64,000 bases of DNA, taken from positions 1 through 64,000 of the forward strand of contig JAQCFW010000007.1 in assembly GCA_027619225.1 (NCBI GenBank), written 5' to 3'. This stretch comes from Bacteroidota bacterium (lineage in GTDB: Bacteria > Bacteroidota > Bacteroidia > Flavobacteriales_D > Sanyastnellaceae). Every line of letters starts with the position of its first letter. Position 1 is the stretch's first letter. This document shows, piece by piece, positions 1 to 64,000 of this stretch. The notes below the pieces were generated by a model. The model saw only the letters and a list, made by a program, of their open reading frames with translations, made no database searches and was not told where the DNA came from. A program made the translations under genes and the position numbers.

Positions 1-1811
1 ATGGTGAAGAAGCCCCTAGCTTGAGCCCTAGCTTTCCTTCTGCTGAATTCGAGAATGGTGGAAATTTAGAAATTAACGATGCTCTTGGTGGCGCTTTGTA
101 CGTGACCACCCCCGCAACTACAGCAAATGCTATTTCTGACATAAATCAAAGAATTTTAGTTGCTCAATTGACTACTGATGGTACTCCATCAGGTGCGATT
201 TGGGTACAGATGTTTAACCATGGAGACAGTGGGGATGCGACAAATTTAGAGCTAACATTTAATGGTACTACTGGTACAGTCGCTCCTTCTTGTGGTTGTA
301 CTGATATGACTGCTTGTAACTATGATTCTTCAGCTACAGATGATGATGGTAGCTGTATTGGAATTCCTGATGGTGATTGTGACTGTGCAGGTAACGTTCT
401 GGATGAGTGTGGAGTTTGTGGCGGTTTAGGAATTGCTGATGGTGATTGCGACTGTGCAGGTAACGTACTAGATGAATGTGGAGTGTGTGGAGGAACTGGA
501 TTTGCTGAAGGCGCTTGTGACTGTGACGGTAACTTCGCAGACGACTGTGGTGTTTGTGGAGGAGATAATAGTTCTTGTTCAGACTGTGCTGGTGTTGCAA
601 ACGGCGATTCAACTACCGATGAATGTGGTACTTGTGATAACGATTCAACCAATGACTGTTTACAAGATTGTAACGGCGATTGGGGTGGTACTGCTGAATT
701 AGATGAATGTGGCGTTTGTGGAGGAGACGGGATTCCTGATGGCGATTGTGATTGTGATGGTAGCCAGGAAGACGACTGTGGCGTTTGTGGAGGAGATAAT
801 TCTTCTTGTTCAGGTTGTACAGATATGATGGCTTGTAACTACGATGAGGATGCGACTTTTGATGATGGTAGCTGTGCTGGTGTTCCAGATGGCGATTGTG
901 ATTGTGACGGAAACGTACTCGATGAGTGTGGAGTTTGTGGAGGAGACAACTCTTCTTGTTCAGGTTGTACAGATATGATGGCTTGTAACTACGATGAGGA
1001 TGCGACTTTTGATGATGGCAGCTGTGCTGGTTTTCCTGATGGCGATTGTGATTGTGACGGAAACGTACTCGATGAGTGTGGCGTTTGTGGAGGAGACAAC
1101 ACTTCTTGTTCAGGTTGTACAGATATGATGGCTTGTAACTACGATGAGGATGCGACTTTTGATGATGGCAGCTGTATCCAAATTGCTGAAGGCGCTTGTG
1201 ACTGTGACGGAAACGTTCTCGATGAATGTGGCGTTTGTGCTGGAGACAACTCTTCTTGTACTGGATGTATGGACGACTTGGCTACGAACTTCGATGTTGA
1301 AGCTACTTTACCAAATGATGACTCTTGCTGTTATTTAGTTATCACTTCTGCATCTATAACTTATAATGATTTAGGTATAGGTTCAGGTACTGTGGTTACA
1401 GAGGGTGAGGATGGTGATGTAACCATTGTGTGGACTGATGCGGATAACGTGATTGCTACAAACGCAGATTCATTAGCGTACTCTTCCTATACTGTTTCTG
1501 TAACTGATTCTAACGATTGTACAGTTATAGTAGATGCAACGCAGACCGAATTGAACGATATTGATCCTTTGGCATTCGGTCTTTTCCCTAATCCTACAAC
1601 AGGCGCAATTACATTGCAGGTTAGCACAGAGATGTACGATGTAAATATGCAGGTTTTTGATGCAACGGGTAGAGTTGTGTTTAGTCAAAGCAATTTGGTA
1701 GTTCAAGGTTCTATAAGCCTTGATTTTTCTAACCTATCAACTGGAACATATACGATAATGCTCAATAATAATAATGGAGTATCTGTTCGTAGATTATCTA
1801 TTCAGCATTAA
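1..1811 (+). CDS. Cys/Asp-rich repeat protein with T9SS type A sorting domain (5' end cut off)
   Basis: The reading frame is open to the left edge (first full codon at 3) with no convincing start, so the N-terminus lies outside the window. After about 95 residues comes a Cys/Asp/Gly-rich region to about residue 435, built from units such as DECGVCGGDNSSC, CDCDGNVLDE and GCTDMMACNYDEDATFDDGSC. The three best-conserved units are exactly 150 bp (50 residues) apart. A short Ig-like stretch follows. The last 80 residues are a classical T9SS sorting domain (FPNPTTG near its start, DATGRVVF, LSTGTY, ending RRLSIQH), so the protein is predicted to cross the outer membrane and be surface-anchored or released. 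The Asp-rich loops could bind calcium and the paired cysteines could form disulfides; both are inference. Function unknown; a surface or adhesive role is plausible. Confidence 0.85.
   Translation, partial: GEEAPSLSPSFPSAEFENGGNLEINDALGGALYVTTPATTANAISDINQRILVAQLTTDGTPSGAIWVQMFNHGDSGDATNLELTFNGTTGTVAPSCGCTDMTACNYDSSATDDDGSCIGIPDGDCDCAGNVLDECGVCGGLGIADGDCDCAGNVLDECGVCGGTGFAEGACDCDGNFADDCGVCGGDNSSCSDCAGVANGDSTTDECGTCDNDSTNDCLQDCNGDWGGTAELDECGVCGGDGIPDGDCDCDGSQEDDCGVCGGDNSSCSGCTDMMACNYDEDATFDDGSCAGVPDGDCDCDGNVLDECGVCGGDNSSCSGCTDMMACNYDEDATFDDGSCAGFPDGDCDCDGNVLDECGVCGGDNTSCSGCTDMMACNYDEDATFDDGSCIQIAEGACDCDGNVLDECGVCAGDNSSCTGCMDDLATNFDVEATLPNDDSCCYLVITSASITYNDLGIGSGTVVTEGEDGDVTIVWTDADNVIATNADSLAYSSYTVSVTDSNDCTVIVDATQTELNDIDPLAFGLFPNPTTGAITLQVSTEMYDVNMQVFDATGRVVFSQSNLVVQGSISLDFSNLSTGTYTIMLNNNNGVSVRRLSIQH
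813..1262 (+). repeat. Three tandem 150-bp coding repeats
   Basis: Units start at 813, 963 and 1113, each beginning ggttgtacagatatgatggc. The first two are almost identical over their full length; the third diverges in its second half. A degenerate relative of the unit begins near 295, and shorter DECGVCGG modules fill the space between. Each unit encodes 50 residues, so changes in copy number would keep the frame. The near-identity at DNA level points to recent duplication or gene conversion. Confidence 0.9.
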
Positions 1812-1852
1812 TCCTTTAGGGGCAAGTTCCTCTACATTGATTTTAAGAACAT

Positions 1853-1890
1853 AAAAAAAAAGCTCAGACCTAGAGGGTCTGAGCTTTTTT
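1853..1890. terminator. Bidirectional intrinsic terminator
   Basis: A perfect 10-bp stem (agctcagacc at 1861-1870 with ggtctgagct at 1876-1885) is flanked by an A-run on the left and a T-run on the right. It can therefore terminate the rightward repeat-protein gene and the leftward crotonase gene that ends at 1930. Confidence 0.9.
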
Positions 1891-1929
1891 ACATAGTACT
1901 AATATTTAATTGGTATTTATGAAAGTGAG

Positions 1930-2706
1930 CTATTTACTAAATGCCTGAATTGCATTTCTTGTAAACTCACTTAAGACCAATCGACCGGAGATAGCAGCCC
2001 GATCATTGAGCAGTGTGTCCCAATCCTCTGTGCCTGACCAAAGAATTTTCTTTAGTTCAGACATCGCTGAAGGAGAGCTTGACGCGAGGTGTTTTGCCAA
2101 TGCAGCAATCGCAACATCCATTTCTTCGGAAGAGTCAAATACCTCAGAATATAGGCCGTATTGTGCCGCCCATTTAGCTGTTTTCCAGGATGAGGCATCA
2201 ATAGTTAGTTGAGAAAAACCAGATGTGCCTAGCTTGCGTTCTACTGCAGGGCCCACAACAAAAGGGCCTATGCCTATCGCAAGCTCAGATAGTTTTATTG
2301 AAGCGAATCTAGTTGCGAAACAATGGTCGACCGCTGCTGCAAGTCCGACACCGCCACCAACTGCTTTTCCTTGTACTCTTCCTAAAACGAATTTAGGACA
2401 AGTTCTAATCGCATTTATGACGTTGGCAAATCCACTAAAGAATTTGAGTCCCTCAGCTTCATTGCTAATGGCCAATAATTCATCAAAGCTTGCTCCGGCA
2501 CAGAAAGCTCTGTCGCCATCAGATTGTAGAATAATTACACGAACGTCGTTATCTTGACCAGCATTGCGTATAGCATCAGAAAGTTTACTTAGTATATGTC
2601 CTGGTAAACTATTAGAAGCTTGGTGGAAAAACGAGATAGAGGAAATGCCATTGTTAACTTCTGACTTAACAAAAGCATCACTTAAGGAATTTCCTGAAGT
2701 ACTCAT
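1930..2706 (-). CDS. Enoyl-CoA hydratase/isomerase (crotonase) family protein
   Basis: 258 residues, the normal crotonase length. The oxyanion-hole segment GDRAFCAGASFDEL lies at about 64-77, and the second glycine-rich segment AVGGGVGLAAAVDHC near 116-130. The position where hydratases carry the first catalytic Glu (GGGxEL) is Gly here, while the second acidic position is kept in LSELAIG. This resembles the methylglutaconyl-CoA hydratase/isomerase side of the family more than classical enoyl-CoA hydratase. A role in branched-chain amino acid or acyl-CoA breakdown is likely, but the substrate is not determined. Its ATG overlaps the stop codon of the upstream citrate synthase gene by one base (TAATG), so the two are probably co-transcribed and translationally coupled. 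Confidence 0.85.
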   Translation of the reverse strand: MSTSGNSLSDAFVKSEVNNGISSISFFHQASNSLPGHILSKLSDAIRNAGQDNDVRVIILQSDGDRAFCAGASFDELLAISNEAEGLKFFSGFANVINAIRTCPKFVLGRVQGKAVGGGVGLAAAVDHCFATRFASIKLSELAIGIGPFVVGPAVERKLGTSGFSQLTIDASSWKTAKWAAQYGLYSEVFDSSEEMDVAIAALAKHLASSSPSAMSELKKILWSGTEDWDTLLNDRAAISGRLVLSEFTRNAIQAFSK

Positions 2707-3995
2707 TATGATCTGTCAGTAAGTGATACAAAAGGTCTTGCGTTAGCTCCTTGGTATACCTGACGAGGTCTTCCAATAGGCTCCGACTGTTCAGTCATCT
2801 CTTTCCATTGTCCAATCCATCCTGGAAGACGGCCTAAAGCGAACATGACTGTGAACATATCAGTGGGAATACCTAACGCACGGTAAATGATTCCAGAATA
2901 GAAATCTACATTAGGGTATAGTCCTCTCTCCACGAAGTACTCATCGTTCAGAGCTACTTGTTCTAATTCTTTCGCGATATCTAAAATAGGATCGCTAACT
3001 CCTAAAGCTTCAAGTACGTCATCTGCAGCTACCTTAAGAATGGTCGCTCTAGGGTCGAAGTTTTTGTAAACACGATGACCAAACCCCATTAAACGGAAAC
3101 TGTCGTTTTTATCCTTTGCTTTATCAATCCATTTCTGGAGACCTCCACCATCATGGCGGATCTGCTCTAGCATCTCAATAACAGCTTGGTTAGCTCCTCC
3201 GTGTAGAGGACCCCAAAGAGCGGCTATTCCCGCAGAAATAGAAGAATATAAATTGGCTTGAGAAGATCCTACAACACGTACCGTGGCCGTTGAACAGTTC
3301 TGCTCGTGGTCTGCATGAAGTATAAGTAACTTGTTGAGTGCACGCTCAACAACGTCATTCACTTTGTAATCCTGCGTAGGGAGCCCAAACATCATCTGAA
3401 GGAAATTCCCACAGTAGCTCAGATCATTGCGAGGGTACATTGTAGGCAGACCTTTGTTGTGCTTGTAAGCTTTAGCAGCAAGAGTAGGGAGCTTAGCGAT
3501 TAAGCGGTGTATCGTTTTCTCAATATCAGTGACGGATCTATTTGAATTTTGAGATTCAGGGTAAAAAGTTGAAAGGCTGGCGATCATCGAAGACAACATC
3601 CCCATAGGGTGAGCCCCCTGAGGGAAAGCGTCAAAAAAACGCTTCATGTTTTCATGAACTAGCGTGTGTTGAGTGATAGACTCATCGAAGTATGCCAATT
3701 CCTTAATATTCGGAAGTTCGCCGTACAGAAGTAAGTATGCAACCTCAAGAAAAGTAGCATTTTCAGCAAGCTCTTCAATACTATATCCGCGGTAACGTAG
3801 GATGCCATTCTCACCATCTAAGTAGGTGATGGAGCTTTGGGTGGAGCCTGTGTTCTTAAATCCAGGATCAATCGTGATGTAACCTGTGGTAGCACGTAGC
3901 GTACTTATGTCAATAGCTTTCTCGTTTTCAGAACCAGTAATCACTGGGAGTACAATTTCCTTTCCATCAAGGATTAATTTTACTGTTTCACTCAT
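2706..3995 (-). CDS. gltA: Citrate synthase
   Basis: 429 residues, full length for a hexameric type II citrate synthase. It condenses acetyl-CoA and oxaloacetate to citrate at the entry of the TCA cycle in the cytoplasm. The signature HADHEQN is at 227-233, and the catalytic residues are visible: His265 in GPLHGG, His307 in GFGHRVY and Asp364 in NVDFYSG. The N-terminal 40 residues form the small beta-domain typical of this type. First gene of a two-gene leftward unit with the crotonase. A -7 element lies about 70 bp upstream. Confidence 0.97.
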   Translation of the reverse strand: MSETVKLILDGKEIVLPVITGSENEKAIDISTLRATTGYITIDPGFKNTGSTQSSITYLDGENGILRYRGYSIEELAENATFLEVAYLLLYGELPNIKELAYFDESITQHTLVHENMKRFFDAFPQGAHPMGMLSSMIASLSTFYPESQNSNRSVTDIEKTIHRLIAKLPTLAAKAYKHNKGLPTMYPRNDLSYCGNFLQMMFGLPTQDYKVNDVVERALNKLLILHADHEQNCSTATVRVVGSSQANLYSSISAGIAALWGPLHGGANQAVIEMLEQIRHDGGGLQKWIDKAKDKNDSFRLMGFGHRVYKNFDPRATILKVAADDVLEALGVSDPILDIAKELEQVALNDEYFVERGLYPNVDFYSGIIYRALGIPTDMFTVMFALGRLPGWIGQWKEMTEQSEPIGRPRQVYQGANARPFVSLTDRS

Positions 3996-4061
3996 TTTAT
4001 CGCTATTTATTTTTACAGGGGTATGCCAAAGATTTCAATTTCCACTTAAAATAGCGGGATG

Positions 4062-4093
4062 CAAATATAACGAAATCAACAGTCTAAATGCAA
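4062..4093 (-). promoter_or_regulatory. Predicted Bacteroidota-type promoter of gltA
   Basis: On the minus strand there is a perfect TAnnTTTG element (TATATTTG, plus-strand 4062-4069), preceded by a TTG (plus-strand 4091-4093) at a spacing of 21 bases. This matches the -33/-7 architecture known for the primary sigma factor of Bacteroidota. Predicted by eye only. Confidence 0.55.
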
Positions 4094-4115
4094 CGACTTA
4101 AATAACGAGAGATTG

Positions 4116-4673
4116 TTACCAAGTGCCAACAAAATTAGAAGAGTATTTATCCCACATAGGCTGCATTTGTTCTTGTGGGGTATCACTCTTAAAAACATCA
4201 TTAAAAAAGGTCAATAAAACCTGAAGTTGTCGAGGCTGCTTGTATCCGGAAATAGGTGCGATAACGTTCAAATCTTCATCGAAATAAACGATAGTAGGGT
4301 ACGCTGAAACCTTTAAGGCGATAGATAGTTCGTGTACTCCATTACGTCCTTTGCTATTGGGGTTGTAATTGGGATTGCCGTAAACGGTTCCTTTATACAT
4401 TGTAGGATCTGGGCTTTCAGCGTCAAATTTTACACAGTAATAATTTTTATTTACGTATTCGATCAAGTTCTGATTTGTAAATGTATTTGCCATCATCATC
4501 TTACAGGGGCCACACCATTTAGTGTATACATCCATCATGACTTTTCGTGGTTCATCTTTGAGCGCTTCGGTCACTTCTTCAAGTGTCATCCAATTTATTT
4601 TTGCTTCCTGAGCAATAAATTCTAAGTTAGAAGACCAAACCAGTACTATCGCAGCAATTAAAAGACGCATCAT
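4116..4673 (-). CDS. Secreted thioredoxin-family protein
   Basis: 185 residues. An N-terminal hydrophobic stretch (about 2-14, cleavage possible after about residue 21) suggests export to the periplasm. The thioredoxin fold carries the redox motif WCGPC at about 53-57, followed by KMM. A cis-Pro candidate occurs in SAYPTIVYFDE. The insertion between the motif and the cis-Pro (YGNPNYNPNSKGRNG) is typical of DUF255/thioredoxin-like proteins of Bacteroidota rather than of cytoplasmic TrxA. It probably reduces or isomerises disulfides of exported proteins; no partner is encoded next to it. Two adjacent ATG codons (4673 and 4670) are possible starts. Confidence 0.8.
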   Translation of the reverse strand: MMRLLIAAIVLVWSSNLEFIAQEAKINWMTLEEVTEALKDEPRKVMMDVYTKWCGPCKMMMANTFTNQNLIEYVNKNYYCVKFDAESPDPTMYKGTVYGNPNYNPNSKGRNGVHELSIALKVSAYPTIVYFDEDLNVIAPISGYKQPRQLQVLLTFFNDVFKSDTPQEQMQPMWDKYSSNFVGTW

Positions 4674-4773
4674 TAATTATTTTTATGAGTTTGCAATTTA
4701 CAAAATAAAAAAGATGTGAGATGTTAATTACATTCATAGTTGTATTTTGCGCAGTAATTAAAAATTAAGCAAC

Positions 4774-6159
4774 ATGTCTTCAGCATCAATTCCGGCTCAC
4801 CAGAAAGAATTATTTGGTCACCCCGTAGGTCTTTACGTTTTATTTTTCACTGAAATGTGGGAGCGATTCTCATACTATGGAATGCGAGCTATTCTTGTTT
4901 TGTACTTGGTTACAGAGACAAAAGAGATTAACCCTGGTTTAGGATGGTCTGATGGTGACGCGCTTGCTCTTTACGGTTGGTATACTATGATGGTATACGT
5001 TATGTCTGTTCCTGGCGGATATATTGCTGACAAATTTTTAGGCCAAAAAAGATCTGTTCTCATCGGTGGTGTTCTCCTTTTAATAGGCCACAGTACTCTT
5101 GCGATTGAGCAAATGTGGGCTTTCTATACAGGCTTGGTTTTTATTGTATTAGGGGTAGGTATGTTAAAGCCTAACATCTCAACTATGGTTGGGGGGCTTT
5201 ATAAGCAAGGAGATATCAGAAGAGATAAAGGGTTTACGATATTCTACATAGGTATTAATGTAGGTGCGTTTTTATCGAGTTTAATAGTTGGGTATGTTGG
5301 TGAGGTTTATGGATGGCACTATGGATTTGGTCTTGCAGGTATAGGAATGGGCTTGGGTCTGTTGCAGTATGTATTTGGTCTTAAGTACCTAAGTCAGGTG
5401 GGGAACTTTTTAGGCGACACGAAGGACAATCAAGAGGTCATGAAAGCTCCACTTACCAAGGTGGAGAAGGACAGGGTAATTGTTCTGTTGATCTCATTCC
5501 TGTTGGTGATTTTGTTCTGGGGAGCCTTTGAACAGGCAGGAGGTTTAATGAACATTTATACGATGGAGAATACGGACAGATTTTTGGGGAATTGGCAAGT
5601 GCCTGCCTCGTGGTTCCAGTCAATCAATGCGATGTTCATCATCTTCTTCGGAACGTCAGTTGCTTTGTTTTGGGCGAATAGAAAATTAAAGGGGCAGTGG
5701 CTTTCTAAATTGAGCTACCCGTTGAGTCTCCCTGTTTCGACTTCTCTTTATAAGATGATTGTGGGATTAATTATCATGGGCATTGGCTTCTTCTTCATGA
5801 CGGGTGCAACTGTTCAGTATGAAGCGACTGGAAGCTCTGCCATGTACTGGTTGGTCTTTGCATACCTGTTCCATACGATCGGTGAACTGTGCTTATCTCC
5901 TGTAGCATTGTCATTCGTAACCAAGCTTGCTCCTGTGAAGTACGCTTCGATCATGATGGGCATCTACTTTGCGATGACAGGGTTTGGCAGCAAGCTTGCA
6001 GGTCTGCTCGGTGAGTGGTCTTCATCTTTAGGCGCCTTTACAATCTTCACGGGCATTGCCGTCACATGTGTGGGCATAGGTTTGATTGTTTTGCTAATCA
6101 GACCCAAGCTTGAAGCTTTAACGCACGGTGTTGAGGATGAAGAAGCTGTAGTGAGTTAA
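4774..6159 (+). CDS. POT-family proton-coupled oligopeptide transporter
   Basis: 461 residues with about 12-14 hydrophobic segments. The POT/PTR2 signature EMWERFSYYGMRAILVLYL lies at about 27-45. Motifs GGYIADKFLGQKRSVLIGG (loop 2-3) and FTIFYIGINVGAF also match the family. It imports di- and tripeptides with protons across the inner membrane. The downstream convergent gene encodes a secreted dipeptidyl peptidase that would generate its substrates, so the pair makes functional sense. Confidence 0.93.
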   Translation: MSSASIPAHQKELFGHPVGLYVLFFTEMWERFSYYGMRAILVLYLVTETKEINPGLGWSDGDALALYGWYTMMVYVMSVPGGYIADKFLGQKRSVLIGGVLLLIGHSTLAIEQMWAFYTGLVFIVLGVGMLKPNISTMVGGLYKQGDIRRDKGFTIFYIGINVGAFLSSLIVGYVGEVYGWHYGFGLAGIGMGLGLLQYVFGLKYLSQVGNFLGDTKDNQEVMKAPLTKVEKDRVIVLLISFLLVILFWGAFEQAGGLMNIYTMENTDRFLGNWQVPASWFQSINAMFIIFFGTSVALFWANRKLKGQWLSKLSYPLSLPVSTSLYKMIVGLIIMGIGFFFMTGATVQYEATGSSAMYWLVFAYLFHTIGELCLSPVALSFVTKLAPVKYASIMMGIYFAMTGFGSKLAGLLGEWSSSLGAFTIFTGIAVTCVGIGLIVLLIRPKLEALTHGVEDEEAVVS

Positions 6160-6177
6160 AGAATAACTGAAATAAAT

Positions 6178-6215
6178 AATCGGGGTGACTTTGCAATTGC
6201 AGAGTCACCCCGATT
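6178..6215. terminator. Intrinsic terminator between convergent genes
   Basis: Perfect stem aatcggggtgact (6178-6190) with agtcaccccgatt (6203-6215). The 12-base loop itself contains the palindrome tgcaattgca. T-rich sequence follows on the right, and A/T-rich sequence on the left, so it can serve both the transporter gene and the peptidase gene ending at 6245. Confidence 0.85.
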
Positions 6216-6244
6216 TCGTTTTAATAAATTTACTGCGATACGCC

Positions 6245-8446
6245 TTAGAAATTTTCTTTTACGAAATCCATCATCATATTGAAAAGATGTATTCGTGTAT
6301 TTCCGCCGTATATACCATGGTTGCGATCTGGATAAGCAAAGAAATCGAAATCTTTATTTGCATCAACTAAAGCGTTTACCATCTCCATAGAGTTTTGGAA
6401 ATGGACGTTGTCATCACCTGATCCATGAACCAGTAGAAGAGCTCCTTCAAGTTTCTCAGCGTGGTTTACCGGGCTGTTGTCTTCGTATCCGCTCTTATTC
6501 TCTTGCGGGGTTTGCATAAATCTCTCAGTGTAAACGGTGTCATAGTATTTCCAGTTTGTGACTGGAGCAACTGAGATTCCAGCGCTATACACCTCCGCAC
6601 CTTTAGTCATGCATAGGAGCGTCATAAACCCTCCGTAGCTCCATCCTTGAATTCCTATTCGATCGGCATCTATGTATTCTTGGTCGCCCAAGTATTTTGC
6701 GAAATCTATAAAGTCCTCAGTCTCTAATTTCCCCAATTCTTTATATGTACTGTGCTCGAACTTGCGCCCTCTAAGTGGAGTCCCTCTTGGATCAACCGAT
6801 ACCACGATGTATCCTTCTTGAGCCAAGTATTGGTACCACATCAGGTTTGATCCGCCCCAACTGTCCGTAACTGTATTCACTCCGGGTCCGCCATAAATGG
6901 CTACATAAACCGGGTATTCTTTGTCAGCGTCAAAACCAGGAGGTAGAATCTTCCAACAGTTTAATTCAGTTCCAGTAGAGTTCGTAAACGAAAAGAACTC
7001 TTTTGCAGAGTAGTCGTATTCGCTGAGCGTGTTCTTAAGATCCTCATTGCTTTTAAGCGTTCTGACAACGCTGCCTTTTCTATCTCTTAATGTATAGACA
7101 GGAGGGGTGTTGGCATCGCTGTGGTTGTGTATTCTATAAGAGAAGTTGGCAGAGAAGTCTGCGCTGTGATGCCCTGAAGATTCGTCTAAAGTTATAATAT
7201 TTCCATCAAAATCAACAGAGTGTAGGTGTTGTTGCGTAGGACCTTTCATAGAAGAACTGAAGTAAATTTTCTTTTTAGATTCGTCATAACCCATGAATTC
7301 AACAACGTCCCATTCTCCTTTCGTTAATTGCTGCACATTTCCTGCATAGTCAAATTTGTAGATGTGGTTAAATCCATCTCTTTCACTAGTCCAAAGAAAA
7401 GATGTGCCATCTTTTAAGAAGATTAGATTGTCGTGGATGTCTATATATGTCCTTGTGGTCTCCTTAAAAATTTCCTTAGTGCCTATGCGATTGTTGGGGA
7501 ATTCACCATCTGTCAGGTAGAAGCGCAGATCGTTTTGGTGTCGGTTCATCGTAAAGATGCATAGCTGCTCCGCGTCATTAGTCCAAAAGAACCGAGGTAA
7601 GTAATGCGCACTCTTATTTACCGCCACTTCGTGATTAAGCCCAGTACTTAATTCGTGGATGTACACCTGTACATCACTGTTTACTTCCCCAGCTTTAGGG
7701 TACTTGAAAGTAATGAGTTCAGGGTATAGTCCACCGTACATCGGCATGTTCATTTCTTTCACTGCGCTCTCATTAAACCTGTAATAAGCGAGTCTCTCAC
7801 CGTCAGGAGACCACTTCATTCCGTTGTCATCACCGAATTCCTCTTCGTAAACCCAGTCCGTAGCACCGTTAATTATGCTGTTCGCAAGCCCGTCATTTGT
7901 AACTTGGATTTCAGTTCCGTCGATCAGGTTAGCGATAAACACATTGTTGCTTCTTACAAATGCAACTTTGTCAGCAGAAGGAGAGAAGGCAGCAAGGCGT
8001 TGTTGGCCTTTTGAGAAATCGGTTAATGGCTTAGCAAGTTCTTTTGACTCCGTATCGTAGATGTAGAAATCCGCGTAAAACGAATGCCTATATAGTTGGT
8101 TCGTGTTTGTCGTGAGGAGAATAAACCTCTCGTCAGCACTGAATAAATAGTCAGTTATGTATTCACGGGCATCTTCAAAAGCTTGAAGTGAAGTAACGAT
8201 GGTTTTAACCTTCTTGCCAGATTTGTATGAATACTTAACGATTGATGATCCTTCAGCTTCATCAAAATCACTCGTAGTATAGTGAGTGCCACTAGCCATA
8301 GACCTTACTCCCCAAACGCCTTCTGATCGGAATTCTCCGCTCCAGATTTTTTCGTTTGAGAAGGTTTGGGCTGAAGAAGAAAAGCACAAAAGGAACGTGC
8401 TTAAAGCTAGAGATAATGTTACTGTCTTTGAAAAATGTTTGTGCAT
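6245..8446 (-). CDS. S9 family prolyl oligopeptidase / dipeptidyl peptidase IV
   Basis: 733 residues from the ATG at 8446, chosen because it begins a clean signal peptide (KHFSKTVTLSLALS..., ending SSSAQ); an ATG at 8458 would add four residues. The N-terminal two thirds form a beta-propeller (DPPIV_N), including the double-Glu segment DWVYEEEFG that in DPP IV enzymes anchors the substrate N-terminus. The C-terminal alpha/beta hydrolase has Ser in GWSYGG (about 603), Asp in GSGDDNVH (about 678) and His in DRNHGIYGG (about 710). A periplasmic enzyme releasing Xaa-Pro dipeptides is expected, feeding the neighbouring POT transporter. Confidence 0.92.
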   Translation of the reverse strand: MHKHFSKTVTLSLALSTFLLCFSSSAQTFSNEKIWSGEFRSEGVWGVRSMASGTHYTTSDFDEAEGSSIVKYSYKSGKKVKTIVTSLQAFEDAREYITDYLFSADERFILLTTNTNQLYRHSFYADFYIYDTESKELAKPLTDFSKGQQRLAAFSPSADKVAFVRSNNVFIANLIDGTEIQVTNDGLANSIINGATDWVYEEEFGDDNGMKWSPDGERLAYYRFNESAVKEMNMPMYGGLYPELITFKYPKAGEVNSDVQVYIHELSTGLNHEVAVNKSAHYLPRFFWTNDAEQLCIFTMNRHQNDLRFYLTDGEFPNNRIGTKEIFKETTRTYIDIHDNLIFLKDGTSFLWTSERDGFNHIYKFDYAGNVQQLTKGEWDVVEFMGYDESKKKIYFSSSMKGPTQQHLHSVDFDGNIITLDESSGHHSADFSANFSYRIHNHSDANTPPVYTLRDRKGSVVRTLKSNEDLKNTLSEYDYSAKEFFSFTNSTGTELNCWKILPPGFDADKEYPVYVAIYGGPGVNTVTDSWGGSNLMWYQYLAQEGYIVVSVDPRGTPLRGRKFEHSTYKELGKLETEDFIDFAKYLGDQEYIDADRIGIQGWSYGGFMTLLCMTKGAEVYSAGISVAPVTNWKYYDTVYTERFMQTPQENKSGYEDNSPVNHAEKLEGALLLVHGSGDDNVHFQNSMEMVNALVDANKDFDFFAYPDRNHGIYGGNTRIHLFNMMMDFVKENF

Positions 8447-8471
8447 CTGAAATATCATATTAATTGGGGGT

Positions 8472-8479
8472 TACTTTTG
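8472..8479 (+). promoter_or_regulatory. Possible -7 element for the FAD-linked oxidase gene
   Basis: TACTTTTG matches TAnnTTTG exactly and lies 39 bases before the ATG at 8519. No well-spaced -33 TTG was found, so this is a weak prediction. Confidence 0.3.
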
Positions 8480-8518
8480 ACAGCGTACAAGGTAGTGAAT
8501 CGATAACGTCTAAGAGCA

Positions 8519-9913
8519 ATGCTTAAGAATTATAGAGATATTTTTCATAATATTTTACCCACAGAAAGATTGCATTTTGATGGTGAAGTCATAGAATTTC
8601 ATTCAAAAGATGAAACAGAAGACTTGCATTATAGACCGGAAGTAGTTGCGGAACCGGTGTCTACAATAGAGGTCTCTTCATTAATGAGAGTGGCTTTCGA
8701 GAATGAAGTGCCAGTTACTGCTGGTGGTGCAATGACAGGGCTTAGTGGTGGGGCTCTTGCAATTAAAGGTGGCCTTGTGTTGTCGCTCAGGAGGATGAAT
8801 AAGATTTTACTTATAGATGAGAAAAACCACCAGGCGATTGTTGAGCCGGGTGTTATCACGGAAGTTCTCCAAAATGCAGTTTCCGAGAAAGGTCTTTTTT
8901 ACGCAGTGGACCCATCTTCTCAAGGTACTTGCACCATAGGTGGTAATATAGCGGAGAATAGTGGTGGCCCAAGGGCAGTGAAGTATGGGGTAACCAAGGA
9001 TTGGGTTTTAAACCTAGAGGTGGTGCTTCCTGATGGGCGAGTTATAGAAACAGGTGCAAATACGTTAAAAAACAGTACGGGATATAACCTAACGGGGCTT
9101 ATTGTAGGAAGCGAGGGGACTCTGGGTGTGGTCACAAGAGCAACGCTGAAACTTCAGCCTTTGCCTCGTTTTCAAGCCCTTATGCTTGTCCCATTTACAA
9201 GTGTAACGAACGCGTGTACAACCGTGTCTGAAATTTTCAGAGCTGGAGCGATGCCTAGCGCAATTGAGTTTATGGAGCGCGATGCTGTGGTTTTGACTCA
9301 GGAATTTACAGGGAATAAAGAGATTTCGGTAGATCCAAACGATCAAGCATACTTACTGATTGAAGTTGATGGATTTGATGAGTCTGAGATTATGCCTCAG
9401 TGCGAAAGGATACTTTGCGTTCTCGAAGAAAATGGCGGGGGGGAAGTGTTGTTTGCTCAGTCAGATTCAGAGAAGGAAAAGCTTTGGTTTTTAAGGCGAA
9501 GGGTAGGAGAGGCCGTAAAAGCGACAAGTGTTTATAAGGAAGAAGATACAGTTGTACCACGCGGGATGTTGCCGGATCTGATGGTGGCGGTGAAGTCAAT
9601 CGGGGAGAAATATGGATTTAGGTCTATTTGTTATGGTCACGCCGGAGATGGAAATCTGCACATAAATATTTTAAGAGACGATTTAAGTGATCAGGTTTGG
9701 TCTGTAGAATTGAACAAGGCTATCAGGGAGTTGTTTGATATAGTCGTTGCTATGGGCGGCACTTTAAGCGGTGAACATGGCATAGGTTTAGTCCAAAAGG
9801 ACTTTATGGACATCGCTTTCTCCCCAGACGAGTTGTCTGTTTTAAAGATGATAAAAAACGGATTTGACCCCAAAGGAATAATGAATCCAGGAAAAATGTT
9901 TCCAAACTCGTGA
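8519..9913 (+). CDS. FAD-linked oxidase, GlcD / D-lactate dehydrogenase type
   Basis: 464 residues. It has an N-terminal FAD-binding PCMH domain (VTAGGAMTGLSGGALAI at about 63-79, then DPSSQGTCTIGGNIAENSGG) and a C-terminal FAD-oxidase domain with HAGDGNLHINIL and GEHGIG, the metal- and substrate-binding His motifs. The family oxidises 2-hydroxyacids such as glycolate, D-lactate or D-2-hydroxyglutarate and passes electrons to quinone or another acceptor. There are no GlcE or GlcF genes beside it, so a single-subunit D-2-hydroxyacid dehydrogenase is more likely than glycolate oxidase. Substrate not assignable from sequence. Confidence 0.88.
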   Translation: MLKNYRDIFHNILPTERLHFDGEVIEFHSKDETEDLHYRPEVVAEPVSTIEVSSLMRVAFENEVPVTAGGAMTGLSGGALAIKGGLVLSLRRMNKILLIDEKNHQAIVEPGVITEVLQNAVSEKGLFYAVDPSSQGTCTIGGNIAENSGGPRAVKYGVTKDWVLNLEVVLPDGRVIETGANTLKNSTGYNLTGLIVGSEGTLGVVTRATLKLQPLPRFQALMLVPFTSVTNACTTVSEIFRAGAMPSAIEFMERDAVVLTQEFTGNKEISVDPNDQAYLLIEVDGFDESEIMPQCERILCVLEENGGGEVLFAQSDSEKEKLWFLRRRVGEAVKATSVYKEEDTVVPRGMLPDLMVAVKSIGEKYGFRSICYGHAGDGNLHINILRDDLSDQVWSVELNKAIRELFDIVVAMGGTLSGEHGIGLVQKDFMDIAFSPDELSVLKMIKNGFDPKGIMNPGKMFPNS

Positions 9914-9994
9914 ATGTGAATATTCTGATTTTATGTGCGTCAAAAGTTTGAATTGTAAGACTAACTTTCATTTTTAAATTAAGCATTACATAAG

Positions 9995-10819
9995 ATGGCT
10001 CAAGATTTATTGAAAGGGAAAAAAGGAATAATTTTCGGTGCTTTGAACGACATGTCTATCGCATGGAAAGTCGCGGAGCAAGCCGTTGCTCAGGGAGCAG
10101 AAATTGTGTTAACAAATGCACCTATTGCGATGCGGATGGGAACGATTAACGAACTGGCTGCGAAATGTAACAACTGCCCTGTAATACCTGCTGACGCAAC
10201 CAGCGAAGAAGATATTCAAAAATTATTCGAAGGGGCAATGGAGCACTTTGGTGGAAAGATTGACTTCGTTTTACACAGCATAGGGATGAGCCCTAACGTT
10301 CGCAAAGGCCGTCACTATACCGATTTAAACTATAAGTTTTTACAAACGACTCTGGACGTAAGTGCGATTTCTCTTCACAAGACACTTGCGACAGCTAAGA
10401 AACTTGATGCGCTCAATGATTGGGGTTCAGTAGTAGCTCTTACATATATAGCAGCCCAAAGAACTTTCCCTGATTACGGTGATATGGCTGACGCAAAATC
10501 GTTACTTGAAAGCATCACAAGAAGTTTCGGATATCACTACGGAGTTGCGAATAAGGTTAGAGTCAACACGATTTCTCAATCTCCTACGGTTACTACTGCT
10601 GGTTCAGGTGTAAAAGGATTCGATGAATTCATCGCTTATTCTGAATCCATGTCTCCTCTTGGCAATGCTGATGCTGTAGCTTGTGCCGACTATTGTATTA
10701 CGATGTTCAGTGATTTAACTCGCTATGTAACAATGCAGAACTTGTTCCACGATGGAGGGTTCTCGAATACAGGCGTCAGCATGGAGGTTATCTCTAAGTT
10801 CGCTCCAGAAGAAAAGTAA
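9995..10819 (+). CDS. fabI: Enoyl-[acyl-carrier-protein] reductase (NADH)
   Basis: 274 residues. It catalyses the last reduction step of each fatty acid elongation cycle. The Rossmann start GKKGIIFGALNDMSIAW is the FabI-type variant (GxxxxxSIA) of the SDR glycine motif. The FabI catalytic pattern Y-x6-K appears as YGDMADAK. The closing segment FHDGGFSNTG matches FabI. Length agrees with Bacteroidota FabI. It converges with nth, leaving only 4 bases between stop codons. Confidence 0.95.
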   Translation: MAQDLLKGKKGIIFGALNDMSIAWKVAEQAVAQGAEIVLTNAPIAMRMGTINELAAKCNNCPVIPADATSEEDIQKLFEGAMEHFGGKIDFVLHSIGMSPNVRKGRHYTDLNYKFLQTTLDVSAISLHKTLATAKKLDALNDWGSVVALTYIAAQRTFPDYGDMADAKSLLESITRSFGYHYGVANKVRVNTISQSPTVTTAGSGVKGFDEFIAYSESMSPLGNADAVACADYCITMFSDLTRYVTMQNLFHDGGFSNTGVSMEVISKFAPEEK

Positions 10820-10823
10820 ATGC

Positions 10824-11462
10824 TTATAGAGAAGTGAATTCTCTGCGCCCTACTTTCTGAGTAATAAGGTCTTTGTCAATATCCCAACCTCTTGCTGGGC
10901 AATACTCTCGTCCGTAGAAGATGATCTGAAGATGAAGTTTGTTCCACTTGTCCCGTGGGAATAACCTCTTAGCATCTTTCTCCGTTACAACCACGTTTTT
11001 TCCAGTCGTGAGCCCCCATCTGTACATCAGCCGATGTATGTGTGTGTCCACGGGGAATGCCGCTACCCCAAACGCTTGTGCCATGACCACAGAAGCGGTT
11101 TTATGACCCACACCCGGCAGCTCTTCTAAATCCTCAAAGCTCTGAGGAACTTTGCCCGCATGCTTCTCAACTAAAATCTCAGACAGTCTATGAATAGCCG
11201 CAGATTTACGAGGTGATAATCCGCATGGCTTTATAATCTCACGAATTTGCTTTACATCTTGCATCATCATATCTTCTGGAGTAGAAGCAAGTTTAAAAAG
11301 TGCGGGCGTAACAGTATTCACCCTCTTATCTGTACACTGAGCAGAAAGCAAAACGGCAATCAGTAGAGTATAAGCATCAGTATGATCAAGCGGCACGGAA
11401 GTCTTAGGGTACAAACGCTCGAGCTCATCCATTATGAATAGAATCTTCTCAGACTTTTTCAT
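10824..11462 (-). CDS. nth: Endonuclease III-like DNA glycosylase without a complete iron-sulfur cluster
   Basis: 212 residues from the ATG at 11462; a TTG at 11471 is less likely. It is a HhH-GPD base-excision repair glycosylase/AP lyase for oxidised pyrimidines. The helix-hairpin-helix ELPGVGHKTA carries the catalytic Lys (about 121), and FPVDTHIHR carries the catalytic Asp (about 139), both at the E. coli positions. The C-terminal CX6CX2CX5C motif is missing: only one Cys (REYCPARGWD) remains and the chain ends soon after, so no [4Fe-4S] cluster can be built in the usual way. The gene begins 5 bases after the stop of the upstream DUF6702 gene and is probably co-transcribed with it. Confidence 0.93.
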   Translation of the reverse strand: MKKSEKILFIMDELERLYPKTSVPLDHTDAYTLLIAVLLSAQCTDKRVNTVTPALFKLASTPEDMMMQDVKQIREIIKPCGLSPRKSAAIHRLSEILVEKHAGKVPQSFEDLEELPGVGHKTASVVMAQAFGVAAFPVDTHIHRLMYRWGLTTGKNVVVTEKDAKRLFPRDKWNKLHLQIIFYGREYCPARGWDIDKDLITQKVGRREFTSL

Positions 11463-11467
11463 GTCTC

Positions 11468-11962
11468 TCAATAATCAGTCTCAACTCCGGTCCCGGATGA
11501 ATTACTTGTGAAAATAAAGCTCTCTTCACATTTTTTGACGTGTAGATCAACTACATTTTCTTGATCGTCATAAACTTCAAAGAACATATTGACACTTATA
11601 AAATAATTCTTATTGTACACGGCAAAGGGGTCGGACTCTAAATACAAATAGCAAATATCGTAATCGTATTCAAACCCGATGTATTTGAAATTGACATTTC
11701 GTGATCCATTTTCATAATGAATATGATCTAGCAGATAGTCTGCCACCAAGGAGTCAGTTTGTTCGTGCTGGTTTTCAGATCCGATTTCAAGGTCTAGACC
11801 CTCATGTGATCTCTCAATTGCAAGTTCAAGGTCGTCCGTAAAGACATTCATCACAACCTGGAGTGTCTGAGTCTCCTCGTTGTAGTCCATGGTTGATTTG
11901 GTAAAGTGAATATCGTGGGTAGAACTTGCGATAAACATGCACATAAGTAGTACTCTAATCAT
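11468..11962 (-). CDS. DUF6702-like exported protein
   Basis: 164 residues with a short signal peptide-like start (IRVLLMCMFIASS). The pattern STHDIHFTKSTMDYNEETQTLQ and the following acidic segment on secondary-structure-like strands match the DUF6702 family of Bacteroidota periplasmic proteins, as far as I can recognise. No catalytic motif is visible. The gene lies directly upstream of nth and starts divergently next to the DHH phosphatase gene, with almost no spacer. Function unknown. Confidence 0.65.
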   Translation of the reverse strand: MIRVLLMCMFIASSTHDIHFTKSTMDYNEETQTLQVVMNVFTDDLELAIERSHEGLDLEIGSENQHEQTDSLVADYLLDHIHYENGSRNVNFKYIGFEYDYDICYLYLESDPFAVYNKNYFISVNMFFEVYDDQENVVDLHVKKCEESFIFTSNSSGTGVETDY

Positions 11963-11986
11963 GTGTTAAAGGTATATATTTATGGC

Positions 11987-13027
11987 ATGGAGGCAATGGA
12001 TATTTTCGCGGATGATAGAGCAAGTGAACTGCTCGTGAGATTAAAAAACTCTAAAAGAATAGTTCTCACTGGTCATAGAGGGCCGGATGGAGATGCAGTA
12101 GGCTCTACTTTAGCGCTTTGGAATCACTTTAAAGAACAGGGGATTAAGTCTACCGTTGTTTTTCCAGATGCATACCCGAAATTCTTACATTGGATGAATG
12201 GGCATGATGATATTGTTCTTCACTCTGAGCAACCTGAACTCGCGGAGGAGCTCGTAAAGGAGGCTCAGGTTCTCTTCATTCAGGATTACAACGACCCTTC
12301 TCGTGTTGGCGATTTACAGCATGCTGTTGAAAATACAGAGGCTTTCACTGTAATGATAGATCATCACCAAAGACCTACTGACTTTGTAGATATGATGTTC
12401 TCAGATGAGAAAAGCTGTTCTACATGTGAAATGATTTATAGGTTAATCGAGTGTTGGGACGAGGCTAGTAAACTCTCCGTAAATACGGCATCTTGTATTT
12501 ATTGTGGGATAATGACTGACAGTGGATCTTTCAGATTTCCCTCGGTTTCTTCTCGTACTCATCTTATTGCTGCGGCTTTAATCGAGACGGGTATGGATCA
12601 CTCGGTGATTCACGCTAGAGTTTATGACACAAGTCGTGAGGGTAAGCTTAAGCTTGTAGGTTATGCTTTGAGTGAAAAGCTTCAAGTTTTTCCAGAATAT
12701 CACGCGGCGATCATTTCATTGTCTTTAGCAGAGCTAGAGAAATTTGGTTATGAAAAAGGCGACACAGAAGGCCTTGTTAATACAGCTCTTAGTATTCAAG
12801 GAGTTAATTTTGCGGCCTTCATTTATGAGTCGACTGACAGAATTAAAATGAGCTTTCGCTCGATAGGAGATTTCAGTGCCAGGGACTTCTCGGATAAGTA
12901 TTTCGGCGGAGGGGGGCATCACAATGCTGCTGGCGCAGCTTCATCAGATTCTTTAGACCAGGTTGTTTCAAAGGTGATTAAGCTTCTTCCTGACTATTCT
13001 GACGACCTTGATTATCCAGCTCCCTGA
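11987..13027 (+). CDS. DHH-family phosphoesterase, NrnA-like oligoribonuclease / pAp phosphatase
   Basis: About 346 residues from the ATG at 11987; ATG 11996 has a nearer GGAGG, while a GTG at 11963 would abut the divergent gene. The DHH domain has the metal-binding motifs HRGPDGDAVGS, QDYNDPSR and IDHHQRP. The C-terminal DHHA1 domain has GGGGHHNAAGA, which binds the nucleotide. NrnA-type enzymes degrade nano-RNAs from the end and dephosphorylate pAp to AMP. Cytoplasmic. Its last 16 bases overlap the 3' end of the convergent phosphatase gene. Confidence 0.9.
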   Translation: MEAMDIFADDRASELLVRLKNSKRIVLTGHRGPDGDAVGSTLALWNHFKEQGIKSTVVFPDAYPKFLHWMNGHDDIVLHSEQPELAEELVKEAQVLFIQDYNDPSRVGDLQHAVENTEAFTVMIDHHQRPTDFVDMMFSDEKSCSTCEMIYRLIECWDEASKLSVNTASCIYCGIMTDSGSFRFPSVSSRTHLIAAALIETGMDHSVIHARVYDTSREGKLKLVGYALSEKLQVFPEYHAAIISLSLAELEKFGYEKGDTEGLVNTALSIQGVNFAAFIYESTDRIKMSFRSIGDFSARDFSDKYFGGGGHHNAAGAASSDSLDQVVSKVIKLLPDYSDDLDYPAP

Positions 13028-13470
13028 TTGAGCCAAATAGGGATCACTTCATCTAACATCTTATAGACACTTTCAAAACCACTGTCCCCTCCATAATAAG
13101 GATCGGGAACTTCTCCCTCTTGAGGTAAGACTAAGTTTATCTTAGACTTTTGAGCGTCGTTACTTGCCAGTGAACATAGGTCTTCGTAATTGCTCTTATC
13201 CATCGCGAGTATAAGATCGTAGTACTCGAAATCTTCGTGCTTTACTATCCTCGATCTTTGAGAAGAAATATCATGGTTGTTTCTGGTCATAATTTCTATT
13301 GACCTAGAGTCTGGAGGGCTGCCTGCATGGTTGCTTATTGTTCCAGCTGAGTCTATTTCAACATGCAGTCCAAGATTTTCAGCATGATGAATGAGTAAGC
13401 CATGTGCAATAGGTGATCGGCAGATGTTTCCTAGGCAGACGGTAAGGATTCTTTGAGGTCGATTTTCCAT
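13012..13470 (-). CDS. Low-molecular-weight protein-tyrosine phosphatase
   Basis: 152 residues. The P-loop CLGNICRSP near the N-terminus gives the CX5R(S/T) active site (Cys12, Arg18). The general acid lies in VPDPYYGG toward the C-terminus, as in the family. It hydrolyses phosphotyrosine or small aryl phosphates in the cytoplasm. It is a single gene downstream of the dnaA terminator, without a kinase or capsule gene nearby. Confidence 0.93.
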   Translation of the reverse strand: MENRPQRILTVCLGNICRSPIAHGLLIHHAENLGLHVEIDSAGTISNHAGSPPDSRSIEIMTRNNHDISSQRSRIVKHEDFEYYDLILAMDKSNYEDLCSLASNDAQKSKINLVLPQEGEVPDPYYGGDSGFESVYKMLDEVIPIWLNQGAG

Positions 13471-13570
13471 TGAATCAATTTAAAGGTTGATATTCCCTAA
13501 GATAGGTGTTGCATTAAAGTTCATGGCCACTTGTCATTGTTAATTTTAACATTTGAGATCACATTTCCTC

Positions 13571-13604
13571 AAAAAAAAACGGAACTAAATGAATAGTTCC
13601 GTTT
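13571..13604 (-). terminator. Intrinsic terminator of dnaA
   Basis: The stem aaacggaacta (13577-13587) pairs perfectly with tagttccgttt (13594-13604) around loop aatgaa. On the minus strand the hairpin is followed by a run of nine T residues. It sits 35 bases after the dnaA stop codon. Confidence 0.9.
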
Positions 13605-13639
13605 CAATATCGGTGTTATAATAAAGTCAATTAAATACT

Positions 13640-15076
13640 TTAGTGAATCGCAAGCTTCTTTTCGAGATCGTCAAGATACTTCCTGAAGTGCTTGTCAGTT
13701 TCACTTAAATTGTTTACTGTTCTGCATGCGTGAAGTACTGTCGCGTGATCTTTTCCTCCACAGTGAAGTCCGATATTAGCAAGAGATGACTTGGTCATTT
13801 TCTTAGAGAAGTACATCGCGATTTGACGTGATTGTACAATTTCTCTCTTTCTGGTCTTAGACTTTAGAAGTTCGATAGGCAAGTCGAAGTAATCGCAAAT
13901 TACTTTCTGTATGTAGTCTATACTTACTTCACGAGCTGTATTCTTAACGAACTTGTCAATCATCTGACGCGCAAGGTCTAAAGTAATCGCTTTTTTGTTG
14001 AGGCTGCTCTGAGCAATGAGTGAAATTAAAGCTCCTTCTAACTCTCTGACGTTGGTAGTGATGCTGTACGCAAGATATTCAACAACTTCGCGTGGCATAT
14101 CTATCCCGTCTCCATACATCTTCTTCTCGAGAATCGCCATTCTAGTTTCAAGAGAAGGTGTCTGTAAGTCTGCGCTTAGTCCCCACTTGAATCTGCTTAA
14201 CAGTCTCTGCTCCATTCCTTGCATTTCAACAGGTGGTTTGTCAGCTGTTAGTACAAGCTGTTTTCCAGTTTGATGAAGGTGGTTGAAGATATGGAAGAAG
14301 ACATCCTGAGTCTTTTCTTTCCCACTGAAGAATTGTACGTCGTCAATAATCAGCACGTCTATCATTTGATAGAAGTGGCTGAAGTCGTTCACTGTGTTGT
14401 TTCTGACAGAGTCAATAAACTGATGAGTGAATCTTTCAGACGTAACATACAGGACTGTCTTGTCTGGAGTCTGATTTTTAATCTCAATTCCTATAGCGTG
14501 AGCGAGGTGTGTTTTGCCAAGTCCAACTCCACCATATATAAGTAGTGGATTAAAAGCAGTGCCTCCTGGTTTATTTGCAACTGCAAATCCGGCTGATCTA
14601 GCAAGTCTGTTGCACTCTCCTTCGACGAAACTATCGAATGCGTAATTGGGATTTAAGTTAGAATCGATTTTAAGTTTCCTAAGACCTGGAATCACAAATG
14701 GATTCTTTATCGGAGCTGGCTGGCCCACGATAGGCATATTCACTTCTGGATTACGTGTTGCTGCACGATGAGAAGTGGGAACCTTAACGGTATATGGGCT
14801 TGCTTGATTTCCTTCAAGATTGTGCTCCATAATAATACTGTACTCTAACCTAGCATCCTTACCCAATTCTTTCCGAATGGTCTTTCTTAGTAAAGACACG
14901 TAGTGCTCTTCAAGCCACTCGTAAAAGAATTGGGACGGTACCTGTATCGTTAATACGCTGTTATCTAGTTTCACCGGTTTTATAGGAGAGAACCACGTCT
15001 TGTATGCTTGAGTGCTGATATTGTCGCTGATGACAGCAAGGCAGTTGGCCCAGACATTGTTGTGGTTTTGTTCCAT
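13640..15076 (-). CDS. dnaA: Chromosomal replication initiator DnaA
   Basis: 478 residues with all four domains: N-terminal DnaB/DiaA-interaction domain (1-85), a linker, an AAA+ ATPase with Walker A GGVGLGKTH (about 182-190), Walker B VLIIDDVQF (about 245) and sensor-2 region, and a C-terminal helix-turn-helix with GGKDHATVLHACRTV that recognises DnaA boxes. ATP-bound DnaA melts oriC and loads the replicative helicase. dnaN and gyrB are not adjacent, as is usual in this phylum. The upstream 353 bp are AT-rich and may carry autoregulatory sites. Confidence 0.98.
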   Translation of the reverse strand: MEQNHNNVWANCLAVISDNISTQAYKTWFSPIKPVKLDNSVLTIQVPSQFFYEWLEEHYVSLLRKTIRKELGKDARLEYSIIMEHNLEGNQASPYTVKVPTSHRAATRNPEVNMPIVGQPAPIKNPFVIPGLRKLKIDSNLNPNYAFDSFVEGECNRLARSAGFAVANKPGGTAFNPLLIYGGVGLGKTHLAHAIGIEIKNQTPDKTVLYVTSERFTHQFIDSVRNNTVNDFSHFYQMIDVLIIDDVQFFSGKEKTQDVFFHIFNHLHQTGKQLVLTADKPPVEMQGMEQRLLSRFKWGLSADLQTPSLETRMAILEKKMYGDGIDMPREVVEYLAYSITTNVRELEGALISLIAQSSLNKKAITLDLARQMIDKFVKNTAREVSIDYIQKVICDYFDLPIELLKSKTRKREIVQSRQIAMYFSKKMTKSSLANIGLHCGGKDHATVLHACRTVNNLSETDKHFRKYLDDLEKKLAIH

Positions 15077-15429
15077 AAATTCGTAATATTTAACGTGGTG
15101 ATTTCAGAGGGCAATATTCGACAAAACATTTGTAAAAAAAAACCTAAGCGCTATTGTTTTTTCATATTTTTTGTTTTTTTTTCAGATATAAAAGGTTGTG
15201 TTTAAACGAGGTTTTTAAGTGCGGGTTGATCTGTGAAATTGTAATGGTTTAACTCTAGGGTAATCAATATTTGATTAACAGTATTTTAACATTTGTAAAG
15301 TGACTCACATTTATTCAGCCGACGAAACATTGTAAAAAGATCTTCATAAAATATTTCTTAATATTTCGATGTTTAAGGAAAATACAAATTAGCGAAAAAA
15401 TAAAGATTTATTAAAATATTTTTACTTTT
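15077..15429. promoter_or_regulatory. AT-rich divergent intergenic region upstream of dnaA
   Basis: 353 bp with no gene. It holds the perfect palindrome taatcaa-tat-ttgatta (15261-15277) and the 12-mer ttttaacatttg (15284-15295), followed by tcacattt; the same two elements recur downstream of dnaA at 13544-13566. Long T-runs lie at about 15150-15182. No exact DnaA box (TTATCCACA or its complement) was found, so it is listed as a candidate control region for dnaA and the thioesterase gene rather than as oriC. Confidence 0.4.
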
Positions 15430-15885
15430 ATGAACGATTCCCTAAATTCAACATGGATAAATATTGGAAATAAGAAAGTTTTTTCTGTTAAACACAGGGT
15501 GAGATATTCCGATACTGATAGAATGAACATGGTTTACCATGGATCTTATGTTCCGATGTTGGAGGCGGCGAGGGTGGATACCTTAAGAGAAATTGGTTGG
15601 GTTTATTCTGAAATGGAAAACAAAGGAATTTTACTTCCTGTTATTGACCTTCACCTTAAATACAAGAAGCCGGCTCGATATGATCAAATCTTAAGTATTG
15701 AATCTCACGTACTAACACCTCCGACATCCAGGCTCATTTTTGTTTTTAAAATTAAACATGAGCAAGATCTATTGGTAGAAGCTCAAGTGACATTAGCGTT
15801 TGTCGATGCTGTTACTGGCCTACCTCATCGTGCTCCTGATGGTCTTTGTGAAGACCTTGAAAAAAACGGACTAATTCATTCTTAG
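15430..15885 (+). CDS. Acyl-CoA thioesterase, YbgC/4-hydroxybenzoyl-CoA type
   Basis: 151 residues forming one hot-dog domain. The family motif RYSDTDRMNMVYHGSYVP lies at about 25-42, containing the catalytic Asp and the Tyr/His-Gly segment of 4HBT-class thioesterases. It hydrolyses acyl-CoA thioesters in the cytoplasm; the physiological substrate is unknown. Its last 74 bases overlap the 3' end of the convergent gene on the other strand. Confidence 0.88.
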   Translation: MNDSLNSTWINIGNKKVFSVKHRVRYSDTDRMNMVYHGSYVPMLEAARVDTLREIGWVYSEMENKGILLPVIDLHLKYKKPARYDQILSIESHVLTPPTSRLIFVFKIKHEQDLLVEAQVTLAFVDAVTGLPHRAPDGLCEDLEKNGLIHS

Positions 15886-16798
15886 TATCATCACTTTGAG
15901 ATTTTAACTTTAAAGGAAGCTCCGGAGCGCCAGCATCTGCCCACGCTGTGTACCATATAGAACTGATAGCCTGTGCAGCAGAAAAGAACCGCCTTTCTAC
16001 CATTCCTTCCATCGCGCTGCTATAGGCTTCGCAGAATGCTGGAGTGGGAACAAGGGTGAGTGTTCTACCGCGGGTTCTGTACCCATAGTCTTCAGGTACA
16101 TCTTTCATTTCTCTCACCATCATTTCTTTCGCAAGTACCTCACCTACATCTTGGTGGCTTTCATGAATGATAGTCCAAACCCATTTACGTACTTCTTTAA
16201 TATAGCTCGCCTCGATCTTCCTTGGAGTCCAAGAGCTTCTTAAGGTCTCGTAGACATGGGTTTCCCAAAGTGCGTGAATGCCTGTTTGGCCAGAAAACTG
16301 ACCATTATAATTAGAAGATGTGTGGAGCGGAACGTGAGCGTCGGCGATGTAATGCCCCAGGTCTGCGCATAGCCGTATCACTTGTCCCGTGTTTAAAGTG
16401 TCTTGAGCGAATTCATTCACCAAATTCATGTACACGAGTTCAATATTCCATGGAAGGATGCCTCTCTCTTTAAGTGTGTCCTCAGTGAACTTCTCACATG
16501 CTTCGAACCAACTGCACGGTTCGATCCCCTCATTGAAATGATCGAGGTCTATATAATGACGAGCAGCTTCATCATCGACACCGTGTTTCCTTTTGTCTGC
16601 GTCTGTTGCCCTGCGGATTAGTTCAGCTTGGTGAGACTTGAAAAAGCTGAAAATAGAAGGGGGTAGAGCCGTGATGGCAACTGCATGTAGTTCTTTATGA
16701 GGAGCAAAGCCCCAATTCACTAGTATGATGGTAGTCCCTAGAGATACAAAACAAAGAGTTAATCTGTCAAGTTTAAAGTTCCACCCTATTTTCTCCAT
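15812..16798 (-). CDS. Zinc-dependent phospholipase C / S1-P1 nuclease-like protein
   Basis: About 328 residues from the ATG at 16798; ATG 16813 is an alternative. An N-terminal membrane segment (LTLCFVSLGTTIILV) precedes WGFAPHKELHAVAI, and the pattern continues with ARHYIDLDHF, GHYIADAHVPLHTSSNYNG and HALWETHVYE. These His/Asp clusters are the tri-zinc ligands of the phospholipase C/P1 nuclease fold, so a periplasmic phosphodiesterase is expected. The start overlaps the upstream comB-like gene by 26 bases, suggesting coupling. The 3' end overlaps the convergent thioesterase gene by 74 bases. Confidence 0.82.
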   Translation of the reverse strand: MEKIGWNFKLDRLTLCFVSLGTTIILVNWGFAPHKELHAVAITALPPSIFSFFKSHQAELIRRATDADKRKHGVDDEAARHYIDLDHFNEGIEPCSWFEACEKFTEDTLKERGILPWNIELVYMNLVNEFAQDTLNTGQVIRLCADLGHYIADAHVPLHTSSNYNGQFSGQTGIHALWETHVYETLRSSWTPRKIEASYIKEVRKWVWTIIHESHQDVGEVLAKEMMVREMKDVPEDYGYRTRGRTLTLVPTPAFCEAYSSAMEGMVERRFFSAAQAISSIWYTAWADAGAPELPLKLKSQSDDTKNELVRFFQGLHKDHQEHDEVGQ

Positions 16799-17567
16799 CA
16801 GTTTTTTCGCCATTTTCTTCTTTGATTGCTTTGTCAAAGTTTTCCTGAGAGATCAAAACTCCATCTTTTAAGATGGGAATCGCAGATAAATTGTTAGGCG
16901 TAAGGCAGTACTTCACATCTGCATTTAAATTCAGATTTCGAAGCCTTATTCTGTGAGAACTAGATTTTAAAAATGAAAATGGATTATCTCTCGCAGATTT
17001 AGAGAGGAACATTGCCGCAATTGAGCTGTCCTCATTAGAGCGGAATGTTTTGCTTAATAAAACGCCTTCTATAATTGCGCCAGCACAGATAGTATCCTCT
17101 AGATTGAACTTGTCTTTCCACCCTGAGGCTAACAGCAGCGTGTTCTCGCCCCTGTCAACGATCCATGACACAAGGGCGTCAAGGTTGTTCAAAGACCCGA
17201 TGACTACCGTTTCTTTGTGTTCTGCGATTTTTATGGCTTTCGTTCCATTCGTAGTTGTTAAGACTACGGTTTTACCCTTTAGAGCTTCGTCCATATAAGA
17301 ATATGGAGAGTTGCCTAATGAAAACCCCTCAACAATCTTACCCTCTCTTTCTGCTGCAGCTATATACCCTTTGTCTAAATAGGCTTTTGCATCTTCAACT
17401 GTTAAAACAGGAATAATACCTTCAACGCCATTTTCAATCGCGGTGCATATTGCAGATGTCGCTCTAAGAACGTCTATCACAACGACTACTTCAAAACCAT
17501 CTTCGTATTGGTAAAAATCACGGGGTGAAAAGCAGACCTCAATTTGAGGAAAATCTTTGGGATTCAT
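16773..17567 (-). CDS. ComB-like 2-phosphosulfolactate phosphatase family protein
   Basis: 264 residues. The segments VVVIDVLRATSAICTAIENG (about 28-47), AAEREGKIVEGFSLGNSP and TTTNGTKAI are the recognisable ComB signature. In methanogens ComB dephosphorylates 2-phosphosulfolactate during coenzyme M synthesis. Bacterial members are widespread without coenzyme M, so the substrate here is open (sulfolactate metabolism or another phosphoester). It lies 10 bases downstream of gcvT and overlaps the next gene, so it probably belongs to the leftward wbqC-gcvT-comB unit. Confidence 0.82.
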   Translation of the reverse strand: MNPKDFPQIEVCFSPRDFYQYEDGFEVVVVIDVLRATSAICTAIENGVEGIIPVLTVEDAKAYLDKGYIAAAEREGKIVEGFSLGNSPYSYMDEALKGKTVVLTTTNGTKAIKIAEHKETVVIGSLNNLDALVSWIVDRGENTLLLASGWKDKFNLEDTICAGAIIEGVLLSKTFRSNEDSSIAAMFLSKSARDNPFSFLKSSSHRIRLRNLNLNADVKYCLTPNNLSAIPILKDGVLISQENFDKAIKEENGEKTDGENRVEL

Positions 17568-17577
17568 ATAATTTTTA

Positions 17578-18675
17578 TTAGCCTTGATTTAAGAACGGGA
17601 ACATAACCACTTCTGCCTCAATATCTTTATTTCTGATCCTCACCGACAGTTTATTTCCTTTCTTAGAAAATTCTGAGTTAATGTATGCCATTCCTATGCC
17701 GTATCCTAATGTTGGACTCATTGTTCCACTCGTGACTTCCCCTACGACTTCTCCAGATTGAGTTACCACTTCGTATCCCTTTCTGGGAATTCCTCTGCCG
17801 AGCATTTTAAGCCCTTTCAATCTCCGCGAAGGACCTTCAGCCTTGATTTTCTCTAAAAGATTTTTGTCTGTGAAATCTTTTGAGAACTTGGTGATCCAGC
17901 CTAGGCCAGCTTCGATTGGGTTGGTTGTTTCGTCTATATCGTTGCCGTACAGGCAGAACCCCATCTCCATCCTCAGGGTATCTCTCGCTCCTAATCCGCA
18001 TGGTGTAACGCCATTTTCTAACAATTTAGACCAAACCCTACCCGAATGTTCACCCGGTATATAAAGTTCATATCCGCCTGCCCCAGTATATCCAGTTGCT
18101 GACACGATACACTCAACGCCCAATATATCAGCGCTAATAAAGGTGTAGTAGGCTAGCTCACCAGGGTTTACAGTCATGAGAGGGGAGAGGGCGTCAGTGG
18201 CGTTGGGCCCTTGCAAAGCAATGAGGGCAAGATCATCAGATTTGTTCTCAAAAGTAACGTTGTAACCACCATCCTTGATTTTATTCTCAATAAAAGCCCA
18301 GTCCTTGTCCATATTACTGGCATTCACAACCAACATGTAATTCCCCTCACTCATTCTGTAAATTAGCAGATCATCCACGATACCTCCTTTCCCATTGGGG
18401 ATGCAGCTGTATTGGATTTTACCGTCACATAAATTCGAGACGTCATTTGTCGTGATGTTCTGCAAAAGCGTTAAAGCATCTTCACCTTTGAGCGTAAATT
18501 CCCCCATGTGACTAACGTCGAACATTCCCACTTTTTCTCTAACAGAAGCGTGTTCAGCTTTGAGGCCATCATAAGAAACGGGCATCTCAAATCCAGAGTA
18601 ATCAACCATTTTAGCTCCCAATTCAAGATGCTTCTCGTGTAGGGGAGTCTTTATAAGGTTAGGCTTTTCCATCAT
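17578..18675 (-). CDS. gcvT: Glycine cleavage system aminomethyltransferase (T protein)
   Basis: 365 residues, the usual length. It transfers the aminomethyl group from the H protein to tetrahydrofolate, releasing ammonia. Characteristic segments are FDVSHMGEF, LLQNITTNDV, the substrate and folate-binding Asp region, GYTGAGGYELY, GLGARDTLRMEMG and the C-terminal GEVTSGTMSPTL. gcvH and gcvP are not in the window, which is normal for Bacteroidota. Its ATG directly abuts the stop of the upstream WbqC-like gene. Confidence 0.96.
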   Translation of the reverse strand: MMEKPNLIKTPLHEKHLELGAKMVDYSGFEMPVSYDGLKAEHASVREKVGMFDVSHMGEFTLKGEDALTLLQNITTNDVSNLCDGKIQYSCIPNGKGGIVDDLLIYRMSEGNYMLVVNASNMDKDWAFIENKIKDGGYNVTFENKSDDLALIALQGPNATDALSPLMTVNPGELAYYTFISADILGVECIVSATGYTGAGGYELYIPGEHSGRVWSKLLENGVTPCGLGARDTLRMEMGFCLYGNDIDETTNPIEAGLGWITKFSKDFTDKNLLEKIKAEGPSRRLKGLKMLGRGIPRKGYEVVTQSGEVVGEVTSGTMSPTLGYGIGMAYINSEFSKKGNKLSVRIRNKDIEAEVVMFPFLNQG

Positions 18676-19332
18676 TCATTTTTTCAGTGTACGAAGATAG
18701 GTTTCTAAGCACCAATTCTTCACTTCGTTAGGCTCGTGAAACATAGCATCTAAGACTGAACGGCCTTCTATGAATCCATTTCTGTCCTCAAAGATTTGGG
18801 CATACCTTTTATAAGACCAAACCTGGTTTGACAATGCCCCCTTTTTTCTGAAATCTCCCTCAAACATCTCAACAGGTTCTGTATATTTCGATCGTTCAAC
18901 CATTCCTCCCTCTTGCTTTAGATCAGTCATCTGCTCAACCCATCTTAAACTAGCGAGGTTAAATTCGAGAAGTGATTTCCCAGGTGTCCCGAACTCTTCA
19001 AAAAACGCCATCAATTCTCGCTCGAAATGTTCAAAAAAAGGAGCGGAGCTATAGGCTGTTGTAAAGTGCCTCATGATAACCTTTGGGATCATTGCTTCTG
19101 TAAATACGACATCACTCATGGAGCGGCTATCTGCATTTCGCCTGTGAACGGGTAGTGTAATAAATTTAGCGCCATGAGCATCTGCAATAAAAATGCGATT
19201 TCTATCTGTTTGCTTTACGTAGTTCTCGTGTGTGTCTATGAGAACCTCACCCTCAGATAATGCGATCTTATACCACGCTAGATTAGGAAACGGACAAGCT
19301 GGTAATATTCTTCTGACAGGAAGTTCCTTCAT
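18676..19332 (-). CDS. WbqC-like family protein
   Basis: 218 residues. It begins with a short strand and PACPFPNLAWYKIALS, then has ENYVKQTDRNRIFIADAHGAKFITLPV, matching the WbqC-like family (Pfam WbqC). Members occur in O-antigen clusters and, in this phylum, immediately beside signal peptidase I. The biochemical role is unknown. The stop of lepB and the ATG of this gene are adjacent, so they are almost certainly co-transcribed. Confidence 0.8.
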   Translation of the reverse strand: MKELPVRRILPACPFPNLAWYKIALSEGEVLIDTHENYVKQTDRNRIFIADAHGAKFITLPVHRRNADSRSMSDVVFTEAMIPKVIMRHFTTAYSSAPFFEHFERELMAFFEEFGTPGKSLLEFNLASLRWVEQMTDLKQEGGMVERSKYTEPVEMFEGDFRKKGALSNQVWSYKRYAQIFEDRNGFIEGRSVLDAMFHEPNEVKNWCLETYLRTLKK

Positions 19333-20940
19333 TTAGACCCCTTGTACAGTCTTGAACATTCTGTTCCATCTGATTTTCGACTCTCCGTGTTGGGCTTTAT
19401 TCTGCTTGCTAAACCATGTGAACGAAGCACAACCGATAATGTGGTCTTCAGGAACAAACCCCCACATTCTAGAATCTGCAGAATTATGTCTGTTGTCTCC
19501 CATCATCCAGTAGTAGCTCTGCTCAAAAGTGTATGTGCTAGTCAGTTCACCATCTATTAAGACAGTCCCATCATAGTTTTCTTTAATACTGTGACCTTCA
19601 AAAGCAGTTATAACCCTTCGATACATCGCTATATTTCGAGCATTAAGATTAATATTTCTGCCTTTTTTCGGAATATAAACGGGCCCTATATCATCAGGGG
19701 TCCATTCATTAAACTCAGTGTCAAAAGTATTTGGGAACATCACCAGTGTTCCCTTTCTATTCATGGTGCTCATGATCTCGATATTCAAGGCTAGGCCAGA
19801 TTCCTCAAGTTTTACCACCTCACTGTTAGTGAGATTAAGTTGCGTGCTAAAGCCGCTATTTGTTCTCTGTTTTGAATTGACGTCGACATTTGTCAAATCG
19901 AGAAGTTTCATGCTGTTGGCAAACTTCATTGGACTTGAAAATAGAACTCTGTACTCATATTGTAGATGGACAGGGTTATCTATAGCCACACCATTGATGT
20001 AGACTTGCCTGTCGATAACGCTAAGTGAATCCCCAGGAAGTCCTATGCATCTCTTCACATAGTTTTCCTTTTTATCTATAGGTCTAGCAGTGAGTCCAGG
20101 TTTTTTCATGGCACGCTTTCTAACCTCACTAAGGTACAATTCAGGGTTTTTAGAAAATCTTTCAATATTTCCGCCAGCTTCTCTAATTCCTTCACTCCTT
20201 AATAGCCCATAGTAGTCATGCCCCACTAAAGCGGGGTCAACAAAAATAGAATCACCAGGAGGGAAGCTGAATACAACGGCATCGTATCTCTCAACCTCTC
20301 GAAGTCCAGGTAGCCTCAAATACGGTAGAGAGAACCAAGATGTATAACTTGGCGTTAGTGATCCCGGAAGTGCGTTATGCACGAATGGAAGGGTGAATGG
20401 TGTTTGAGGCACTTTGGGACCGTAACTCAATTTATTTACAAAAAGGTAATCTCCCACAAGCATACTTCCTTCCATCGACCCAGTAGGAATTGTAAAAGGC
20501 TCGAAAGAATAGATTCTAAAAGCACTAGCCACAACGGTTGCCCACAAAAGAGCTTCTCCCCACTCTCTGAAAACACCTTTCTTAACCTTTCTCCAGCTCC
20601 TTGGCCCCACGTACTTGTCAGTACCCATTGATAATTGCGCTAATCCCACCCAAGGTAATGCTCCTATGAGCCACTGTGCTTTTGTTGATCTCCGACCGAA
20701 AGCTATTCCGAGCTCTACATGCATAATGGTAAGCATCAGTAAGTTGATGCCTGGCACAAAGAACAAGAATATTAGCCAATACCACGGGCGCTCTATTATT
20801 TTTAAGATGGCTAAGGCATTCAATACTGGAACATATCCATGCCACACAGGCGCTACCCCAGATCTTTTAATTAAAGCGGGTATAAATATTAAATGCTCCA
20901 GGCAAATTAGGCCTAGTAAAATCCAAGGAATTAAACTCAT
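19333..20940 (-). CDS. lepB: Signal peptidase I with N-terminal membrane domain
   Basis: 535 residues, far longer than proteobacterial LepB but normal for Bacteroidota. Residues 1-105 form a multi-span membrane domain (DUF5684-like), followed by another membrane anchor (about 130-143). The catalytic Ser155 lies in IPTGSMEGSM and the general base Lys296 in NYVKRCIGLPGD, separated by a large insert. The C-terminal box MGDNRHNSADSR completes the S26 fold. It removes signal peptides on the periplasmic face of the inner membrane. Confidence 0.96.
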   Translation of the reverse strand: MSLIPWILLGLICLEHLIFIPALIKRSGVAPVWHGYVPVLNALAILKIIERPWYWLIFLFFVPGINLLMLTIMHVELGIAFGRRSTKAQWLIGALPWVGLAQLSMGTDKYVGPRSWRKVKKGVFREWGEALLWATVVASAFRIYSFEPFTIPTGSMEGSMLVGDYLFVNKLSYGPKVPQTPFTLPFVHNALPGSLTPSYTSWFSLPYLRLPGLREVERYDAVVFSFPPGDSIFVDPALVGHDYYGLLRSEGIREAGGNIERFSKNPELYLSEVRKRAMKKPGLTARPIDKKENYVKRCIGLPGDSLSVIDRQVYINGVAIDNPVHLQYEYRVLFSSPMKFANSMKLLDLTNVDVNSKQRTNSGFSTQLNLTNSEVVKLEESGLALNIEIMSTMNRKGTLVMFPNTFDTEFNEWTPDDIGPVYIPKKGRNINLNARNIAMYRRVITAFEGHSIKENYDGTVLIDGELTSTYTFEQSYYWMMGDNRHNSADSRMWGFVPEDHIIGCASFTWFSKQNKAQHGESKIRWNRMFKTVQGV

Positions 20941-20945
20941 ATTGG

Positions 20946-21614
20946 TTATCGAATTTCAGTAATCAGATCGTTCATCGTAAACACCCCACTGTCTTTTTCA
21001 AGGAGCCAATTTAACGCTTGAAAAGCCCCTAACGCGAATCCTTGTCTTGAAATTGCTTGATGTCTTAAAACCAATTCGTCCACTTCAGAAACCCAACACA
21101 ATTCATGAGATCCCACGACATCGTCTTTTCTAGAAGCGGATATCTCAATTTCTTTTTCCACCCCCTCAGCTTTCACCACTTCAGAGAGTGTTAAAGCGGT
21201 TCCACTTGGCGAATCGAGCTTCTGCGTGTGATGTTCTTCCTTAATAGAAACATTATATTCAGAAAACTGTGTCATAACACGCGTCATATACTTCGAGATG
21301 TTATTCATAAGGTGAATTCCGATGCTGAAGTTGGTTGCGTAAAAGACAAGCCCCCCAGAATGTTCCAATTCAGACAATCTGCTATGCCATCCAGTTGTTC
21401 CAATGACTACTGGTAATCCCGCCTTAATGCATCTCATAGAATTATCTACAGCGCTTCTTGGACTGGTGCTTTCAAAGACGATGTCAGCACCCCAATCATT
21501 GGGATTCCATGCGTCACCTTTTTTCACTTTAGCCACGATACTCCATCCGCTATCAAGAGCAACTTTCGCTACAGCTTGCCCCATCTTACCATATCCGATT
21601 ATTGCTAACTTCAT
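20946..21614 (-). CDS. dapB: 4-hydroxy-tetrahydrodipicolinate reductase
   Basis: 222 residues, shorter than the E. coli enzyme but near other Bacteroidota forms. The nucleotide-binding loop is GYGKMGQAVA at the N-terminus. The catalytic His and Lys lie in EEHHTQKLDSPSGTAL. It reduces HTPA in the lysine/diaminopimelate pathway. The ATG overlaps the DUF5683 stop (ATGA) and the stop is 5 bases before lepB, giving the chain parA-parB-DUF5683-dapB-lepB-wbqC-gcvT. Confidence 0.95.
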   Translation of the reverse strand: MKLAIIGYGKMGQAVAKVALDSGWSIVAKVKKGDAWNPNDWGADIVFESTSPRSAVDNSMRCIKAGLPVVIGTTGWHSRLSELEHSGGLVFYATNFSIGIHLMNNISKYMTRVMTQFSEYNVSIKEEHHTQKLDSPSGTALTLSEVVKAEGVEKEIEISASRKDDVVGSHELCWVSEVDELVLRHQAISRQGFALGAFQALNWLLEKDSGVFTMNDLITEIR

Positions 21615-22156
21615 TTACTAATCTTTACTGTGATTCCTACTTGCCAAGCTCCCCTTGATCTTCCCCAATTTGGTGGAATCACTCTCATACTTATATCCTC
21701 ACTTGCGTCAAAGAATTTCATGTGAGCATCAACATTGGCGTCAATAACAGAGAGTAAATACACTCCGAAAAAAGACAAGTAAGATAAATCTCTATTGCGC
21801 CTATAAAAGTAAGCGCCATCCTTTAAGTTTGAGTCTGTATAAAGATTCCCATTGTTATCTGTCAAACTGCTAATCGTTAACGGATCATCATCCGTTTGAT
21901 ATCCCCAGTGTTCTAAAAACAAATTCATTTCAGTTGAGTTGTCAATCACGTAATATACGCTTGCCCCCAATCCCCCAAGTACTATTGGAGCTTTCCAGTA
22001 TTTCTTATTAATAATTTGTCCTGAACTTGGAAGAAGCATTGCCCAAGTAGTCGTATTCTTCACTCTCAATTCGTTCTCGGACAGGATTTTTTCTTGAGCT
22101 GAGGCGGAAAATCCACTCGCAAGAATTAAAAAGAGAAGTGATAAAATGGCGCGCAT
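21611..22156 (-). CDS. DUF5683 domain protein
   Basis: 181 residues with a signal peptide (LLFLILASGFSASAQ). The segment MLLPSSGQIINKKYWKAPIV followed by hydrophobic stretches (GGLGASVYYVI; SFFGVYLLSVIDANVDAHM) is the DUF5683 pattern, which is consistently found between parB and dapB or lepB in this phylum. It is probably an inner-membrane or periplasmic protein; function unknown. It overlaps dapB by 4 bases. Confidence 0.8.
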   Translation of the reverse strand: MRAILSLLFLILASGFSASAQEKILSENELRVKNTTTWAMLLPSSGQIINKKYWKAPIVLGGLGASVYYVIDNSTEMNLFLEHWGYQTDDDPLTISSLTDNNGNLYTDSNLKDGAYFYRRNRDLSYLSFFGVYLLSVIDANVDAHMKFFDASEDISMRVIPPNWGRSRGAWQVGITVKISK

Positions 22157-22166
22157 TTGAACAAGC

Positions 22167-23156
22167 TTATCGCTTGAGTTTGTCTAAAAGCTTTTCAAGA
22201 TCTTCAATATTGTTATAGTGAAGTTCTATTCTGCCAGATGTGTCAAAATTATTCCCTGTGATAGGTTTCAGTTTAATCTTAGCTCCAAATCTTAATCTTA
22301 GGCCATCTAAAGCTTGAATTTCGTCTTCACATAAAGCTCTAAATCTTTGGGTTGATTTTTTCTGCAATCTGCTTTTCCCTCCGTCTTTTTTACAAAGGGA
22401 CTCTATTTCTCTCACGCTTAACTTTTGAGAAATTGCGAGGTTCATAATCGCTATTTGCCTTTCTGGGTCAGAGGATATTGAAAGTAATGCTTTGGCATGA
22501 CCTTTAGAGAGAGTTCGCTTTGCCAGCTCAACCTTAATTTCTTCAGGTAGGTCAAGTAGTCGAAGGGAGTTCGTGATCGAAGATCGGGATTGCCCAACGA
22601 TTTTAGAAATCTGCTCATGTGTTAATTCGCACTCTTCCATTAACCTCTTGTATGAGGTTGAGATCTCAATGGGATGTAGGTCTTGACGCTGGACGTTTTC
22701 AACAAGAGCCATTTCTAGAAGTTGCTTGTCATCAGCCTCACGTATATAGGAAGGGATTTCTACTAAGCCTGCCGATTGTGCTGCTCTAAATCTACGCTCA
22801 CCAGAAATAATTTGGTATTTTAAAGCGCTAATTTTCCTTAAAGTAATAGGCTGTATTATGCCTAGTTCTCGAATGCTGTCCTCTAGACTTTTGAGAGTTT
22901 TTTCTTCAAAGATCTCTCTCGGTTGAGTCTTGTTTCTTTGAATGTTGCCAATTGGAATCATGGCGATATTCCCCGCCATTTGACCTATATACTTAGGTTT
23001 TATATACTTGTCAGTTGTAGAAGGATGATCTTTTATGTCGATCTCCCTAGTCATTTCAGCGAGCTTAGATTTCATTCCAAAGCTGAAATCTCGATAATCT
23101 CGGATATCATTGATTCCCCTCCCTAAACCACCTTTAGATTTAACCTTATTCGACAT
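22167..23156 (-). CDS. parB: Chromosome-partitioning protein ParB
   Basis: 329 residues. The ParB/Spo0J N-terminal domain has the CTP-binding box GERRFRAAQSAG and the ENVQRQDLHPIE box. A central helix-turn-helix (THEQISKIVGQSRSSITNSLRLL) follows, with a C-terminal dimerisation part. It binds parS near the origin and works with ParA in segregation. The stop of parA is 15 bases upstream. No parS-like 16-mer was noticed in this window. Confidence 0.95.
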   Translation of the reverse strand: MSNKVKSKGGLGRGINDIRDYRDFSFGMKSKLAEMTREIDIKDHPSTTDKYIKPKYIGQMAGNIAMIPIGNIQRNKTQPREIFEEKTLKSLEDSIRELGIIQPITLRKISALKYQIISGERRFRAAQSAGLVEIPSYIREADDKQLLEMALVENVQRQDLHPIEISTSYKRLMEECELTHEQISKIVGQSRSSITNSLRLLDLPEEIKVELAKRTLSKGHAKALLSISSDPERQIAIMNLAISQKLSVREIESLCKKDGGKSRLQKKSTQRFRALCEDEIQALDGLRLRFGAKIKLKPITGNNFDTSGRIELHYNNIEDLEKLLDKLKR

Positions 23157-23171
23157 TCTTGTATTCGTAAT

Positions 23172-23984
23172 TTACTTTAACAAATCACTTAGGAATTTCT
23201 CCTCATCTGGAATCTTTGTCATCTCGTTGCGTTGAAGAATCTCTCTTGCAAGATTAAGGTAGTTTACAGATCCTTTGCATGTCGCGTCATGAATGATAAT
23301 AGTCTCTCCGAAGGAAGGCGCCTCGCCGAGACGAGTATTTCTATGTATGACAGTGTTGAGCACTAGGTCTTGGAAGTGAATCCGTACCTCCTCAACAACT
23401 TGGTTAGCGAGGCGAAGTCGAGTATCGTACATGGTGAGAAGGATTCCTTCGACTTCCAGGCGTGGGTTCAATTGTGTTTGGACTATTTTAATAGTATTCA
23501 AAAGCTTGCCTAAGCCCTCAAGTGCGAAGTACTCACACTGCACAGGAATTAAAACAGAATCAGCGGCAGTAAGTCCATTTAAAGTGACAAGCCCCAAAGA
23601 CGGTGAGCAGTCGATGATGATGAAGTCATACTGGTCTCTTACCTGTTCAAGCATTTGACTCATCTTGCGCTCGCGTTGAGCAACATCGACCAATTCAATT
23701 TCTGCGCCAATCAAATCTAAATTAGAAGGAAGGATGTCAAGGTTGGGGGAGGTGGTGGAAATGATGCAATCATTTATATCTGCCTTGCCCATTAATGCTT
23801 CGTAAGTCCCAGTTTTAACAGAATAAGGGTCAACTCCTACACCACTAGATCCGTTTGCCTGAGGGTCCGAATCTATGAGCAGTGTTTTGTATTCTAAAAC
23901 GCCTAAACAAGCGCCTAAATTAATGGCAGTTGTGGTTTTTCCAACTCCTCCTTTTTGGTTTGCAATTGCAATTATCTTTCCCAT
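23172..23984 (-). CDS. parA: Chromosome-partitioning ATPase ParA (Soj)
   Basis: 270 residues from the ATG at 23984, chosen because MGKIIAIANQKGGVGKTT is the standard ParA start; the 27 codons upstream to 24065 have no family similarity. The deviant Walker A KGGVGKTT, the switch segment LLIDSDPQANGSSGVG and IIDCSPSLG are present. The ATP-dependent dimer binds DNA and drives ParB-parS movement. Heads the parA-parB-DUF5683-dapB-lepB unit. Confidence 0.96.
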   Translation of the reverse strand: MGKIIAIANQKGGVGKTTTAINLGACLGVLEYKTLLIDSDPQANGSSGVGVDPYSVKTGTYEALMGKADINDCIISTTSPNLDILPSNLDLIGAEIELVDVAQRERKMSQMLEQVRDQYDFIIIDCSPSLGLVTLNGLTAADSVLIPVQCEYFALEGLGKLLNTIKIVQTQLNPRLEVEGILLTMYDTRLRLANQVVEEVRIHFQDLVLNTVIHRNTRLGEAPSFGETIIIHDATCKGSVNYLNLAREILQRNEMTKIPDEEKFLSDLLK

Positions 23985-24181
23985 GCGAATAATTTTTGAC
24001 CATTTATACAGTCCTTCGCTAAGGTAGAAGTCTATTGGCTTTGTTCTAGAGAAAGTTTTACACATTAAACCCCATACCTTCTATGGCTTTAGGCATGTTT
24101 GTGTTCGTGATGTGTGGAAAAAGTAAAGGTTAAACTGTAGGTTAGTTCGCACTTAGGTTGGGCTTGTTTCGACCTTCCTTT

Positions 24182-24583
24182 CTATAAGTCGTCGAAATTA
24201 ACCTCATCCTCAGAGCTTGCTTCTTTGTCAGCATTAACGTCATCCTTATCTACTTCAGCAGGAGGGTTTGCTTCATCATGTGCTTTACGCTCAGCAATAG
24301 GGTCACGGTACTCGCCAGAAGCCATTAGCTCTTTAATCTTGTCAGTCGCATCGATAAATCCATCTTCGAATTTTTCGAAATCTTCTCTGTAAAGGAATAG
24401 CTTGTGCTTTGAGTAGTTAACGTTTCCACTGTTGTCAAAGTTTCTCTTACTTTCTGTTATTGTCATATAAAGGTCTTTACCTCTAGTCTCTTTTACATCG
24501 AAAAAGTATGTTCGTTTTCCAGCACGAACTCTTACTGAGTATAACTCCTCTCTGTCTCTATTGTCGTTTCCGTAATCTGACAT
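24182..24583 (-). CDS. DUF3276 PUR-like nucleic-acid-binding protein
   Basis: 133 residues. The N-terminal 80 residues (YSVRVRAGKRTYFFDVKETRG, DLYMTITESKR, KLFLYREDFEKF) form the single PUR-alpha-like domain of the DUF3276 family, whose Borrelia homologue (BpuR) binds DNA and RNA. The C-terminal 40 residues are acidic and disordered-looking (ending SSEDEVNFDDL). It is likely an abundant cytoplasmic RNA/DNA-binding regulator; targets unknown. Separate transcription unit downstream of the PKD gene. Confidence 0.85.
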   Translation of the reverse strand: MSDYGNDNRDREELYSVRVRAGKRTYFFDVKETRGKDLYMTITESKRNFDNSGNVNYSKHKLFLYREDFEKFEDGFIDATDKIKELMASGEYRDPIAERKAHDEANPPAEVDKDDVNADKEASSEDEVNFDDL

Positions 24584-24645
24584 CTTACTCGCTCTATTTT
24601 ATTTAAATTATTTTATCAGAATGATGCCACAAGTTAGGGAAAAAC

Positions 24646-27369
24646 TCACTTTATTAGATATACTGAGCCACTTTTAGTTCTGGGATATCCAATTTGGTCC
24701 ACCCAAACCGCCTCCCAAATGTACAATCCATTGGGGCAGAAGTGCTGACCATCATCACCTTTTTCACCAAGCCAAGGGGTCTGATAATCAAGAGTTTCCC
24801 AAACCAATTCCCCCCATCTATTTATGACTCTCAATCTATAGGCGCTCGCCCCTAAAACTACTGGAAGCCAAACGTCATTTAATCCATCTCCATCAGGAGT
24901 AAAAGCCGTAGGAGCATAAAACACGGATCCACTCACGCTAACTTGTCCAGCAGCCGTATTCGTACACCCCGCATCATTTATAACAGTTAAGGTAATGTCG
25001 TATATGCCACCATCAGAATAAACATACTCTCCATCACATCCCTGAAGGCTCCCACCATCTCCGAAATTGTAATAACAATCTACATCTTGGTCGCCGATGT
25101 ACTCTATCTGCACAATAGGGTCTAAGATATCAACCACATTCGGCGTGACGTCAAAGGCCGCAAAAGGAATGGGATAGGTTGTGACTAAGTCTACCTCTAG
25201 TTTATTAAGGCTCCTTACACAGTATCCACCGGTAGTCATTTCAAGCTCAACGGGGAAATTTCCCGAGCCTGTATATATATGGACTGCATTAACTGAATTG
25301 GTTGTGCTTCCATCACCGAAATGCCACAAATATGTCGTTGCTGTATTTGTTGAGCTAAGGTTAGTGAAGGAGACTTGATGAGGTGGGCACCCATGAAGCG
25401 GGCCTGCTGAAAAATCAATTGTGGGGTCAGCAATAGCCTCGACTTGTTCGGAGTAATTTTGCTGACAGCCCTCAAGCCCAGGCACTTCTGCTGTAAGGGT
25501 GACGGTATAAATTCCTGGCTCATCGTATATCAGGTTGAGCACCGTGTTGTTGTTAACCGTAGCGGTGGTGATCTCTCCCCCAAAATCCCAAGTGTAAACA
25601 GTATTGACGTCCACAGAAGCGGTGCCAGTCATAGAAAAATTATGAGAGGAAAAGCAATCTGGATCAGGAACGTTAAAAATCGGTTCTAAAAGATATTGTA
25701 TTTCAACATTTGCCGTAGTAAAATCAGGACATGTAAACGGCGCGTATGCAGTAAGTGTTACAGTATATAATCCAGAGTCCGCGTAGGTAAATTCAGGATC
25801 AGGCTCTGTGGAAAAGTCGCCGCCGAAAGGTGAGCCGAAGTCCCACAGATAGGTTTCTGCGTTTGTAGAGTTGTTTTCGAAGGTAAAAGTGAGACCTTGA
25901 CAGAAGCCCGTTTGGTCCTCCATAGATGCAGAAGGCTGATCAGGAGCAATCCATGTAAACTCATTGTTCGCAGTACATCCATGGTTGTTTACAGTTAGGG
26001 TTATATTCCAGTTGTCATTGTTGCTAAAATCCACCCCGGATGGAGCTGGTATGTTCGCGGAAACAGGTGCTCCAGTGGGCCCGAAATCCCAAAAGTATGT
26101 GGCTTCATTGTTCATTGTGCCAGTCACTATGAAGTCGAAAGTTTCAGTCCCGAGGATACAATTAAACTCAGCCATCTCGATCACAGGGTCTAGCGGCATA
26201 TATACATCAAATATCTGCGAAGACGTGTCCGCACAAGGCCAGGTTGGATTGGCAATTAGCGTCACAATATAATTCCCCACATTTGGAAAAGTAAACAATG
26301 GCTCAAATTCAGTGCTAACGTCAGAATTGGTTCCCTCAACTCCGAAATCCCAAATAAAATCATCTGCATTGAGGGAGTTGTTATCAAATTGAAGCGTTTC
26401 CCCGATGCAAAGTTGCTCCGGTTGCTGAGGAGTCACCGCTGCTACGATATTTGCATCACACAGCGTTACATTAAACTGGAAATCCCTCAATACGCGTCCA
26501 AGTGATACTCCATCTCGAAATTCCTCTACGCAAATTCCCATGGCGTACTGCCCAGGAATAGTTGGTGTTCCAGTAATGAAACCAGTCACAGGATCAATTG
26601 CAAATGCTGGGTCCGAAGCGATAGGATATCCCGCAGAATACCCCCCTGCATAGGGAATGCTAGCGTACGGTGGGTTGTCAGGTGGATTGGGAGCAGGGCT
26701 ATCAGGTCCTGTGCCTCCGCCATTTGCTCCCCCTCCGTCAAAAGGAGCACAAAAAGAGTAAACAAGATCATCACCATCAGGGTCAATCGCTGCGTGGTCA
26801 AAGAAGAACCCGAAATTTGCACAAAGTGCAACAGGTGGAAATTCTTGGAAAACTGGAGAGCTATTCGGTCCATTGACCTCATCGTCAAACGGAATGTGAA
26901 TCGTAGCGGTCATCCCTGGATTGTCAGTGCCTCCAGAATTGGCGAGGTTGCTAATCGACGGATTTCTGCAACACCTCTGCCAAGCGATGTCGTAACCTCC
27001 ATTTGTGCCGAGCATTAAAGTTTTCGTGTATGTAGCCTCCTCTACGCAAAGTCCAGGAGGAGGTGAGCCACATGGATTCGTCATGATAACCGGCACGTTT
27101 TGGATAGTGCCGGCGTTTAAAAAAACGTCATGAACCTGTTGAAGTTGATTCGTTGCACTATAAAATACACCTAGATAAATGATGTCATCGAAGTCAGTTT
27201 GTTGTGTATTTGCCGGCCCGCATTCCCTATAAACTTTCAGCGTTATAAGGTAGTTTCCCCCTCCCAGATCTTCGTAGTACATCTCACTACCTATTAGGTG
27301 TGTAGCGCCTGCCTCAAAAGAAAAGGCTACTAAAAATAACCCTGTTATTATCTTAAATATCAATCTCAC
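24646..27369 (-). CDS. PKD-domain surface protein with gliding-motility-type (T9SS type B) C-terminus
   Basis: 907 residues from a GTG start, with a signal peptide (LIFKIITGLFLVAFSFEAGA). The N-terminal 300 residues include HLIGSEMYYEDLGGGNYLITLKVYREC, seen in many Bacteroidota adhesins. Several PKD/Ig-like repeats follow, each with a WDFG or WHFGDGS signature. The last 90 residues (YAPTAFTPDGDGLNDVW, INRWGELVWE, NGLYIWEAVW) are the gliding-motility-associated type B sorting domain. A large secreted or surface adhesin is likely. It is divergent from the helicase gene, with only 34 bases between the start codons. Confidence 0.9.
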   Translation of the reverse strand: MRLIFKIITGLFLVAFSFEAGATHLIGSEMYYEDLGGGNYLITLKVYRECGPANTQQTDFDDIIYLGVFYSATNQLQQVHDVFLNAGTIQNVPVIMTNPCGSPPPGLCVEEATYTKTLMLGTNGGYDIAWQRCCRNPSISNLANSGGTDNPGMTATIHIPFDDEVNGPNSSPVFQEFPPVALCANFGFFFDHAAIDPDGDDLVYSFCAPFDGGGANGGGTGPDSPAPNPPDNPPYASIPYAGGYSAGYPIASDPAFAIDPVTGFITGTPTIPGQYAMGICVEEFRDGVSLGRVLRDFQFNVTLCDANIVAAVTPQQPEQLCIGETLQFDNNSLNADDFIWDFGVEGTNSDVSTEFEPLFTFPNVGNYIVTLIANPTWPCADTSSQIFDVYMPLDPVIEMAEFNCILGTETFDFIVTGTMNNEATYFWDFGPTGAPVSANIPAPSGVDFSNNDNWNITLTVNNHGCTANNEFTWIAPDQPSASMEDQTGFCQGLTFTFENNSTNAETYLWDFGSPFGGDFSTEPDPEFTYADSGLYTVTLTAYAPFTCPDFTTANVEIQYLLEPIFNVPDPDCFSSHNFSMTGTASVDVNTVYTWDFGGEITTATVNNNTVLNLIYDEPGIYTVTLTAEVPGLEGCQQNYSEQVEAIADPTIDFSAGPLHGCPPHQVSFTNLSSTNTATTYLWHFGDGSTTNSVNAVHIYTGSGNFPVELEMTTGGYCVRSLNKLEVDLVTTYPIPFAAFDVTPNVVDILDPIVQIEYIGDQDVDCYYNFGDGGSLQGCDGEYVYSDGGIYDITLTVINDAGCTNTAAGQVSVSGSVFYAPTAFTPDGDGLNDVWLPVVLGASAYRLRVINRWGELVWETLDYQTPWLGEKGDDGQHFCPNGLYIWEAVWVDQIGYPRTKSGSVYLIK

Positions 27370-27403
27370 GCTATAAAGGTAAGCGTTACACTATCTTCAC
27401 GCC

Positions 27404-28663
27404 GTGCAAAAAGAGGAAGAAAAAGCAGTTCCCGTCCCATTTGTGGACCTGGAACTCCACCCCAATATAGAAGATGGGCTCGCAGCGATGGGATTTGAAA
27501 ACGCAACGCCTATTCAGGCTCTGGCGATTCCTCACATTCTTCGCAAAAAGGATATGCTTGGTATAGCCCAAACAGGAACAGGTAAAACCGCTGCATTCCT
27601 ACTCCCAACAATGGATATCATTCTTGATTCACCAGACAATGGGAAAGTAAAGGCTTTAGTGGTAGTGCCAACTCGCGAGCTCGCGATGCAAATTGATCAG
27701 GCAGCCGAGGGTTTCGGTTACTACACAGGTGTAACCAGTCTTGCTATTTATGGTGGAGGCTCTGGAAAAGAATTTTCTCGTGAGAAACAAGCCCTGAAGG
27801 AGGGGTCTGATATTGTTGTCGTAACCCCAGGGAGGATGCTTTCTCATCTCAATCTTGGATACGTTGACCTCTCTGAGCTTGAAGTTCTCATTCTTGACGA
27901 AGCAGACCGCATGCTTGATATGGGTTTCCATCAAGACATTATGCGTATTGCTTCTCATTGTCGCAAAGGTTGCCAAACCTTGTTATTCAGCGCCACCATG
28001 CCTGACAGAATGCGCTCTTTAGCTCATGAGCTCTTGAATGACCCAGTAACTGTCCAGCTGGCTCTTTCGAAGCCATCAGCAAATGTCAAGCAAAGTGCCT
28101 TCGTGGTGTTCGAACACCAAAAAGATGATGTCCTTGTCGATTTACTCAAGGATCTCAATGTTAAATCGGGCATCATCTTCACCTCTCGAAAACGAACAGT
28201 CAACCAGGTTGTTCGCGCCCTTCGTCAGGCCGGTCTCAAGTGCGATAAAATTTCATCAGACCTCAAACAAGAAGATAGAGAAAAAGTTATGCTTGGCTTC
28301 CGTCAAAAGATAATTCCTTTGCTTGTGGCTACAGATGTCGTATCTCGTGGAATCGATATAGATAGTATCGAAGTCGTAATAAACTACGACGTACCTCCCA
28401 ATGAAGAAGATTACGTACACCGTATAGGTCGTACTGCTCGTGCAGAACGCAAGGGAGAAGCATTCACCCTCATCACTCCTGATGATATGCGCCGATTTGG
28501 GAATATAGAAAAACTAATCGAACGCAAAGTTGATAAGCTCAAACTCCCTTCTCGAGTAGGTCCCGGTCCAGAATACGACCCTAATTTCCGTGGCGGAGGA
28601 CGAAGTGGAGGTGGGCATAATGGTGGAGGTGGAGGTCGTCATGGTGGAAAAGGTCGCCGATAA
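27404..28663 (+). CDS. DEAD-box RNA helicase, RhlE type
   Basis: 419 residues from a GTG; an in-frame stop at 27380 excludes a longer form. The Q motif region FENATPIQ, motif I AQTGTGKT, Ia PTRELA, motif II DEAD, motif III SAT, and the helicase C motifs including HRIGRTAR are all present. The C-terminus is a short Gly/Arg tail (GGGRSGGGHNGGGGGRHGG) that would bind RNA non-specifically. ATP-dependent RNA unwinding in ribosome assembly, decay or cold adaptation is expected. Confidence 0.95.
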   Translation: MQKEEEKAVPVPFVDLELHPNIEDGLAAMGFENATPIQALAIPHILRKKDMLGIAQTGTGKTAAFLLPTMDIILDSPDNGKVKALVVVPTRELAMQIDQAAEGFGYYTGVTSLAIYGGGSGKEFSREKQALKEGSDIVVVTPGRMLSHLNLGYVDLSELEVLILDEADRMLDMGFHQDIMRIASHCRKGCQTLLFSATMPDRMRSLAHELLNDPVTVQLALSKPSANVKQSAFVVFEHQKDDVLVDLLKDLNVKSGIIFTSRKRTVNQVVRALRQAGLKCDKISSDLKQEDREKVMLGFRQKIIPLLVATDVVSRGIDIDSIEVVINYDVPPNEEDYVHRIGRTARAERKGEAFTLITPDDMRRFGNIEKLIERKVDKLKLPSRVGPGPEYDPNFRGGGRSGGGHNGGGGGRHGGKGRR

Positions 28664-28674
28664 ACTAAATTTCG

Positions 28675-29157
28675 TTATTCCTTATCCGTAGGAGTTTGTT
28701 TTTCTCTAACGCTTTCTTTTTTCTTATCAAGCAGTAGTTTGCGAAAATCCTTTTTGATTTCAGAGATCTCAATTGCTCGCTTTGCATCAAGTATATCAAA
28801 GCAGTCGAGAATAAATGAGCTGTTCAGATCTATTTCTTTTTTCTTAAATTCAGCCCTTTGTGTCACTCCTTGAGCGTATTCTTTGTCTGAAATTGCATCA
28901 GGATTTTCTTTCTTTGTGCGAAGATGCATATATTTCTTTTTAAGGTCTGCTATAGATTTTTCAAGTTCATCGGCACGGGCAAAAAAAGCAGTGCTTTCAT
29001 CTGGAGTCATTTCTAATTTTTCAGTAAAGAAAGCAATTCTAAGCGTTTCAATTCTGTCTTTTCTCTGAGATCTTTCGTCGTTAGAGACATCCTTTTGACT
29101 AAGTGCAGGTGCTATTGCAAAGGCAATGAGTAGTGTTGTAAAAAGTAGTTTTTTCAT
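28675..29157 (-). CDS. Spy/LTXXQ-like periplasmic protein
   Basis: 160 residues with a signal peptide (MKKLLFTTLLIAFAIAPALSQ). The remainder is highly charged and helical, with LRIAFFTEKLEMTPDESTAFF resembling the LTxxQ-type helical hairpins of Spy/CpxP/ZraP sensors. Proteins of this kind commonly close ECF sigma-factor operons in Bacteroidota. It may sense envelope stress or act as a chaperone; this is inferred mainly from context (third gene after sigma and putative anti-sigma). Confidence 0.65.
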   Translation of the reverse strand: MKKLLFTTLLIAFAIAPALSQKDVSNDERSQRKDRIETLRIAFFTEKLEMTPDESTAFFARADELEKSIADLKKKYMHLRTKKENPDAISDKEYAQGVTQRAEFKKKEIDLNSSFILDCFDILDAKRAIEISEIKKDFRKLLLDKKKESVREKQTPTDKE

Positions 29158-29189
29158 AATTTATAATTTTGTTATATACGGGTTATGGA

Positions 29190-29531
29190 TTACAGTAATT
29201 CAGATTCATCATCGCTTAGTGCTTCTTCCCAAAGTTCTAGCGTTTCATAATCTTCATGGCTCAAGTCGTTAAAATCTGTAGACTCGAGAAGGCATGCGAA
29301 GCTTATGCATTTCTCTGTTGACTTATTCGTCCAAACAGCTGCTAAGATACCTATAGCAGTTATAGATGCTGCCAATGCTAAAGCACGAGACAGTTTTCTT
29401 GGCAATATGCGTTGCTTAGTAACGGAGTGGTTCTCCGACGTTGCAGCAAGGATTTCAGATCTTTGCTTTTCAAAGAATCCTTCAGGAATTTTAAACGGCT
29501 TTTGATTCGAGTTTTCTTTTGAGTAGCTCAT
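29190..29531 (-). CDS. Small single-span membrane protein, putative anti-sigma factor
   Basis: 113 residues: about 48 cytoplasmic residues, one transmembrane helix (ALALAASITAIGILAAVW, about 50-67), then an acidic C-terminal tail. The gene begins 2 bases after the stop of the ECF sigma gene. Position, size and topology fit a minimal anti-sigma factor that binds sigma in the cytoplasm and responds to the periplasm. No zinc-binding anti-sigma motif (HxxxCxxC) is present, so this is inferred from context. Confidence 0.6.
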   Translation of the reverse strand: MSYSKENSNQKPFKIPEGFFEKQRSEILAATSENHSVTKQRILPRKLSRALALAASITAIGILAAVWTNKSTEKCISFACLLESTDFNDLSHEDYETLELWEEALSDDESELL

Positions 29532-29533
29532 GT

Positions 29534-30112
29534 TTATATGACGTTAGAAAGTAGCAGGGGTTTAATTTTCTGTTTTGCGTGATAATAAGAGGCTTTTAGT
29601 GCTCCCACAGAGGTGCTAGTAGCATCAGATATTGATTTATAGTCGAGGCCCTCAAAATATTTTAATATAAAAACGGCTCGTTGTTTATCTGGAAGTGTAA
29701 GTACTGCAGCATGAATTCTAGCAGTTGCCTCATCTCCGTCAAAATAAAGATCTGATTGGAGACATGCTAAATGAGTCTCGAAGTCATCCTCTGTAACTCT
29801 GCGTTTTCTAATTAAGTCAAGACCTTGTCTAGTTGAGATAGTGAAAATCCACGAACTGAGTTTTGATTTAAAGGCGAAGGTGTGGAGGGAGGTATGGACT
29901 TTGATAAAGGATGTTTGGGTAGCATCCGCAGCGTCTTCATGATTGCCTAAAAGGCGTCGCAAGTGAAAGTAGATGGGTTGTTGAAGAGTGTCCAGTAGAA
30001 CGTTGAATGCGTGGTTGCGTGTAGTGTCGTCATCGCTTGATAATGCCAAAACAAGATCACGGTCAGTTGGATAGCCGTTGAATTTAAATGTCGTGTAGCT
30101 TTTTTGATGCAT
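29534..30112 (-). CDS. ECF-type RNA polymerase sigma factor
   Basis: 192 residues. Region 2 (about 45-110) includes NHEDAADATQTSFIKVH and SKLSSWIFTISTRQGLDLIRK. Region 4 (about 130-185) includes LPDKQRAVFILKYFEGLDYKSISDATSTSVGALKASYYHAKQ as a helix-turn-helix. There is no region 1.1 or 3, so it is a minimal extracytoplasmic-function sigma factor. It heads the operon with the small membrane protein and the Spy-like protein, which suggests an envelope-stress regulon. Confidence 0.92.
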   Translation of the reverse strand: MHQKSYTTFKFNGYPTDRDLVLALSSDDDTTRNHAFNVLLDTLQQPIYFHLRRLLGNHEDAADATQTSFIKVHTSLHTFAFKSKLSSWIFTISTRQGLDLIRKRRVTEDDFETHLACLQSDLYFDGDEATARIHAAVLTLPDKQRAVFILKYFEGLDYKSISDATSTSVGALKASYYHAKQKIKPLLLSNVI

Positions 30113-30201
30113 TTGTCTATTTGACGACTGACAAGATAAATGGTTTAATCTGATTTTTAAAAACCCACTGAATCTATACTAGTAACAATTTCAGAAGAGA
30201 T

Positions 30202-31395
30202 TTAGGTGTTTTTTTCCTCTCTTCGATAGTATAATATGTAGAAAAGTACTGCTCCACCTAAGAAAAGTGCTGTCGAAATGAGTTCAGCTTGTGTCATCGT
30301 GATGCCTAACAAATCGAACGTTGTGTTTACGCGAATTTTCTCGATGAAGAATCTCTCTGTGCCGTTCATCATCAGGTAGATGGCGAATAGTAGGCCTGCA
30401 GATTTTAATCTCGTTCTTAAAGACCAAAGAACTAGGAACAGGATGACAGAGATTGTGGTCTCGTACAGCGAAGTAGGATAAACAGCAGGATCGAGAATGG
30501 TTCCGTAGCCTGGATATACAGCCAAGGAGTCAGATTCGGAGATGAATCGGCCTACTCCATTTACGTTGTTGGGAAAATTATAGCTCCAGGTCCAATCTGG
30601 TAGCCAGCTCATCCATGAAGGTTGCGTGGTGGGGTTGGGAATGCCCCAGTCTCCATCCCCAGAAATTTGGCAGCCAAGACGACCTATTCCGTACCCTAGC
30701 ATGAGAGAAGGTGCTGTGGCGTCGGCAACATTTAGGAACTTAAGTTTATAGTGTCGGGCGTATGCATAGACGCTCAATCCACCAAAGATGAGCCCGCCGT
30801 ATATGGTAAGTCCCCCAATGAAGGCGTTGAGGCTTGGGTTCTTGAAGAAAGCTATGAATTGCTCGGGATATTCGATCAGGTGGAAAAGCTTGGCTCCGAG
30901 TATGCCGCCAATTGCCGCTACGGTAAGTAGTCCTCCTACATGCTCAGAGGGGGCTACTTCGGAGGTTTCCATCTTAGGTTCGGGAAGAGCGTTTTTACGA
31001 CCTTCGTAATAACGCCATCCACCTAGCAGTATTGCAAGGGCTATGCCGAGGGGAATGCTTCCTTCAGAGGAAAATAGATGTGATTGAGGTAGGGAGCCAC
31101 CATTAAACAGAGTTCCGGCATTGATTACGAGGTATAAAAATTTCCAACCAAAAAGAAACCCGACAAAGGCTTGAGAAATTATTTCTATAGGGGTGGCTGG
31201 CAGGCCTTGGAGAGATTGGATTTTGTTTGGGCTGAAAACTCCAGAATTAGTTAGGCGGATGAATTCAAGGCGAATGAAATATCCACCGACTAAGAACGCC
31301 AGGGCTACAAAAAACCCGAAGCTATTGACTAATTTCAGGAAGGGGAGGTCGAGTCCAATCAGGTCCTCTAATGCAAAGTATAAATTTGGGTACAT
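30202..31395 (-). CDS. lgt: Prolipoprotein diacylglyceryl transferase
   Basis: 397 residues, longer than the usual 260-300 because of extra membrane segments at the N-terminus. Multi-pass inner-membrane enzyme. The signature region ATAPSLMLGYGIGRLGCQISGDGDWG (with essential Arg and Asn/Gly-Asp residues of the family) and GGLTIYGGLIFGG are visible. It transfers diacylglycerol from phosphatidylglycerol to the lipobox Cys; the window encodes several lipoproteins that need it (SusD, the GH13 lipoprotein). Confidence 0.93.
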   Translation of the reverse strand: MYPNLYFALEDLIGLDLPFLKLVNSFGFFVALAFLVGGYFIRLEFIRLTNSGVFSPNKIQSLQGLPATPIEIISQAFVGFLFGWKFLYLVINAGTLFNGGSLPQSHLFSSEGSIPLGIALAILLGGWRYYEGRKNALPEPKMETSEVAPSEHVGGLLTVAAIGGILGAKLFHLIEYPEQFIAFFKNPSLNAFIGGLTIYGGLIFGGLSVYAYARHYKLKFLNVADATAPSLMLGYGIGRLGCQISGDGDWGIPNPTTQPSWMSWLPDWTWSYNFPNNVNGVGRFISESDSLAVYPGYGTILDPAVYPTSLYETTISVILFLVLWSLRTRLKSAGLLFAIYLMMNGTERFFIEKIRVNTTFDLLGITMTQAELISTALFLGGAVLFYILYYRREEKNT

Positions 31396-31401
31396 TGCTT
31401 G

Positions 31402-32709
31402 TTAATTTACGCTTCCAAGAACAAATCCGTTGGGATTGATCGTGTTGAGGAGTAGTGAGGTGGTGGTATTTCGAGAGACAGTATTCAAATTTACAGCTAC
31501 ACGGACATATTCTGGTGTGTATCCGAAAACGAGGTCTTCATCTTCAGAAGATTCTATAAGTACTTGTGAAATGCTGCCGATGAATTTTTCATAATGCTCT
31601 CGCTGTTTTTTAAGGCTTAAAATCCTCAGCATTTTATTGCGGTTTTGCCTTGTTTGAACGGGGATAACATCGTCTATTCTCAGCGCTGTAGTGTTTGGAC
31701 GTTCGCTATAGGTAAAGACATGTAAATAGCTAACATTAAGCGAGTTCAAGAAATCATATGTGTCTTTAAATCTTGAGTCACTCTCGCCTGGGAAACCCAC
31801 GATTACATCAACACCAATTCCAGCATGTGGCATTTTTTTACGGATGTAATCTACGCGAGAACGGTAGAGGTCAGATCTGTATCTACGCCTCATAGCAGAT
31901 AGGATTTCGTCGGATCCAGATTGTAACGGAATGTGAAAATGGGGCATAAATTTCGTAGAATCTGCAACGAAATCTATGATGTCTTCTGAAAGTAGATTAG
32001 GCTCTATGCTCGAGATTCTGTATCGTTCTATTCCTCCCTCTAACTTATCGAGTTCCTGAATGAGCTCGAGCAGTGATTCTCCATTTGCTTTGCCGAAATC
32101 TCCAATATTCACTCCCGTTAGAACGATTTCTTTAGCTCCTCTTTTGATTGCTTCTCGAGCAGAATCAAGCGTTTGAGCAATTGTGCCTGAACGAGAGCGT
32201 CCGCGGGCGAGTGGTATTGTGCAGAAGGCGCAGAAATAATCACATCCATCCTGAACTTTCAAGAATGTTCGTGTTCTGTCACCACTTGAAAAACCTGGAA
32301 TAAAGTCTCTCACTTCCTTAATTTCACCTACCCGAATTTCACCAAGACCTGAGTCTTTCTTAGACAGGTCAATAAGCATCGAAGGTAGATTGAATTTCTC
32401 GTTTGCGCCAAGTACAAGGTCGACACCATCTATCGCTGCAATTTCCTCGGGTTTGAGTTGGGCGTAGCATCCGATTACTACGATGAAAGCGATGGGGTTA
32501 GACTTAAGTGAGCGACGCACGAAATTTCGACATTTCGAATCGGCATTGTCAGTAACACTACAAGTATTGATCACGACTACATCTGGAGATTCGTCTATGT
32601 TTACGCGAGCAAATCCACCTTCGGACAGCTGCCTCGCAACAGTCGAAGTTTCGCTAAAATTGAGTTTACACCCCAGCGTATGAAATGCTACTGTACCACC
32701 TGAAATCAT
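31402..32709 (-). CDS. mtaB: tRNA t6A37 methylthiotransferase
   Basis: 435 residues. Three domains: UPF0004 with cluster cysteines in LGCKLNFSE, INTCSVT and VIGCYAQ; radical SAM with GCDYFCAFCTIP (CxxxCxxC); and a C-terminal TRAM-like part. It converts t6A to ms2t6A at position 37 of ANN-decoding tRNAs using two [4Fe-4S] clusters. MtaB rather than MiaB or RimO is preferred because of the start FHTLGCKLNFSET. It lies 6 bases upstream of lgt. Confidence 0.93.
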   Translation of the reverse strand: MISGGTVAFHTLGCKLNFSETSTVARQLSEGGFARVNIDESPDVVVINTCSVTDNADSKCRNFVRRSLKSNPIAFIVVIGCYAQLKPEEIAAIDGVDLVLGANEKFNLPSMLIDLSKKDSGLGEIRVGEIKEVRDFIPGFSSGDRTRTFLKVQDGCDYFCAFCTIPLARGRSRSGTIAQTLDSAREAIKRGAKEIVLTGVNIGDFGKANGESLLELIQELDKLEGGIERYRISSIEPNLLSEDIIDFVADSTKFMPHFHIPLQSGSDEILSAMRRRYRSDLYRSRVDYIRKKMPHAGIGVDVIVGFPGESDSRFKDTYDFLNSLNVSYLHVFTYSERPNTTALRIDDVIPVQTRQNRNKMLRILSLKKQREHYEKFIGSISQVLIESSEDEDLVFGYTPEYVRVAVNLNTVSRNTTTSLLLNTINPNGFVLGSVN

Positions 32710-32799
32710 TTCGCGAATTTATTCCATTATGATTTAATATAAGAACTACACTTTTGTATTATCTTGCAAAACCTGTTTTAAAATTAAAAACCTACTAAA

Positions 32800-35640
32800 A
32801 TGCGTAATTTACTGACATCTATAGCCATAGCTATTTTTAGCTTAGCATTTAGCTCTTTGAATGCCCAAACGTTTACAAATGGTGCTGCTCTTCTCCCTGC
32901 TGAATACCACAGTGGAGGTTGTGTCGGGTTCACAGATATGGACGGTGATGGTTTTGATGACATTGTAGTACTTGACGAAAGTGAGATGCTTCACGTTCTG
33001 TATCAAGGTCCTGATGGTTCTTTCAGTGATGTTGATTACGGTTCTGTTAGCGGCAGTAACCAGTGGGGTATGTGCGTTGCCGATTTCGACAATGACGGAC
33101 ACAAAGATGTCTTTTCCGGCGGATCGTATGATGGAGTTCATGTTCAGCATATTACTGCGCCAGGGGTGAACACATCTATGGAGCTCGACAATGGTAATAT
33201 GTTTATGCAAGCCTGCAACTGGGCAGATATCAACAACGATGGTTATCTTGATGTTTTTGGTTGTCACGATGATGGTCTTAGCCGCATGTGGATGGGTTCA
33301 TCAAATGCAACATTAACACCAGCTCCGGGTCTTATCCCACTAGATGATTATCTCCTAGCAGATTATGCTGGGAACGATCACTCGGGTAACTACGGAACAG
33401 TGTTCACTGATTTTGACAACGATGGCGATATTGATTTGTTTATTGCCAAGTGTCGCCAGTTTATTAATGACCCTTACAACCCAATGCGAATTAACCAGCT
33501 TTGGGTGAACGACGGAAACGGAAACTTCACTGAGGAAGCAAATGAAAGAGGCTTGGTTTTTTACGAGCAGAGCTGGACAGTGGATTTTGCAGACACAGAT
33601 AACGATGGAGATTTCGACTGTTTGATCACGAATCACAGTACAACTCTATTTCTTTTCGAAAACGATGGTCTCGGATATTTCACCAACATAACTGCAGGCA
33701 GCGGACTTGAAATCGAAGGATTCTTCCTGCAAGCGAAGATGGAGGATTTCGACAATGACGGATATGTAGATTTGGTTTACTCAGGAGGAGATCACAAATA
33801 CTTACACAACAACGGCGACAACACCTTCACGGAAATCTCAGGGACATTTCCTGGAGAGGATACGATGCACAGTTTTTCTTTTGGCGATGTGAATAGAGAT
33901 GGAACTGTAGATTTGTATGCCAGTTACGGTGATGGATACGTGAGTTCAGATTCAGATCATGAGGATATTCTTTGGGTGAACGAGGGAAATGAAAACAACT
34001 GGATCACATTCGAGTTAGAGGGGTTCCAATCTAATGTTGATGCTGTAGGTGCGAAAGTTGTTATCACTGGGGACTTTGGCACTCAGATTCGTGAAGTTAG
34101 GGCAGGAGAGAGTTACGGAATTACAAATACGTTTTCATGTCATTTTGGTTTAGGTACCTCGGAATCAGTTGAAACAGCAACTGTCTTTTGGCCTAGTGGT
34201 TTAGAAACAGTACTTGATCTACCAGACATCAACCAATACCACACAATCTTCGAAGCGCCATGCTTGGTAGACGTTGCGATAGAATCTTCAGCGTATGGGT
34301 TCTGTCCAGGAGATTCTGTGGTGATCACATCTCCATTGGGTTTTGAAACTTACTCTTGGTCTAATGGCGTAACGGATTCAAATGTGATTACGGTAACAGA
34401 AGGAGGTAACTACAGTCTTGTTGTAACAACCTTAGAGGGTTGTGGAGGTATTTCCAATGTTGTCTCCGTGATTGATATTACAGGAGATGCTCCGATCATC
34501 GACATAGATGGAGACTTAAACCTATGTGATGGAGGCGATATTACGATGACGGCCAGTGAGGCAGCGAGCTGGGTTTGGTCTACTGGTGAAGAAACCCAAA
34601 CGATAGTTGTTAGTTCATCAGGTACGTACAGCGTGTCAACCGTAGATATTTGCTTCAACGCAAACGATTCCGAGCAGTACACCGTTGTAGTTTATGATTC
34701 CCCTGTCGGTCCACCGATGTTGACGGCTTCAGCCACTGAACTTATGGGACCTGTTTCAGTGACGCTAGAAGCTACAGGTGGAGACAATATTCAATGGTAC
34801 GACTCAGAGTTTGATGGTAATCTGCTTGCAGCAGGTTCTTCATACGAAACAGAGATTATTGAAACGTCAACAACATTTTGGGCTTCCTCATCTCACATTA
34901 CTTCAGGTGAATTAGTTGCAGGAGGAGAAATGGAAACACAAACGGGCGGCCAGTATCACTCTAACAACAATCGTTGGCTTGAATTTGATGCTTACGAGGA
35001 TATGCTGCTACGTAGTATTACTGTTTATGCTAATGGCGCTTATGACAGATCTTTCGAACTTATTGATAATTTCGACAATGTCCTTGCTACAACCACAATC
35101 TTCGTTGAAGATGGTGAAAACGTTTTAGACCTGAATTTCGAGGTGCCTGCTGGTGATAATTATGGATTGCGCTCTGCGACAAACGACCCACAGCTTTGGC
35201 GTGAAGGAACGGACTCTAACCTGTCTTACCCTTACCCATTAGGCTCTCTAGGCTCCATTACACAATCTACTGCGGGCCCATCATTCAGTTATTACTATTT
35301 TTTCTACAACTGGCAAGTTGAACCTCTTCCCATCGCATGTGAATCTGACCGCGCGTCTATTTCAGTGTCAGTGTCAGGCCTCTCTGAGTTGTTTTCTGCC
35401 GCTCAGTTCTCTCCTGAACTTAGCCCAAACCCAGCTCTTTCTTCATCCCATGTGTCGATCACAAACTTCCCTAAATTCCCTTGCGAAGTATCGATATCTG
35501 ATATTAGCGGCAGAGTAATCTTCATCGGTTCTTCGAATGTTATTTCGCTTCATGGAATTAATGCTGGAACTTACATCATTTCTGTACTTCGTCAATCTGA
35601 CGATGTTGTTCTTGGAGTTTCTAGATTGATAGTACAGTAG
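32800..35640 (+). CDS. FG-GAP/VCBS-repeat, UnbV/ASPIC and T9SS-sorted secreted protein
   Basis: 946 residues with a signal peptide (LLTSIAIAIFSLAFSSLNAQ). The first 400 residues carry repeated Asp-rich calcium loops (MDGDGFDD, FDNDGHKD, INNDGYLD, FDNDGDID, TDNDGDFD) of the integrin-like FG-GAP/VCBS propeller. An ASPIC/UnbV domain follows (VGAKVVITGDFGTQIREVRAG, HFGLGTSESVE, VFWPSGLE). Ig-like stretches and a T9SS type A sorting domain (LSPNPALSS, DISGRVIF, INAGTYIISV) end the protein. Likely exported and surface-attached; binding partner unknown. Confidence 0.9.
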   Translation: MRNLLTSIAIAIFSLAFSSLNAQTFTNGAALLPAEYHSGGCVGFTDMDGDGFDDIVVLDESEMLHVLYQGPDGSFSDVDYGSVSGSNQWGMCVADFDNDGHKDVFSGGSYDGVHVQHITAPGVNTSMELDNGNMFMQACNWADINNDGYLDVFGCHDDGLSRMWMGSSNATLTPAPGLIPLDDYLLADYAGNDHSGNYGTVFTDFDNDGDIDLFIAKCRQFINDPYNPMRINQLWVNDGNGNFTEEANERGLVFYEQSWTVDFADTDNDGDFDCLITNHSTTLFLFENDGLGYFTNITAGSGLEIEGFFLQAKMEDFDNDGYVDLVYSGGDHKYLHNNGDNTFTEISGTFPGEDTMHSFSFGDVNRDGTVDLYASYGDGYVSSDSDHEDILWVNEGNENNWITFELEGFQSNVDAVGAKVVITGDFGTQIREVRAGESYGITNTFSCHFGLGTSESVETATVFWPSGLETVLDLPDINQYHTIFEAPCLVDVAIESSAYGFCPGDSVVITSPLGFETYSWSNGVTDSNVITVTEGGNYSLVVTTLEGCGGISNVVSVIDITGDAPIIDIDGDLNLCDGGDITMTASEAASWVWSTGEETQTIVVSSSGTYSVSTVDICFNANDSEQYTVVVYDSPVGPPMLTASATELMGPVSVTLEATGGDNIQWYDSEFDGNLLAAGSSYETEIIETSTTFWASSSHITSGELVAGGEMETQTGGQYHSNNNRWLEFDAYEDMLLRSITVYANGAYDRSFELIDNFDNVLATTTIFVEDGENVLDLNFEVPAGDNYGLRSATNDPQLWREGTDSNLSYPYPLGSLGSITQSTAGPSFSYYYFFYNWQVEPLPIACESDRASISVSVSGLSELFSAAQFSPELSPNPALSSSHVSITNFPKFPCEVSISDISGRVIFIGSSNVISLHGINAGTYIISVLRQSDDVVLGVSRLIVQ

Positions 35641-35656
35641 TCTATAAGTTTAACCC

Positions 35657-36427
35657 GTGGTAAAAAATATTGTAGCCCTTCTAACTAGGTTCATTCCAAG
35701 AACTATTCTACAAAGAGTTGCACATTTAGGGCTACAATCTATAGGTTGGATATATACAGGGAAGACGTTCGAGGATCCTATAGATGGTAGAACTTATCGA
35801 AAAATGTTGCCTTACGGCCGAGTACGTACGCGTCCCAATGCCTTAGCTCCCCATTCGCTATCCCTTGAACGTCACCGCGCTTTGTGGGTGTTTTTGTCAG
35901 AATTTACTGACTTTTTCACTTCTCCGTCTCGGATATTGCACATGGCACCCGAGTACTGTTTCATAAAACGTTTTCGTTCAATTTCCTCCCTAGATTACGT
36001 TACCGGAGATCTTGATTCTCCTTGGGCTGACCATCACTTCGATGTTCATTCCATTCCGTTCGAGGATTCTTCATTCGACATCATTATGGCAAATCATTTG
36101 ATGGAACACGTAGATGATGACAATGCTGTCCTTCGTGAATTTTATCGCGTATTGCGCCCTGGTGGATGGGGTGTGCTGCAAGTCCCTATTGATTGGACGA
36201 ATCCCAATACTGAAGAAGATAGATCCATTACTGACCCCGTTGAACTTGAGCGACTTTACTGGCAGCGTGATCACCTTCGACTCTATGGATACGAGGATTA
36301 TCCCAACAGATTGCGTTCAGCAGGGTTTGTTGTCGAAGTAATTGATATGAAGGAGGTGTTAGGAGCTTCCCGATATGAGCGTTACGCATTGGGAGGGGAG
36401 CAATGGGTGTTTGTAGTTAGGAAGTAG
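35657..36427 (+). CDS. Class I SAM-dependent methyltransferase
   Basis: 256 residues from a GTG start. Residues about 90-200 form a Methyltransf_11 domain: ILHMAPEYCFIKRF in the motif I position, LDYVTGDLDSP, then FDIIMANHLMEHVDDDNAVLREFYRVLRPGG, a classical motif IV-VI stretch. The glycine-rich motif I is atypical (HMAPE), as in a branch of SAM methyltransferases found in Bacteroidota. Substrate unknown; polar metabolite or cell-surface sugar are possibilities. It starts 16 bases after the upstream gene, so it may be co-transcribed with it. Confidence 0.82.
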   Translation: MVKNIVALLTRFIPRTILQRVAHLGLQSIGWIYTGKTFEDPIDGRTYRKMLPYGRVRTRPNALAPHSLSLERHRALWVFLSEFTDFFTSPSRILHMAPEYCFIKRFRSISSLDYVTGDLDSPWADHHFDVHSIPFEDSSFDIIMANHLMEHVDDDNAVLREFYRVLRPGGWGVLQVPIDWTNPNTEEDRSITDPVELERLYWQRDHLRLYGYEDYPNRLRSAGFVVEVIDMKEVLGASRYERYALGGEQWVFVVRK

Positions 36428-36748
36428 CAATTCCGATTTGTACATTTATTGAAAGAAGGCGCAGTGTGGTTGCGTGCAGACATTGTCGTCGCACAATTCT
36501 CTAAAATTCTATATATATCTGATTAACAGGTTTTTACTTGTTTTGACTGTGTTTACACGTAAGCACTAAATCTCCTAAAGTATATTTATTCTGAATGAAT
36601 AAGCTGACATGTCACCACACCTTAAAATTATTAGGGCCTGGTTTTACAGTTGTATTAACGATTATTTATAATTGTGCGACGACAGTGTAAGCACACAAAA
36701 CTAGTGTAGTGATTTACGATCCGACCGTAAGCAATCACCCATAGAGCT
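36428..36748. other. Non-coding region with an interrupted inverted repeat
   Basis: 321 bp without a convincing gene, between two convergent genes. Its main content is the 29-bp inverted repeat pair listed separately. The interior (36499-36669) is AT-rich and contains the small palindrome gtgtttacac (36549-36558). The octamer gtaagcac occurs both inside and at the right arm. Confidence 0.6.
36470..36698. repeat. 29-bp imperfect inverted repeats enclosing 171 bp (MITE-like)
   Basis: Left arm 36470-36498 and right arm 36670-36698 are inverted copies with 25 of 29 positions matching. The core cattgtcgtcgcacaatt (36481-36498) pairs with 36670-36687 at 17 of 18. No transposase gene lies inside. 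A possible 5-bp direct repeat agtgt flanks the arms (36463-36467 and 36703-36707), but it does not abut them exactly. A miniature inverted-repeat element or a large cruciform/regulatory structure are both possible. Confidence 0.55.
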
Positions 36749-37366
36749 TTAAACTTGAAGAATCTCAGTAACTTGTACTTCGTTGAGATTAGAAAGTTTC
36801 ACTGAAAAATCAGTTGCATCACGAAGTCGGATACTTGCCTCAAGCGAACAAGTTAGTTGAAAGTTGGTTTTTTGTGGAGTTACACCTGCTCGTTTGAGCA
36901 CGTTCATGACCGCACCCATTTGTGTATATGGGTACTTAACTAAATACGTTTGGGTGCGTATACATTTTACAATTGTGCCTGAGGCGACTGCATACGAGGC
37001 GGCAGTGCGGTAGGCACTAATGAGGCCGCCAACACCGAGTTTTGTTCCTCCAAAGTAACGAACGACAACGATGATGACATTTGTGAGCTCATTTGATTTT
37101 AGTACACCGAGTATTGGCTGGCCAGCCGTGTTTGCAGGCTCGCCGTCATCGTTAGAACGAAAAGATGCCGCATCATGTCCAAGTCGCCATGCATAGCAAT
37201 GATGTCTAGCGGCACTGTGAAGGACGCGTATCTCGGACAGGCGTTCTTTGATATCGGATTCAGATGAGACTGGAAACGCAAAGCTGAAATGCTTTGACCC
37301 CTTTACCTTGTATAGACCTTCTGAAGGGTTTTTGAGAGATAGAAACGTGTCGTCTTTATCCTTCAA
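36749..37366 (-). CDS. YigZ/IMPACT family protein (UPF0029)
   Basis: 205 residues from a TTG start that overlaps the upstream PorT-like stop by 11 bases; no nearer ATG precedes the conserved core. The N-terminal domain has HHCYAWRLG, SNDDGEPANTAGQPIL and VVRYFGGTKLGVGGL, the UPF0029 signature. A C-terminal DUF1949 domain follows. Eukaryotic IMPACT inhibits GCN2 and bacterial YigZ is linked to translation or proline-peptide metabolism, without a settled biochemical role. Confidence 0.9.
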   Translation of the reverse strand: MKDKDDTFLSLKNPSEGLYKVKGSKHFSFAFPVSSESDIKERLSEIRVLHSAARHHCYAWRLGHDAASFRSNDDGEPANTAGQPILGVLKSNELTNVIIVVVRYFGGTKLGVGGLISAYRTAASYAVASGTIVKCIRTQTYLVKYPYTQMGAVMNVLKRAGVTPQKTNFQLTCSLEASIRLRDATDFSVKLSNLNEVQVTEILQV

Positions 37367-38078
37367 AACAGATTGAGAAAATGTAAGAGCGAGTACGAAG
37401 TGCTTCGATGGGGTTTGCGTAATCGCTGTCGTCTGGGATGAGTACGTTTATTAAACCGAGCTCGGTTTTTAACTCTAAGGCAAGTTTGAAGAAAGGAAGG
37501 AAAATGTCAATTCCGCCACCAAGATCGATAGAGTAGTTGGTTGCTTGAATTCGGAGGATATCATCGCTTTGCAGTTGTTGGTTTACATCTTCTTGAGATT
37601 GCATATCCCGACTGAATTTAATCCCTATAAGTGAGTAAGCTGCAAAATTTACGATCCTGTCAGTGCGGATTTTAAGAACGAGTGGAATGTCAAGGTTTAC
37701 AGACTCCGTCCTTCTGAGTATCTCATTTGTATTCGCAGGATTGGGAGATGTACCCTGGGCAAATGTGTAGTTTAACCCTCTATCCTGAAAGCTTAATCCA
37801 GGGATGAATCTCAGTTTAAGGTGGCGCCCAAGATTAAGCGATGCGAGAAGGGCGAGGTTGAATCCTCCTTGAGGTGTGTTTGCTATTCCATAAAGTCCAG
37901 TCGCAAATGTAGAATCTTGCTTTAAGTCAAACAAGAAATCGGATGTATTGCCTGATATGATAAAGCCGAAGTGGTAGGGTTTGTTGTCAAATGAGGCAAG
38001 ATTCTTACGACCTGTTTGGGCAAAAGACGTAAGAGTCAAAAGCCCAAAAGTGATAAAAAGTAGCAGTATTTTCCTCAT
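37356..38078 (-). CDS. porT: PorT/SprT-like T9SS-associated outer-membrane protein
   Basis: About 240 residues from the ATG at 38078, chosen because it begins a signal peptide (RKILLLFITFGLLTLTSFAQ). NLASFDNKPYHFGFIISGN and the alternating strands that follow (LKLRFIPGLSFQDRGLNYTF, VNLDIPLVLKIRTDR) fit the eight-stranded PorT-type beta-barrel. PorT/SprT is needed for type IX secretion and gliding in this phylum, and several T9SS clients are encoded in this window. A generic outer-membrane beta-barrel is the alternative. It is upstream of yigZ and downstream of the DUF4199 gene. Confidence 0.7.
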   Translation of the reverse strand: MRKILLLFITFGLLTLTSFAQTGRKNLASFDNKPYHFGFIISGNTSDFLFDLKQDSTFATGLYGIANTPQGGFNLALLASLNLGRHLKLRFIPGLSFQDRGLNYTFAQGTSPNPANTNEILRRTESVNLDIPLVLKIRTDRIVNFAAYSLIGIKFSRDMQSQEDVNQQLQSDDILRIQATNYSIDLGGGIDIFLPFFKLALELKTELGLINVLIPDDSDYANPIEALRTRSYIFSICFEG

Positions 38079-38088
38079 AATAACTAAG

Positions 38089-38667
38089 TTAACGAGTTTT
38101 GTCAGGATTTTGTTGCGGCATAACCCAAACTTTTGTCCAAAGTAAGCTAGCCACAAAGGAAATAAAAATTCCTACCAGTAGATATACCATCAATGTTAGT
38201 GAGATTTGGGTCTTCGCAGCGTAGAAGATTTCTACCCCCTCTTGCTGAGAGATTATCCATTCTGAGAGGCTCGCGTTATTTGGCAAGTTTCTCTCAGTAA
38301 TGTGGTTTAAATACTCTTCTTCTGAGGAGAAAGTGGTAGAAATCGTGTCTAAAACAGATATGAATCGAGCGTGAGTTGCATCTTTCATAATCACATGGTG
38401 CCAAAGTCCAACAACTGCAGTCGCCCCAACAGCGTACCCTATGACAGTTTTTGCAACATGCTTAAATCCGTCAAGGAAATCGGGGGTGGGTCTGAGGGTT
38501 TGTATCCCATTATAGGTTGCTAGCAGTGCGTAGGTCATTAAGGCCGTTGCATGAAACATAAATCCGTACTTGAATGACTGCTCAAATGATACGTTGCCTA
38601 CAAGTAAGTACTTAAAAAGTATCCACCCTACGAGTGTGGCCAGTATAATTGTGAGGTTGTTTTTCAC
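38089..38667 (-). CDS. DUF4199-like inner-membrane protein
   Basis: 192 residues from a GTG start. Four hydrophobic segments (about 5-23, 38-52, 75-92 and 155-178) with a hydrophilic loop of about 60 residues before the last, the topology of DUF4199 proteins of Bacteroidota. No catalytic motif. It lies 6 bases after the rho stop and 10 bases before the PorT-like gene. Function unknown. Confidence 0.6.
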   Translation of the reverse strand: MKNNLTIILATLVGWILFKYLLVGNVSFEQSFKYGFMFHATALMTYALLATYNGIQTLRPTPDFLDGFKHVAKTVIGYAVGATAVVGLWHHVIMKDATHARFISVLDTISTTFSSEEEYLNHITERNLPNNASLSEWIISQQEGVEIFYAAKTQISLTLMVYLLVGIFISFVASLLWTKVWVMPQQNPDKTR

Positions 38668-38673
38668 GATGGT

Positions 38674-40497
38674 TTACCCGTTCATAGAATTTAAGAATTC
38701 TTCGTTGTTGCGAGTTGATTCAATGCGTCCCTTCACAAATTCCATAGCTTCTACGGGGTTCATGTCGGCAAGGTGCTTTCTTAGAATCCAAATTCTTTGG
38801 AGAGTCTCCTTATCTAAAAGTAGATCTTCACGACGGGTACCTGATGACTGGATGTCTATCGCTGGGTAGATTCTTCGATTGGCTATTTTTCTATCGAGCA
38901 TAAGTTCCATGTTACCTGTTCCTTTAAACTCTTCGAAGATTACCTCATCCATTTTTGAGCCCGTGTCAACCAGTGCAGTAGCAATAATTGATAAAGAACC
39001 GCCATTCTCGATATTCCTAGCAGCTCCAAAGAACCGCTTAGGTTTTTGTAAAGCGCTGGCTTCAACTCCACCAGAAAGGATTTTCCCAGATGATGGGCTA
39101 ACTGTATTATAAGCACGAGCTAAGCGAGTAATAGAATCAAGAAGTATACAGACATCATGTCCGCACTCTACCATACGCTTCGCTTTCTCTAAAACGAGGT
39201 TCGCGATACGTACGTGTCTGTCTGCAGGTTCGTCAAAAGTTGAAGCAATAACTTCCCCATTCACACTTCGCTTCATATCTGTAACCTCCTCAGGTCTTTC
39301 ATCAATCAATAAAATAATTAAGTAAACTTCTGGGTGGTTTATTGAAATAGAGTTGGCTAGGTCTTTTAACAACGTTGTTTTACCAGTTTTAGGCTGGGAA
39401 ACGAGCATTCCCCTTTGGCCTTTACCAATCGGAGAGAAGAGGTCCATCAAACGCATCGAAATACCACCGCGAGCAGTACTTAAATTGAACTTTTCTTGAG
39501 GGAATAGTGGCGTTAGGTACTTGAAAGGAACTCGGTCTCTAATCCACTCGAGTGATCTGCCGTTTACCGATTTAACACTTATAAGTGGGTAGAATTTTTC
39601 TCCAATACGAGGAGGGCGAATGCCAGCCACTACTGTATCTCCGTTTTGGATAGAATACTGTTTCATCTGTTTAGAAGAAACATAAACATCATCAGGAGAA
39701 TTGAGGTAGTTGTAGTCGGCAGATCTTAGAATAGCGTAGCCTTCAGACTGAACCTCCAAAACGCCTTCTATTTCTACAAGATTGTCAAAATTATAACCGT
39801 GCTCTTCTGGCTCACTTAAGAACTTATCTTGCTTATTGCGGTTGCGATTTTGGTTAGGGTTGTTTCTGTCTGCTCTTTCGTTACGGGCCTTTCTATCATC
39901 GTCGCGTTTGTTGTCACGTCTGTCGTCACGTCTGTCGTCACGTCTGTCGTCACGTTTGTCGTCACGTTTGTCGTCACGTTTGTCTTCACGTTTGTCTTCA
40001 CGTTTGTCTTCACGTTTGTCTTCACGTTTGTCTTCACGTTTGTCGTCACGATTGTTGTCGCGTCTGTTATCGCGTCTGTCGTCGCGCTTGTTATCGCGTC
40101 TGTCGTCGCGCTTGTCATCAGAACTCTTTTCAGTTTGACTTGAGACGCTAGACTTGTCAGAATCGTTGGTGTCTTCGTCTTTTTGTCTTTTGCTGCGACG
40201 ATCTCTTAAACTGTCACCAGAACGGCGTTCAGTTGCTTTTGAGTTGCTGCTCTCTCTCGGTTGACGCATTTCACTTGAATCACGTTGCACACGTTTAGTT
40301 GGCGCTTTTGTATGCTCAGTCTTATCATGTGGCTTGTTGATATTCTTCTTATTAGTATTAAGCAATGCTTGCTCATCTAAAATCGAATAAACCAGGTCTT
40401 GTTTCTTGAGTTTGTCTACTTTTTTAACTTCAAGTTTTGAAGCTATTTCTCGAAGTTCGGCGACCTTCTTGCCGTTTAGTTCTAGGATGTCGTACAT
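38674..40497 (-). CDS. rho: Transcription termination factor Rho with long charged repeat insert
   Basis: 607 residues from the ATG at 40497, preferred because [19 protein letters not shown] begins the Rho_N (SAP-like) domain; a longer form from 40566 would add 23 unrelated residues. After Rho_N comes a roughly 170-residue Arg/Asp/Lys-rich low-complexity insert made of RDDKREDK-type tetrapeptides. The cold-shock-like RNA-binding domain ([13 protein letters not shown]) and the RecA-like ATPase with Walker [12 protein letters not shown] follow, then [13 protein letters not shown] and the Q/R-loop regions. It terminates transcription at Rho-dependent sites. Long N-terminal inserts are known in Bacteroidota Rho and may drive RNA binding or condensation. 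Confidence 0.96.
39896..40118 (-). repeat. 12-bp tandem coding repeats in rho
   Basis: About 18 copies of a 12-base unit (plus strand tcgtcacgtttg / tcttcacgtttg and variants) encode a run of [12 protein letters not shown] and RDNR tetrapeptides. Two internal blocks (about 39909-39950 and 39985-40040) are almost perfect, so the array is probably prone to slippage in multiples of four codons. Confidence 0.9.
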
Positions 40498-40591
40498 CAG
40501 GGGGGAAAATGAAATTCTATTAGGGAAATGATGTCCGGTCAACCTTATTTCGTTGCCGCTATACATCCTGCATCCTTGTTTGAGGACTTGA

Positions 40592-40599
40592 CAAATATA
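40592..40599 (-). promoter_or_regulatory. Possible -7 element for rho
   Basis: The minus strand reads TATATTTG, a perfect TAnnTTTG match, 95 bases upstream of the preferred rho ATG. The nearest TTTG upstream is only 12 bases away, which is closer than usual, so the -33 element is uncertain. Confidence 0.4.
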
Positions 40600-40620
40600 C
40601 TACTTAATATTCAAATTCCA

Positions 40621-41112
40621 CTACTTTTTAATTTCCACTACTTCTAAGTTTGAAACTCCAGATTGTGAAATATCAAAGCGCATTAAGGTCCTAACTTGAT
40701 GCATGCCATAAATCCCTGCTGCTCCTGGGTTCAGGTGTAAACCGTCAAATGAAGGACAAAATTGTGCTAAAAGTATATGTGAGTGTCCACAAATAAACAC
40801 ATCAGGCTTTGTGGCTTTAAGTTCAGCTAAAATTCCGGGAGCAAATCGAGGGGGACGACCGCCTATGTGTGTCATGAAAATTCTCAGACCCTCCATCGTA
40901 AAATGTAGGTTTTCACAAAAAGCGGTACGTAATTCCGTTCCGTCTATGTTTCCGTATACAGCACGAAGTGGTGCGATTGTTGACAGTTCATCTGTAACTC
41001 CAATATTTCCAATATCTCCTGCGTGCCATATTTCATCACAATTTTTTAGGTGTTTTTTGACTCTTTCGTCAAGGAAACTATGTGTATCGGAAAGCAGGCC
41101 AATTCTTTTCAT
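40621..41112 (-). CDS. YfcE/MJ0936-type metallophosphoesterase
   Basis: 163 residues. The calcineurin-like motifs are visible: LLSDTHSFLDE, DEIWHAGDIGN, VYGNID, HIGGRP and FICGHSHI with a final HLNPGAAG. It is a small cytoplasmic two-metal phosphodiesterase; YfcE-type enzymes act on artificial phosphodiesters and the native substrate is unknown. Divergent from the OmpA-family gene, with 11 bases between start codons. Confidence 0.92.
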   Translation of the reverse strand: MKRIGLLSDTHSFLDERVKKHLKNCDEIWHAGDIGNIGVTDELSTIAPLRAVYGNIDGTELRTAFCENLHFTMEGLRIFMTHIGGRPPRFAPGILAELKATKPDVFICGHSHILLAQFCPSFDGLHLNPGAAGIYGMHQVRTLMRFDISQSGVSNLEVVEIKK

Positions 41113-41123
41113 AAATTCGTAGC

Positions 41124-43040
41124 GTGAGAAAATTCAATTTGTTTTTGACGGTTTTGTCCGCGATGGTTATCAGCCTATCAAGTGTTGAAGTTACGGCGCA
41201 AGTTTCGCGAAGTGCTCAGCGGTCGTATGAAAAGGCTTTGGATGCGTATGCTGTTAAGGATTTTTCGCTGACAATAGCCGAATTAGACAAAGCGGTTAAG
41301 AAATCACCTGACTACGCCCTAGCTTGGTTTCTTTTAGCCCAAACTCATCGCGATCTTTCCAGTGATTCAATTGCGATTATACATCTAAAAAGGGCGTTGA
41401 ATATAGACGATTCTTTATACAAGAAAGGTTGGTTAGAGTTGGCAGAGCTTTTTTGGATATCGGGAGATTATGATTCTGGAATAGCCGCATTAGATATGGT
41501 AGTGAAAAAGCATCGTGAATTAAAACAGTATAAGTGGGTGCGGGCAGGGTTAGAGTTTTCTGTAGTGGCGGTAAAATCACCTATGCCTCTTTCCGTTATA
41601 ACACCTTTAAAAGGAGAAGTAAATAGCATTAGGCCGGAGTATTTCCCCACGATGGAGCTCTCTGGCAAAAGGATGGTCTTTACTAGACTTGTTCAAAGTA
41701 GGAATAACCCCTCTGGCCAAGAGGAGTTTTTTAGCTCTTCATTAATTGATGGTGTTTGGTGTGAAGTAAGTCCTTTGAAAGGAATTAACACAATGTTCAA
41801 TGAAGGTGCGTCGAGTATTTCGGGAAATGGAAAGACCTTAATCTTTACTTCTTGTGCAACCCCAAGAGACGGGTTTGGAGATAGAGTGGGTGCTGGAAGT
41901 TGCGATTTATTTGAGAGTCATTACGATACGCAATCGAAATCTTGGTCTTTGGGGGAGAATATCGGTGCGCCCAACTCAAACTCTTGGGAAAGCCAACCTA
42001 CACTTTCTTCAGACGGAAATTTCTTGGTTTTTGCTAGGGCACTTCACGTTAGGGGTAAGGGGAGCGATTTGTTTGGTGCAATTCGAGGAAAAGACAAAGT
42101 TTGGGGCAAAGCATTCCCTTTGCCTGGGAAAATCAACACACCTTATGAAGAAGAATCACCCTTCCTTCACCCGGATGGGCAAACCATTTATTTTAGCTCA
42201 AATGGCCACCCAGGATTGGGAGGCTTAGATATTTTTGTTTCGAGAAAACAGAGCAATGGTGAATGGGGTCAGCCAGAGAATCTAGGCTATCCATTGAATA
42301 CTCACAATGATGAGAATAGTTTAATGGTAGAGCCTGGCGGAGTTTTTGCCATTTTTGCATCAGATAGATCTAACCCTGCAGGAGATTTAGATCTTTTACG
42401 TGTTGAGTTACCTCCCGAGGCTCGTCCTATTTCTGTAAATGCATTGACAGGCACAGTAGTCGATCATTTGACAGGCAAAACATTAGTTGCTTCAGTAAAT
42501 TTAGTTGACAAGAATACGGGGTCAGTACTAACTTCTGTAAACACATCTTTAGATGGATTCATCCTCCCACTTCCCGTTAAAGGGCGCTACAGTTTTGAGG
42601 TCTCTTGTGAGGGGTATATGTTTAACATCGCTGAGATGTTTACCATTGATTCCCCAAATAAAAGTCTTCATGTAGAGGTCCGTTTAACGAAAATTGATGC
42701 AGGCGCAACTTTATCTCTGAGCGATGTACGCTTCAATTCAGGAAGTGCTGTTCTCGAACTTGGATACCAAACAGACTTGGTTCTTCTCGCCTCATGGTTA
42801 AGCTCTAACCTGACTACTTCAGTTGAAATCATTGGACACACTGATAATATAGGTTCCGCTCTAGCAAATCTTCAACTCAGCGAGGATAGGGCAGAGGCAG
42901 TCGTCAATTTCCTTCTAACATCAGGAATTTCGGCGGATCGTCTATCTAGTACAGGACGTGGAGATCAAGTGCCCATTAGTACGAACGCTACGTTAGAAGG
43001 CAAAGCTCTTAACCGCCGAGTGGAAATAGTCGTAAACTAA
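41124..43040 (+). CDS. OmpA-family protein with TPR, PD40 propeller and regulatory-like domain (PorE-like)
   Basis: 638 residues from a GTG start giving a good signal peptide (KFNLFLTVLSAMVISLSSVEVTAQ). Domain order: TPR repeats (about 30-150, ALAWFLLAQTHRDL), a WD40-like PD40 propeller (about 180-430, with SSNGHPGLGGLDIFVSR), a carboxypeptidase-regulatory-like domain (about 440-530), and an OmpA C-terminal peptidoglycan-binding domain (IIGHTDNIGS, LSEDRAEAV, RRVEIVVN). This order matches P. gingivalis PorE (PG1058), a T9SS component that ties the apparatus to peptidoglycan. OmpA partners of PorP/SprF-like proteins share much of it and are the alternative. Confidence 0.85.
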   Translation: MRKFNLFLTVLSAMVISLSSVEVTAQVSRSAQRSYEKALDAYAVKDFSLTIAELDKAVKKSPDYALAWFLLAQTHRDLSSDSIAIIHLKRALNIDDSLYKKGWLELAELFWISGDYDSGIAALDMVVKKHRELKQYKWVRAGLEFSVVAVKSPMPLSVITPLKGEVNSIRPEYFPTMELSGKRMVFTRLVQSRNNPSGQEEFFSSSLIDGVWCEVSPLKGINTMFNEGASSISGNGKTLIFTSCATPRDGFGDRVGAGSCDLFESHYDTQSKSWSLGENIGAPNSNSWESQPTLSSDGNFLVFARALHVRGKGSDLFGAIRGKDKVWGKAFPLPGKINTPYEEESPFLHPDGQTIYFSSNGHPGLGGLDIFVSRKQSNGEWGQPENLGYPLNTHNDENSLMVEPGGVFAIFASDRSNPAGDLDLLRVELPPEARPISVNALTGTVVDHLTGKTLVASVNLVDKNTGSVLTSVNTSLDGFILPLPVKGRYSFEVSCEGYMFNIAEMFTIDSPNKSLHVEVRLTKIDAGATLSLSDVRFNSGSAVLELGYQTDLVLLASWLSSNLTTSVEIIGHTDNIGSALANLQLSEDRAEAVVNFLLTSGISADRLSSTGRGDQVPISTNATLEGKALNRRVEIVVN

Positions 43041-43064
43041 CCGACTAATCGATTTGTGGATTAC

Positions 43065-45104
43065 TCAGATACTCCAGCGAATAGAGAGGTAAGCTGTCCT
43101 TGGTGGAGCGGGGTTGTAGAATTTCCCATAAACTCCATTTAATTGTGGCCAAGCAGAGTATTCAGCATCTAAGATGTTTCGAGCTCCAAGCTCTAAACTC
43201 ATATCGTAGGGTAGGTTTACACTCACGGAAGCATCTATAACGCTATAAGCATCCATCTCAATATCCCCCTCATTGTTCAGAGGCGTCTTACCGATGTGAC
43301 GTGTATTTAAACGAGCAGTCCCCCACGCGAAATTAGAGTTTAATTGAATACCCCCTGAAGAGCGAGGAGATCCAGGCAGTGCAATGCCTGCGTGATCAGT
43401 TTCTTCTCCAAAGTGATGCAGTGTCTGTGACCCATATGCTCTGAGGTTCATTTGATCAGACACACTATACGTAATTTCAATCTCTAAACCACGCATAACA
43501 AGCCCACCATCTATGTTCGCAAAAGCTATCGCGTCGTTTTCTTGCACAACTTGTAGAATTGCTGAATTTACATTCGATTGATAAGCGGTAAAACCAAACT
43601 TGACTTTGTCAGAAACTTGACCACGAACGCCCATTTCCATGCCGAAAGCGGACTCGCTATCTAGGTCGCTTATTTGACCATCCTCTGGGTTGACGAGTTC
43701 GAAAGCTGTGGGGTCGCTAAACCCTGTACTTGCTTGCGCAAATAGTGAGTATCCCGAAGCGACTTCCCAACTTACTCCAATTCTTGGTAGAATCGTGCTG
43801 TGAGTTTTTTCGCTAGAATGTGGGGTTGAGCTATTGTCTGTGTAAAGTGAGCCTAAAATGGCGCGCGATCGATTGCTAAGACCTATTTGGCCTTCAATGC
43901 GGAAGTTGTTGCCGTGAGTAGCAACCCAACTTGAACTCACGAAATTTTGCTGGGCATTCATCGTTAGATCGTAACGCATCGGCATGATTACAGTGAGGGG
44001 AGAAGGTTCATCTTCCCACTCAGTGATCTGAATTTTATCGTTAAGGTGCATCACCGTCATTTCAAAGTCAAAAGACCAAACAATGCCTTCGTAAAGATTC
44101 TTTCCAGCAGAAGCGAGTAGACTGTACCCCGATCCTGACTCTTCTTTGTATCCTTTATAGAACTGTGATGTCCCGTATGGGTTCGTCTTAGATGTGAAGC
44201 GACCTAGCAGGGAAGTCGAAAATTCCCAACCGCTGTTAAATATCTTTTCGAATTTATATCCGGCAATATCTCTCACTCGAGTCACGTGAGCATTGAAGTC
44301 CTCGCCAGGAGAAGCTGTAGGGAGTGTGTCAACTTGTGATTGTTTGATTGCTCCAGGTAAAGCCCAGGCTCCGTCATAGTGTCCAGTAAGAATTGAGTGA
44401 ATTCCTCCAGCTTTGTCGAAGTATTTAAATCGTAAATTTAACTGAGTCTTGTTATTCCACTCCCACGTTCTATACCCCGGGTTGTCCGTCATGATTGCTG
44501 TGATACTCACCCCCATATTTTCAAACCCAACATCAACACCAGACGAAATGCGTGTGTTCATACCCTGGTCGTTATTCCCAGTCGTCCCAGCTTGAGCATG
44601 AACCCATGCGTGAGTATCAGACTTTGTGAAGCTAGGTGTATAAATATTTAAGGCTCCACCATAAGCTCCGCCGAATGATGCTGCAGCAGGTCCTGATACA
44701 AGACTTAAAGATTGAACAAGATCGGGATCTATCCACTCTAAAGGCGAGTTTCCATCTGCCTCAGTGAGAACGAAACCATCATAAAAAAGCATGGTATTTC
44801 TGACTGAGTATGGAGAGCGAAGAGCGGATCCTCGTACATGGAGTCTTCTCGATCCTCCGTCGCCACGGGTTTCCATCTTTACTCCAGGAATACCATTTAA
44901 GGCACTGCTTAAATCGGAAGCAGCAAAACTGTGTATAGCCGCTGAATCGACAATGTATAACGCTCCGGGAATTAAAGTTTCAGGAGTGCTTAATCGGTAG
45001 GCTTCGACTTGGACGGTTTCTAAAACTGTTTGGGCTGAAAGGTGAATAGAGCTAAGACTTGCAGTAAAGAGTACAGCAAGAGCTAAAAAATATTTACCCA
45101 CCAT
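43065..45104 (-). CDS. TonB-dependent outer-membrane receptor
   Basis: 679 residues with a signal peptide ending near SIHLSAQ. A short TonB-box-like region, a plug domain (DLSSALNGIPGVKMETRGDGGSRRLHVRGSALRSPYSVRNTMLFYDGF; LSLVSGPAAASFGGAYGGAL), a 22-strand barrel, and a final strand ending in aromatic residues (YLSIRWSI) are evident. There is no N-terminal carboxypeptidase-like domain, so it is not SusC-type; its length suits small ligands such as siderophores, vitamins or cofactors. The gene directly abuts the PQQ-type sugar dehydrogenase gene (0 bases), hinting that it may import the cofactor PQQ; this is inference. Confidence 0.9.
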   Translation of the reverse strand: MVGKYFLALAVLFTASLSSIHLSAQTVLETVQVEAYRLSTPETLIPGALYIVDSAAIHSFAASDLSSALNGIPGVKMETRGDGGSRRLHVRGSALRSPYSVRNTMLFYDGFVLTEADGNSPLEWIDPDLVQSLSLVSGPAAASFGGAYGGALNIYTPSFTKSDTHAWVHAQAGTTGNNDQGMNTRISSGVDVGFENMGVSITAIMTDNPGYRTWEWNNKTQLNLRFKYFDKAGGIHSILTGHYDGAWALPGAIKQSQVDTLPTASPGEDFNAHVTRVRDIAGYKFEKIFNSGWEFSTSLLGRFTSKTNPYGTSQFYKGYKEESGSGYSLLASAGKNLYEGIVWSFDFEMTVMHLNDKIQITEWEDEPSPLTVIMPMRYDLTMNAQQNFVSSSWVATHGNNFRIEGQIGLSNRSRAILGSLYTDNSSTPHSSEKTHSTILPRIGVSWEVASGYSLFAQASTGFSDPTAFELVNPEDGQISDLDSESAFGMEMGVRGQVSDKVKFGFTAYQSNVNSAILQVVQENDAIAFANIDGGLVMRGLEIEITYSVSDQMNLRAYGSQTLHHFGEETDHAGIALPGSPRSSGGIQLNSNFAWGTARLNTRHIGKTPLNNEGDIEMDAYSVIDASVSVNLPYDMSLELGARNILDAEYSAWPQLNGVYGKFYNPAPPRTAYLSIRWSI

Positions 45105-46511
45105 CTACTTAAGAACGAATGTTCGTGTAATTGTTTCCTCGCCATTTTGAATGTGCAAGTAGTAAGATCCACGTGCCACGTCAGATACGTTTATCGTCAC
45201 AATAGATGAAGTTATCGTTCCTGTATTTACGGTACGTCCGCTGTAGTCGATGATTTTATATTCTCCACCTAGAAGTGCTTTGGAAACTTCAATATTTACA
45301 AAGTCAGACGATGGATTGGGGTAAATGATGGCATCTGCTAACTCTGAGGCAACAGTTGAAATCCCATCGTTTACTCCTGGTCTGAATTCCTTGATGATAT
45401 TGGGCCCGTAACCTGGGTAAGAAGGTCCGTTCAGCGCGATGTATACAGCACCAGTATTGGGATTTACACAAATGTCTCTAACACGTTGGTTAAACTCAGA
45501 GAAATACTCATCTTCCGAGACGACATCTTGTCCATCTTCGCTAAGGTGAAGGATACTCAATCGCTCGTATTGGCCTCCCAGACCCCCAAGTACTGATAAG
45601 AGGATGCAGTTGTTCCAGGCGGGGATAGCTGGGTGGTTGTAATATTCTATTCCGTTAACAGCGATACAAGGAGCCCAATCTGTTAGAGGCTCTCTAACAT
45701 TGAACTCCTCACAAAAGGCTTCCTCTGATGCGCCGCCACACGTCCCCTCAACTTCAGGCCAACCGTAGTTTCTTCCTGCTTCGATAATGTTAAATTCATC
45801 CCAATTGCTTTGGCCATGTTCTGAGCTATAAATTGTTCCATCAGGTCCCAAACACAAACCCTGGCTATTTCTATGCCCCCAGCTATAAACATAACTATCA
45901 GGCCAAGGATTGTCGTCGGGCACCGTCCCGTCAAGATTTATTCTGAGCATTTTGCCGTTGTCTGAATTTAGGTTCTGTGATGAAGCACCACCATCTCCTG
46001 TATCTCCAGTACTCATTAGAAGGGTGTTGTCAGGAAGAACAAGTAGTCTCGAGCCGTTGTGGATTCCTCCTGCATCAACAGTTAATAGGATCTCTTCGTT
46101 AACGAGCTGAGAGCCATCCCAATCAAATACACTCAATCTTTCTGCAGCATTTGACCAGCTTGTTCCCCAGTTGTATACTAAGTAAACTTTAGGTGTGTTC
46201 TCCCAATCTGGGTGCATAGCCATCCCTAAAAGTCCAGGTTCTGCACCATTTCCACCGAAAACGGTGAGGTGTAAGACGTTGGTGTAAGCTCCTGTTTCAG
46301 GATTGATTCTAAATACATCTCCCGGTCTAGTCGTTGACCAAATCATATCATCCGGCCCCCACAAAATCTCCCACGGCACTTGTAGTCCAGTGACTAAATC
46401 GTATTCCGTTAAAATTGTTCCTTCTATATCCCAAGTGTCTTGAGCAATAGAGTTTGTTGAAGAGAGCCCCACTGTGAGGATTGAGATAATGACAATAAGA
46501 AGATGTTTCAT
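45105..46511 (-). CDS. PQQ-dependent glucose/sorbosone dehydrogenase-type protein with T9SS sorting domain
   Basis: 468 residues from the ATG at 46511, which begins the signal peptide (KHLLIVIISILTVGLSSTNSIAQ). The six-bladed GSDH propeller has LLGMAMHPDW, GGIHNGSRLLVLPDNTLLMSTGDTGDG (active-site His), YSWGHRNSQGLCLGPDG (Arg) and SSEHGQSNWDEFNIIEAGRNYGWP. A C-terminal T9SS sorting domain follows (YPNPSSDFVNIEV, DYSGRTVN, ARGSYYLHI). It probably oxidises aldose sugars outside the cell using PQQ. Its neighbours are a starch locus upstream and a TonB receptor downstream. A 67-base gap to the upstream amylase allows a promoter of its own. Confidence 0.88.
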   Translation of the reverse strand: MKHLLIVIISILTVGLSSTNSIAQDTWDIEGTILTEYDLVTGLQVPWEILWGPDDMIWSTTRPGDVFRINPETGAYTNVLHLTVFGGNGAEPGLLGMAMHPDWENTPKVYLVYNWGTSWSNAAERLSVFDWDGSQLVNEEILLTVDAGGIHNGSRLLVLPDNTLLMSTGDTGDGGASSQNLNSDNGKMLRINLDGTVPDDNPWPDSYVYSWGHRNSQGLCLGPDGTIYSSEHGQSNWDEFNIIEAGRNYGWPEVEGTCGGASEEAFCEEFNVREPLTDWAPCIAVNGIEYYNHPAIPAWNNCILLSVLGGLGGQYERLSILHLSEDGQDVVSEDEYFSEFNQRVRDICVNPNTGAVYIALNGPSYPGYGPNIIKEFRPGVNDGISTVASELADAIIYPNPSSDFVNIEVSKALLGGEYKIIDYSGRTVNTGTITSSIVTINVSDVARGSYYLHIQNGEETITRTFVLK

Positions 46512-46578
46512 GCGAATTGCAGGTTTCAATTGGTTTGCAATTTACGTGCGACATCGCTTAAGTTCAGGATTTACTCCA

Positions 46579-49008
46579 CTAATCTCCAAGACAAATTGCC
46601 GATTGTGAATGTATCAATATCATTCCGTTCTTTAAAACCTCGGCTTTTCCAGCAAAAATAGATTTCCCATCTGCGCTGACCTCAACGGACTCTTTAGATT
46701 TATTAATGTAAACGACACTTTCTTCACCTAGATACTCTCTAGTTATCTTAAGTAGAGTATGGGAAATCGCTTCGATATTGCAAGAACCATACATGAAAGA
46801 CATCCTCGAACGGCGAAGTTTAATCCACTCAGAAGTCCAAGAAAGAGTATTTCCCTCTTCAAGAGAAAGGTCATTAAACCTCATTACACGCCGGTTGTCG
46901 GGATCATTGCCACCCACATCAGCTATTTCATCACCGTAATAAATGCATGGAATACCAGGCATCGCCATGAGATAAGACATAAGCATTCTCATTTTCTCAA
47001 AACCGCCACCACCTTTTATGTGCTTAATGTCATGGGTCCAACCCTCAAATTTCCCATTCCCTTCAGGAACTACACCACCATCAGCGAGAGAGGTAAAGCG
47101 GATGCGGTCTTGGTTTCCTGTAATATTTCCCATAAGGTTATGTGCTCCATAAGATTTCAAAGACTCGCGAGCGGTGGAGGCCAGGTTTTCAAACGATCCT
47201 TCATCAAATGCGAGGGCAGCCACAGCGGCATCGTAGTGGTTGAAATCGAATTGTGCGTCTAACATGCCCGAAGAAATGTAGCTTCTTATCAAAGATGGAC
47301 TGCCATAAGTCTCTCCAATTTGGAAAAGGCGGCGTCCCCGCGTGCGATTCAGCACTTTCATTTTCGTCGTAAGAGTTCGCCAAAACACTTCAGGTATATG
47401 CTTCGTTGCATCGTGCCTAAAGCCATCAACCGCAGAGTTTTCCACCCACCACATTGCCGAGTCTGTCATAGCGGAGTACACCTCTGGTCGTGAGAGATCC
47501 AAAGTAGGAAGGAAGGTATCGAACCAAGTGGTGAGTCTGTGATCGTCCCACCGTTCGATATTCATAGATCCGTCTGGCAGGTAAAGGTCAGTAGCCCAGT
47601 CAGGGTGTTTTTTGTATATGGGGTGGTCCTCATGGACGTGATTCGCTACGTAGTCTAAGATTACATTCATATCTGCCGAATGTGCGAAATCTACAAATCC
47701 ATTAAACTCAGCTCTAGAACCGAAAGCTGGGTCTATCACGGTATTGCTGATGGGCCAATATCCATGAAAACTTGAAAATTTACTTGAAACAGAAGTCCGT
47801 GGATCAGACCAATACCCCCAAGCACCTTTTGCATTCTTAGTAATGGGACTTAGCCAAACAGTATTTACGCCAAGTCTCCCTAAATATCCATCTACAATTT
47901 TTAAAGCCACCCCGGTGAGATCTCCTCCTTTGTGATTTGCAATGGGCATGATATCCTGATCATCAACGGGACTATCATTGTCTGGCATTCCATTGTTAAA
48001 CCTATCTATCATCAAGAAATACATGACCATTGCGTGCCAATCCCTTCTATCTAAGTCCTGTGTGGAAATAATAGGTTCTCCATATTCAAGTGGAATTAAT
48101 ATCTCTGGTCCTCTCACACCATCATTTACAGGAAATAACCTCAGGTGTGACCTTCTCAATGACTTTGCCGAATTGGGGATCTTTAAAGTAGTATTACTTA
48201 GCAGACCTAGTTCAATTTCAGCGATGAATTGATCTTCCCATATGCACCAAACATCAACGCCGTAATCACCTTCGATTTCAAGATCTGAATCTTCCGATTT
48301 AATCACTTTAATAACAGGGGGCAATGAAGCTTGGGTGACTACTACAAGTGAATTCCACCCACCTAGCCCGTTGGGAATAGAGTCTTGGTTGGTGGGGTCT
48401 AAGCCCCAGGCATTGTCTGTTATTATTTGGTAGGAATGGTTCCCCAAAGGCAAGTTAAGCGTCACAGACCAAATCCCGTTTTCACCTTTCTCAAGAGGAG
48501 TTTTCCAAGAACTCCAGCCGTTCATCGAACCGGCTAGATGAACACTGCTCGCTTTTGATATTCTTCCTCCATGAGTTTCAATTGTAATCTCATGCATCTC
48601 AGACGCGAATACTAGGATATTTCTTTGAGCAGAGTTGGATCCTTGCTTTACATAGAGTGAAAGCATCCCGATTCCATTGGTGGGCTGTTTTGATATTATT
48701 GCCTCATTATAACTGTTGAATTGAATCCTTTCAGGGTGGGTCATTTCATGGAAATACACGACAGAATCCACGCGCTCCCCATATAGTAAGTAGTCTTTTA
48801 AGTTAAGACTCGTTGAATCTGATTTTAACTGTATAGGAAGTGTGGGTCCCCACGTGCTCCATCCATCACCTTCACGAAGCTTTTTCACACCTTCTATTAC
48901 TGTCTCAGATGATCCTTGCTCGTGATTTGTTGTTGTGCTTGAGCAATTAGAGAGCACAATGACTAAACAACATACAGAAGCTAAAAGGAAGAGTCGAGTG
49001 GTTTTCAT
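46579..49008 (-). CDS. GH13 alpha-amylase/neopullulanase-type lipoprotein
   Basis: 809 residues. A lipoprotein signal (LLASVCCLVIVLSNCSS) anchors it, probably at the outer membrane. A CBM48/AMPK-like module follows (about 150-220, VHLAGSMNGWSSWKTPLEKG). The GH13 catalytic domain (about 330-760) has region I DYVANHVH, region II VDGFRHDATKH with the nucleophile Asp, region III QIGETYGS with the acid/base Glu, and region IV GNQDRIRF, where the usual His of NHD is Gln. It should cleave maltodextrins or pullulan and corresponds in position to SusG/SusA-type enzymes. Ten bases separate it from the upstream accessory gene. Confidence 0.9.
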   Translation of the reverse strand: MKTTRLFLLASVCCLVIVLSNCSSTTTNHEQGSSETVIEGVKKLREGDGWSTWGPTLPIQLKSDSTSLNLKDYLLYGERVDSVVYFHEMTHPERIQFNSYNEAIISKQPTNGIGMLSLYVKQGSNSAQRNILVFASEMHEITIETHGGRISKASSVHLAGSMNGWSSWKTPLEKGENGIWSVTLNLPLGNHSYQIITDNAWGLDPTNQDSIPNGLGGWNSLVVVTQASLPPVIKVIKSEDSDLEIEGDYGVDVWCIWEDQFIAEIELGLLSNTTLKIPNSAKSLRRSHLRLFPVNDGVRGPEILIPLEYGEPIISTQDLDRRDWHAMVMYFLMIDRFNNGMPDNDSPVDDQDIMPIANHKGGDLTGVALKIVDGYLGRLGVNTVWLSPITKNAKGAWGYWSDPRTSVSSKFSSFHGYWPISNTVIDPAFGSRAEFNGFVDFAHSADMNVILDYVANHVHEDHPIYKKHPDWATDLYLPDGSMNIERWDDHRLTTWFDTFLPTLDLSRPEVYSAMTDSAMWWVENSAVDGFRHDATKHIPEVFWRTLTTKMKVLNRTRGRRLFQIGETYGSPSLIRSYISSGMLDAQFDFNHYDAAVAALAFDEGSFENLASTARESLKSYGAHNLMGNITGNQDRIRFTSLADGGVVPEGNGKFEGWTHDIKHIKGGGGFEKMRMLMSYLMAMPGIPCIYYGDEIADVGGNDPDNRRVMRFNDLSLEEGNTLSWTSEWIKLRRSRMSFMYGSCNIEAISHTLLKITREYLGEESVVYINKSKESVEVSADGKSIFAGKAEVLKNGMILIHSQSAICLGD

Positions 49009-49017
49009 TCTTAGATG

Positions 49018-49902
49018 TTATTCACAAGTGAGAATAGGAAGATTAATGTAGTAATTAGGTGGCCCTGGTGGATATGAAAATCCAGGTCTTAAGATGTAAC
49101 AAATCAGATAATCTATTCCTGCCATTTCTGGAGTCATCAGGGGCTCAAATAAATCCTCTGGGACAAAGGTCATCCTAAACTTGCCCGCAGTTTCAGTTGT
49201 TCCATCATCGATCGCGGTCATTTTAAGTTCAGGGGTTGAGGTTACGAGGGCTTCATCTGTGTAAATTAAATTTGTCCCATCAAGTAGCTTCGCTGCCATC
49301 CATAAATAACATTCGTCCCCACCCATGTTTTGAAGCCCTTCGTACGATTCTTGCGTGTTGTGGTACGTAATGCTTAGAAAATCGTCAGCGCGACGAACTT
49401 CGGGAAACACACAGATGATTTCGTCACACAATTTCGGCACTACGGGGATATATATATCCTCTGTCTTGGGTTCACCTTCGAACCCATCGATGGGCGATCC
49501 ATCCTTAAGCTTAGCCAGGCAAGAAATCCCACTTGCATAAAGCTCGGCTCCTTCGATGTCAAAAAACTCAGTCGGCACGAACGTCATAGAATACAATTTA
49601 GGCCCAATCCTGTTAAGTCTCATCGCCTCATTTGATGCCGTCCACTCTCCATTTCCGACCAAAGGCGAAGAGGGATTCCATGCCCAAAGATAGATGTGGG
49701 TCGTATCTGACATCACATCTAACATAGCGCTTAGGGCATTGTTTTGAAGACCGTCTTGGCTTTGGTTTATATCTATAAAAAGCGTCACCTCATCATCAGG
49801 AGAAGTAGGAGAGGGCTGTATATACCCGACCTGACCATAACTAGAGTTTGTGAGACTAACGCTTATGATGATTGTTCCTAATAGTTTAAATAAATTCTTC
49901 AT
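49018..49902 (-). CDS. Secreted two-module protein of the starch locus, SusE/F-like position
   Basis: 294 residues with a cleavable signal peptide (ending SSYGQ) and no lipobox. Two similar modules are seen, about residues 28-160 and 168-290. Each runs from a beta-strand (EVTLFIDINQSQDGLQ; FLSITYHNTQESYEGLQ) through a YLW-type strand with W/G and ends in MTFVPTEFFDIEG / MTFVPEDLFEPLM. The first module also resembles the N-terminus of the GH13 enzyme at 54903-57782 (P-x-DD-x-V-x-LYYDV-x-G-x-GAL). It could be a surface glycan-binding protein taking the place of SusE/SusF. No catalytic residues recognised. Confidence 0.65.
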   Translation of the reverse strand: MKNLFKLLGTIIISVSLTNSSYGQVGYIQPSPTSPDDEVTLFIDINQSQDGLQNNALSAMLDVMSDTTHIYLWAWNPSSPLVGNGEWTASNEAMRLNRIGPKLYSMTFVPTEFFDIEGAELYASGISCLAKLKDGSPIDGFEGEPKTEDIYIPVVPKLCDEIICVFPEVRRADDFLSITYHNTQESYEGLQNMGGDECYLWMAAKLLDGTNLIYTDEALVTSTPELKMTAIDDGTTETAGKFRMTFVPEDLFEPLMTPEMAGIDYLICYILRPGFSYPPGPPNYYINLPILTCE

Positions 49903-49908
49903 GGCGAT

Positions 49909-50430
49909 TTAATTTACTCTATTAAAATTGATTGAATAAAGGACTGTGCTTGATGCAGTAGGCCCTTCACCGCACAGTCTGTCATATTCGATCGTCATTG
50001 CATTGTCGAACGGTCTGACGACAGATCCCAACTCATATTGCAATGTGTCACTTGGAGTTCCGTCCGATAGGGTCGTCTCTAAAATAAGATAGCTGGGGTG
50101 ATTGTCATCATCGAACCCCCAAAATCCATGCTCTCCGAAGTAGTTGCGCCCTATCTCTAATGCGCTGAAGTAGCTTCTGTCTTCGTTAAAGGTAATCTGC
50201 ATTGGGGTGACGATTCCATCGTCGAAAAAGTAAGTTAAATCCCTTTGTTCTTTGACGGGATTGTTTAAGTCTGTTTGTATAAATGTATCTAGCTGCCACG
50301 TGCCTAACATGCCAGCGACTTTGTCAAATGGCGCTCCAAGCTCCCCTTGTGGTTCAGGCTTACATCCGCTGGATGCAATTAAAGCCACCAGCAATACCTT
50401 AATTGTCGTGTTTTGAATGAAGTTCTTCAT
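49909..50430 (-). CDS. Small lipoprotein of the starch locus (possible DUF5004-type)
   Basis: 173 residues with a lipobox (VALIASSGC) giving an outer-membrane lipoprotein. The body has MLGTWQLDTFIQTDL, a pattern common in lipocalin-like and DUF5004 lipoproteins coded after SusC/SusD pairs. It lies 11 bases downstream of susD and 6 bases upstream of the two-module gene. Function unknown; a stabilising or glycan-binding role beside SusCD is plausible. Confidence 0.65.
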   Translation of the reverse strand: MKNFIQNTTIKVLLVALIASSGCKPEPQGELGAPFDKVAGMLGTWQLDTFIQTDLNNPVKEQRDLTYFFDDGIVTPMQITFNEDRSYFSALEIGRNYFGEHGFWGFDDDNHPSYLILETTLSDGTPSDTLQYELGSVVRPFDNAMTIEYDRLCGEGPTASSTVLYSINFNRVN

Positions 50431-50441
50431 GTTCTAAGGTT

Positions 50442-51827
50442 TTATAGGCATCCTCCTTCGGGGTTTAACACAAATCCTGATACTGTGTTTTCAGTATTTG
50501 AAAACTGAAGAGCCATTCCAGGACAATCCCAAGAACCTCCTCGAATGGTGATGTCTTCTCCCATGGTGCCACGCCTTTGGAGTTGATCTACCCAAGTTCC
50601 TTCACACAGGGTTTCTTTTCTATAATCTATTCTCGCAGCATTGCGAATTAAGGTTGCATCTGAACTTTCGCTTAGTAAAGAAGCGTTAGCACGAGATCTA
50701 ATGGAGTTAATGTCAGTGATTGCAGAGCTTAAATTTTCATTTAACTCAGAAAGAGCTTCCGCTCGAATGAGCATTATTCCAGATAGGTGTATTATGGGGA
50801 CGTTGAAAACGTCAAGACCGTTAAATCTGTTGCAGAAATTCCGCTCCCCAGAAGTGAACCACTCAGCTCTGGCATCTCCGGACCCCTCTCCAAGACCATT
50901 CCACCAATTTATAAAGTCAATAGAGAAAGTGAGTTGTGGCGTAGGGTTGTTGTCAGAACGGTAGTTGTCTCTTAGACTCTCACAACGGAAATCGACAAAA
51001 GTAGCGTCTTCCAGTAAATCAGAATCCATAAAACTCTGTATCCCGAATATTGTCTCAACGTTCGTTATGCCAGACTCAAATCTATTTAAATCTGTGTCTA
51101 AAGAATAATGCCCGCTAGATATAATTGCATCACAGTAACTCACTGTTTTCATCCAGTCTTGCATCAAGAAGTGCATATGGGCAAGGTACCCATTCGCAGC
51201 ATCTGATGTGGCGTAAGCCCCATTTGAAGAAGGTAGATGTTCAGCGGCATACGTAAAGTCCTCAATGATTGCTGTGTAAACTTCTCCTACCGAAGCTCTA
51301 GGTAAGGGGTTTTGTGAAGCTTCTAGCCTAAGAGGAATTCCCAAGTGAGAATTGTCAGATGTATATCCGAAAGGTTGAGCAAACATCTTCACCGCGCCCA
51401 AGTGACAAACTGCCCTTACAAATCTAGCTTCCGCTGTTATTCTTGTTCTATCCACAGGTGTGATGTCCTCCACCAAATCGAAGCTTCCCAGCACTACATT
51501 AGATCTATAAATCGCGTAGTAGAAATCCGTGTAAATTCCACCATTAATACCAGTGAAAAATGTTGTTTCCCGATTGTACACAGATTTGTAGTCGTTGTTG
51601 TTGTCAGGTTCTGCGAGATTATCTCCCCTGAGTTCGTTTACAATTTGAACTCTGCCGTCGTAGAGGTTTCCGAGCACGTCGTAAGTTGAGATAAGTAGTC
51701 TCTGAAGATCATCAGATGTTGAGATAGCATCTTCCGCAAGGATTACTTCTCCAGGTTCGAAAACAAGGAGTCTGTCACATGAAATTAGAGAGAGTGAAAT
51801 CGCCAATAAGAAAGTTGTTGTTTTCAT
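50442..51827 (-). CDS. susD: SusD/RagB-family glycan-binding lipoprotein
   Basis: 461 residues from the ATG at 51827, selected because it begins a lipoprotein signal (TTTFLLAISLSLISC) right after the susC stop at 51832. SusD helices with TPR-like repeats (EARFVRAVCHLGAVKMF, GDARAEWF, LIRAEALSELNENLSSAITDINSIRSRA, IDYRKETLCEGTWVDQLQRRG) match the family. It forms the lid of the SusC transporter at the outer membrane and captures malto-oligosaccharides here, judging from the flanking GH13 enzymes. Confidence 0.95.
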   Translation of the reverse strand: MKTTTFLLAISLSLISCDRLLVFEPGEVILAEDAISTSDDLQRLLISTYDVLGNLYDGRVQIVNELRGDNLAEPDNNNDYKSVYNRETTFFTGINGGIYTDFYYAIYRSNVVLGSFDLVEDITPVDRTRITAEARFVRAVCHLGAVKMFAQPFGYTSDNSHLGIPLRLEASQNPLPRASVGEVYTAIIEDFTYAAEHLPSSNGAYATSDAANGYLAHMHFLMQDWMKTVSYCDAIISSGHYSLDTDLNRFESGITNVETIFGIQSFMDSDLLEDATFVDFRCESLRDNYRSDNNPTPQLTFSIDFINWWNGLGEGSGDARAEWFTSGERNFCNRFNGLDVFNVPIIHLSGIMLIRAEALSELNENLSSAITDINSIRSRANASLLSESSDATLIRNAARIDYRKETLCEGTWVDQLQRRGTMGEDITIRGGSWDCPGMALQFSNTENTVSGFVLNPEGGCL

Positions 51828-51831
51828 AATC

Positions 51832-54800
51832 TTAAAAATTAGCTGTGATTGAAAAAGTAAAAGCCTTTTCCTGAGGAGGAGTAAGGTAGCTGACGTTAGC
51901 ACTCATGTTTCTGTCCTGAGCGTTTTCAAAATCACGAACTACTTCTGGATCTAACCCCGGAAAATTTGTGATGGTAAACACGTTCGTTGCATTTACTGCA
52001 AGTCGGATTTCATTCTTTCCTGGGACGTTATATCCGAGGGTGAGGTTGCGGAGTCGCAAGTAGGAAGCGTCGTAAATAAACAAACTTGTATTCCACCAAG
52101 GGAAACCCGATGGCAAGCTGTATGTCGTCTCGTCTAAGGTAAGTCTGGGATAAGTAGACTCATCACCGGGTTGCTGCCATCTGTCGAAAAGCTCAGTTCT
52201 CATATTCCAATCACTGACTACACCGAGTTGGCGTTTGGCTGAAGAATCAAAAATCTTAGCGCCCACAGAGAAAGAAACAAGTGCTGTTAAATCCCAATTT
52301 CCATAGGTTAAAGAGTTCGTCATACCTCCTATAAAGTCAGGGAGGCCGTCACCCACGTATTTCCTAATATCGTTCGAATACTCAAAAGTTTCATTCCCTT
52401 CAAGGTCGATATAAACTGGGAGACCCGTTTCAGCATCAACATGGCTGTGCTCAACCAGAAAGAAAGATCCGATTGGGCGGCCTACAATTACCCTTGAGTC
52501 GTTAGAGCCTCCAGAAATTGCATCGGGCGTATACTCACCGATATCGATAAGCTCGTTGTAGTTCTTAGATACATTCAGTTCGGTAACCCATCCCAACCTT
52601 CCTGTGGTGTTGTAACTCTTGATACTCAGCTCTACACCTCTATTCATTACTGTCCCCACGTTGTCCCAATAGTTCGTGAATCCTGTCGATGCTGGAACAC
52701 TAACGTTCATAAGCACATCCGTTGACCATTTGTGGTAAGCCCCTACTTCTAACACCAATCTATCTTGAAGTAGACCTATTTCCACTGATCCATCTATCGT
52801 TCTTGTCGACTCCCATTTTAGATCAGGATTCGCGGGTTGGATGGGGTAGAGGATGCTGTCTCCTGCGTACGTTATTCCATTGTTTGTAGGACTATATGTT
52901 CCAAACCTTGCGTAGTCAGGAATGTTTGCCGCCCCTGTTTTACCCACGCTCGACCTCACCTTTAAAAAGCTGATGTTCTCAGCATTAAACCAGTTTTCAT
53001 CGCTAATTACCCATCCTGCAGAAACAGCCGGGAAGAATCCATATCTGCTGTTACGCCCAAACCTCGATGAGCCATCTACTCTCATCGTAGCTTGAAAAAA
53101 GTATCTATCCTCTAGGGAGTAGTTGATTCTGCTGAAGTAAGATAAGAAACTGTGTTGAGTAGGTAGGTTTATTCTTCTGTCAGCAGTGTCGAGTAATGAT
53201 TGTAATGAATCGCTTGAATAAACAGGAGAAGGTGAGTTTGGGAAATAATAATCCCAAGAAAAGTTGTCGGCTCTTTGGTACTCAGACCCTACAAGTAATG
53301 TAAGCGTCTGGGTATCGTCGATTTCGTGTTGATAATCAGCTGTAGCTCCTACGTTCCAATTCAGAATGGTGTTGCTGTACAGATTTCCTTGGTCTAGGTA
53401 GTTGTTGAACGCCTCAGGCTCCCACATGTCTTCCTCCACGAGCATTCTGTCGAACCCTCCAGTGAATTTTACATGAAGATCTTGGAGCGGGGTGAGGATT
53501 AACTGTGCATTTGTGAAAGTTCTGTTTTCAGTTGACCTCCACTTTTTCATCTCTCTCTCTGCGACCATATTCCAGTTGGTATTCCACTGATAGAAATCCC
53601 CAGATTCGTAACTCACTCCATTTACAAGAGTGTCGTTTTCATAACGAACGGGCATGTATGGAAGGGCTTGTGACATAGCGCGCCCTAATCCTCCGCTCCA
53701 GGCCATACTCACCCTTTGGTTTCTACCCTCAGACATAGAACCTGAGAAAAGGAATTTCGCCCAAGGCGCAAGATCGACATCTAGGTTAATCCGCCCACTT
53801 ATCCTCGTGTAGCTGTTGCCCAGCATATAGCTCTCGTTGTCATCGTATGCGAAACCAGAGTACATACTCCACTTATCGCCACCAGTGCGAGCGGCGAAGC
53901 TATGCGCATTCTTCATTCCTGTTCCTACGGTCTCGTCCACCCAGTCTGTATTTGTCTCAACAGCTCTGAGGTAAGCCGCCCTTCTAGACTCGGGACTGTC
54001 AGTAGATGAACTCATGTGAGGAAGCCAAACATATCCCGTCCCCCCATCGTTTTCCCAAGCTTCCTGTCTGATCGTTAGGTACTCCTCGGTGTTCATCATA
54101 TTGGGCCTCGAGGCGACTTTAGAGAATCCAATTCGAGAACTGTATTCAAACGAGGTTTTGCTGGTTCCTCTCTTTGTTGTGATTAAGATCACGCCGTTCG
54201 CCCCTCTAGAGCCATAGATCCCAGTTGCAGCAGCGTCCTTCAGGATTTCGATGGATTCAATGTCGTTGGGGTTGATGCTTGCTAGTGGGTTGTTGTTAAA
54301 CCCACCACCATAGCCGGCCCGCCTATTTAAAAAGTACTCTTGAGTGATAGGAATCCCATCTACAACGACGAGTGGGTCTCCAGACCCGGAGATAGAAGCC
54401 ACTCCACGAATTCGTATTAGAGATCCGGCTCCGGCAGCTCCTGAACTTTGACTTACCTGTACTCCAGCGGCTTGGCCCTGAAGGGCTGCCTCGAAAGAGG
54501 GGGTCTGCACAGCGGTTATCTTCTTCGCATCAATTTTCGCAATCGACCCCGTAACCTCTTTCCTGCGCTGGACACCATATCCCACAACGACAACATCGTT
54601 AATCATTACGGCATCCTCTTTCAGTCGGGCATTTAAATTATTTTCGCCTTTCGTTATCTCTATTTCAAATGTTTTTTTCAGGTAGCCTATAAAACTAAAT
54701 CCAATAGAGTGCTTGCCTAAAGAAAGCTCCGATATTTCATAGTGACCATTGTAATCACAAAAGACTCCACTTGACCCATCGACGATGACTGTTGCAGAGG

Positions 54801-54906
54801 GGAGAGGGGTTCCATTTATGTCGTAAACAAACCCAGATAAAGTTTGGGTTTGAGCTGTTATAGATAACAGAAAAACCGAAGCAAAAACAGCAAGTATATT
54901 CTTCAT
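51832..54906 (-). CDS. susC: SusC/RagA-family TonB-linked outer-membrane transporter
   Basis: 1024 residues from the ATG at 54906, which overlaps the upstream GH13 stop as ATGA and starts a signal peptide (KNILAVFASVFLLSITAQTQ). The carboxypeptidase-like N-terminal domain (TLSGFVYDINGTPLPSATV), the SusC motif VVVGYGVQRRKEVTGSIA, the plug (IRIRGVASISGSGDPLVVVDGIPI; SIEILKDAAATGIYGSRGANGVI) and the barrel ending KAFTFSITANF are present. It pairs with the downstream SusD to import maltodextrins with TonB energy. Confidence 0.96.
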   Translation of the reverse strand: MKNILAVFASVFLLSITAQTQTLSGFVYDINGTPLPSATVIVDGSSGVFCDYNGHYEISELSLGKHSIGFSFIGYLKKTFEIEITKGENNLNARLKEDAVMINDVVVVGYGVQRRKEVTGSIAKIDAKKITAVQTPSFEAALQGQAAGVQVSQSSGAAGAGSLIRIRGVASISGSGDPLVVVDGIPITQEYFLNRRAGYGGGFNNNPLASINPNDIESIEILKDAAATGIYGSRGANGVILITTKRGTSKTSFEYSSRIGFSKVASRPNMMNTEEYLTIRQEAWENDGGTGYVWLPHMSSSTDSPESRRAAYLRAVETNTDWVDETVGTGMKNAHSFAARTGGDKWSMYSGFAYDDNESYMLGNSYTRISGRINLDVDLAPWAKFLFSGSMSEGRNQRVSMAWSGGLGRAMSQALPYMPVRYENDTLVNGVSYESGDFYQWNTNWNMVAEREMKKWRSTENRTFTNAQLILTPLQDLHVKFTGGFDRMLVEEDMWEPEAFNNYLDQGNLYSNTILNWNVGATADYQHEIDDTQTLTLLVGSEYQRADNFSWDYYFPNSPSPVYSSDSLQSLLDTADRRINLPTQHSFLSYFSRINYSLEDRYFFQATMRVDGSSRFGRNSRYGFFPAVSAGWVISDENWFNAENISFLKVRSSVGKTGAANIPDYARFGTYSPTNNGITYAGDSILYPIQPANPDLKWESTRTIDGSVEIGLLQDRLVLEVGAYHKWSTDVLMNVSVPASTGFTNYWDNVGTVMNRGVELSIKSYNTTGRLGWVTELNVSKNYNELIDIGEYTPDAISGGSNDSRVIVGRPIGSFFLVEHSHVDAETGLPVYIDLEGNETFEYSNDIRKYVGDGLPDFIGGMTNSLTYGNWDLTALVSFSVGAKIFDSSAKRQLGVVSDWNMRTELFDRWQQPGDESTYPRLTLDETTYSLPSGFPWWNTSLFIYDASYLRLRNLTLGYNVPGKNEIRLAVNATNVFTITNFPGLDPEVVRDFENAQDRNMSANVSYLTPPQEKAFTFSITANF

Positions 54907-57782
54907 TGTTTTTGAATAGTTGAAGTGAAATGGTAGATGCTTGAATTGCATTGAGCTTTTACGCTAATGCTATAAATACCAGGCGCCATCCCGTCAATGT
55001 TAATTTGTATATTTTTAGTTGGGCTCGTGCCAGAGATTACTCTTTTGCCGAGTGTGTCGAAAATCTCATACGAAACATCTTCCATTGATCTGCAAGTAAC
55101 CCCTGCTGGAATTTCTACAGTAAATGATCCCGTACAGGGGTTAGGGTAGGACAATATGTTTGATGAATGGCCTTCTGATTCAGATGCAATCACCTCTACA
55201 GAAGCTGGATCGTATATATCAGGAGTAGGAATTTGGTTGTCTATATAGACGTGGTATTCTCCTGGCTCAAAAGCATATGATTCGGATGTGTTGGTTATCT
55301 CGAGCTCTTCTCCCGTCATATAGTCATACCATGTTCCCTCATGTTGGAAGTCGCACACCATGTTGATAGAATTCACATGAAAGTTTCCGACTACAACGAC
55401 ATTCATGTCTGTCGAGGTGAGGTGAAGCCTTTTCCCCATGCCGCCTGTATCAAAAACAAAGTTTGAGGTAGTGCATACCTCTGGGTAATCTTTTTTAAAA
55501 TTATTCAGGGCGGAGAACACATCGTAAAGCCTGTGTCGTTCAGATTCCTCATAGTAGTCCCAGCGAACGGGCTTGGCCTCTATACGGCAAGATTCCTCCA
55601 CTGTAACGCCATCAGAGCAGGTGTTGATGCTGTAATCGTACCCCAATTCCTGAAACTGCCAAAGAAGCTTAGGTCCTGGAAGTAAAATATGAAAACAAGC
55701 CGTCAGCTCCACTCTGCGCAGGGCCGTCTCGAGATTCTCGATTTCATACTCACCAGCGTTATTTCCCCAGTTGAGGTTGTTGTACATAAGCCTCTCTTCG
55801 TCGTGACTTTCCATATACGTAACGGCATGGGGCTCGTTAAAGCCATGAGACTGATAATTCGCATAATTCAGATTCGAAGAATATCCCATTGCAGCCTCAG
55901 AGTAGTCGTGATGCGTATTGGCCCAAAGCATGAACCCCTCATTTGCAAGTAACTGCTCTTCATTGTAGTCGCACCAGTGTTCGAGTATCATATATACCCC
56001 TTCATCTTGAGACCAAACGTGTTCGCCATACTCCTGAATAATTGCAATTCTGCCTGCGTCGTAGGAGGGTCCTCCGCCCTGGGTTTGGACTAAGCCTTGG
56101 GTAAAATCCCAACGAAACCCATCAATGTGGTAATTCTGAGTCCAGTGATCTAAGGTCCTCTTTACGAAACTCTTCGTGGCATTGGTGTTGTGATTCCAAT
56201 CGTAGAACCAGTTCATAGAGTGAGGCGCCTCAACATTAAACCAGGGGTTATTCGGCGACACCACCCAGTCATCCCAGTACATTGTAATGAAAGGGTTGGG
56301 CTGATCCGAATGGTTAAATACGAGATCAAGGATTACCGCTATCCCCCTTTCATGGCATGCATCCACAAGCGATTTCAAATCATCACGTGTCCCGTATGCT
56401 TTGTCCGGCGCGAAATAAAAGGTCGTGTTGTAGCCCCAGCTGTCATTCCCGTTAAATTCCACGACAGGCATAAGTTCGATGGCACTGACCCCCAAGTTTT
56501 CAATATAATCTAATGAGTCCTCTATCATTTTATATGTCCTCTGCTCAGAGAAGTCCCTCACGAGAATTTCATAAATCACGAGGTTTTCCTGCTGTGGCCT
56601 ATCGAAACTCAGATCAGTCCAAACGTACTCATCTTCCCCCGTCACAAAAACACTCACCGGATCGCTCGACGTAAACTCTTCAGGATACGGAATCATGTCT
56701 GGGTAAGTACTCTCAGGAATCCAGGGGTCGTTCCATTTGTCCAATTGAATCTCAGCATAAGCATCAGCGACTCTGATGTCGTCGGGCAATATGTGGTATT
56801 GAAATCTATAAGGCTGCCCCACTTCGAGTCCCGTGAGCTCTATCCAATAGCGTTGGTAGTCAGGCGTGCGAGTCATGATCGCTCCAGAAGTCATCTCCCA
56901 ATCATTGAAATCCCCTACAGCAAAAAGAAACTCCTTATAAGGTGCAAAAACTTGTAAGATTACGGTGTTGTCATCAATGTAGTTAATGCCGTCCAGTGTT
57001 CCCGTGGGTGCCCAAGCAACATTAGGGACATCAGGCATTGCAGTAACGATGACAGTTTTTTCGCTTTCATCATCCGTCGCAGAGATTCCGTTTAATGTGA
57101 GTTCGTAATCTCCAGGAGACTCAAGTGTCAATGTGTACTCAAGTGAAAGTCCTTCATTATTTGCAACTTCCAGTCCATTTACACTCAGCGTTAGTTCTCC
57201 TAAAGAAGAACTTATAGCTTGAATTTCAACCTGCTCTCCTGCCGCCATGAGGTTAAAATCAAGTGGTGGGCTTACAAAGTCCACTTCATACTCTCCATTA
57301 CTCACAGCGACAAATATGTCACTCTCGTCAGCGTTCTTACCTACGACTGTGCCAAGGGCGTCTCTGAATACGAAAGCGAGTTGTTCTATTTCTTCTCCTT
57401 CCTCAATGCCGTAATACTCTGCCAAAGTCAGTCCGTCGAAATTAAAGCTGTGTATTGTACTGCCAGTTTCTAATGGCAGTAAGACGTTCCCCACATTTGC
57501 CTCACTTAGGTTGTTAGGCGAAGTTGAGGGCCATGGGTTATGAACGTGGTACCAGTTCGAGGGCGACGAGCTCTGAGATGTTATGACTCCGGTGTGAGCG
57601 TAAACGAATGGGCATCCTGGGCAGGGTTCTGTAAGGTCTATTAAAGCACCATTGCCCTCTGTAACGTCGTAGTATAAAATAACTATGTCGTCAGTTGTAG
57701 GGAATGCTGGTTCAGTCCAAACAACCTGCGCAAAACTCAGCCCACAAATTACCAAACCAAAAAGAGAAAGTAAATACTTCAT
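54903..57782 (-). CDS. Large secreted GH13 alpha-amylase with T9SS sorting domain
   Basis: 959 residues with a signal peptide (YLLSLFGLVICGLSFAQ). An N-terminal module (about 20-150) is similar to the accessory protein at 49018-49902. A CBM48-like segment (about 270-345, VFAPYKEFLFAVGDFNDW) precedes the GH13 domain, which has ILDLVFNHS, IDGFRWDFTQG, YMILEHWCD and MESHDEER as regions I-IV, with nucleophile, acid/base and transition-state residues intact. The C-terminal 85 residues are a T9SS type A sorting domain (SYPNPCTGSF, DTLGKRVISG, MAPGIYSISV). It probably starts polysaccharide attack outside the cell. It abuts the regulator gene with no gap. Confidence 0.93.
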   Translation of the reverse strand: MKYLLSLFGLVICGLSFAQVVWTEPAFPTTDDIVILYYDVTEGNGALIDLTEPCPGCPFVYAHTGVITSQSSSPSNWYHVHNPWPSTSPNNLSEANVGNVLLPLETGSTIHSFNFDGLTLAEYYGIEEGEEIEQLAFVFRDALGTVVGKNADESDIFVAVSNGEYEVDFVSPPLDFNLMAAGEQVEIQAISSSLGELTLSVNGLEVANNEGLSLEYTLTLESPGDYELTLNGISATDDESEKTVIVTAMPDVPNVAWAPTGTLDGINYIDDNTVILQVFAPYKEFLFAVGDFNDWEMTSGAIMTRTPDYQRYWIELTGLEVGQPYRFQYHILPDDIRVADAYAEIQLDKWNDPWIPESTYPDMIPYPEEFTSSDPVSVFVTGEDEYVWTDLSFDRPQQENLVIYEILVRDFSEQRTYKMIEDSLDYIENLGVSAIELMPVVEFNGNDSWGYNTTFYFAPDKAYGTRDDLKSLVDACHERGIAVILDLVFNHSDQPNPFITMYWDDWVVSPNNPWFNVEAPHSMNWFYDWNHNTNATKSFVKRTLDHWTQNYHIDGFRWDFTQGLVQTQGGGPSYDAGRIAIIQEYGEHVWSQDEGVYMILEHWCDYNEEQLLANEGFMLWANTHHDYSEAAMGYSSNLNYANYQSHGFNEPHAVTYMESHDEERLMYNNLNWGNNAGEYEIENLETALRRVELTACFHILLPGPKLLWQFQELGYDYSINTCSDGVTVEESCRIEAKPVRWDYYEESERHRLYDVFSALNNFKKDYPEVCTTSNFVFDTGGMGKRLHLTSTDMNVVVVGNFHVNSINMVCDFQHEGTWYDYMTGEELEITNTSESYAFEPGEYHVYIDNQIPTPDIYDPASVEVIASESEGHSSNILSYPNPCTGSFTVEIPAGVTCRSMEDVSYEIFDTLGKRVISGTSPTKNIQINIDGMAPGIYSISVKAQCNSSIYHFTSTIQKQ

Positions 57783-58493
57783 TTAGATTACTGCTTCAGG
57801 ATTGAATGTGAATAATTGAGCAGGTTTATGTAGAACCCCAGTTTGTTTTTCTTCAAGCGGAACTAGGTGATCCATACGTTTGACGTTTTTACGGAAATTT
57901 CGTTTGTCGAGTTTTTTATCGAGAACTAGTTCGTGCAAATGCTGAAGTTGGCTTAGAGTGAATTTCTTAGGAAGAAGTTCAAATCCGATATGGTGTGGCT
58001 CGATATGTTGACGTAGTGTTGTTACTGCGTATCTAAAGATTTCATTGTGGTCGAAAGCGAGTTCTGGAACTTTATCTACGTCGACCCATTGAATACTTCC
58101 TGCAAAAGAAGATGCTTCGGGATTATATTCGTGGAGAGAAACCAGCGCGTAGTAAGCAACAGTTATTATCCTCTTATTCGGAAATTCACGAAAAGTTTCA
58201 AGCCATTTCTCGTCCTTTACTCCACGAACTCTGTCAGGATCTCCGAAAGAGTGAAACTGCTTAAGAAAAATACCTTCGATGCTTGTGAGTTCAAGCAAGA
58301 CTCGTGCGGCGCATTGGCTAAGTGTTTCTTCGGCTTGAACGAGATCACCAGGCAATGCCATCTGAAGTTCGCTTTCAGTAATAGTTCCCCCATCCTGTGT
58401 TTTTTGCTGTATTAAGAGAACTTTTATAGAATCTCCATTATAGCCAAAAACAACACAGTCTACACTTACTCCTAATTGTGAATTCGAATTCAT
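57783..58493 (-). CDS. NUDIX-related transcriptional regulator, NrtR/AraR type
   Basis: 236 residues from the ATG at 58493; a TTG at 58508 is less likely. N-terminal NUDIX fold (about 8-145) in which the NUDIX box is degraded (RVLLELTS where active enzymes have REUxEExG, and Asp at the initial Gly), so it should sense rather than hydrolyse. C-terminal winged helix (LLPKKFTLSQLQHLHELVLDKKLDKRNFRKNVKRMDHL), the NrtR/AraR hallmark. Bacteroides AraR shows that this family can control sugar use. As first gene of the starch operon it probably regulates both arms of the divergon. Effector unknown. Confidence 0.88.
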   Translation of the reverse strand: MNSNSQLGVSVDCVVFGYNGDSIKVLLIQQKTQDGGTITESELQMALPGDLVQAEETLSQCAARVLLELTSIEGIFLKQFHSFGDPDRVRGVKDEKWLETFREFPNKRIITVAYYALVSLHEYNPEASSFAGSIQWVDVDKVPELAFDHNEIFRYAVTTLRQHIEPHHIGFELLPKKFTLSQLQHLHELVLDKKLDKRNFRKNVKRMDHLVPLEEKQTGVLHKPAQLFTFNPEAVI

Positions 58494-58513
58494 ACTCGAA
58501 ATATACAAGTCAA

Positions 58514-58530
58514 AGTGTCATTTATACACT
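58514..58530. promoter_or_regulatory. Candidate operator, palindrome AGTGT-N7-ACACT
   Basis: Perfect 5-bp arms (58514-58518 and 58526-58530), 21 bases upstream of the regulator ATG on the minus strand. The spacing and composition fit a homodimeric NUDIX-winged-helix regulator. At this position binding would occlude the regulator/starch operon promoter. Confidence 0.45.
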
Positions 58531-58622
58531 ATGGATGGTGCCTATTCAATCTTTATTGTTGCTTCTTTTTTCATATATACTTTTTTTAATGTTTTTCCTT
58601 ACCAATCAAGCGATTTTGTTTA

Positions 58623-58645
58623 ACACTTAGTGTATTTAAGACAAT
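58623..58645. promoter_or_regulatory. Second candidate operator in the divergent promoter region
   Basis: ACACT-T-AGTGT (58623-58633) is a perfect palindrome. The same AGTGT (58629-58633) with acaat at 58641-58645 repeats the AGTGT-N7-ACACT pattern with one mismatch. It lies upstream of a weak promoter for pfkA: TTG at 58659-58661 and TAAATTTC at 58684-58691 (spacing 22). Confidence 0.4.
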
Positions 58646-58721
58646 AAGTTTAAATTTTTTGTGATTTCTAATATAGAATGTGCTAAATTTCGCTTGCTAA
58701 ATAATTATAAAGATTAAGAAG

Positions 58722-59693
58722 GTGAAGAAAATTGCAGTATTAACTTCAGGGGGAGACTCTCCAGGTATGAACGCCGCTATTCGAGCTGTTGTGAGAACTG
58801 CGGTTTATTATAAACTTGATGTATGTGGAGTTTTTCAGGGGTTTCAAGGGTTAGTTGATGGTGATTTTAAAAAGCTACACGTCAGGTCAGTTGCGAAAAT
58901 ATTAGGACGTGGCGGCACGATTCTTAAATCAGCAAGGTGTGAAGAGTTTAGAACTGAGGAGGGAAGATTGAGAGCTTTAGAAAATCTCCGTAAAAATGAA
59001 ATCGATGGACTTGTTGTAATCGGAGGTAATGGAACCTTTGCTGGAGCTATGAAATTATATGAGGAACATGGTTTTCCTATCATTGGTTTGCCTGGGACGA
59101 TTGACAATGACTTAGCAGGAACAGATAATACAATAGGTTTCGATACAGCTACGAATACGATAGTTGAGGCGGTAGATAAAATCAGAGACACAGCAGATAG
59201 TCACAATCGATTGTTTTTTGTTGAGGTAATGGGTAGAGACAATGGATTTATTGCTTTGAGAACAGGAATTGCGACCGGAGCGATTGCAGTGATGACTCCC
59301 GAAACGGGTTTAGATTCAAATGATTTAATTGATGTTCTGCAGGCGGGTCAGAGGAGTCAAAAGTCGAGTAGTATTGTCATTGTTGCTGAAGGAGATAAAT
59401 CTGGAGGTGCCTATGAGCTTGCGAAGAAAATACACGGTAAAACAGATTTATACGATATTAGGATTACCGTACTGGGACACCTTCAAAGAGGTGGGCCTCC
59501 TTCATGTTATGATAGAGTCCTCGCTTCAAGACTTGGTGTAGAAGCAATTGAGGCTTTATTAAGAGGCGAATCTAATTGTATGATAGGAATTGTGAATGAT
59601 TGCTTACTTTCGACGCCATTTAAAAATGCGGTTGCGAATAAAATACATACTTTGGAAGAAGAGGTGCGCATTGCGCACATTTTATCTATTTAA
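58722..59693 (+). CDS. pfkA: 6-phosphofructokinase
   Basis: 323 residues from a GTG. ATP-dependent PFK fold: GGDSPGMNAAIR (ATP/substrate loop), SARCEEF with Arg72, GGNGTFAGA, PGTIDNDLAGTD with the catalytic Asp128, and VEVMGRDNGF. Gly104 indicates ATP rather than PPi use. The usual Mg-contacting Asp103 is Asn. It phosphorylates fructose-6-phosphate, the committing step of glycolysis. First gene of the rightward arm; its promoter region is shared with the NUDIX regulator. Confidence 0.94.
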   Translation: MKKIAVLTSGGDSPGMNAAIRAVVRTAVYYKLDVCGVFQGFQGLVDGDFKKLHVRSVAKILGRGGTILKSARCEEFRTEEGRLRALENLRKNEIDGLVVIGGNGTFAGAMKLYEEHGFPIIGLPGTIDNDLAGTDNTIGFDTATNTIVEAVDKIRDTADSHNRLFFVEVMGRDNGFIALRTGIATGAIAVMTPETGLDSNDLIDVLQAGQRSQKSSSIVIVAEGDKSGGAYELAKKIHGKTDLYDIRITVLGHLQRGGPPSCYDRVLASRLGVEAIEALLRGESNCMIGIVNDCLLSTPFKNAVANKIHTLEEEVRIAHILSI

Positions 59694-59710
59694 TAAATAA
59701 AACTTAACAG

Positions 59711-60700
59711 ATGTCAAAAAAGCGTATAGCAATCAATGGTTTCGGGCGAATTGGTCGTATGTCATTTAGAATACTAGAAGAAAGAAATGATGTGGAGGTT
59801 GTAGGGATTAATGATTTAACGGATGTTAAAACCCTAGCTCACCTGCTTAGGTTCGATAGCGTTCATGGTAAGTTTAGTGGTGAAGTTGAAGTAGTCAATG
59901 GAGATCTTCAAGTTAATGGTAGAATGATTAAGGTTTCCGCTGAAAGGAATCCTTTAAACCTCCCTTGGGAAGAAATCAGAGTGGATACAGTTATTGAGTC
60001 AACGGGAGTATTTGTAACGAAAGAAAAATCGATGGCCCATATACAAGCCGGCGCGAAAAAGGTGGTGATAAGCGCCCCAGCTTCGGGTGACTTGAAAACA
60101 ATAGTGCTGGGCGTTAATGATCATATTGTTGAGGATTCAGATGTTATCATTAGTTCTGCTTCTTGTACTACAAATTGCCTAGCGCCGATGGTGAAAGTTT
60201 TAGATGATAATTTTGGGATAGAAAGAGGTTTTATAACAACAGTCCATTCTTATACATCAGACCAAAGATTACAGGACTCTCCACATTCAGACCTCAGAAG
60301 GTCCCGTGCAGCAGCGGTGAATATGATTCCTACTTCAACTGGAGCTGCAGCTGCTGTTGGTCTTGTGTTGCCAAAACTGGCAGGTAAATTAGACGGGGTA
60401 GCGGTTCGCGTTCCGACGCCGACGGGTTCTATCACAGATCTTACAGCTGTTCTTAAACAGGATGTGACAGTAGAACAGGTGAATGAAGCGATGAGAGCAG
60501 CTTCTCTTGGAGCCATGAAAGGCATACTCTGTTACAGTGAAGATCCTTTAGTTAGTTCGGATATTGTTGGCGATCCTCACAGTTGTATTTTTGATTCTGA
60601 TTTAACAAGGGCATCCAAGAATGTAGTTAAACTATTTGGTTGGTACGATAATGAAGCTGGTTACGCGAATAGAGTTGTGGATTTAGTAAGCCGGATATAA
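59711..60700 (+). CDS. gapA: Glyceraldehyde-3-phosphate dehydrogenase
   Basis: 329 residues. NAD-binding start AINGFGRIGR, the Asp of GINDLTD favouring NAD, the active site SASCTTNCLAP with the catalytic Cys, HSYTSDQRLQDSPHSDLRRSRAAA, and the C-terminal WYDNEAGYANR are all present. It oxidises glyceraldehyde-3-phosphate to 1,3-bisphosphoglycerate in glycolysis. It lies 17 bases after pfkA and 10 before the kinase gene. Another chromosomal gap may exist outside the window, this copy being dedicated to sugar induction. Confidence 0.96.
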   Translation: MSKKRIAINGFGRIGRMSFRILEERNDVEVVGINDLTDVKTLAHLLRFDSVHGKFSGEVEVVNGDLQVNGRMIKVSAERNPLNLPWEEIRVDTVIESTGVFVTKEKSMAHIQAGAKKVVISAPASGDLKTIVLGVNDHIVEDSDVIISSASCTTNCLAPMVKVLDDNFGIERGFITTVHSYTSDQRLQDSPHSDLRRSRAAAVNMIPTSTGAAAAVGLVLPKLAGKLDGVAVRVPTPTGSITDLTAVLKQDVTVEQVNEAMRAASLGAMKGILCYSEDPLVSSDIVGDPHSCIFDSDLTRASKNVVKLFGWYDNEAGYANRVVDLVSRI

Positions 60701-60710
60701 TAAGACACAA

Positions 60711-61568
60711 ATGATCATATTAATTGCAGATAGTGGTTCTACAAAGAGTGATTGGCTTGCTATTGATGAAACAGGACAAGAGCTGGCTCAGTTTAGCACT
60801 ATAGGTTTAAACCCTTACTTTCATTCTTCTAATCTTGTTGAGCAAGAGCTTAGAAGCCAAATAGAAATGACGAAAATCGCCCCAAATGTAGGGAAAGTGT
60901 TTTTCTATGGTGCGGGTTCAAGTTCTGCTGAGATGTGTTCAATTATAGAAGAAGGACTTAAAGGAGTATTCAGTCATGCCGAGATTCATGTAGGTCATGA
61001 TCTTAACGGCGCAGCTTATTCAACATGGTCAGGAGAACCAGCGATTACATGCATCCTTGGTACGGGTTCAAATTCTTGTTTTTTCGATGGGACTGAAGTT
61101 TATGAAGAGGTGCCTTCACTTGCTTATATCTTAGGAGATGAAGGAAGCGGTAGTTGGTTTGGTAAACGCCTGTTGAGGGCGTTTTTATACAAGAAATTGC
61201 CTCAGAGTATACACGATGATTTCGTGAGTGAATTCGGACTGTCTTTGACAGACGTTAATAAAAGACTATATACAGAGCCGAATCCAAACGTGTTTCTTGC
61301 CAGCTTTATGAAGTTCATCTCTAAGCATAGAGATGCAAAAATCGTCAAGGCTTGGCTACAAGATGGTTTTGGATCCTTTTTAGATTCCCATGTTGCCTGC
61401 TTTGAAAATCACAAGCAAATCCCTGTTCATTTTATTGGAAGTGTTGCTTATCACTTTTCTGAGGATCTTCAACTTGCTTGTGAAAAGAGAGGGATTCAGA
61501 TGGGGAATCTGATTAAAAAACCCATTGAAGGTCTTGCAAAGTACCATGTTGAATGTATTCTTCAATGA
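60711..61568 (+). CDS. BadF/BadG/BcrA-family sugar kinase (N-acetylglucosamine kinase-like; candidate glucokinase)
   Basis: 285 residues with the ASKHA fold: phosphate-1 loop ADSGSTKSDWLAID, phosphate-2 region ILGTGSNSCFFDG, and ILGDEGSGSWFGKRLL. This matches the NAGK/BcrAD_BadFG family, which phosphorylates N-acetylglucosamine or glucosamine in known cases. Here the gene overlaps the beta-phosphoglucomutase gene (ATGA) and sits before maltose phosphorylase, which releases free glucose, so glucose phosphorylation is the likelier role by context. Substrate specificity cannot be read from the sequence. Confidence 0.85.
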   Translation: MIILIADSGSTKSDWLAIDETGQELAQFSTIGLNPYFHSSNLVEQELRSQIEMTKIAPNVGKVFFYGAGSSSAEMCSIIEEGLKGVFSHAEIHVGHDLNGAAYSTWSGEPAITCILGTGSNSCFFDGTEVYEEVPSLAYILGDEGSGSWFGKRLLRAFLYKKLPQSIHDDFVSEFGLSLTDVNKRLYTEPNPNVFLASFMKFISKHRDAKIVKAWLQDGFGSFLDSHVACFENHKQIPVHFIGSVAYHFSEDLQLACEKRGIQMGNLIKKPIEGLAKYHVECILQ

Positions 61569-62218
61569 AAATAAGCGGTTGCATTTTCGATATGGATGGT
61601 GTTATCGTAGATTCAGCGAAGCACCATTTTACTGCTTGGAAAATGTTGGCCGACGAACTCTCTATACCCTTTACACTAGATGACAATAAGCTTTTAAAAG
61701 GGCTGAGTAGAATAGATAGTCTTGAAAAAATACTTTCTTTAGGTTCATTAGAACTCAACTCTAATACGAAACTCCTACTTATGGAGAAGAAAAACTCCCT
61801 ATACCTTTACCTTGTTAGTAAGATGAGCGAATATGAAATTCTTCCAGGTGTGAAAGATCTTATTTTAGAACTCAGGCGTGAAGGTGTAGGAGTGTGCTTA
61901 GGCTCTTCAAGTAAGAATGCCACAGTAATTTTAAAAAACGTAAATCTTTTCAACCTTTTTGATGGAGTAGTTGACGGAAACAACATTACCCTATCAAAAC
62001 CTGACCCAGAAGTTTTCTTAAAAGGAGCAGAAATATTGGGGATTTCACCATCTGAGTGTGTCGTCTTCGAAGATGCCGCCTCAGGAATAGAAGCGGCGCT
62101 TTCGGGAGGATTTTTTGCATTAGGCATAGGCGATGCTTCCGAGCTAAGTAGGGCTAACTCTGTTGTAAGTGATCTTTGTGGAATGACATTAGAGAAACTA
62201 AATCAAATAACGGGATGA
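61565..62218 (+). CDS. pgmB: Beta-phosphoglucomutase
   Basis: 217 residues from the ATG at 61565, which overlaps the previous stop (ATGA); an in-frame ATG at 61553 is possible. HAD superfamily: FDMDGVIVDSAKHHF with nucleophile Asp9 and acid/base Asp11, the cap domain with LLKGLSRIDSL, LGSSSKNA, and VFEDAASGIEAA. The enzyme converts beta-glucose-1-phosphate to glucose-6-phosphate. The following gene supplies that substrate, which fixes the assignment over other HAD phosphatases. Confidence 0.93.
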   Translation: MKISGCIFDMDGVIVDSAKHHFTAWKMLADELSIPFTLDDNKLLKGLSRIDSLEKILSLGSLELNSNTKLLLMEKKNSLYLYLVSKMSEYEILPGVKDLILELRREGVGVCLGSSSKNATVILKNVNLFNLFDGVVDGNNITLSKPDPEVFLKGAEILGISPSECVVFEDAASGIEAALSGGFFALGIGDASELSRANSVVSDLCGMTLEKLNQITG

Positions 62219-64000
62219 GTTCCTCAACGACTCTTTATGATGTCGACCCTTGGAAGGTGACTGAAAAGGGGTTAGATGACACTGCAAATCGAGCCAGTGA
62301 ATCTATATTCTCGGTTGGGAATGGTCGGTTTGGCTTAAGGGCTAATTTTGAGGAGAAATATTCTGGAGATTCTTTGTCTGGACATTATGTGGGGGGGGTT
62401 TACTACCCAGATAGAACAAAAGTTGGCTGGTGGAAAAATGGTTATCCAGAAACTTTTGCTAAGGTTTTAAACTCGACCAACTGGTCTAAGATTGGTGTTG
62501 TTGTGAATGGGGTAGAGGTCGATCTATTTACTGCAAAGAATGTAATTGAATTTAAGCGCGAACTTGATATGAAGCGAGGCCTTGTAACCCGCTTATTCGA
62601 AGTTGAAGTGGTGAACGGTGTAATTATTAGAGTCACAGCGGAGAGGTTTTGCAATATGCATAGTCCCAATAGAGCTGCCATTAAATATTCAATCGAAGCT
62701 GTTCATGGTGTTGATCAAATTGTGATCTCTCCTTCCGTAGATGCTGATGTTACTAATGAAGATTCAAATTGGAATGAAGCATTTTGGAAGTTTGATCGTG
62801 CTATCATTTCAGATAAATATGAAGTAGGTTGTGTGGTCAACACAACTAAGAAAACGTGCTTCACTGTAGCTACGGCATTTGCGTGTAGCCTCGAGTTAAA
62901 TGGAGAATTGGTTGATATCGTCAATTTTGAGGCTTCTGACAAAGAAGTTTTTGCGACTTATAAAATCGGTGATGTAAAGGATGGCGACACACTTGTTTTA
63001 AAAAAATTCATAGGCATAGTAAGCTCGTTGAATCATGAGGTTGAAGGTTTGTCAGAATTGGCGTTTGCCGAATCTATTGCAGGTCGAGACCATGGATATG
63101 ATTCTGAATTTAAGGCGCATCGCTTGTGCTGGGAAAAGATTTGGAATGAAGGAGATATTGAAATAGAGGGTGATGACAAGGCTCAACAGGCTATACGTTT
63201 CAATATTTTCCATCTTAACTCCACTTACAGAGGCGATGACCCGAAATTGAACATTGGTCCCAAGGGTTTTACTGGCGAAAAGTATGGCGGCGCTACATAT
63301 TGGGATACCGAGGCGTATTGTATCCCATTTTACTTGAGCACCCATGATTCTTCAGTTGCTAGGCAGCTCCTTGTATATAGATTCAATCACCTTGAACAAG
63401 CTATTGAAAACGCTGAGAATCTTGGGTTTTCTGGCGGAGCTGCCCTTTATCCCATGGTTACTATGAATGGGGAAGAATGTCACAACGAGTGGGAAATTAC
63501 ATTCGAGGAAATTCACAGAAATGGTGCCATTGCCTTCGCCATATTTAATTATGTTAGATATACAGGTGATAAGGAGTATCTTCTTGAAATGGGCTTCGAT
63601 GTGCTGCTTGGTATCGCTCGCTTTTGGAGCCAAAGAGTTACATTTTCAGAATCACGACAAAAGTGGGTAATGCTTGGTGTAACAGGGCCTAACGAATATG
63701 AAAACAACGTAAACAACAATTGGTACACCAACTATATAGCTCGCTGGTGTATGAATTATACCCGTGAAATAGGCGAATGGATTTCTTCAGAACATCCAAG
63801 TGTGATGTCTGCTAAGAGTGAAGCTTGGGGGCTCGATTTTTCTAACGAGTCTAAACAATGGAAGGAGCGTTGCGACAATTTACATTTCCCAACTCTCAAC
63901 GGAACTCAGGTTTTTCTTCAGCAGGATGGTTTTATGGACAAGGAACAAATGATGGTGTCTGATCTTTCATCTGATCAGAGGCCTATAAACCAAACCTGGT
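62215..64000 (+). CDS. GH65 maltose phosphorylase (3' end outside the window)
   Basis: The ATG at 62215 overlaps the pgmB stop as ATGA, and the frame stays open to the right edge, giving 595 codons of an expected 750-780. GH65 motifs: NGRFGLRANFEE near residue 36, FNIFHLNSTYRGDD, NIGPKGFTGEKYGGATYWDTEAY, and NGEECHNEWEITFEEIHRNGAIAFAIF with the catalytic Glu. The WDTE and EEIHRNG segments favour maltose phosphorylase over trehalose or kojibiose phosphorylase. It phosphorolyses maltose to glucose and beta-glucose-1-phosphate, handing substrate to pgmB and the kinase. Confidence 0.93.
   Translation, partial: MSSSTTLYDVDPWKVTEKGLDDTANRASESIFSVGNGRFGLRANFEEKYSGDSLSGHYVGGVYYPDRTKVGWWKNGYPETFAKVLNSTNWSKIGVVVNGVEVDLFTAKNVIEFKRELDMKRGLVTRLFEVEVVNGVIIRVTAERFCNMHSPNRAAIKYSIEAVHGVDQIVISPSVDADVTNEDSNWNEAFWKFDRAIISDKYEVGCVVNTTKKTCFTVATAFACSLELNGELVDIVNFEASDKEVFATYKIGDVKDGDTLVLKKFIGIVSSLNHEVEGLSELAFAESIAGRDHGYDSEFKAHRLCWEKIWNEGDIEIEGDDKAQQAIRFNIFHLNSTYRGDDPKLNIGPKGFTGEKYGGATYWDTEAYCIPFYLSTHDSSVARQLLVYRFNHLEQAIENAENLGFSGGAALYPMVTMNGEECHNEWEITFEEIHRNGAIAFAIFNYVRYTGDKEYLLEMGFDVLLGIARFWSQRVTFSESRQKWVMLGVTGPNEYENNVNNNWYTNYIARWCMNYTREIGEWISSEHPSVMSAKSEAWGLDFSNESKQWKERCDNLHFPTLNGTQVFLQQDGFMDKEQMMVSDLSSDQRPINQTW

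Follow-up and report, generated by a model that had tools for sequence, protein, structure and literature searches.

The inverted repeat at positions 36470–36698 is the conspicuous outer part of a short, non-coding DNA element with four regularly placed palindromic sites, and five further arrays of the same plan, missed by the original prediction, are present in the source genome (G000, a 2.03-Mb draft in 49 contigs), whose gene content suggests a member of the Bacteroidota. With about as much confidence as doubt, we read the array as a small, probably non-autonomous mobile element that serves as docking array for a putative dimeric protein.

Architecture of the arrays

In the window, i.e., the whole stretch of 64,000 bp analyzed here (bases 1–64,000 of the 88,681-bp contig C31), the arms at 36470–36498 and 36670–36698 pair at 25 of 29 positions, so that the predicted inverted repeat is real. 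A base-composition model predicts only about 0.0003 such pairs (spacer 3–400) for the whole window, which is clearly corroborative of the claim that the match is too good for chance, and a repeat search extends the arm pair to 52 nt at 73%. Also as predicted, the arms (GC 0.48 and 0.45) are GC-richer than the enclosed 171 bp (0.29; window 0.42), the latter being free of ORFs of at least 60 aa and overlapped by six ORFs of 25–33 aa, and the flanking genes are convergent, with a methyltransferase gene (35657–36427, plus strand) ending with its stop at 36427 and a YigZ/UPF0029 gene (36749–37366, minus strand) with its stop at 36749. The earlier description had missed the palindromic nature of each arm as well as a further two palindromes within the enclosed 171 bp. 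Hence, four sites are found in succession: a 23-bp palindrome as outer site of the left arm (A left, 36472–36494, plus strand, GCGTGCAGACATTGTCGTCGCAC), a 22-bp palindrome with its center 74.5 bp from that of A left (B left, 36547–36568, plus strand), B right (36599–36620, minus strand) with its center 75.5 bp from that of A right, and, inverted, the outer site of the right arm (A right, 36674–36696, minus strand). An arm model (R1), which includes both of these arms, matches at 36455–36567 on the plus strand and 36599–36708 on the minus strand. No Rfam family and no tRNA were found in the 64-kb window. A sigma-70-like promoter match (11 of 12) at 36643–36672 points outward from the right arm. 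Elsewhere in the window, the Rho protein (38674–40566) has an N-terminal insert that is long, abounds in repeated D-K-R-E units and is overlapped by spurious ORFs in other frames.

By searching G000 with the arm and inspecting the resulting loci on other contigs, six arrays were established, all with the order A-B-B-A and thus 24 sites in total. Besides the array in the window (36472–36696), three are located on contig C33 (C33a, 27279–27615; C33b, 38062–38273; C33c, 48487–48700) and one each on C49 (49797–50022) and C9 (2854–3057), with a core from A to A of 204–337 bp. Site A approximates GTGYGNNKACANTGTNNNCGCAC (23 bp) and site B GTGYGNTKACAYGTNANCACAC (22 bp), and both share a half-site of about GTGYGNTKACA. 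Invariant in all 12 arms are G5, A9-C10-A11, G14-T15 and C19 of A and G5, T7, A9-C10-A11, G13-T14 and C18 of B. Outside A, position -14 is G in 10 of the 12 arms and A in two, and spacer position +47 is C in nine and T in three. The weakest A, the left one of C33c with five mismatches to the pattern, and the left B of the C49 array were placed by eye. Allowing up to two mismatches, the A pattern has 10 matches in G000, nine of them arm sites and the tenth, on contig C42, recurring in other genomes, and between zero and four matches in each of 39 relatives.

Spacing, folding and the arms of single copies

The distances between the centers of A and B (74.5, 75.5, 84.5, 74.5, 86.5, 75.5, 75.5, 76.5, 85.5, 75.5, 85.5, and 87.5 bp) fall into two classes one helical turn apart, 74.5–76.5 bp in seven arms and 84.5–87.5 bp in five. 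No arm has a distance of 77–84 bp (P about 0.0006 if distances were uniformly distributed within the range seen), and none of 20,000 random distance sets was equally phased at 10.5 bp, both tests taking the observed range as given. This spacing fits proteins sitting on one face of double-stranded DNA. The B-B distance, on the other hand, is free (22, 30, 30, 37, 52, and 152 bp), and the spacers are unrelated between copies, with an identity of 0.586 over 66 arm pairs versus 0.576 for shuffles. Moreover, arms from one and the same array are no better matched than arms taken from different ones, neither in A (92 of 138 matches within arrays; permutation mean 93.2, P 0.64) nor in B (87 of 132; permutation mean 88.8, P 0.70), and the arm match of 0.83 in the C31 array is the upper end of a spread starting at 0.48. 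The helical phase, the unrelated spacers and the lack of greater likeness within an array together argue against both a conserved RNA stem and an invertible segment.

The former had been proposed as a structured non-coding RNA, here with a long closing stem, and was initially favored by the strong folding z-scores of the window element (-5.3 on the plus and -3.8 on the minus strand). All six arrays give negative values on both strands, and the A-A stem appears in nine of the 12 predicted folds. The comparison of the six arrays nevertheless reversed this judgment, as inverted repeats fold on both strands whatever their role, neither fold of C33c and only one of the two C33b folds contains the A-A stem, the arms do not show co-variation, the distance between A and B follows the DNA helix, and Rfam gave no match at the arrays, with only three tRNAs, away from the arrays, in the four stretches holding the other five. 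An RNA of this kind is thus considered very unlikely. Even less credible is the suggestion of paired recombination sites, here taken as the borders of an invertible segment such as an invertible promoter. The arms are indeed inverted, and five promoter-like matches in the C31 region compare with 1.5 expected. However, arms belonging to the same copy would be expected to become alike through inversion, which is not seen, and in four of the six cases the genes are convergent, leaving nothing downstream to switch. An IS remnant, also among the original suggestions, finds no support from the enclosed 171 bp or the neighboring genes.

Empty junctions and target duplication

Sister strains lacking the element had been suggested as informative, and at the four junctions compared (C31, C33a, C33b, and C33c) relatives without the array were indeed found. 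Of 22 loci of relatives fetched for C31, 13 were checked, and all of them have the same two genes as border the array, separated by -4 to 143 bp compared to 321 bp in G000, the longest gap belonging to G004 and holding one dyad of different sequence. At C33b, both genes are kept in eight of 10 relatives with gaps of -39 to 35 bp versus 309 bp, and at C33a in eight of nine with 0–38 bp versus 441 bp. At C33c, the glycosyltransferase gene abuts or overlaps the acyltransferase gene in five of six relatives (-32 to +4 bp). In G000, in contrast, the glycosyltransferase gene retains a 3' end ahead of the array, while beyond the array, beside the acyltransferase gene, this 3' end occurs once more in decayed form, with 37 of 49 aligned columns alike between the two copies. 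The decayed copy, found between the array and the acyltransferase start (L088, about 2740–2830), is closer to the relatives' DNA than the copy within the gene.

Alignment with the relatives gives an inserted unit of 37 + 214 + 40–57 bp at C33c, i.e., about 291–308 bp, and a target duplication of 63–81 bp. A direct-repeat test exceeded the maximum of 200 shuffles at this locus, albeit narrowly (35 versus 33), and at none of the other five, the test having little power for short or decayed repeats. With regard to terminal repeats, all six copies bear inverted A-B arms, but the C33c insert extends 37 and 40–57 bp beyond A, where a clear common sequence is not seen. Judging from C33c and from the gap being longer than in relatives, both C31 flanks, from the methyltransferase stop to A (36428–36471) and from A to the YigZ stop (36697–36748; no strand assigned to either), are probably part of the inserted unit as well.

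The predicted MITE is borne out in part, namely in the inverted arms, the existence of several copies and the empty junctions in relatives. Nevertheless, a burst of movement by a classical MITE family, followed by decay, is an unlikely explanation, as the spacers do not show similarity between copies, a transposase was not identified next to the arrays, a target duplication is found at one of the six loci, with no short one detected by a test of little power for these, and no other full arms that could bound an autonomous partner were detected in the 49-contig draft.

Genomic setting

The arrays are found between convergent genes in four cases and co-directional genes in two, and never between divergent ones (P 0.007–0.010 with a crude gene caller, for which at least one called 1.4-kb 'gap' looks like coding sequence). 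Half of the six arrays are confined to a 21.4-kb section of contig C33 (P 0.006). Neighboring genes encode methyltransferase, YigZ, CysZ-like, AroA, HolA, DUF1016_N, oxidoreductase, ABC-F, SulP, cupredoxin-like, glycosyltransferase and acyltransferase proteins, and no recombinase is present among the genes adjoining the arrays. The DUF1016_N protein beside the C49 array (L089:3075–3782) matches an N-terminal family only and is possibly truncated on the side facing the array. Along C33, the GC skew at four-fold sites falls unevenly from positive to negative at about 56–85 kb (L149–L151), possibly marking the replication terminus. The change is weak, with three of the six arrays located ahead of it, and a dif-like site was not found.

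Placement at gene ends, together with conservation of the sites only, favors an architectural role. Conceivably, though in our view this is rather doubtful, the array serves the host by binding a nucleoid, segregation, supercoiling or transcription-boundary protein at A and B, which would hold a loop between gene ends without any movement today. In line with this, conservation extends to sites and helical phase and not to spacers, no array lies between divergent genes and three cluster on C33, and REP-like dyads with a similar core occur in the sister genome G004. On the other side stand the empty state of the same junctions in all close relatives compared, the lack of detection elsewhere in the genus, the target duplication at C33c, and the absence of isolated sites from 281 kb of sequence, although such sites would be expected of a regulator or nucleoid protein.

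Distribution of arrays and isolated sites

The search for further copies of the arm thus yielded six arrays with 12 full arms, all in G000. For the whole unit, in contrast, a DNA search with the entire junction found nothing but the window copy (one of 40 genomes), because the spacers are not conserved, and it required site patterns and the arm model to reveal the other five. Model R1 recovers the 12 full arms of G000 with E-values up to 5.7e-15, having been built from these arms and containing them by construction, and its weak matches in G000 outside the arrays are on C29 (E 0.14) and C41 (E 0.27). In the 13 other genomes of the genus, nothing was found below an E-value of 0.02 (best match 0.024). 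Among 399 genomes of the order, G000 included, R1 gave two further partial matches (L137 and L138), both in DNA that looks coding by eye, under stricter filters by which nine of the 12 G000 arms are reported. The gapped A-B pattern was found in one of 114 family genomes, G000 itself, where four of the 12 arms match. Scans of viral contigs gave 0, 1, 0, and 0 matches, and those of phages and plasmids none. Given how strict the patterns are, and how degenerate the sites, more distant versions with different site sequences could have escaped such searches.

Several single matches were discarded. The one from the viral contigs (L146) and one in a wider collection of genome contigs, from Parafrankia, do not match R1, and those of relatives (L030–L032, L067, and L079) as well as two in G000 (L041 and L044) lie in DNA that looks coding by eye and is devoid of a second arm. 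When seven single-match loci of relatives were searched with R1, L075 alone gave a partial match (E 0.0009, positions 52–117).

For isolated sites, four G000 contigs (281 kb) were scanned with a position weight matrix made from the same 24 array sites. Outside the arrays, no score exceeded 14.6, compared to at least 20.3 for the array sites and a shuffle maximum of 17.5. Leave-one-out scores, however, drop as far as the background range for the weakest sites (A 16.6, B 12.5), and a highly degenerate isolated site could therefore be missed.

Comparison with known systems

According to PMC3733652, REPs and BIMEs are palindromes of small size in extragenic DNA. Most are located downstream of genes, with convergent gene pairs a frequent setting, and they often occur as opposite-facing pairs, are in some cases species-specific, and carry a tetranucleotide tag, GTAG or CGTC, at one end of the REP. 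The arrays resemble them in being extragenic palindromes at gene ends. REPs, however, are single or paired hairpins at high copy number, whereas here 24 sites form six four-site arrays at fixed helical spacing, and no isolated array-type site scores above 15 in 281 kb. By eye only, the aligned arms do not contain GTAG, while CGTC is present inside A in some of them. Likewise, inverted arms and empty sites are shared with MITEs, from which the arrays differ in that their copies are unlike one another.

The sites called matS, which are bound by MatP, are dispersed and extragenic and have a palindromic GAC-RNY-GTC core (GTGACRNYGTCAC). The core of A, KAC-ANT-GTM, resembles this, and the arrays are dispersed and extragenic too, but consist of 22–23-bp palindromes in groups of four, and the exact matS core has no match in the four G000 contigs. 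In G004, single REP-like dyads such as CGAGGTGACGCTGTCACCTCG occur in intergenic DNA, with four in a 185-kb sample (L170:5896, L183:3288, L184:7465, and L184:14456), two of which had already been noticed before sampling. Three of the four contain the exact matS core.

In working principle, two other systems would seem nearest. IR/DR non-autonomous transposons, for example of the Tc1/mariner type, carry an outer and an inner transposase site at set spacing in both of their inverted arms. The arrays share the inverted arms, the outer and inner sites at set spacing and the discrete insertion, but have palindromic sites, spacers unrelated between copies and no known transposase. In the res sites of resolvases, palindromic subsites differ slightly in the spacing of their half-sites, and the distance from one subsite to another may vary in steps of full helical turns. 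Correspondingly, the palindromic A and B differ slightly in half-site spacing and their distances by one turn, whereas the arms are in inverted order and no resolvase was found, the likeness being one of description rather than of res sequences.

Discussion

The array is best placed among the small extragenic elements. As the preferred explanation, a mobile element with docking sites would work as follows. One dimeric DNA-binding protein, or two related ones, would occupy A and B by recognizing the common half-site. With A and B about seven or eight helical turns apart, the proteins would be positioned on the same face of the helix and may bend or loop the DNA in between, and the two arms would be paired into one complex. 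Most likely, the purpose is movement, with a recombinase or transposase supplied from elsewhere, a role favored by the discrete insertion and the empty sites. If only the sites and their helical phase matter, it would be plain why only these are kept. What the sequences directly display is the symmetry of the sites, their shared half-site, order and phase, the inverted arms and the presence of arrays where relatives have none; binding protein, looping or bending, arm pairing and mobility are deduced from these. Against mobility, neither a transposase nor a recombinase is linked to the arrays by the genes adjoining them, a target duplication is seen at only one of six loci, albeit at C33c supported by alignment to relatives, no copy was found outside G000 in the collections searched, and palindromic sites are unusual for transposon ends.

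A further difficulty concerns age. Between G000 and its nearest relative, G010, four-fold sites agree at 81% in aroA and 77% in yigZ, and G010 is devoid of the C31 and C33b arrays. Copies made after the split of these two genomes should share most of their spacer sequence, but share none beyond the level of shuffled DNA, which counts against recent copying. Judged by position, the arrays appear young, but judged by sequence they appear old, which is contradictory. Most simply, six already-diverged elements entered from an unsampled pool, implying a reservoir, although none was found in the collections searched. Otherwise, spacer sequence would have to evolve far more rapidly than neutral sites, or the arrays would have been cleanly lost from G010 and all other relatives.

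As a minority reading, which we judge improbable and put forward tentatively, the phased four-site array would be a kind of its own, i.e., a class of genetic element in its own right. Single, unrelated-looking units would enter at gene ends, keeping sites and phase and no other sequence, and would behave as mobile docking or architectural modules rather than as copied transposons. In the literature screened (titles and abstract openings), no element of the A-B-B-A plan was described. Small extragenic elements are usually recognized by similar sequence, whereas the copies found here are recognizable by site order and helical phase and are consequently missed by searches for overall similarity. 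Should a recombinase be behind the arrays of G000, they would represent a compact multi-site system for moving DNA; if it is an architectural protein, they would act as a species-specific chromosome organizer.
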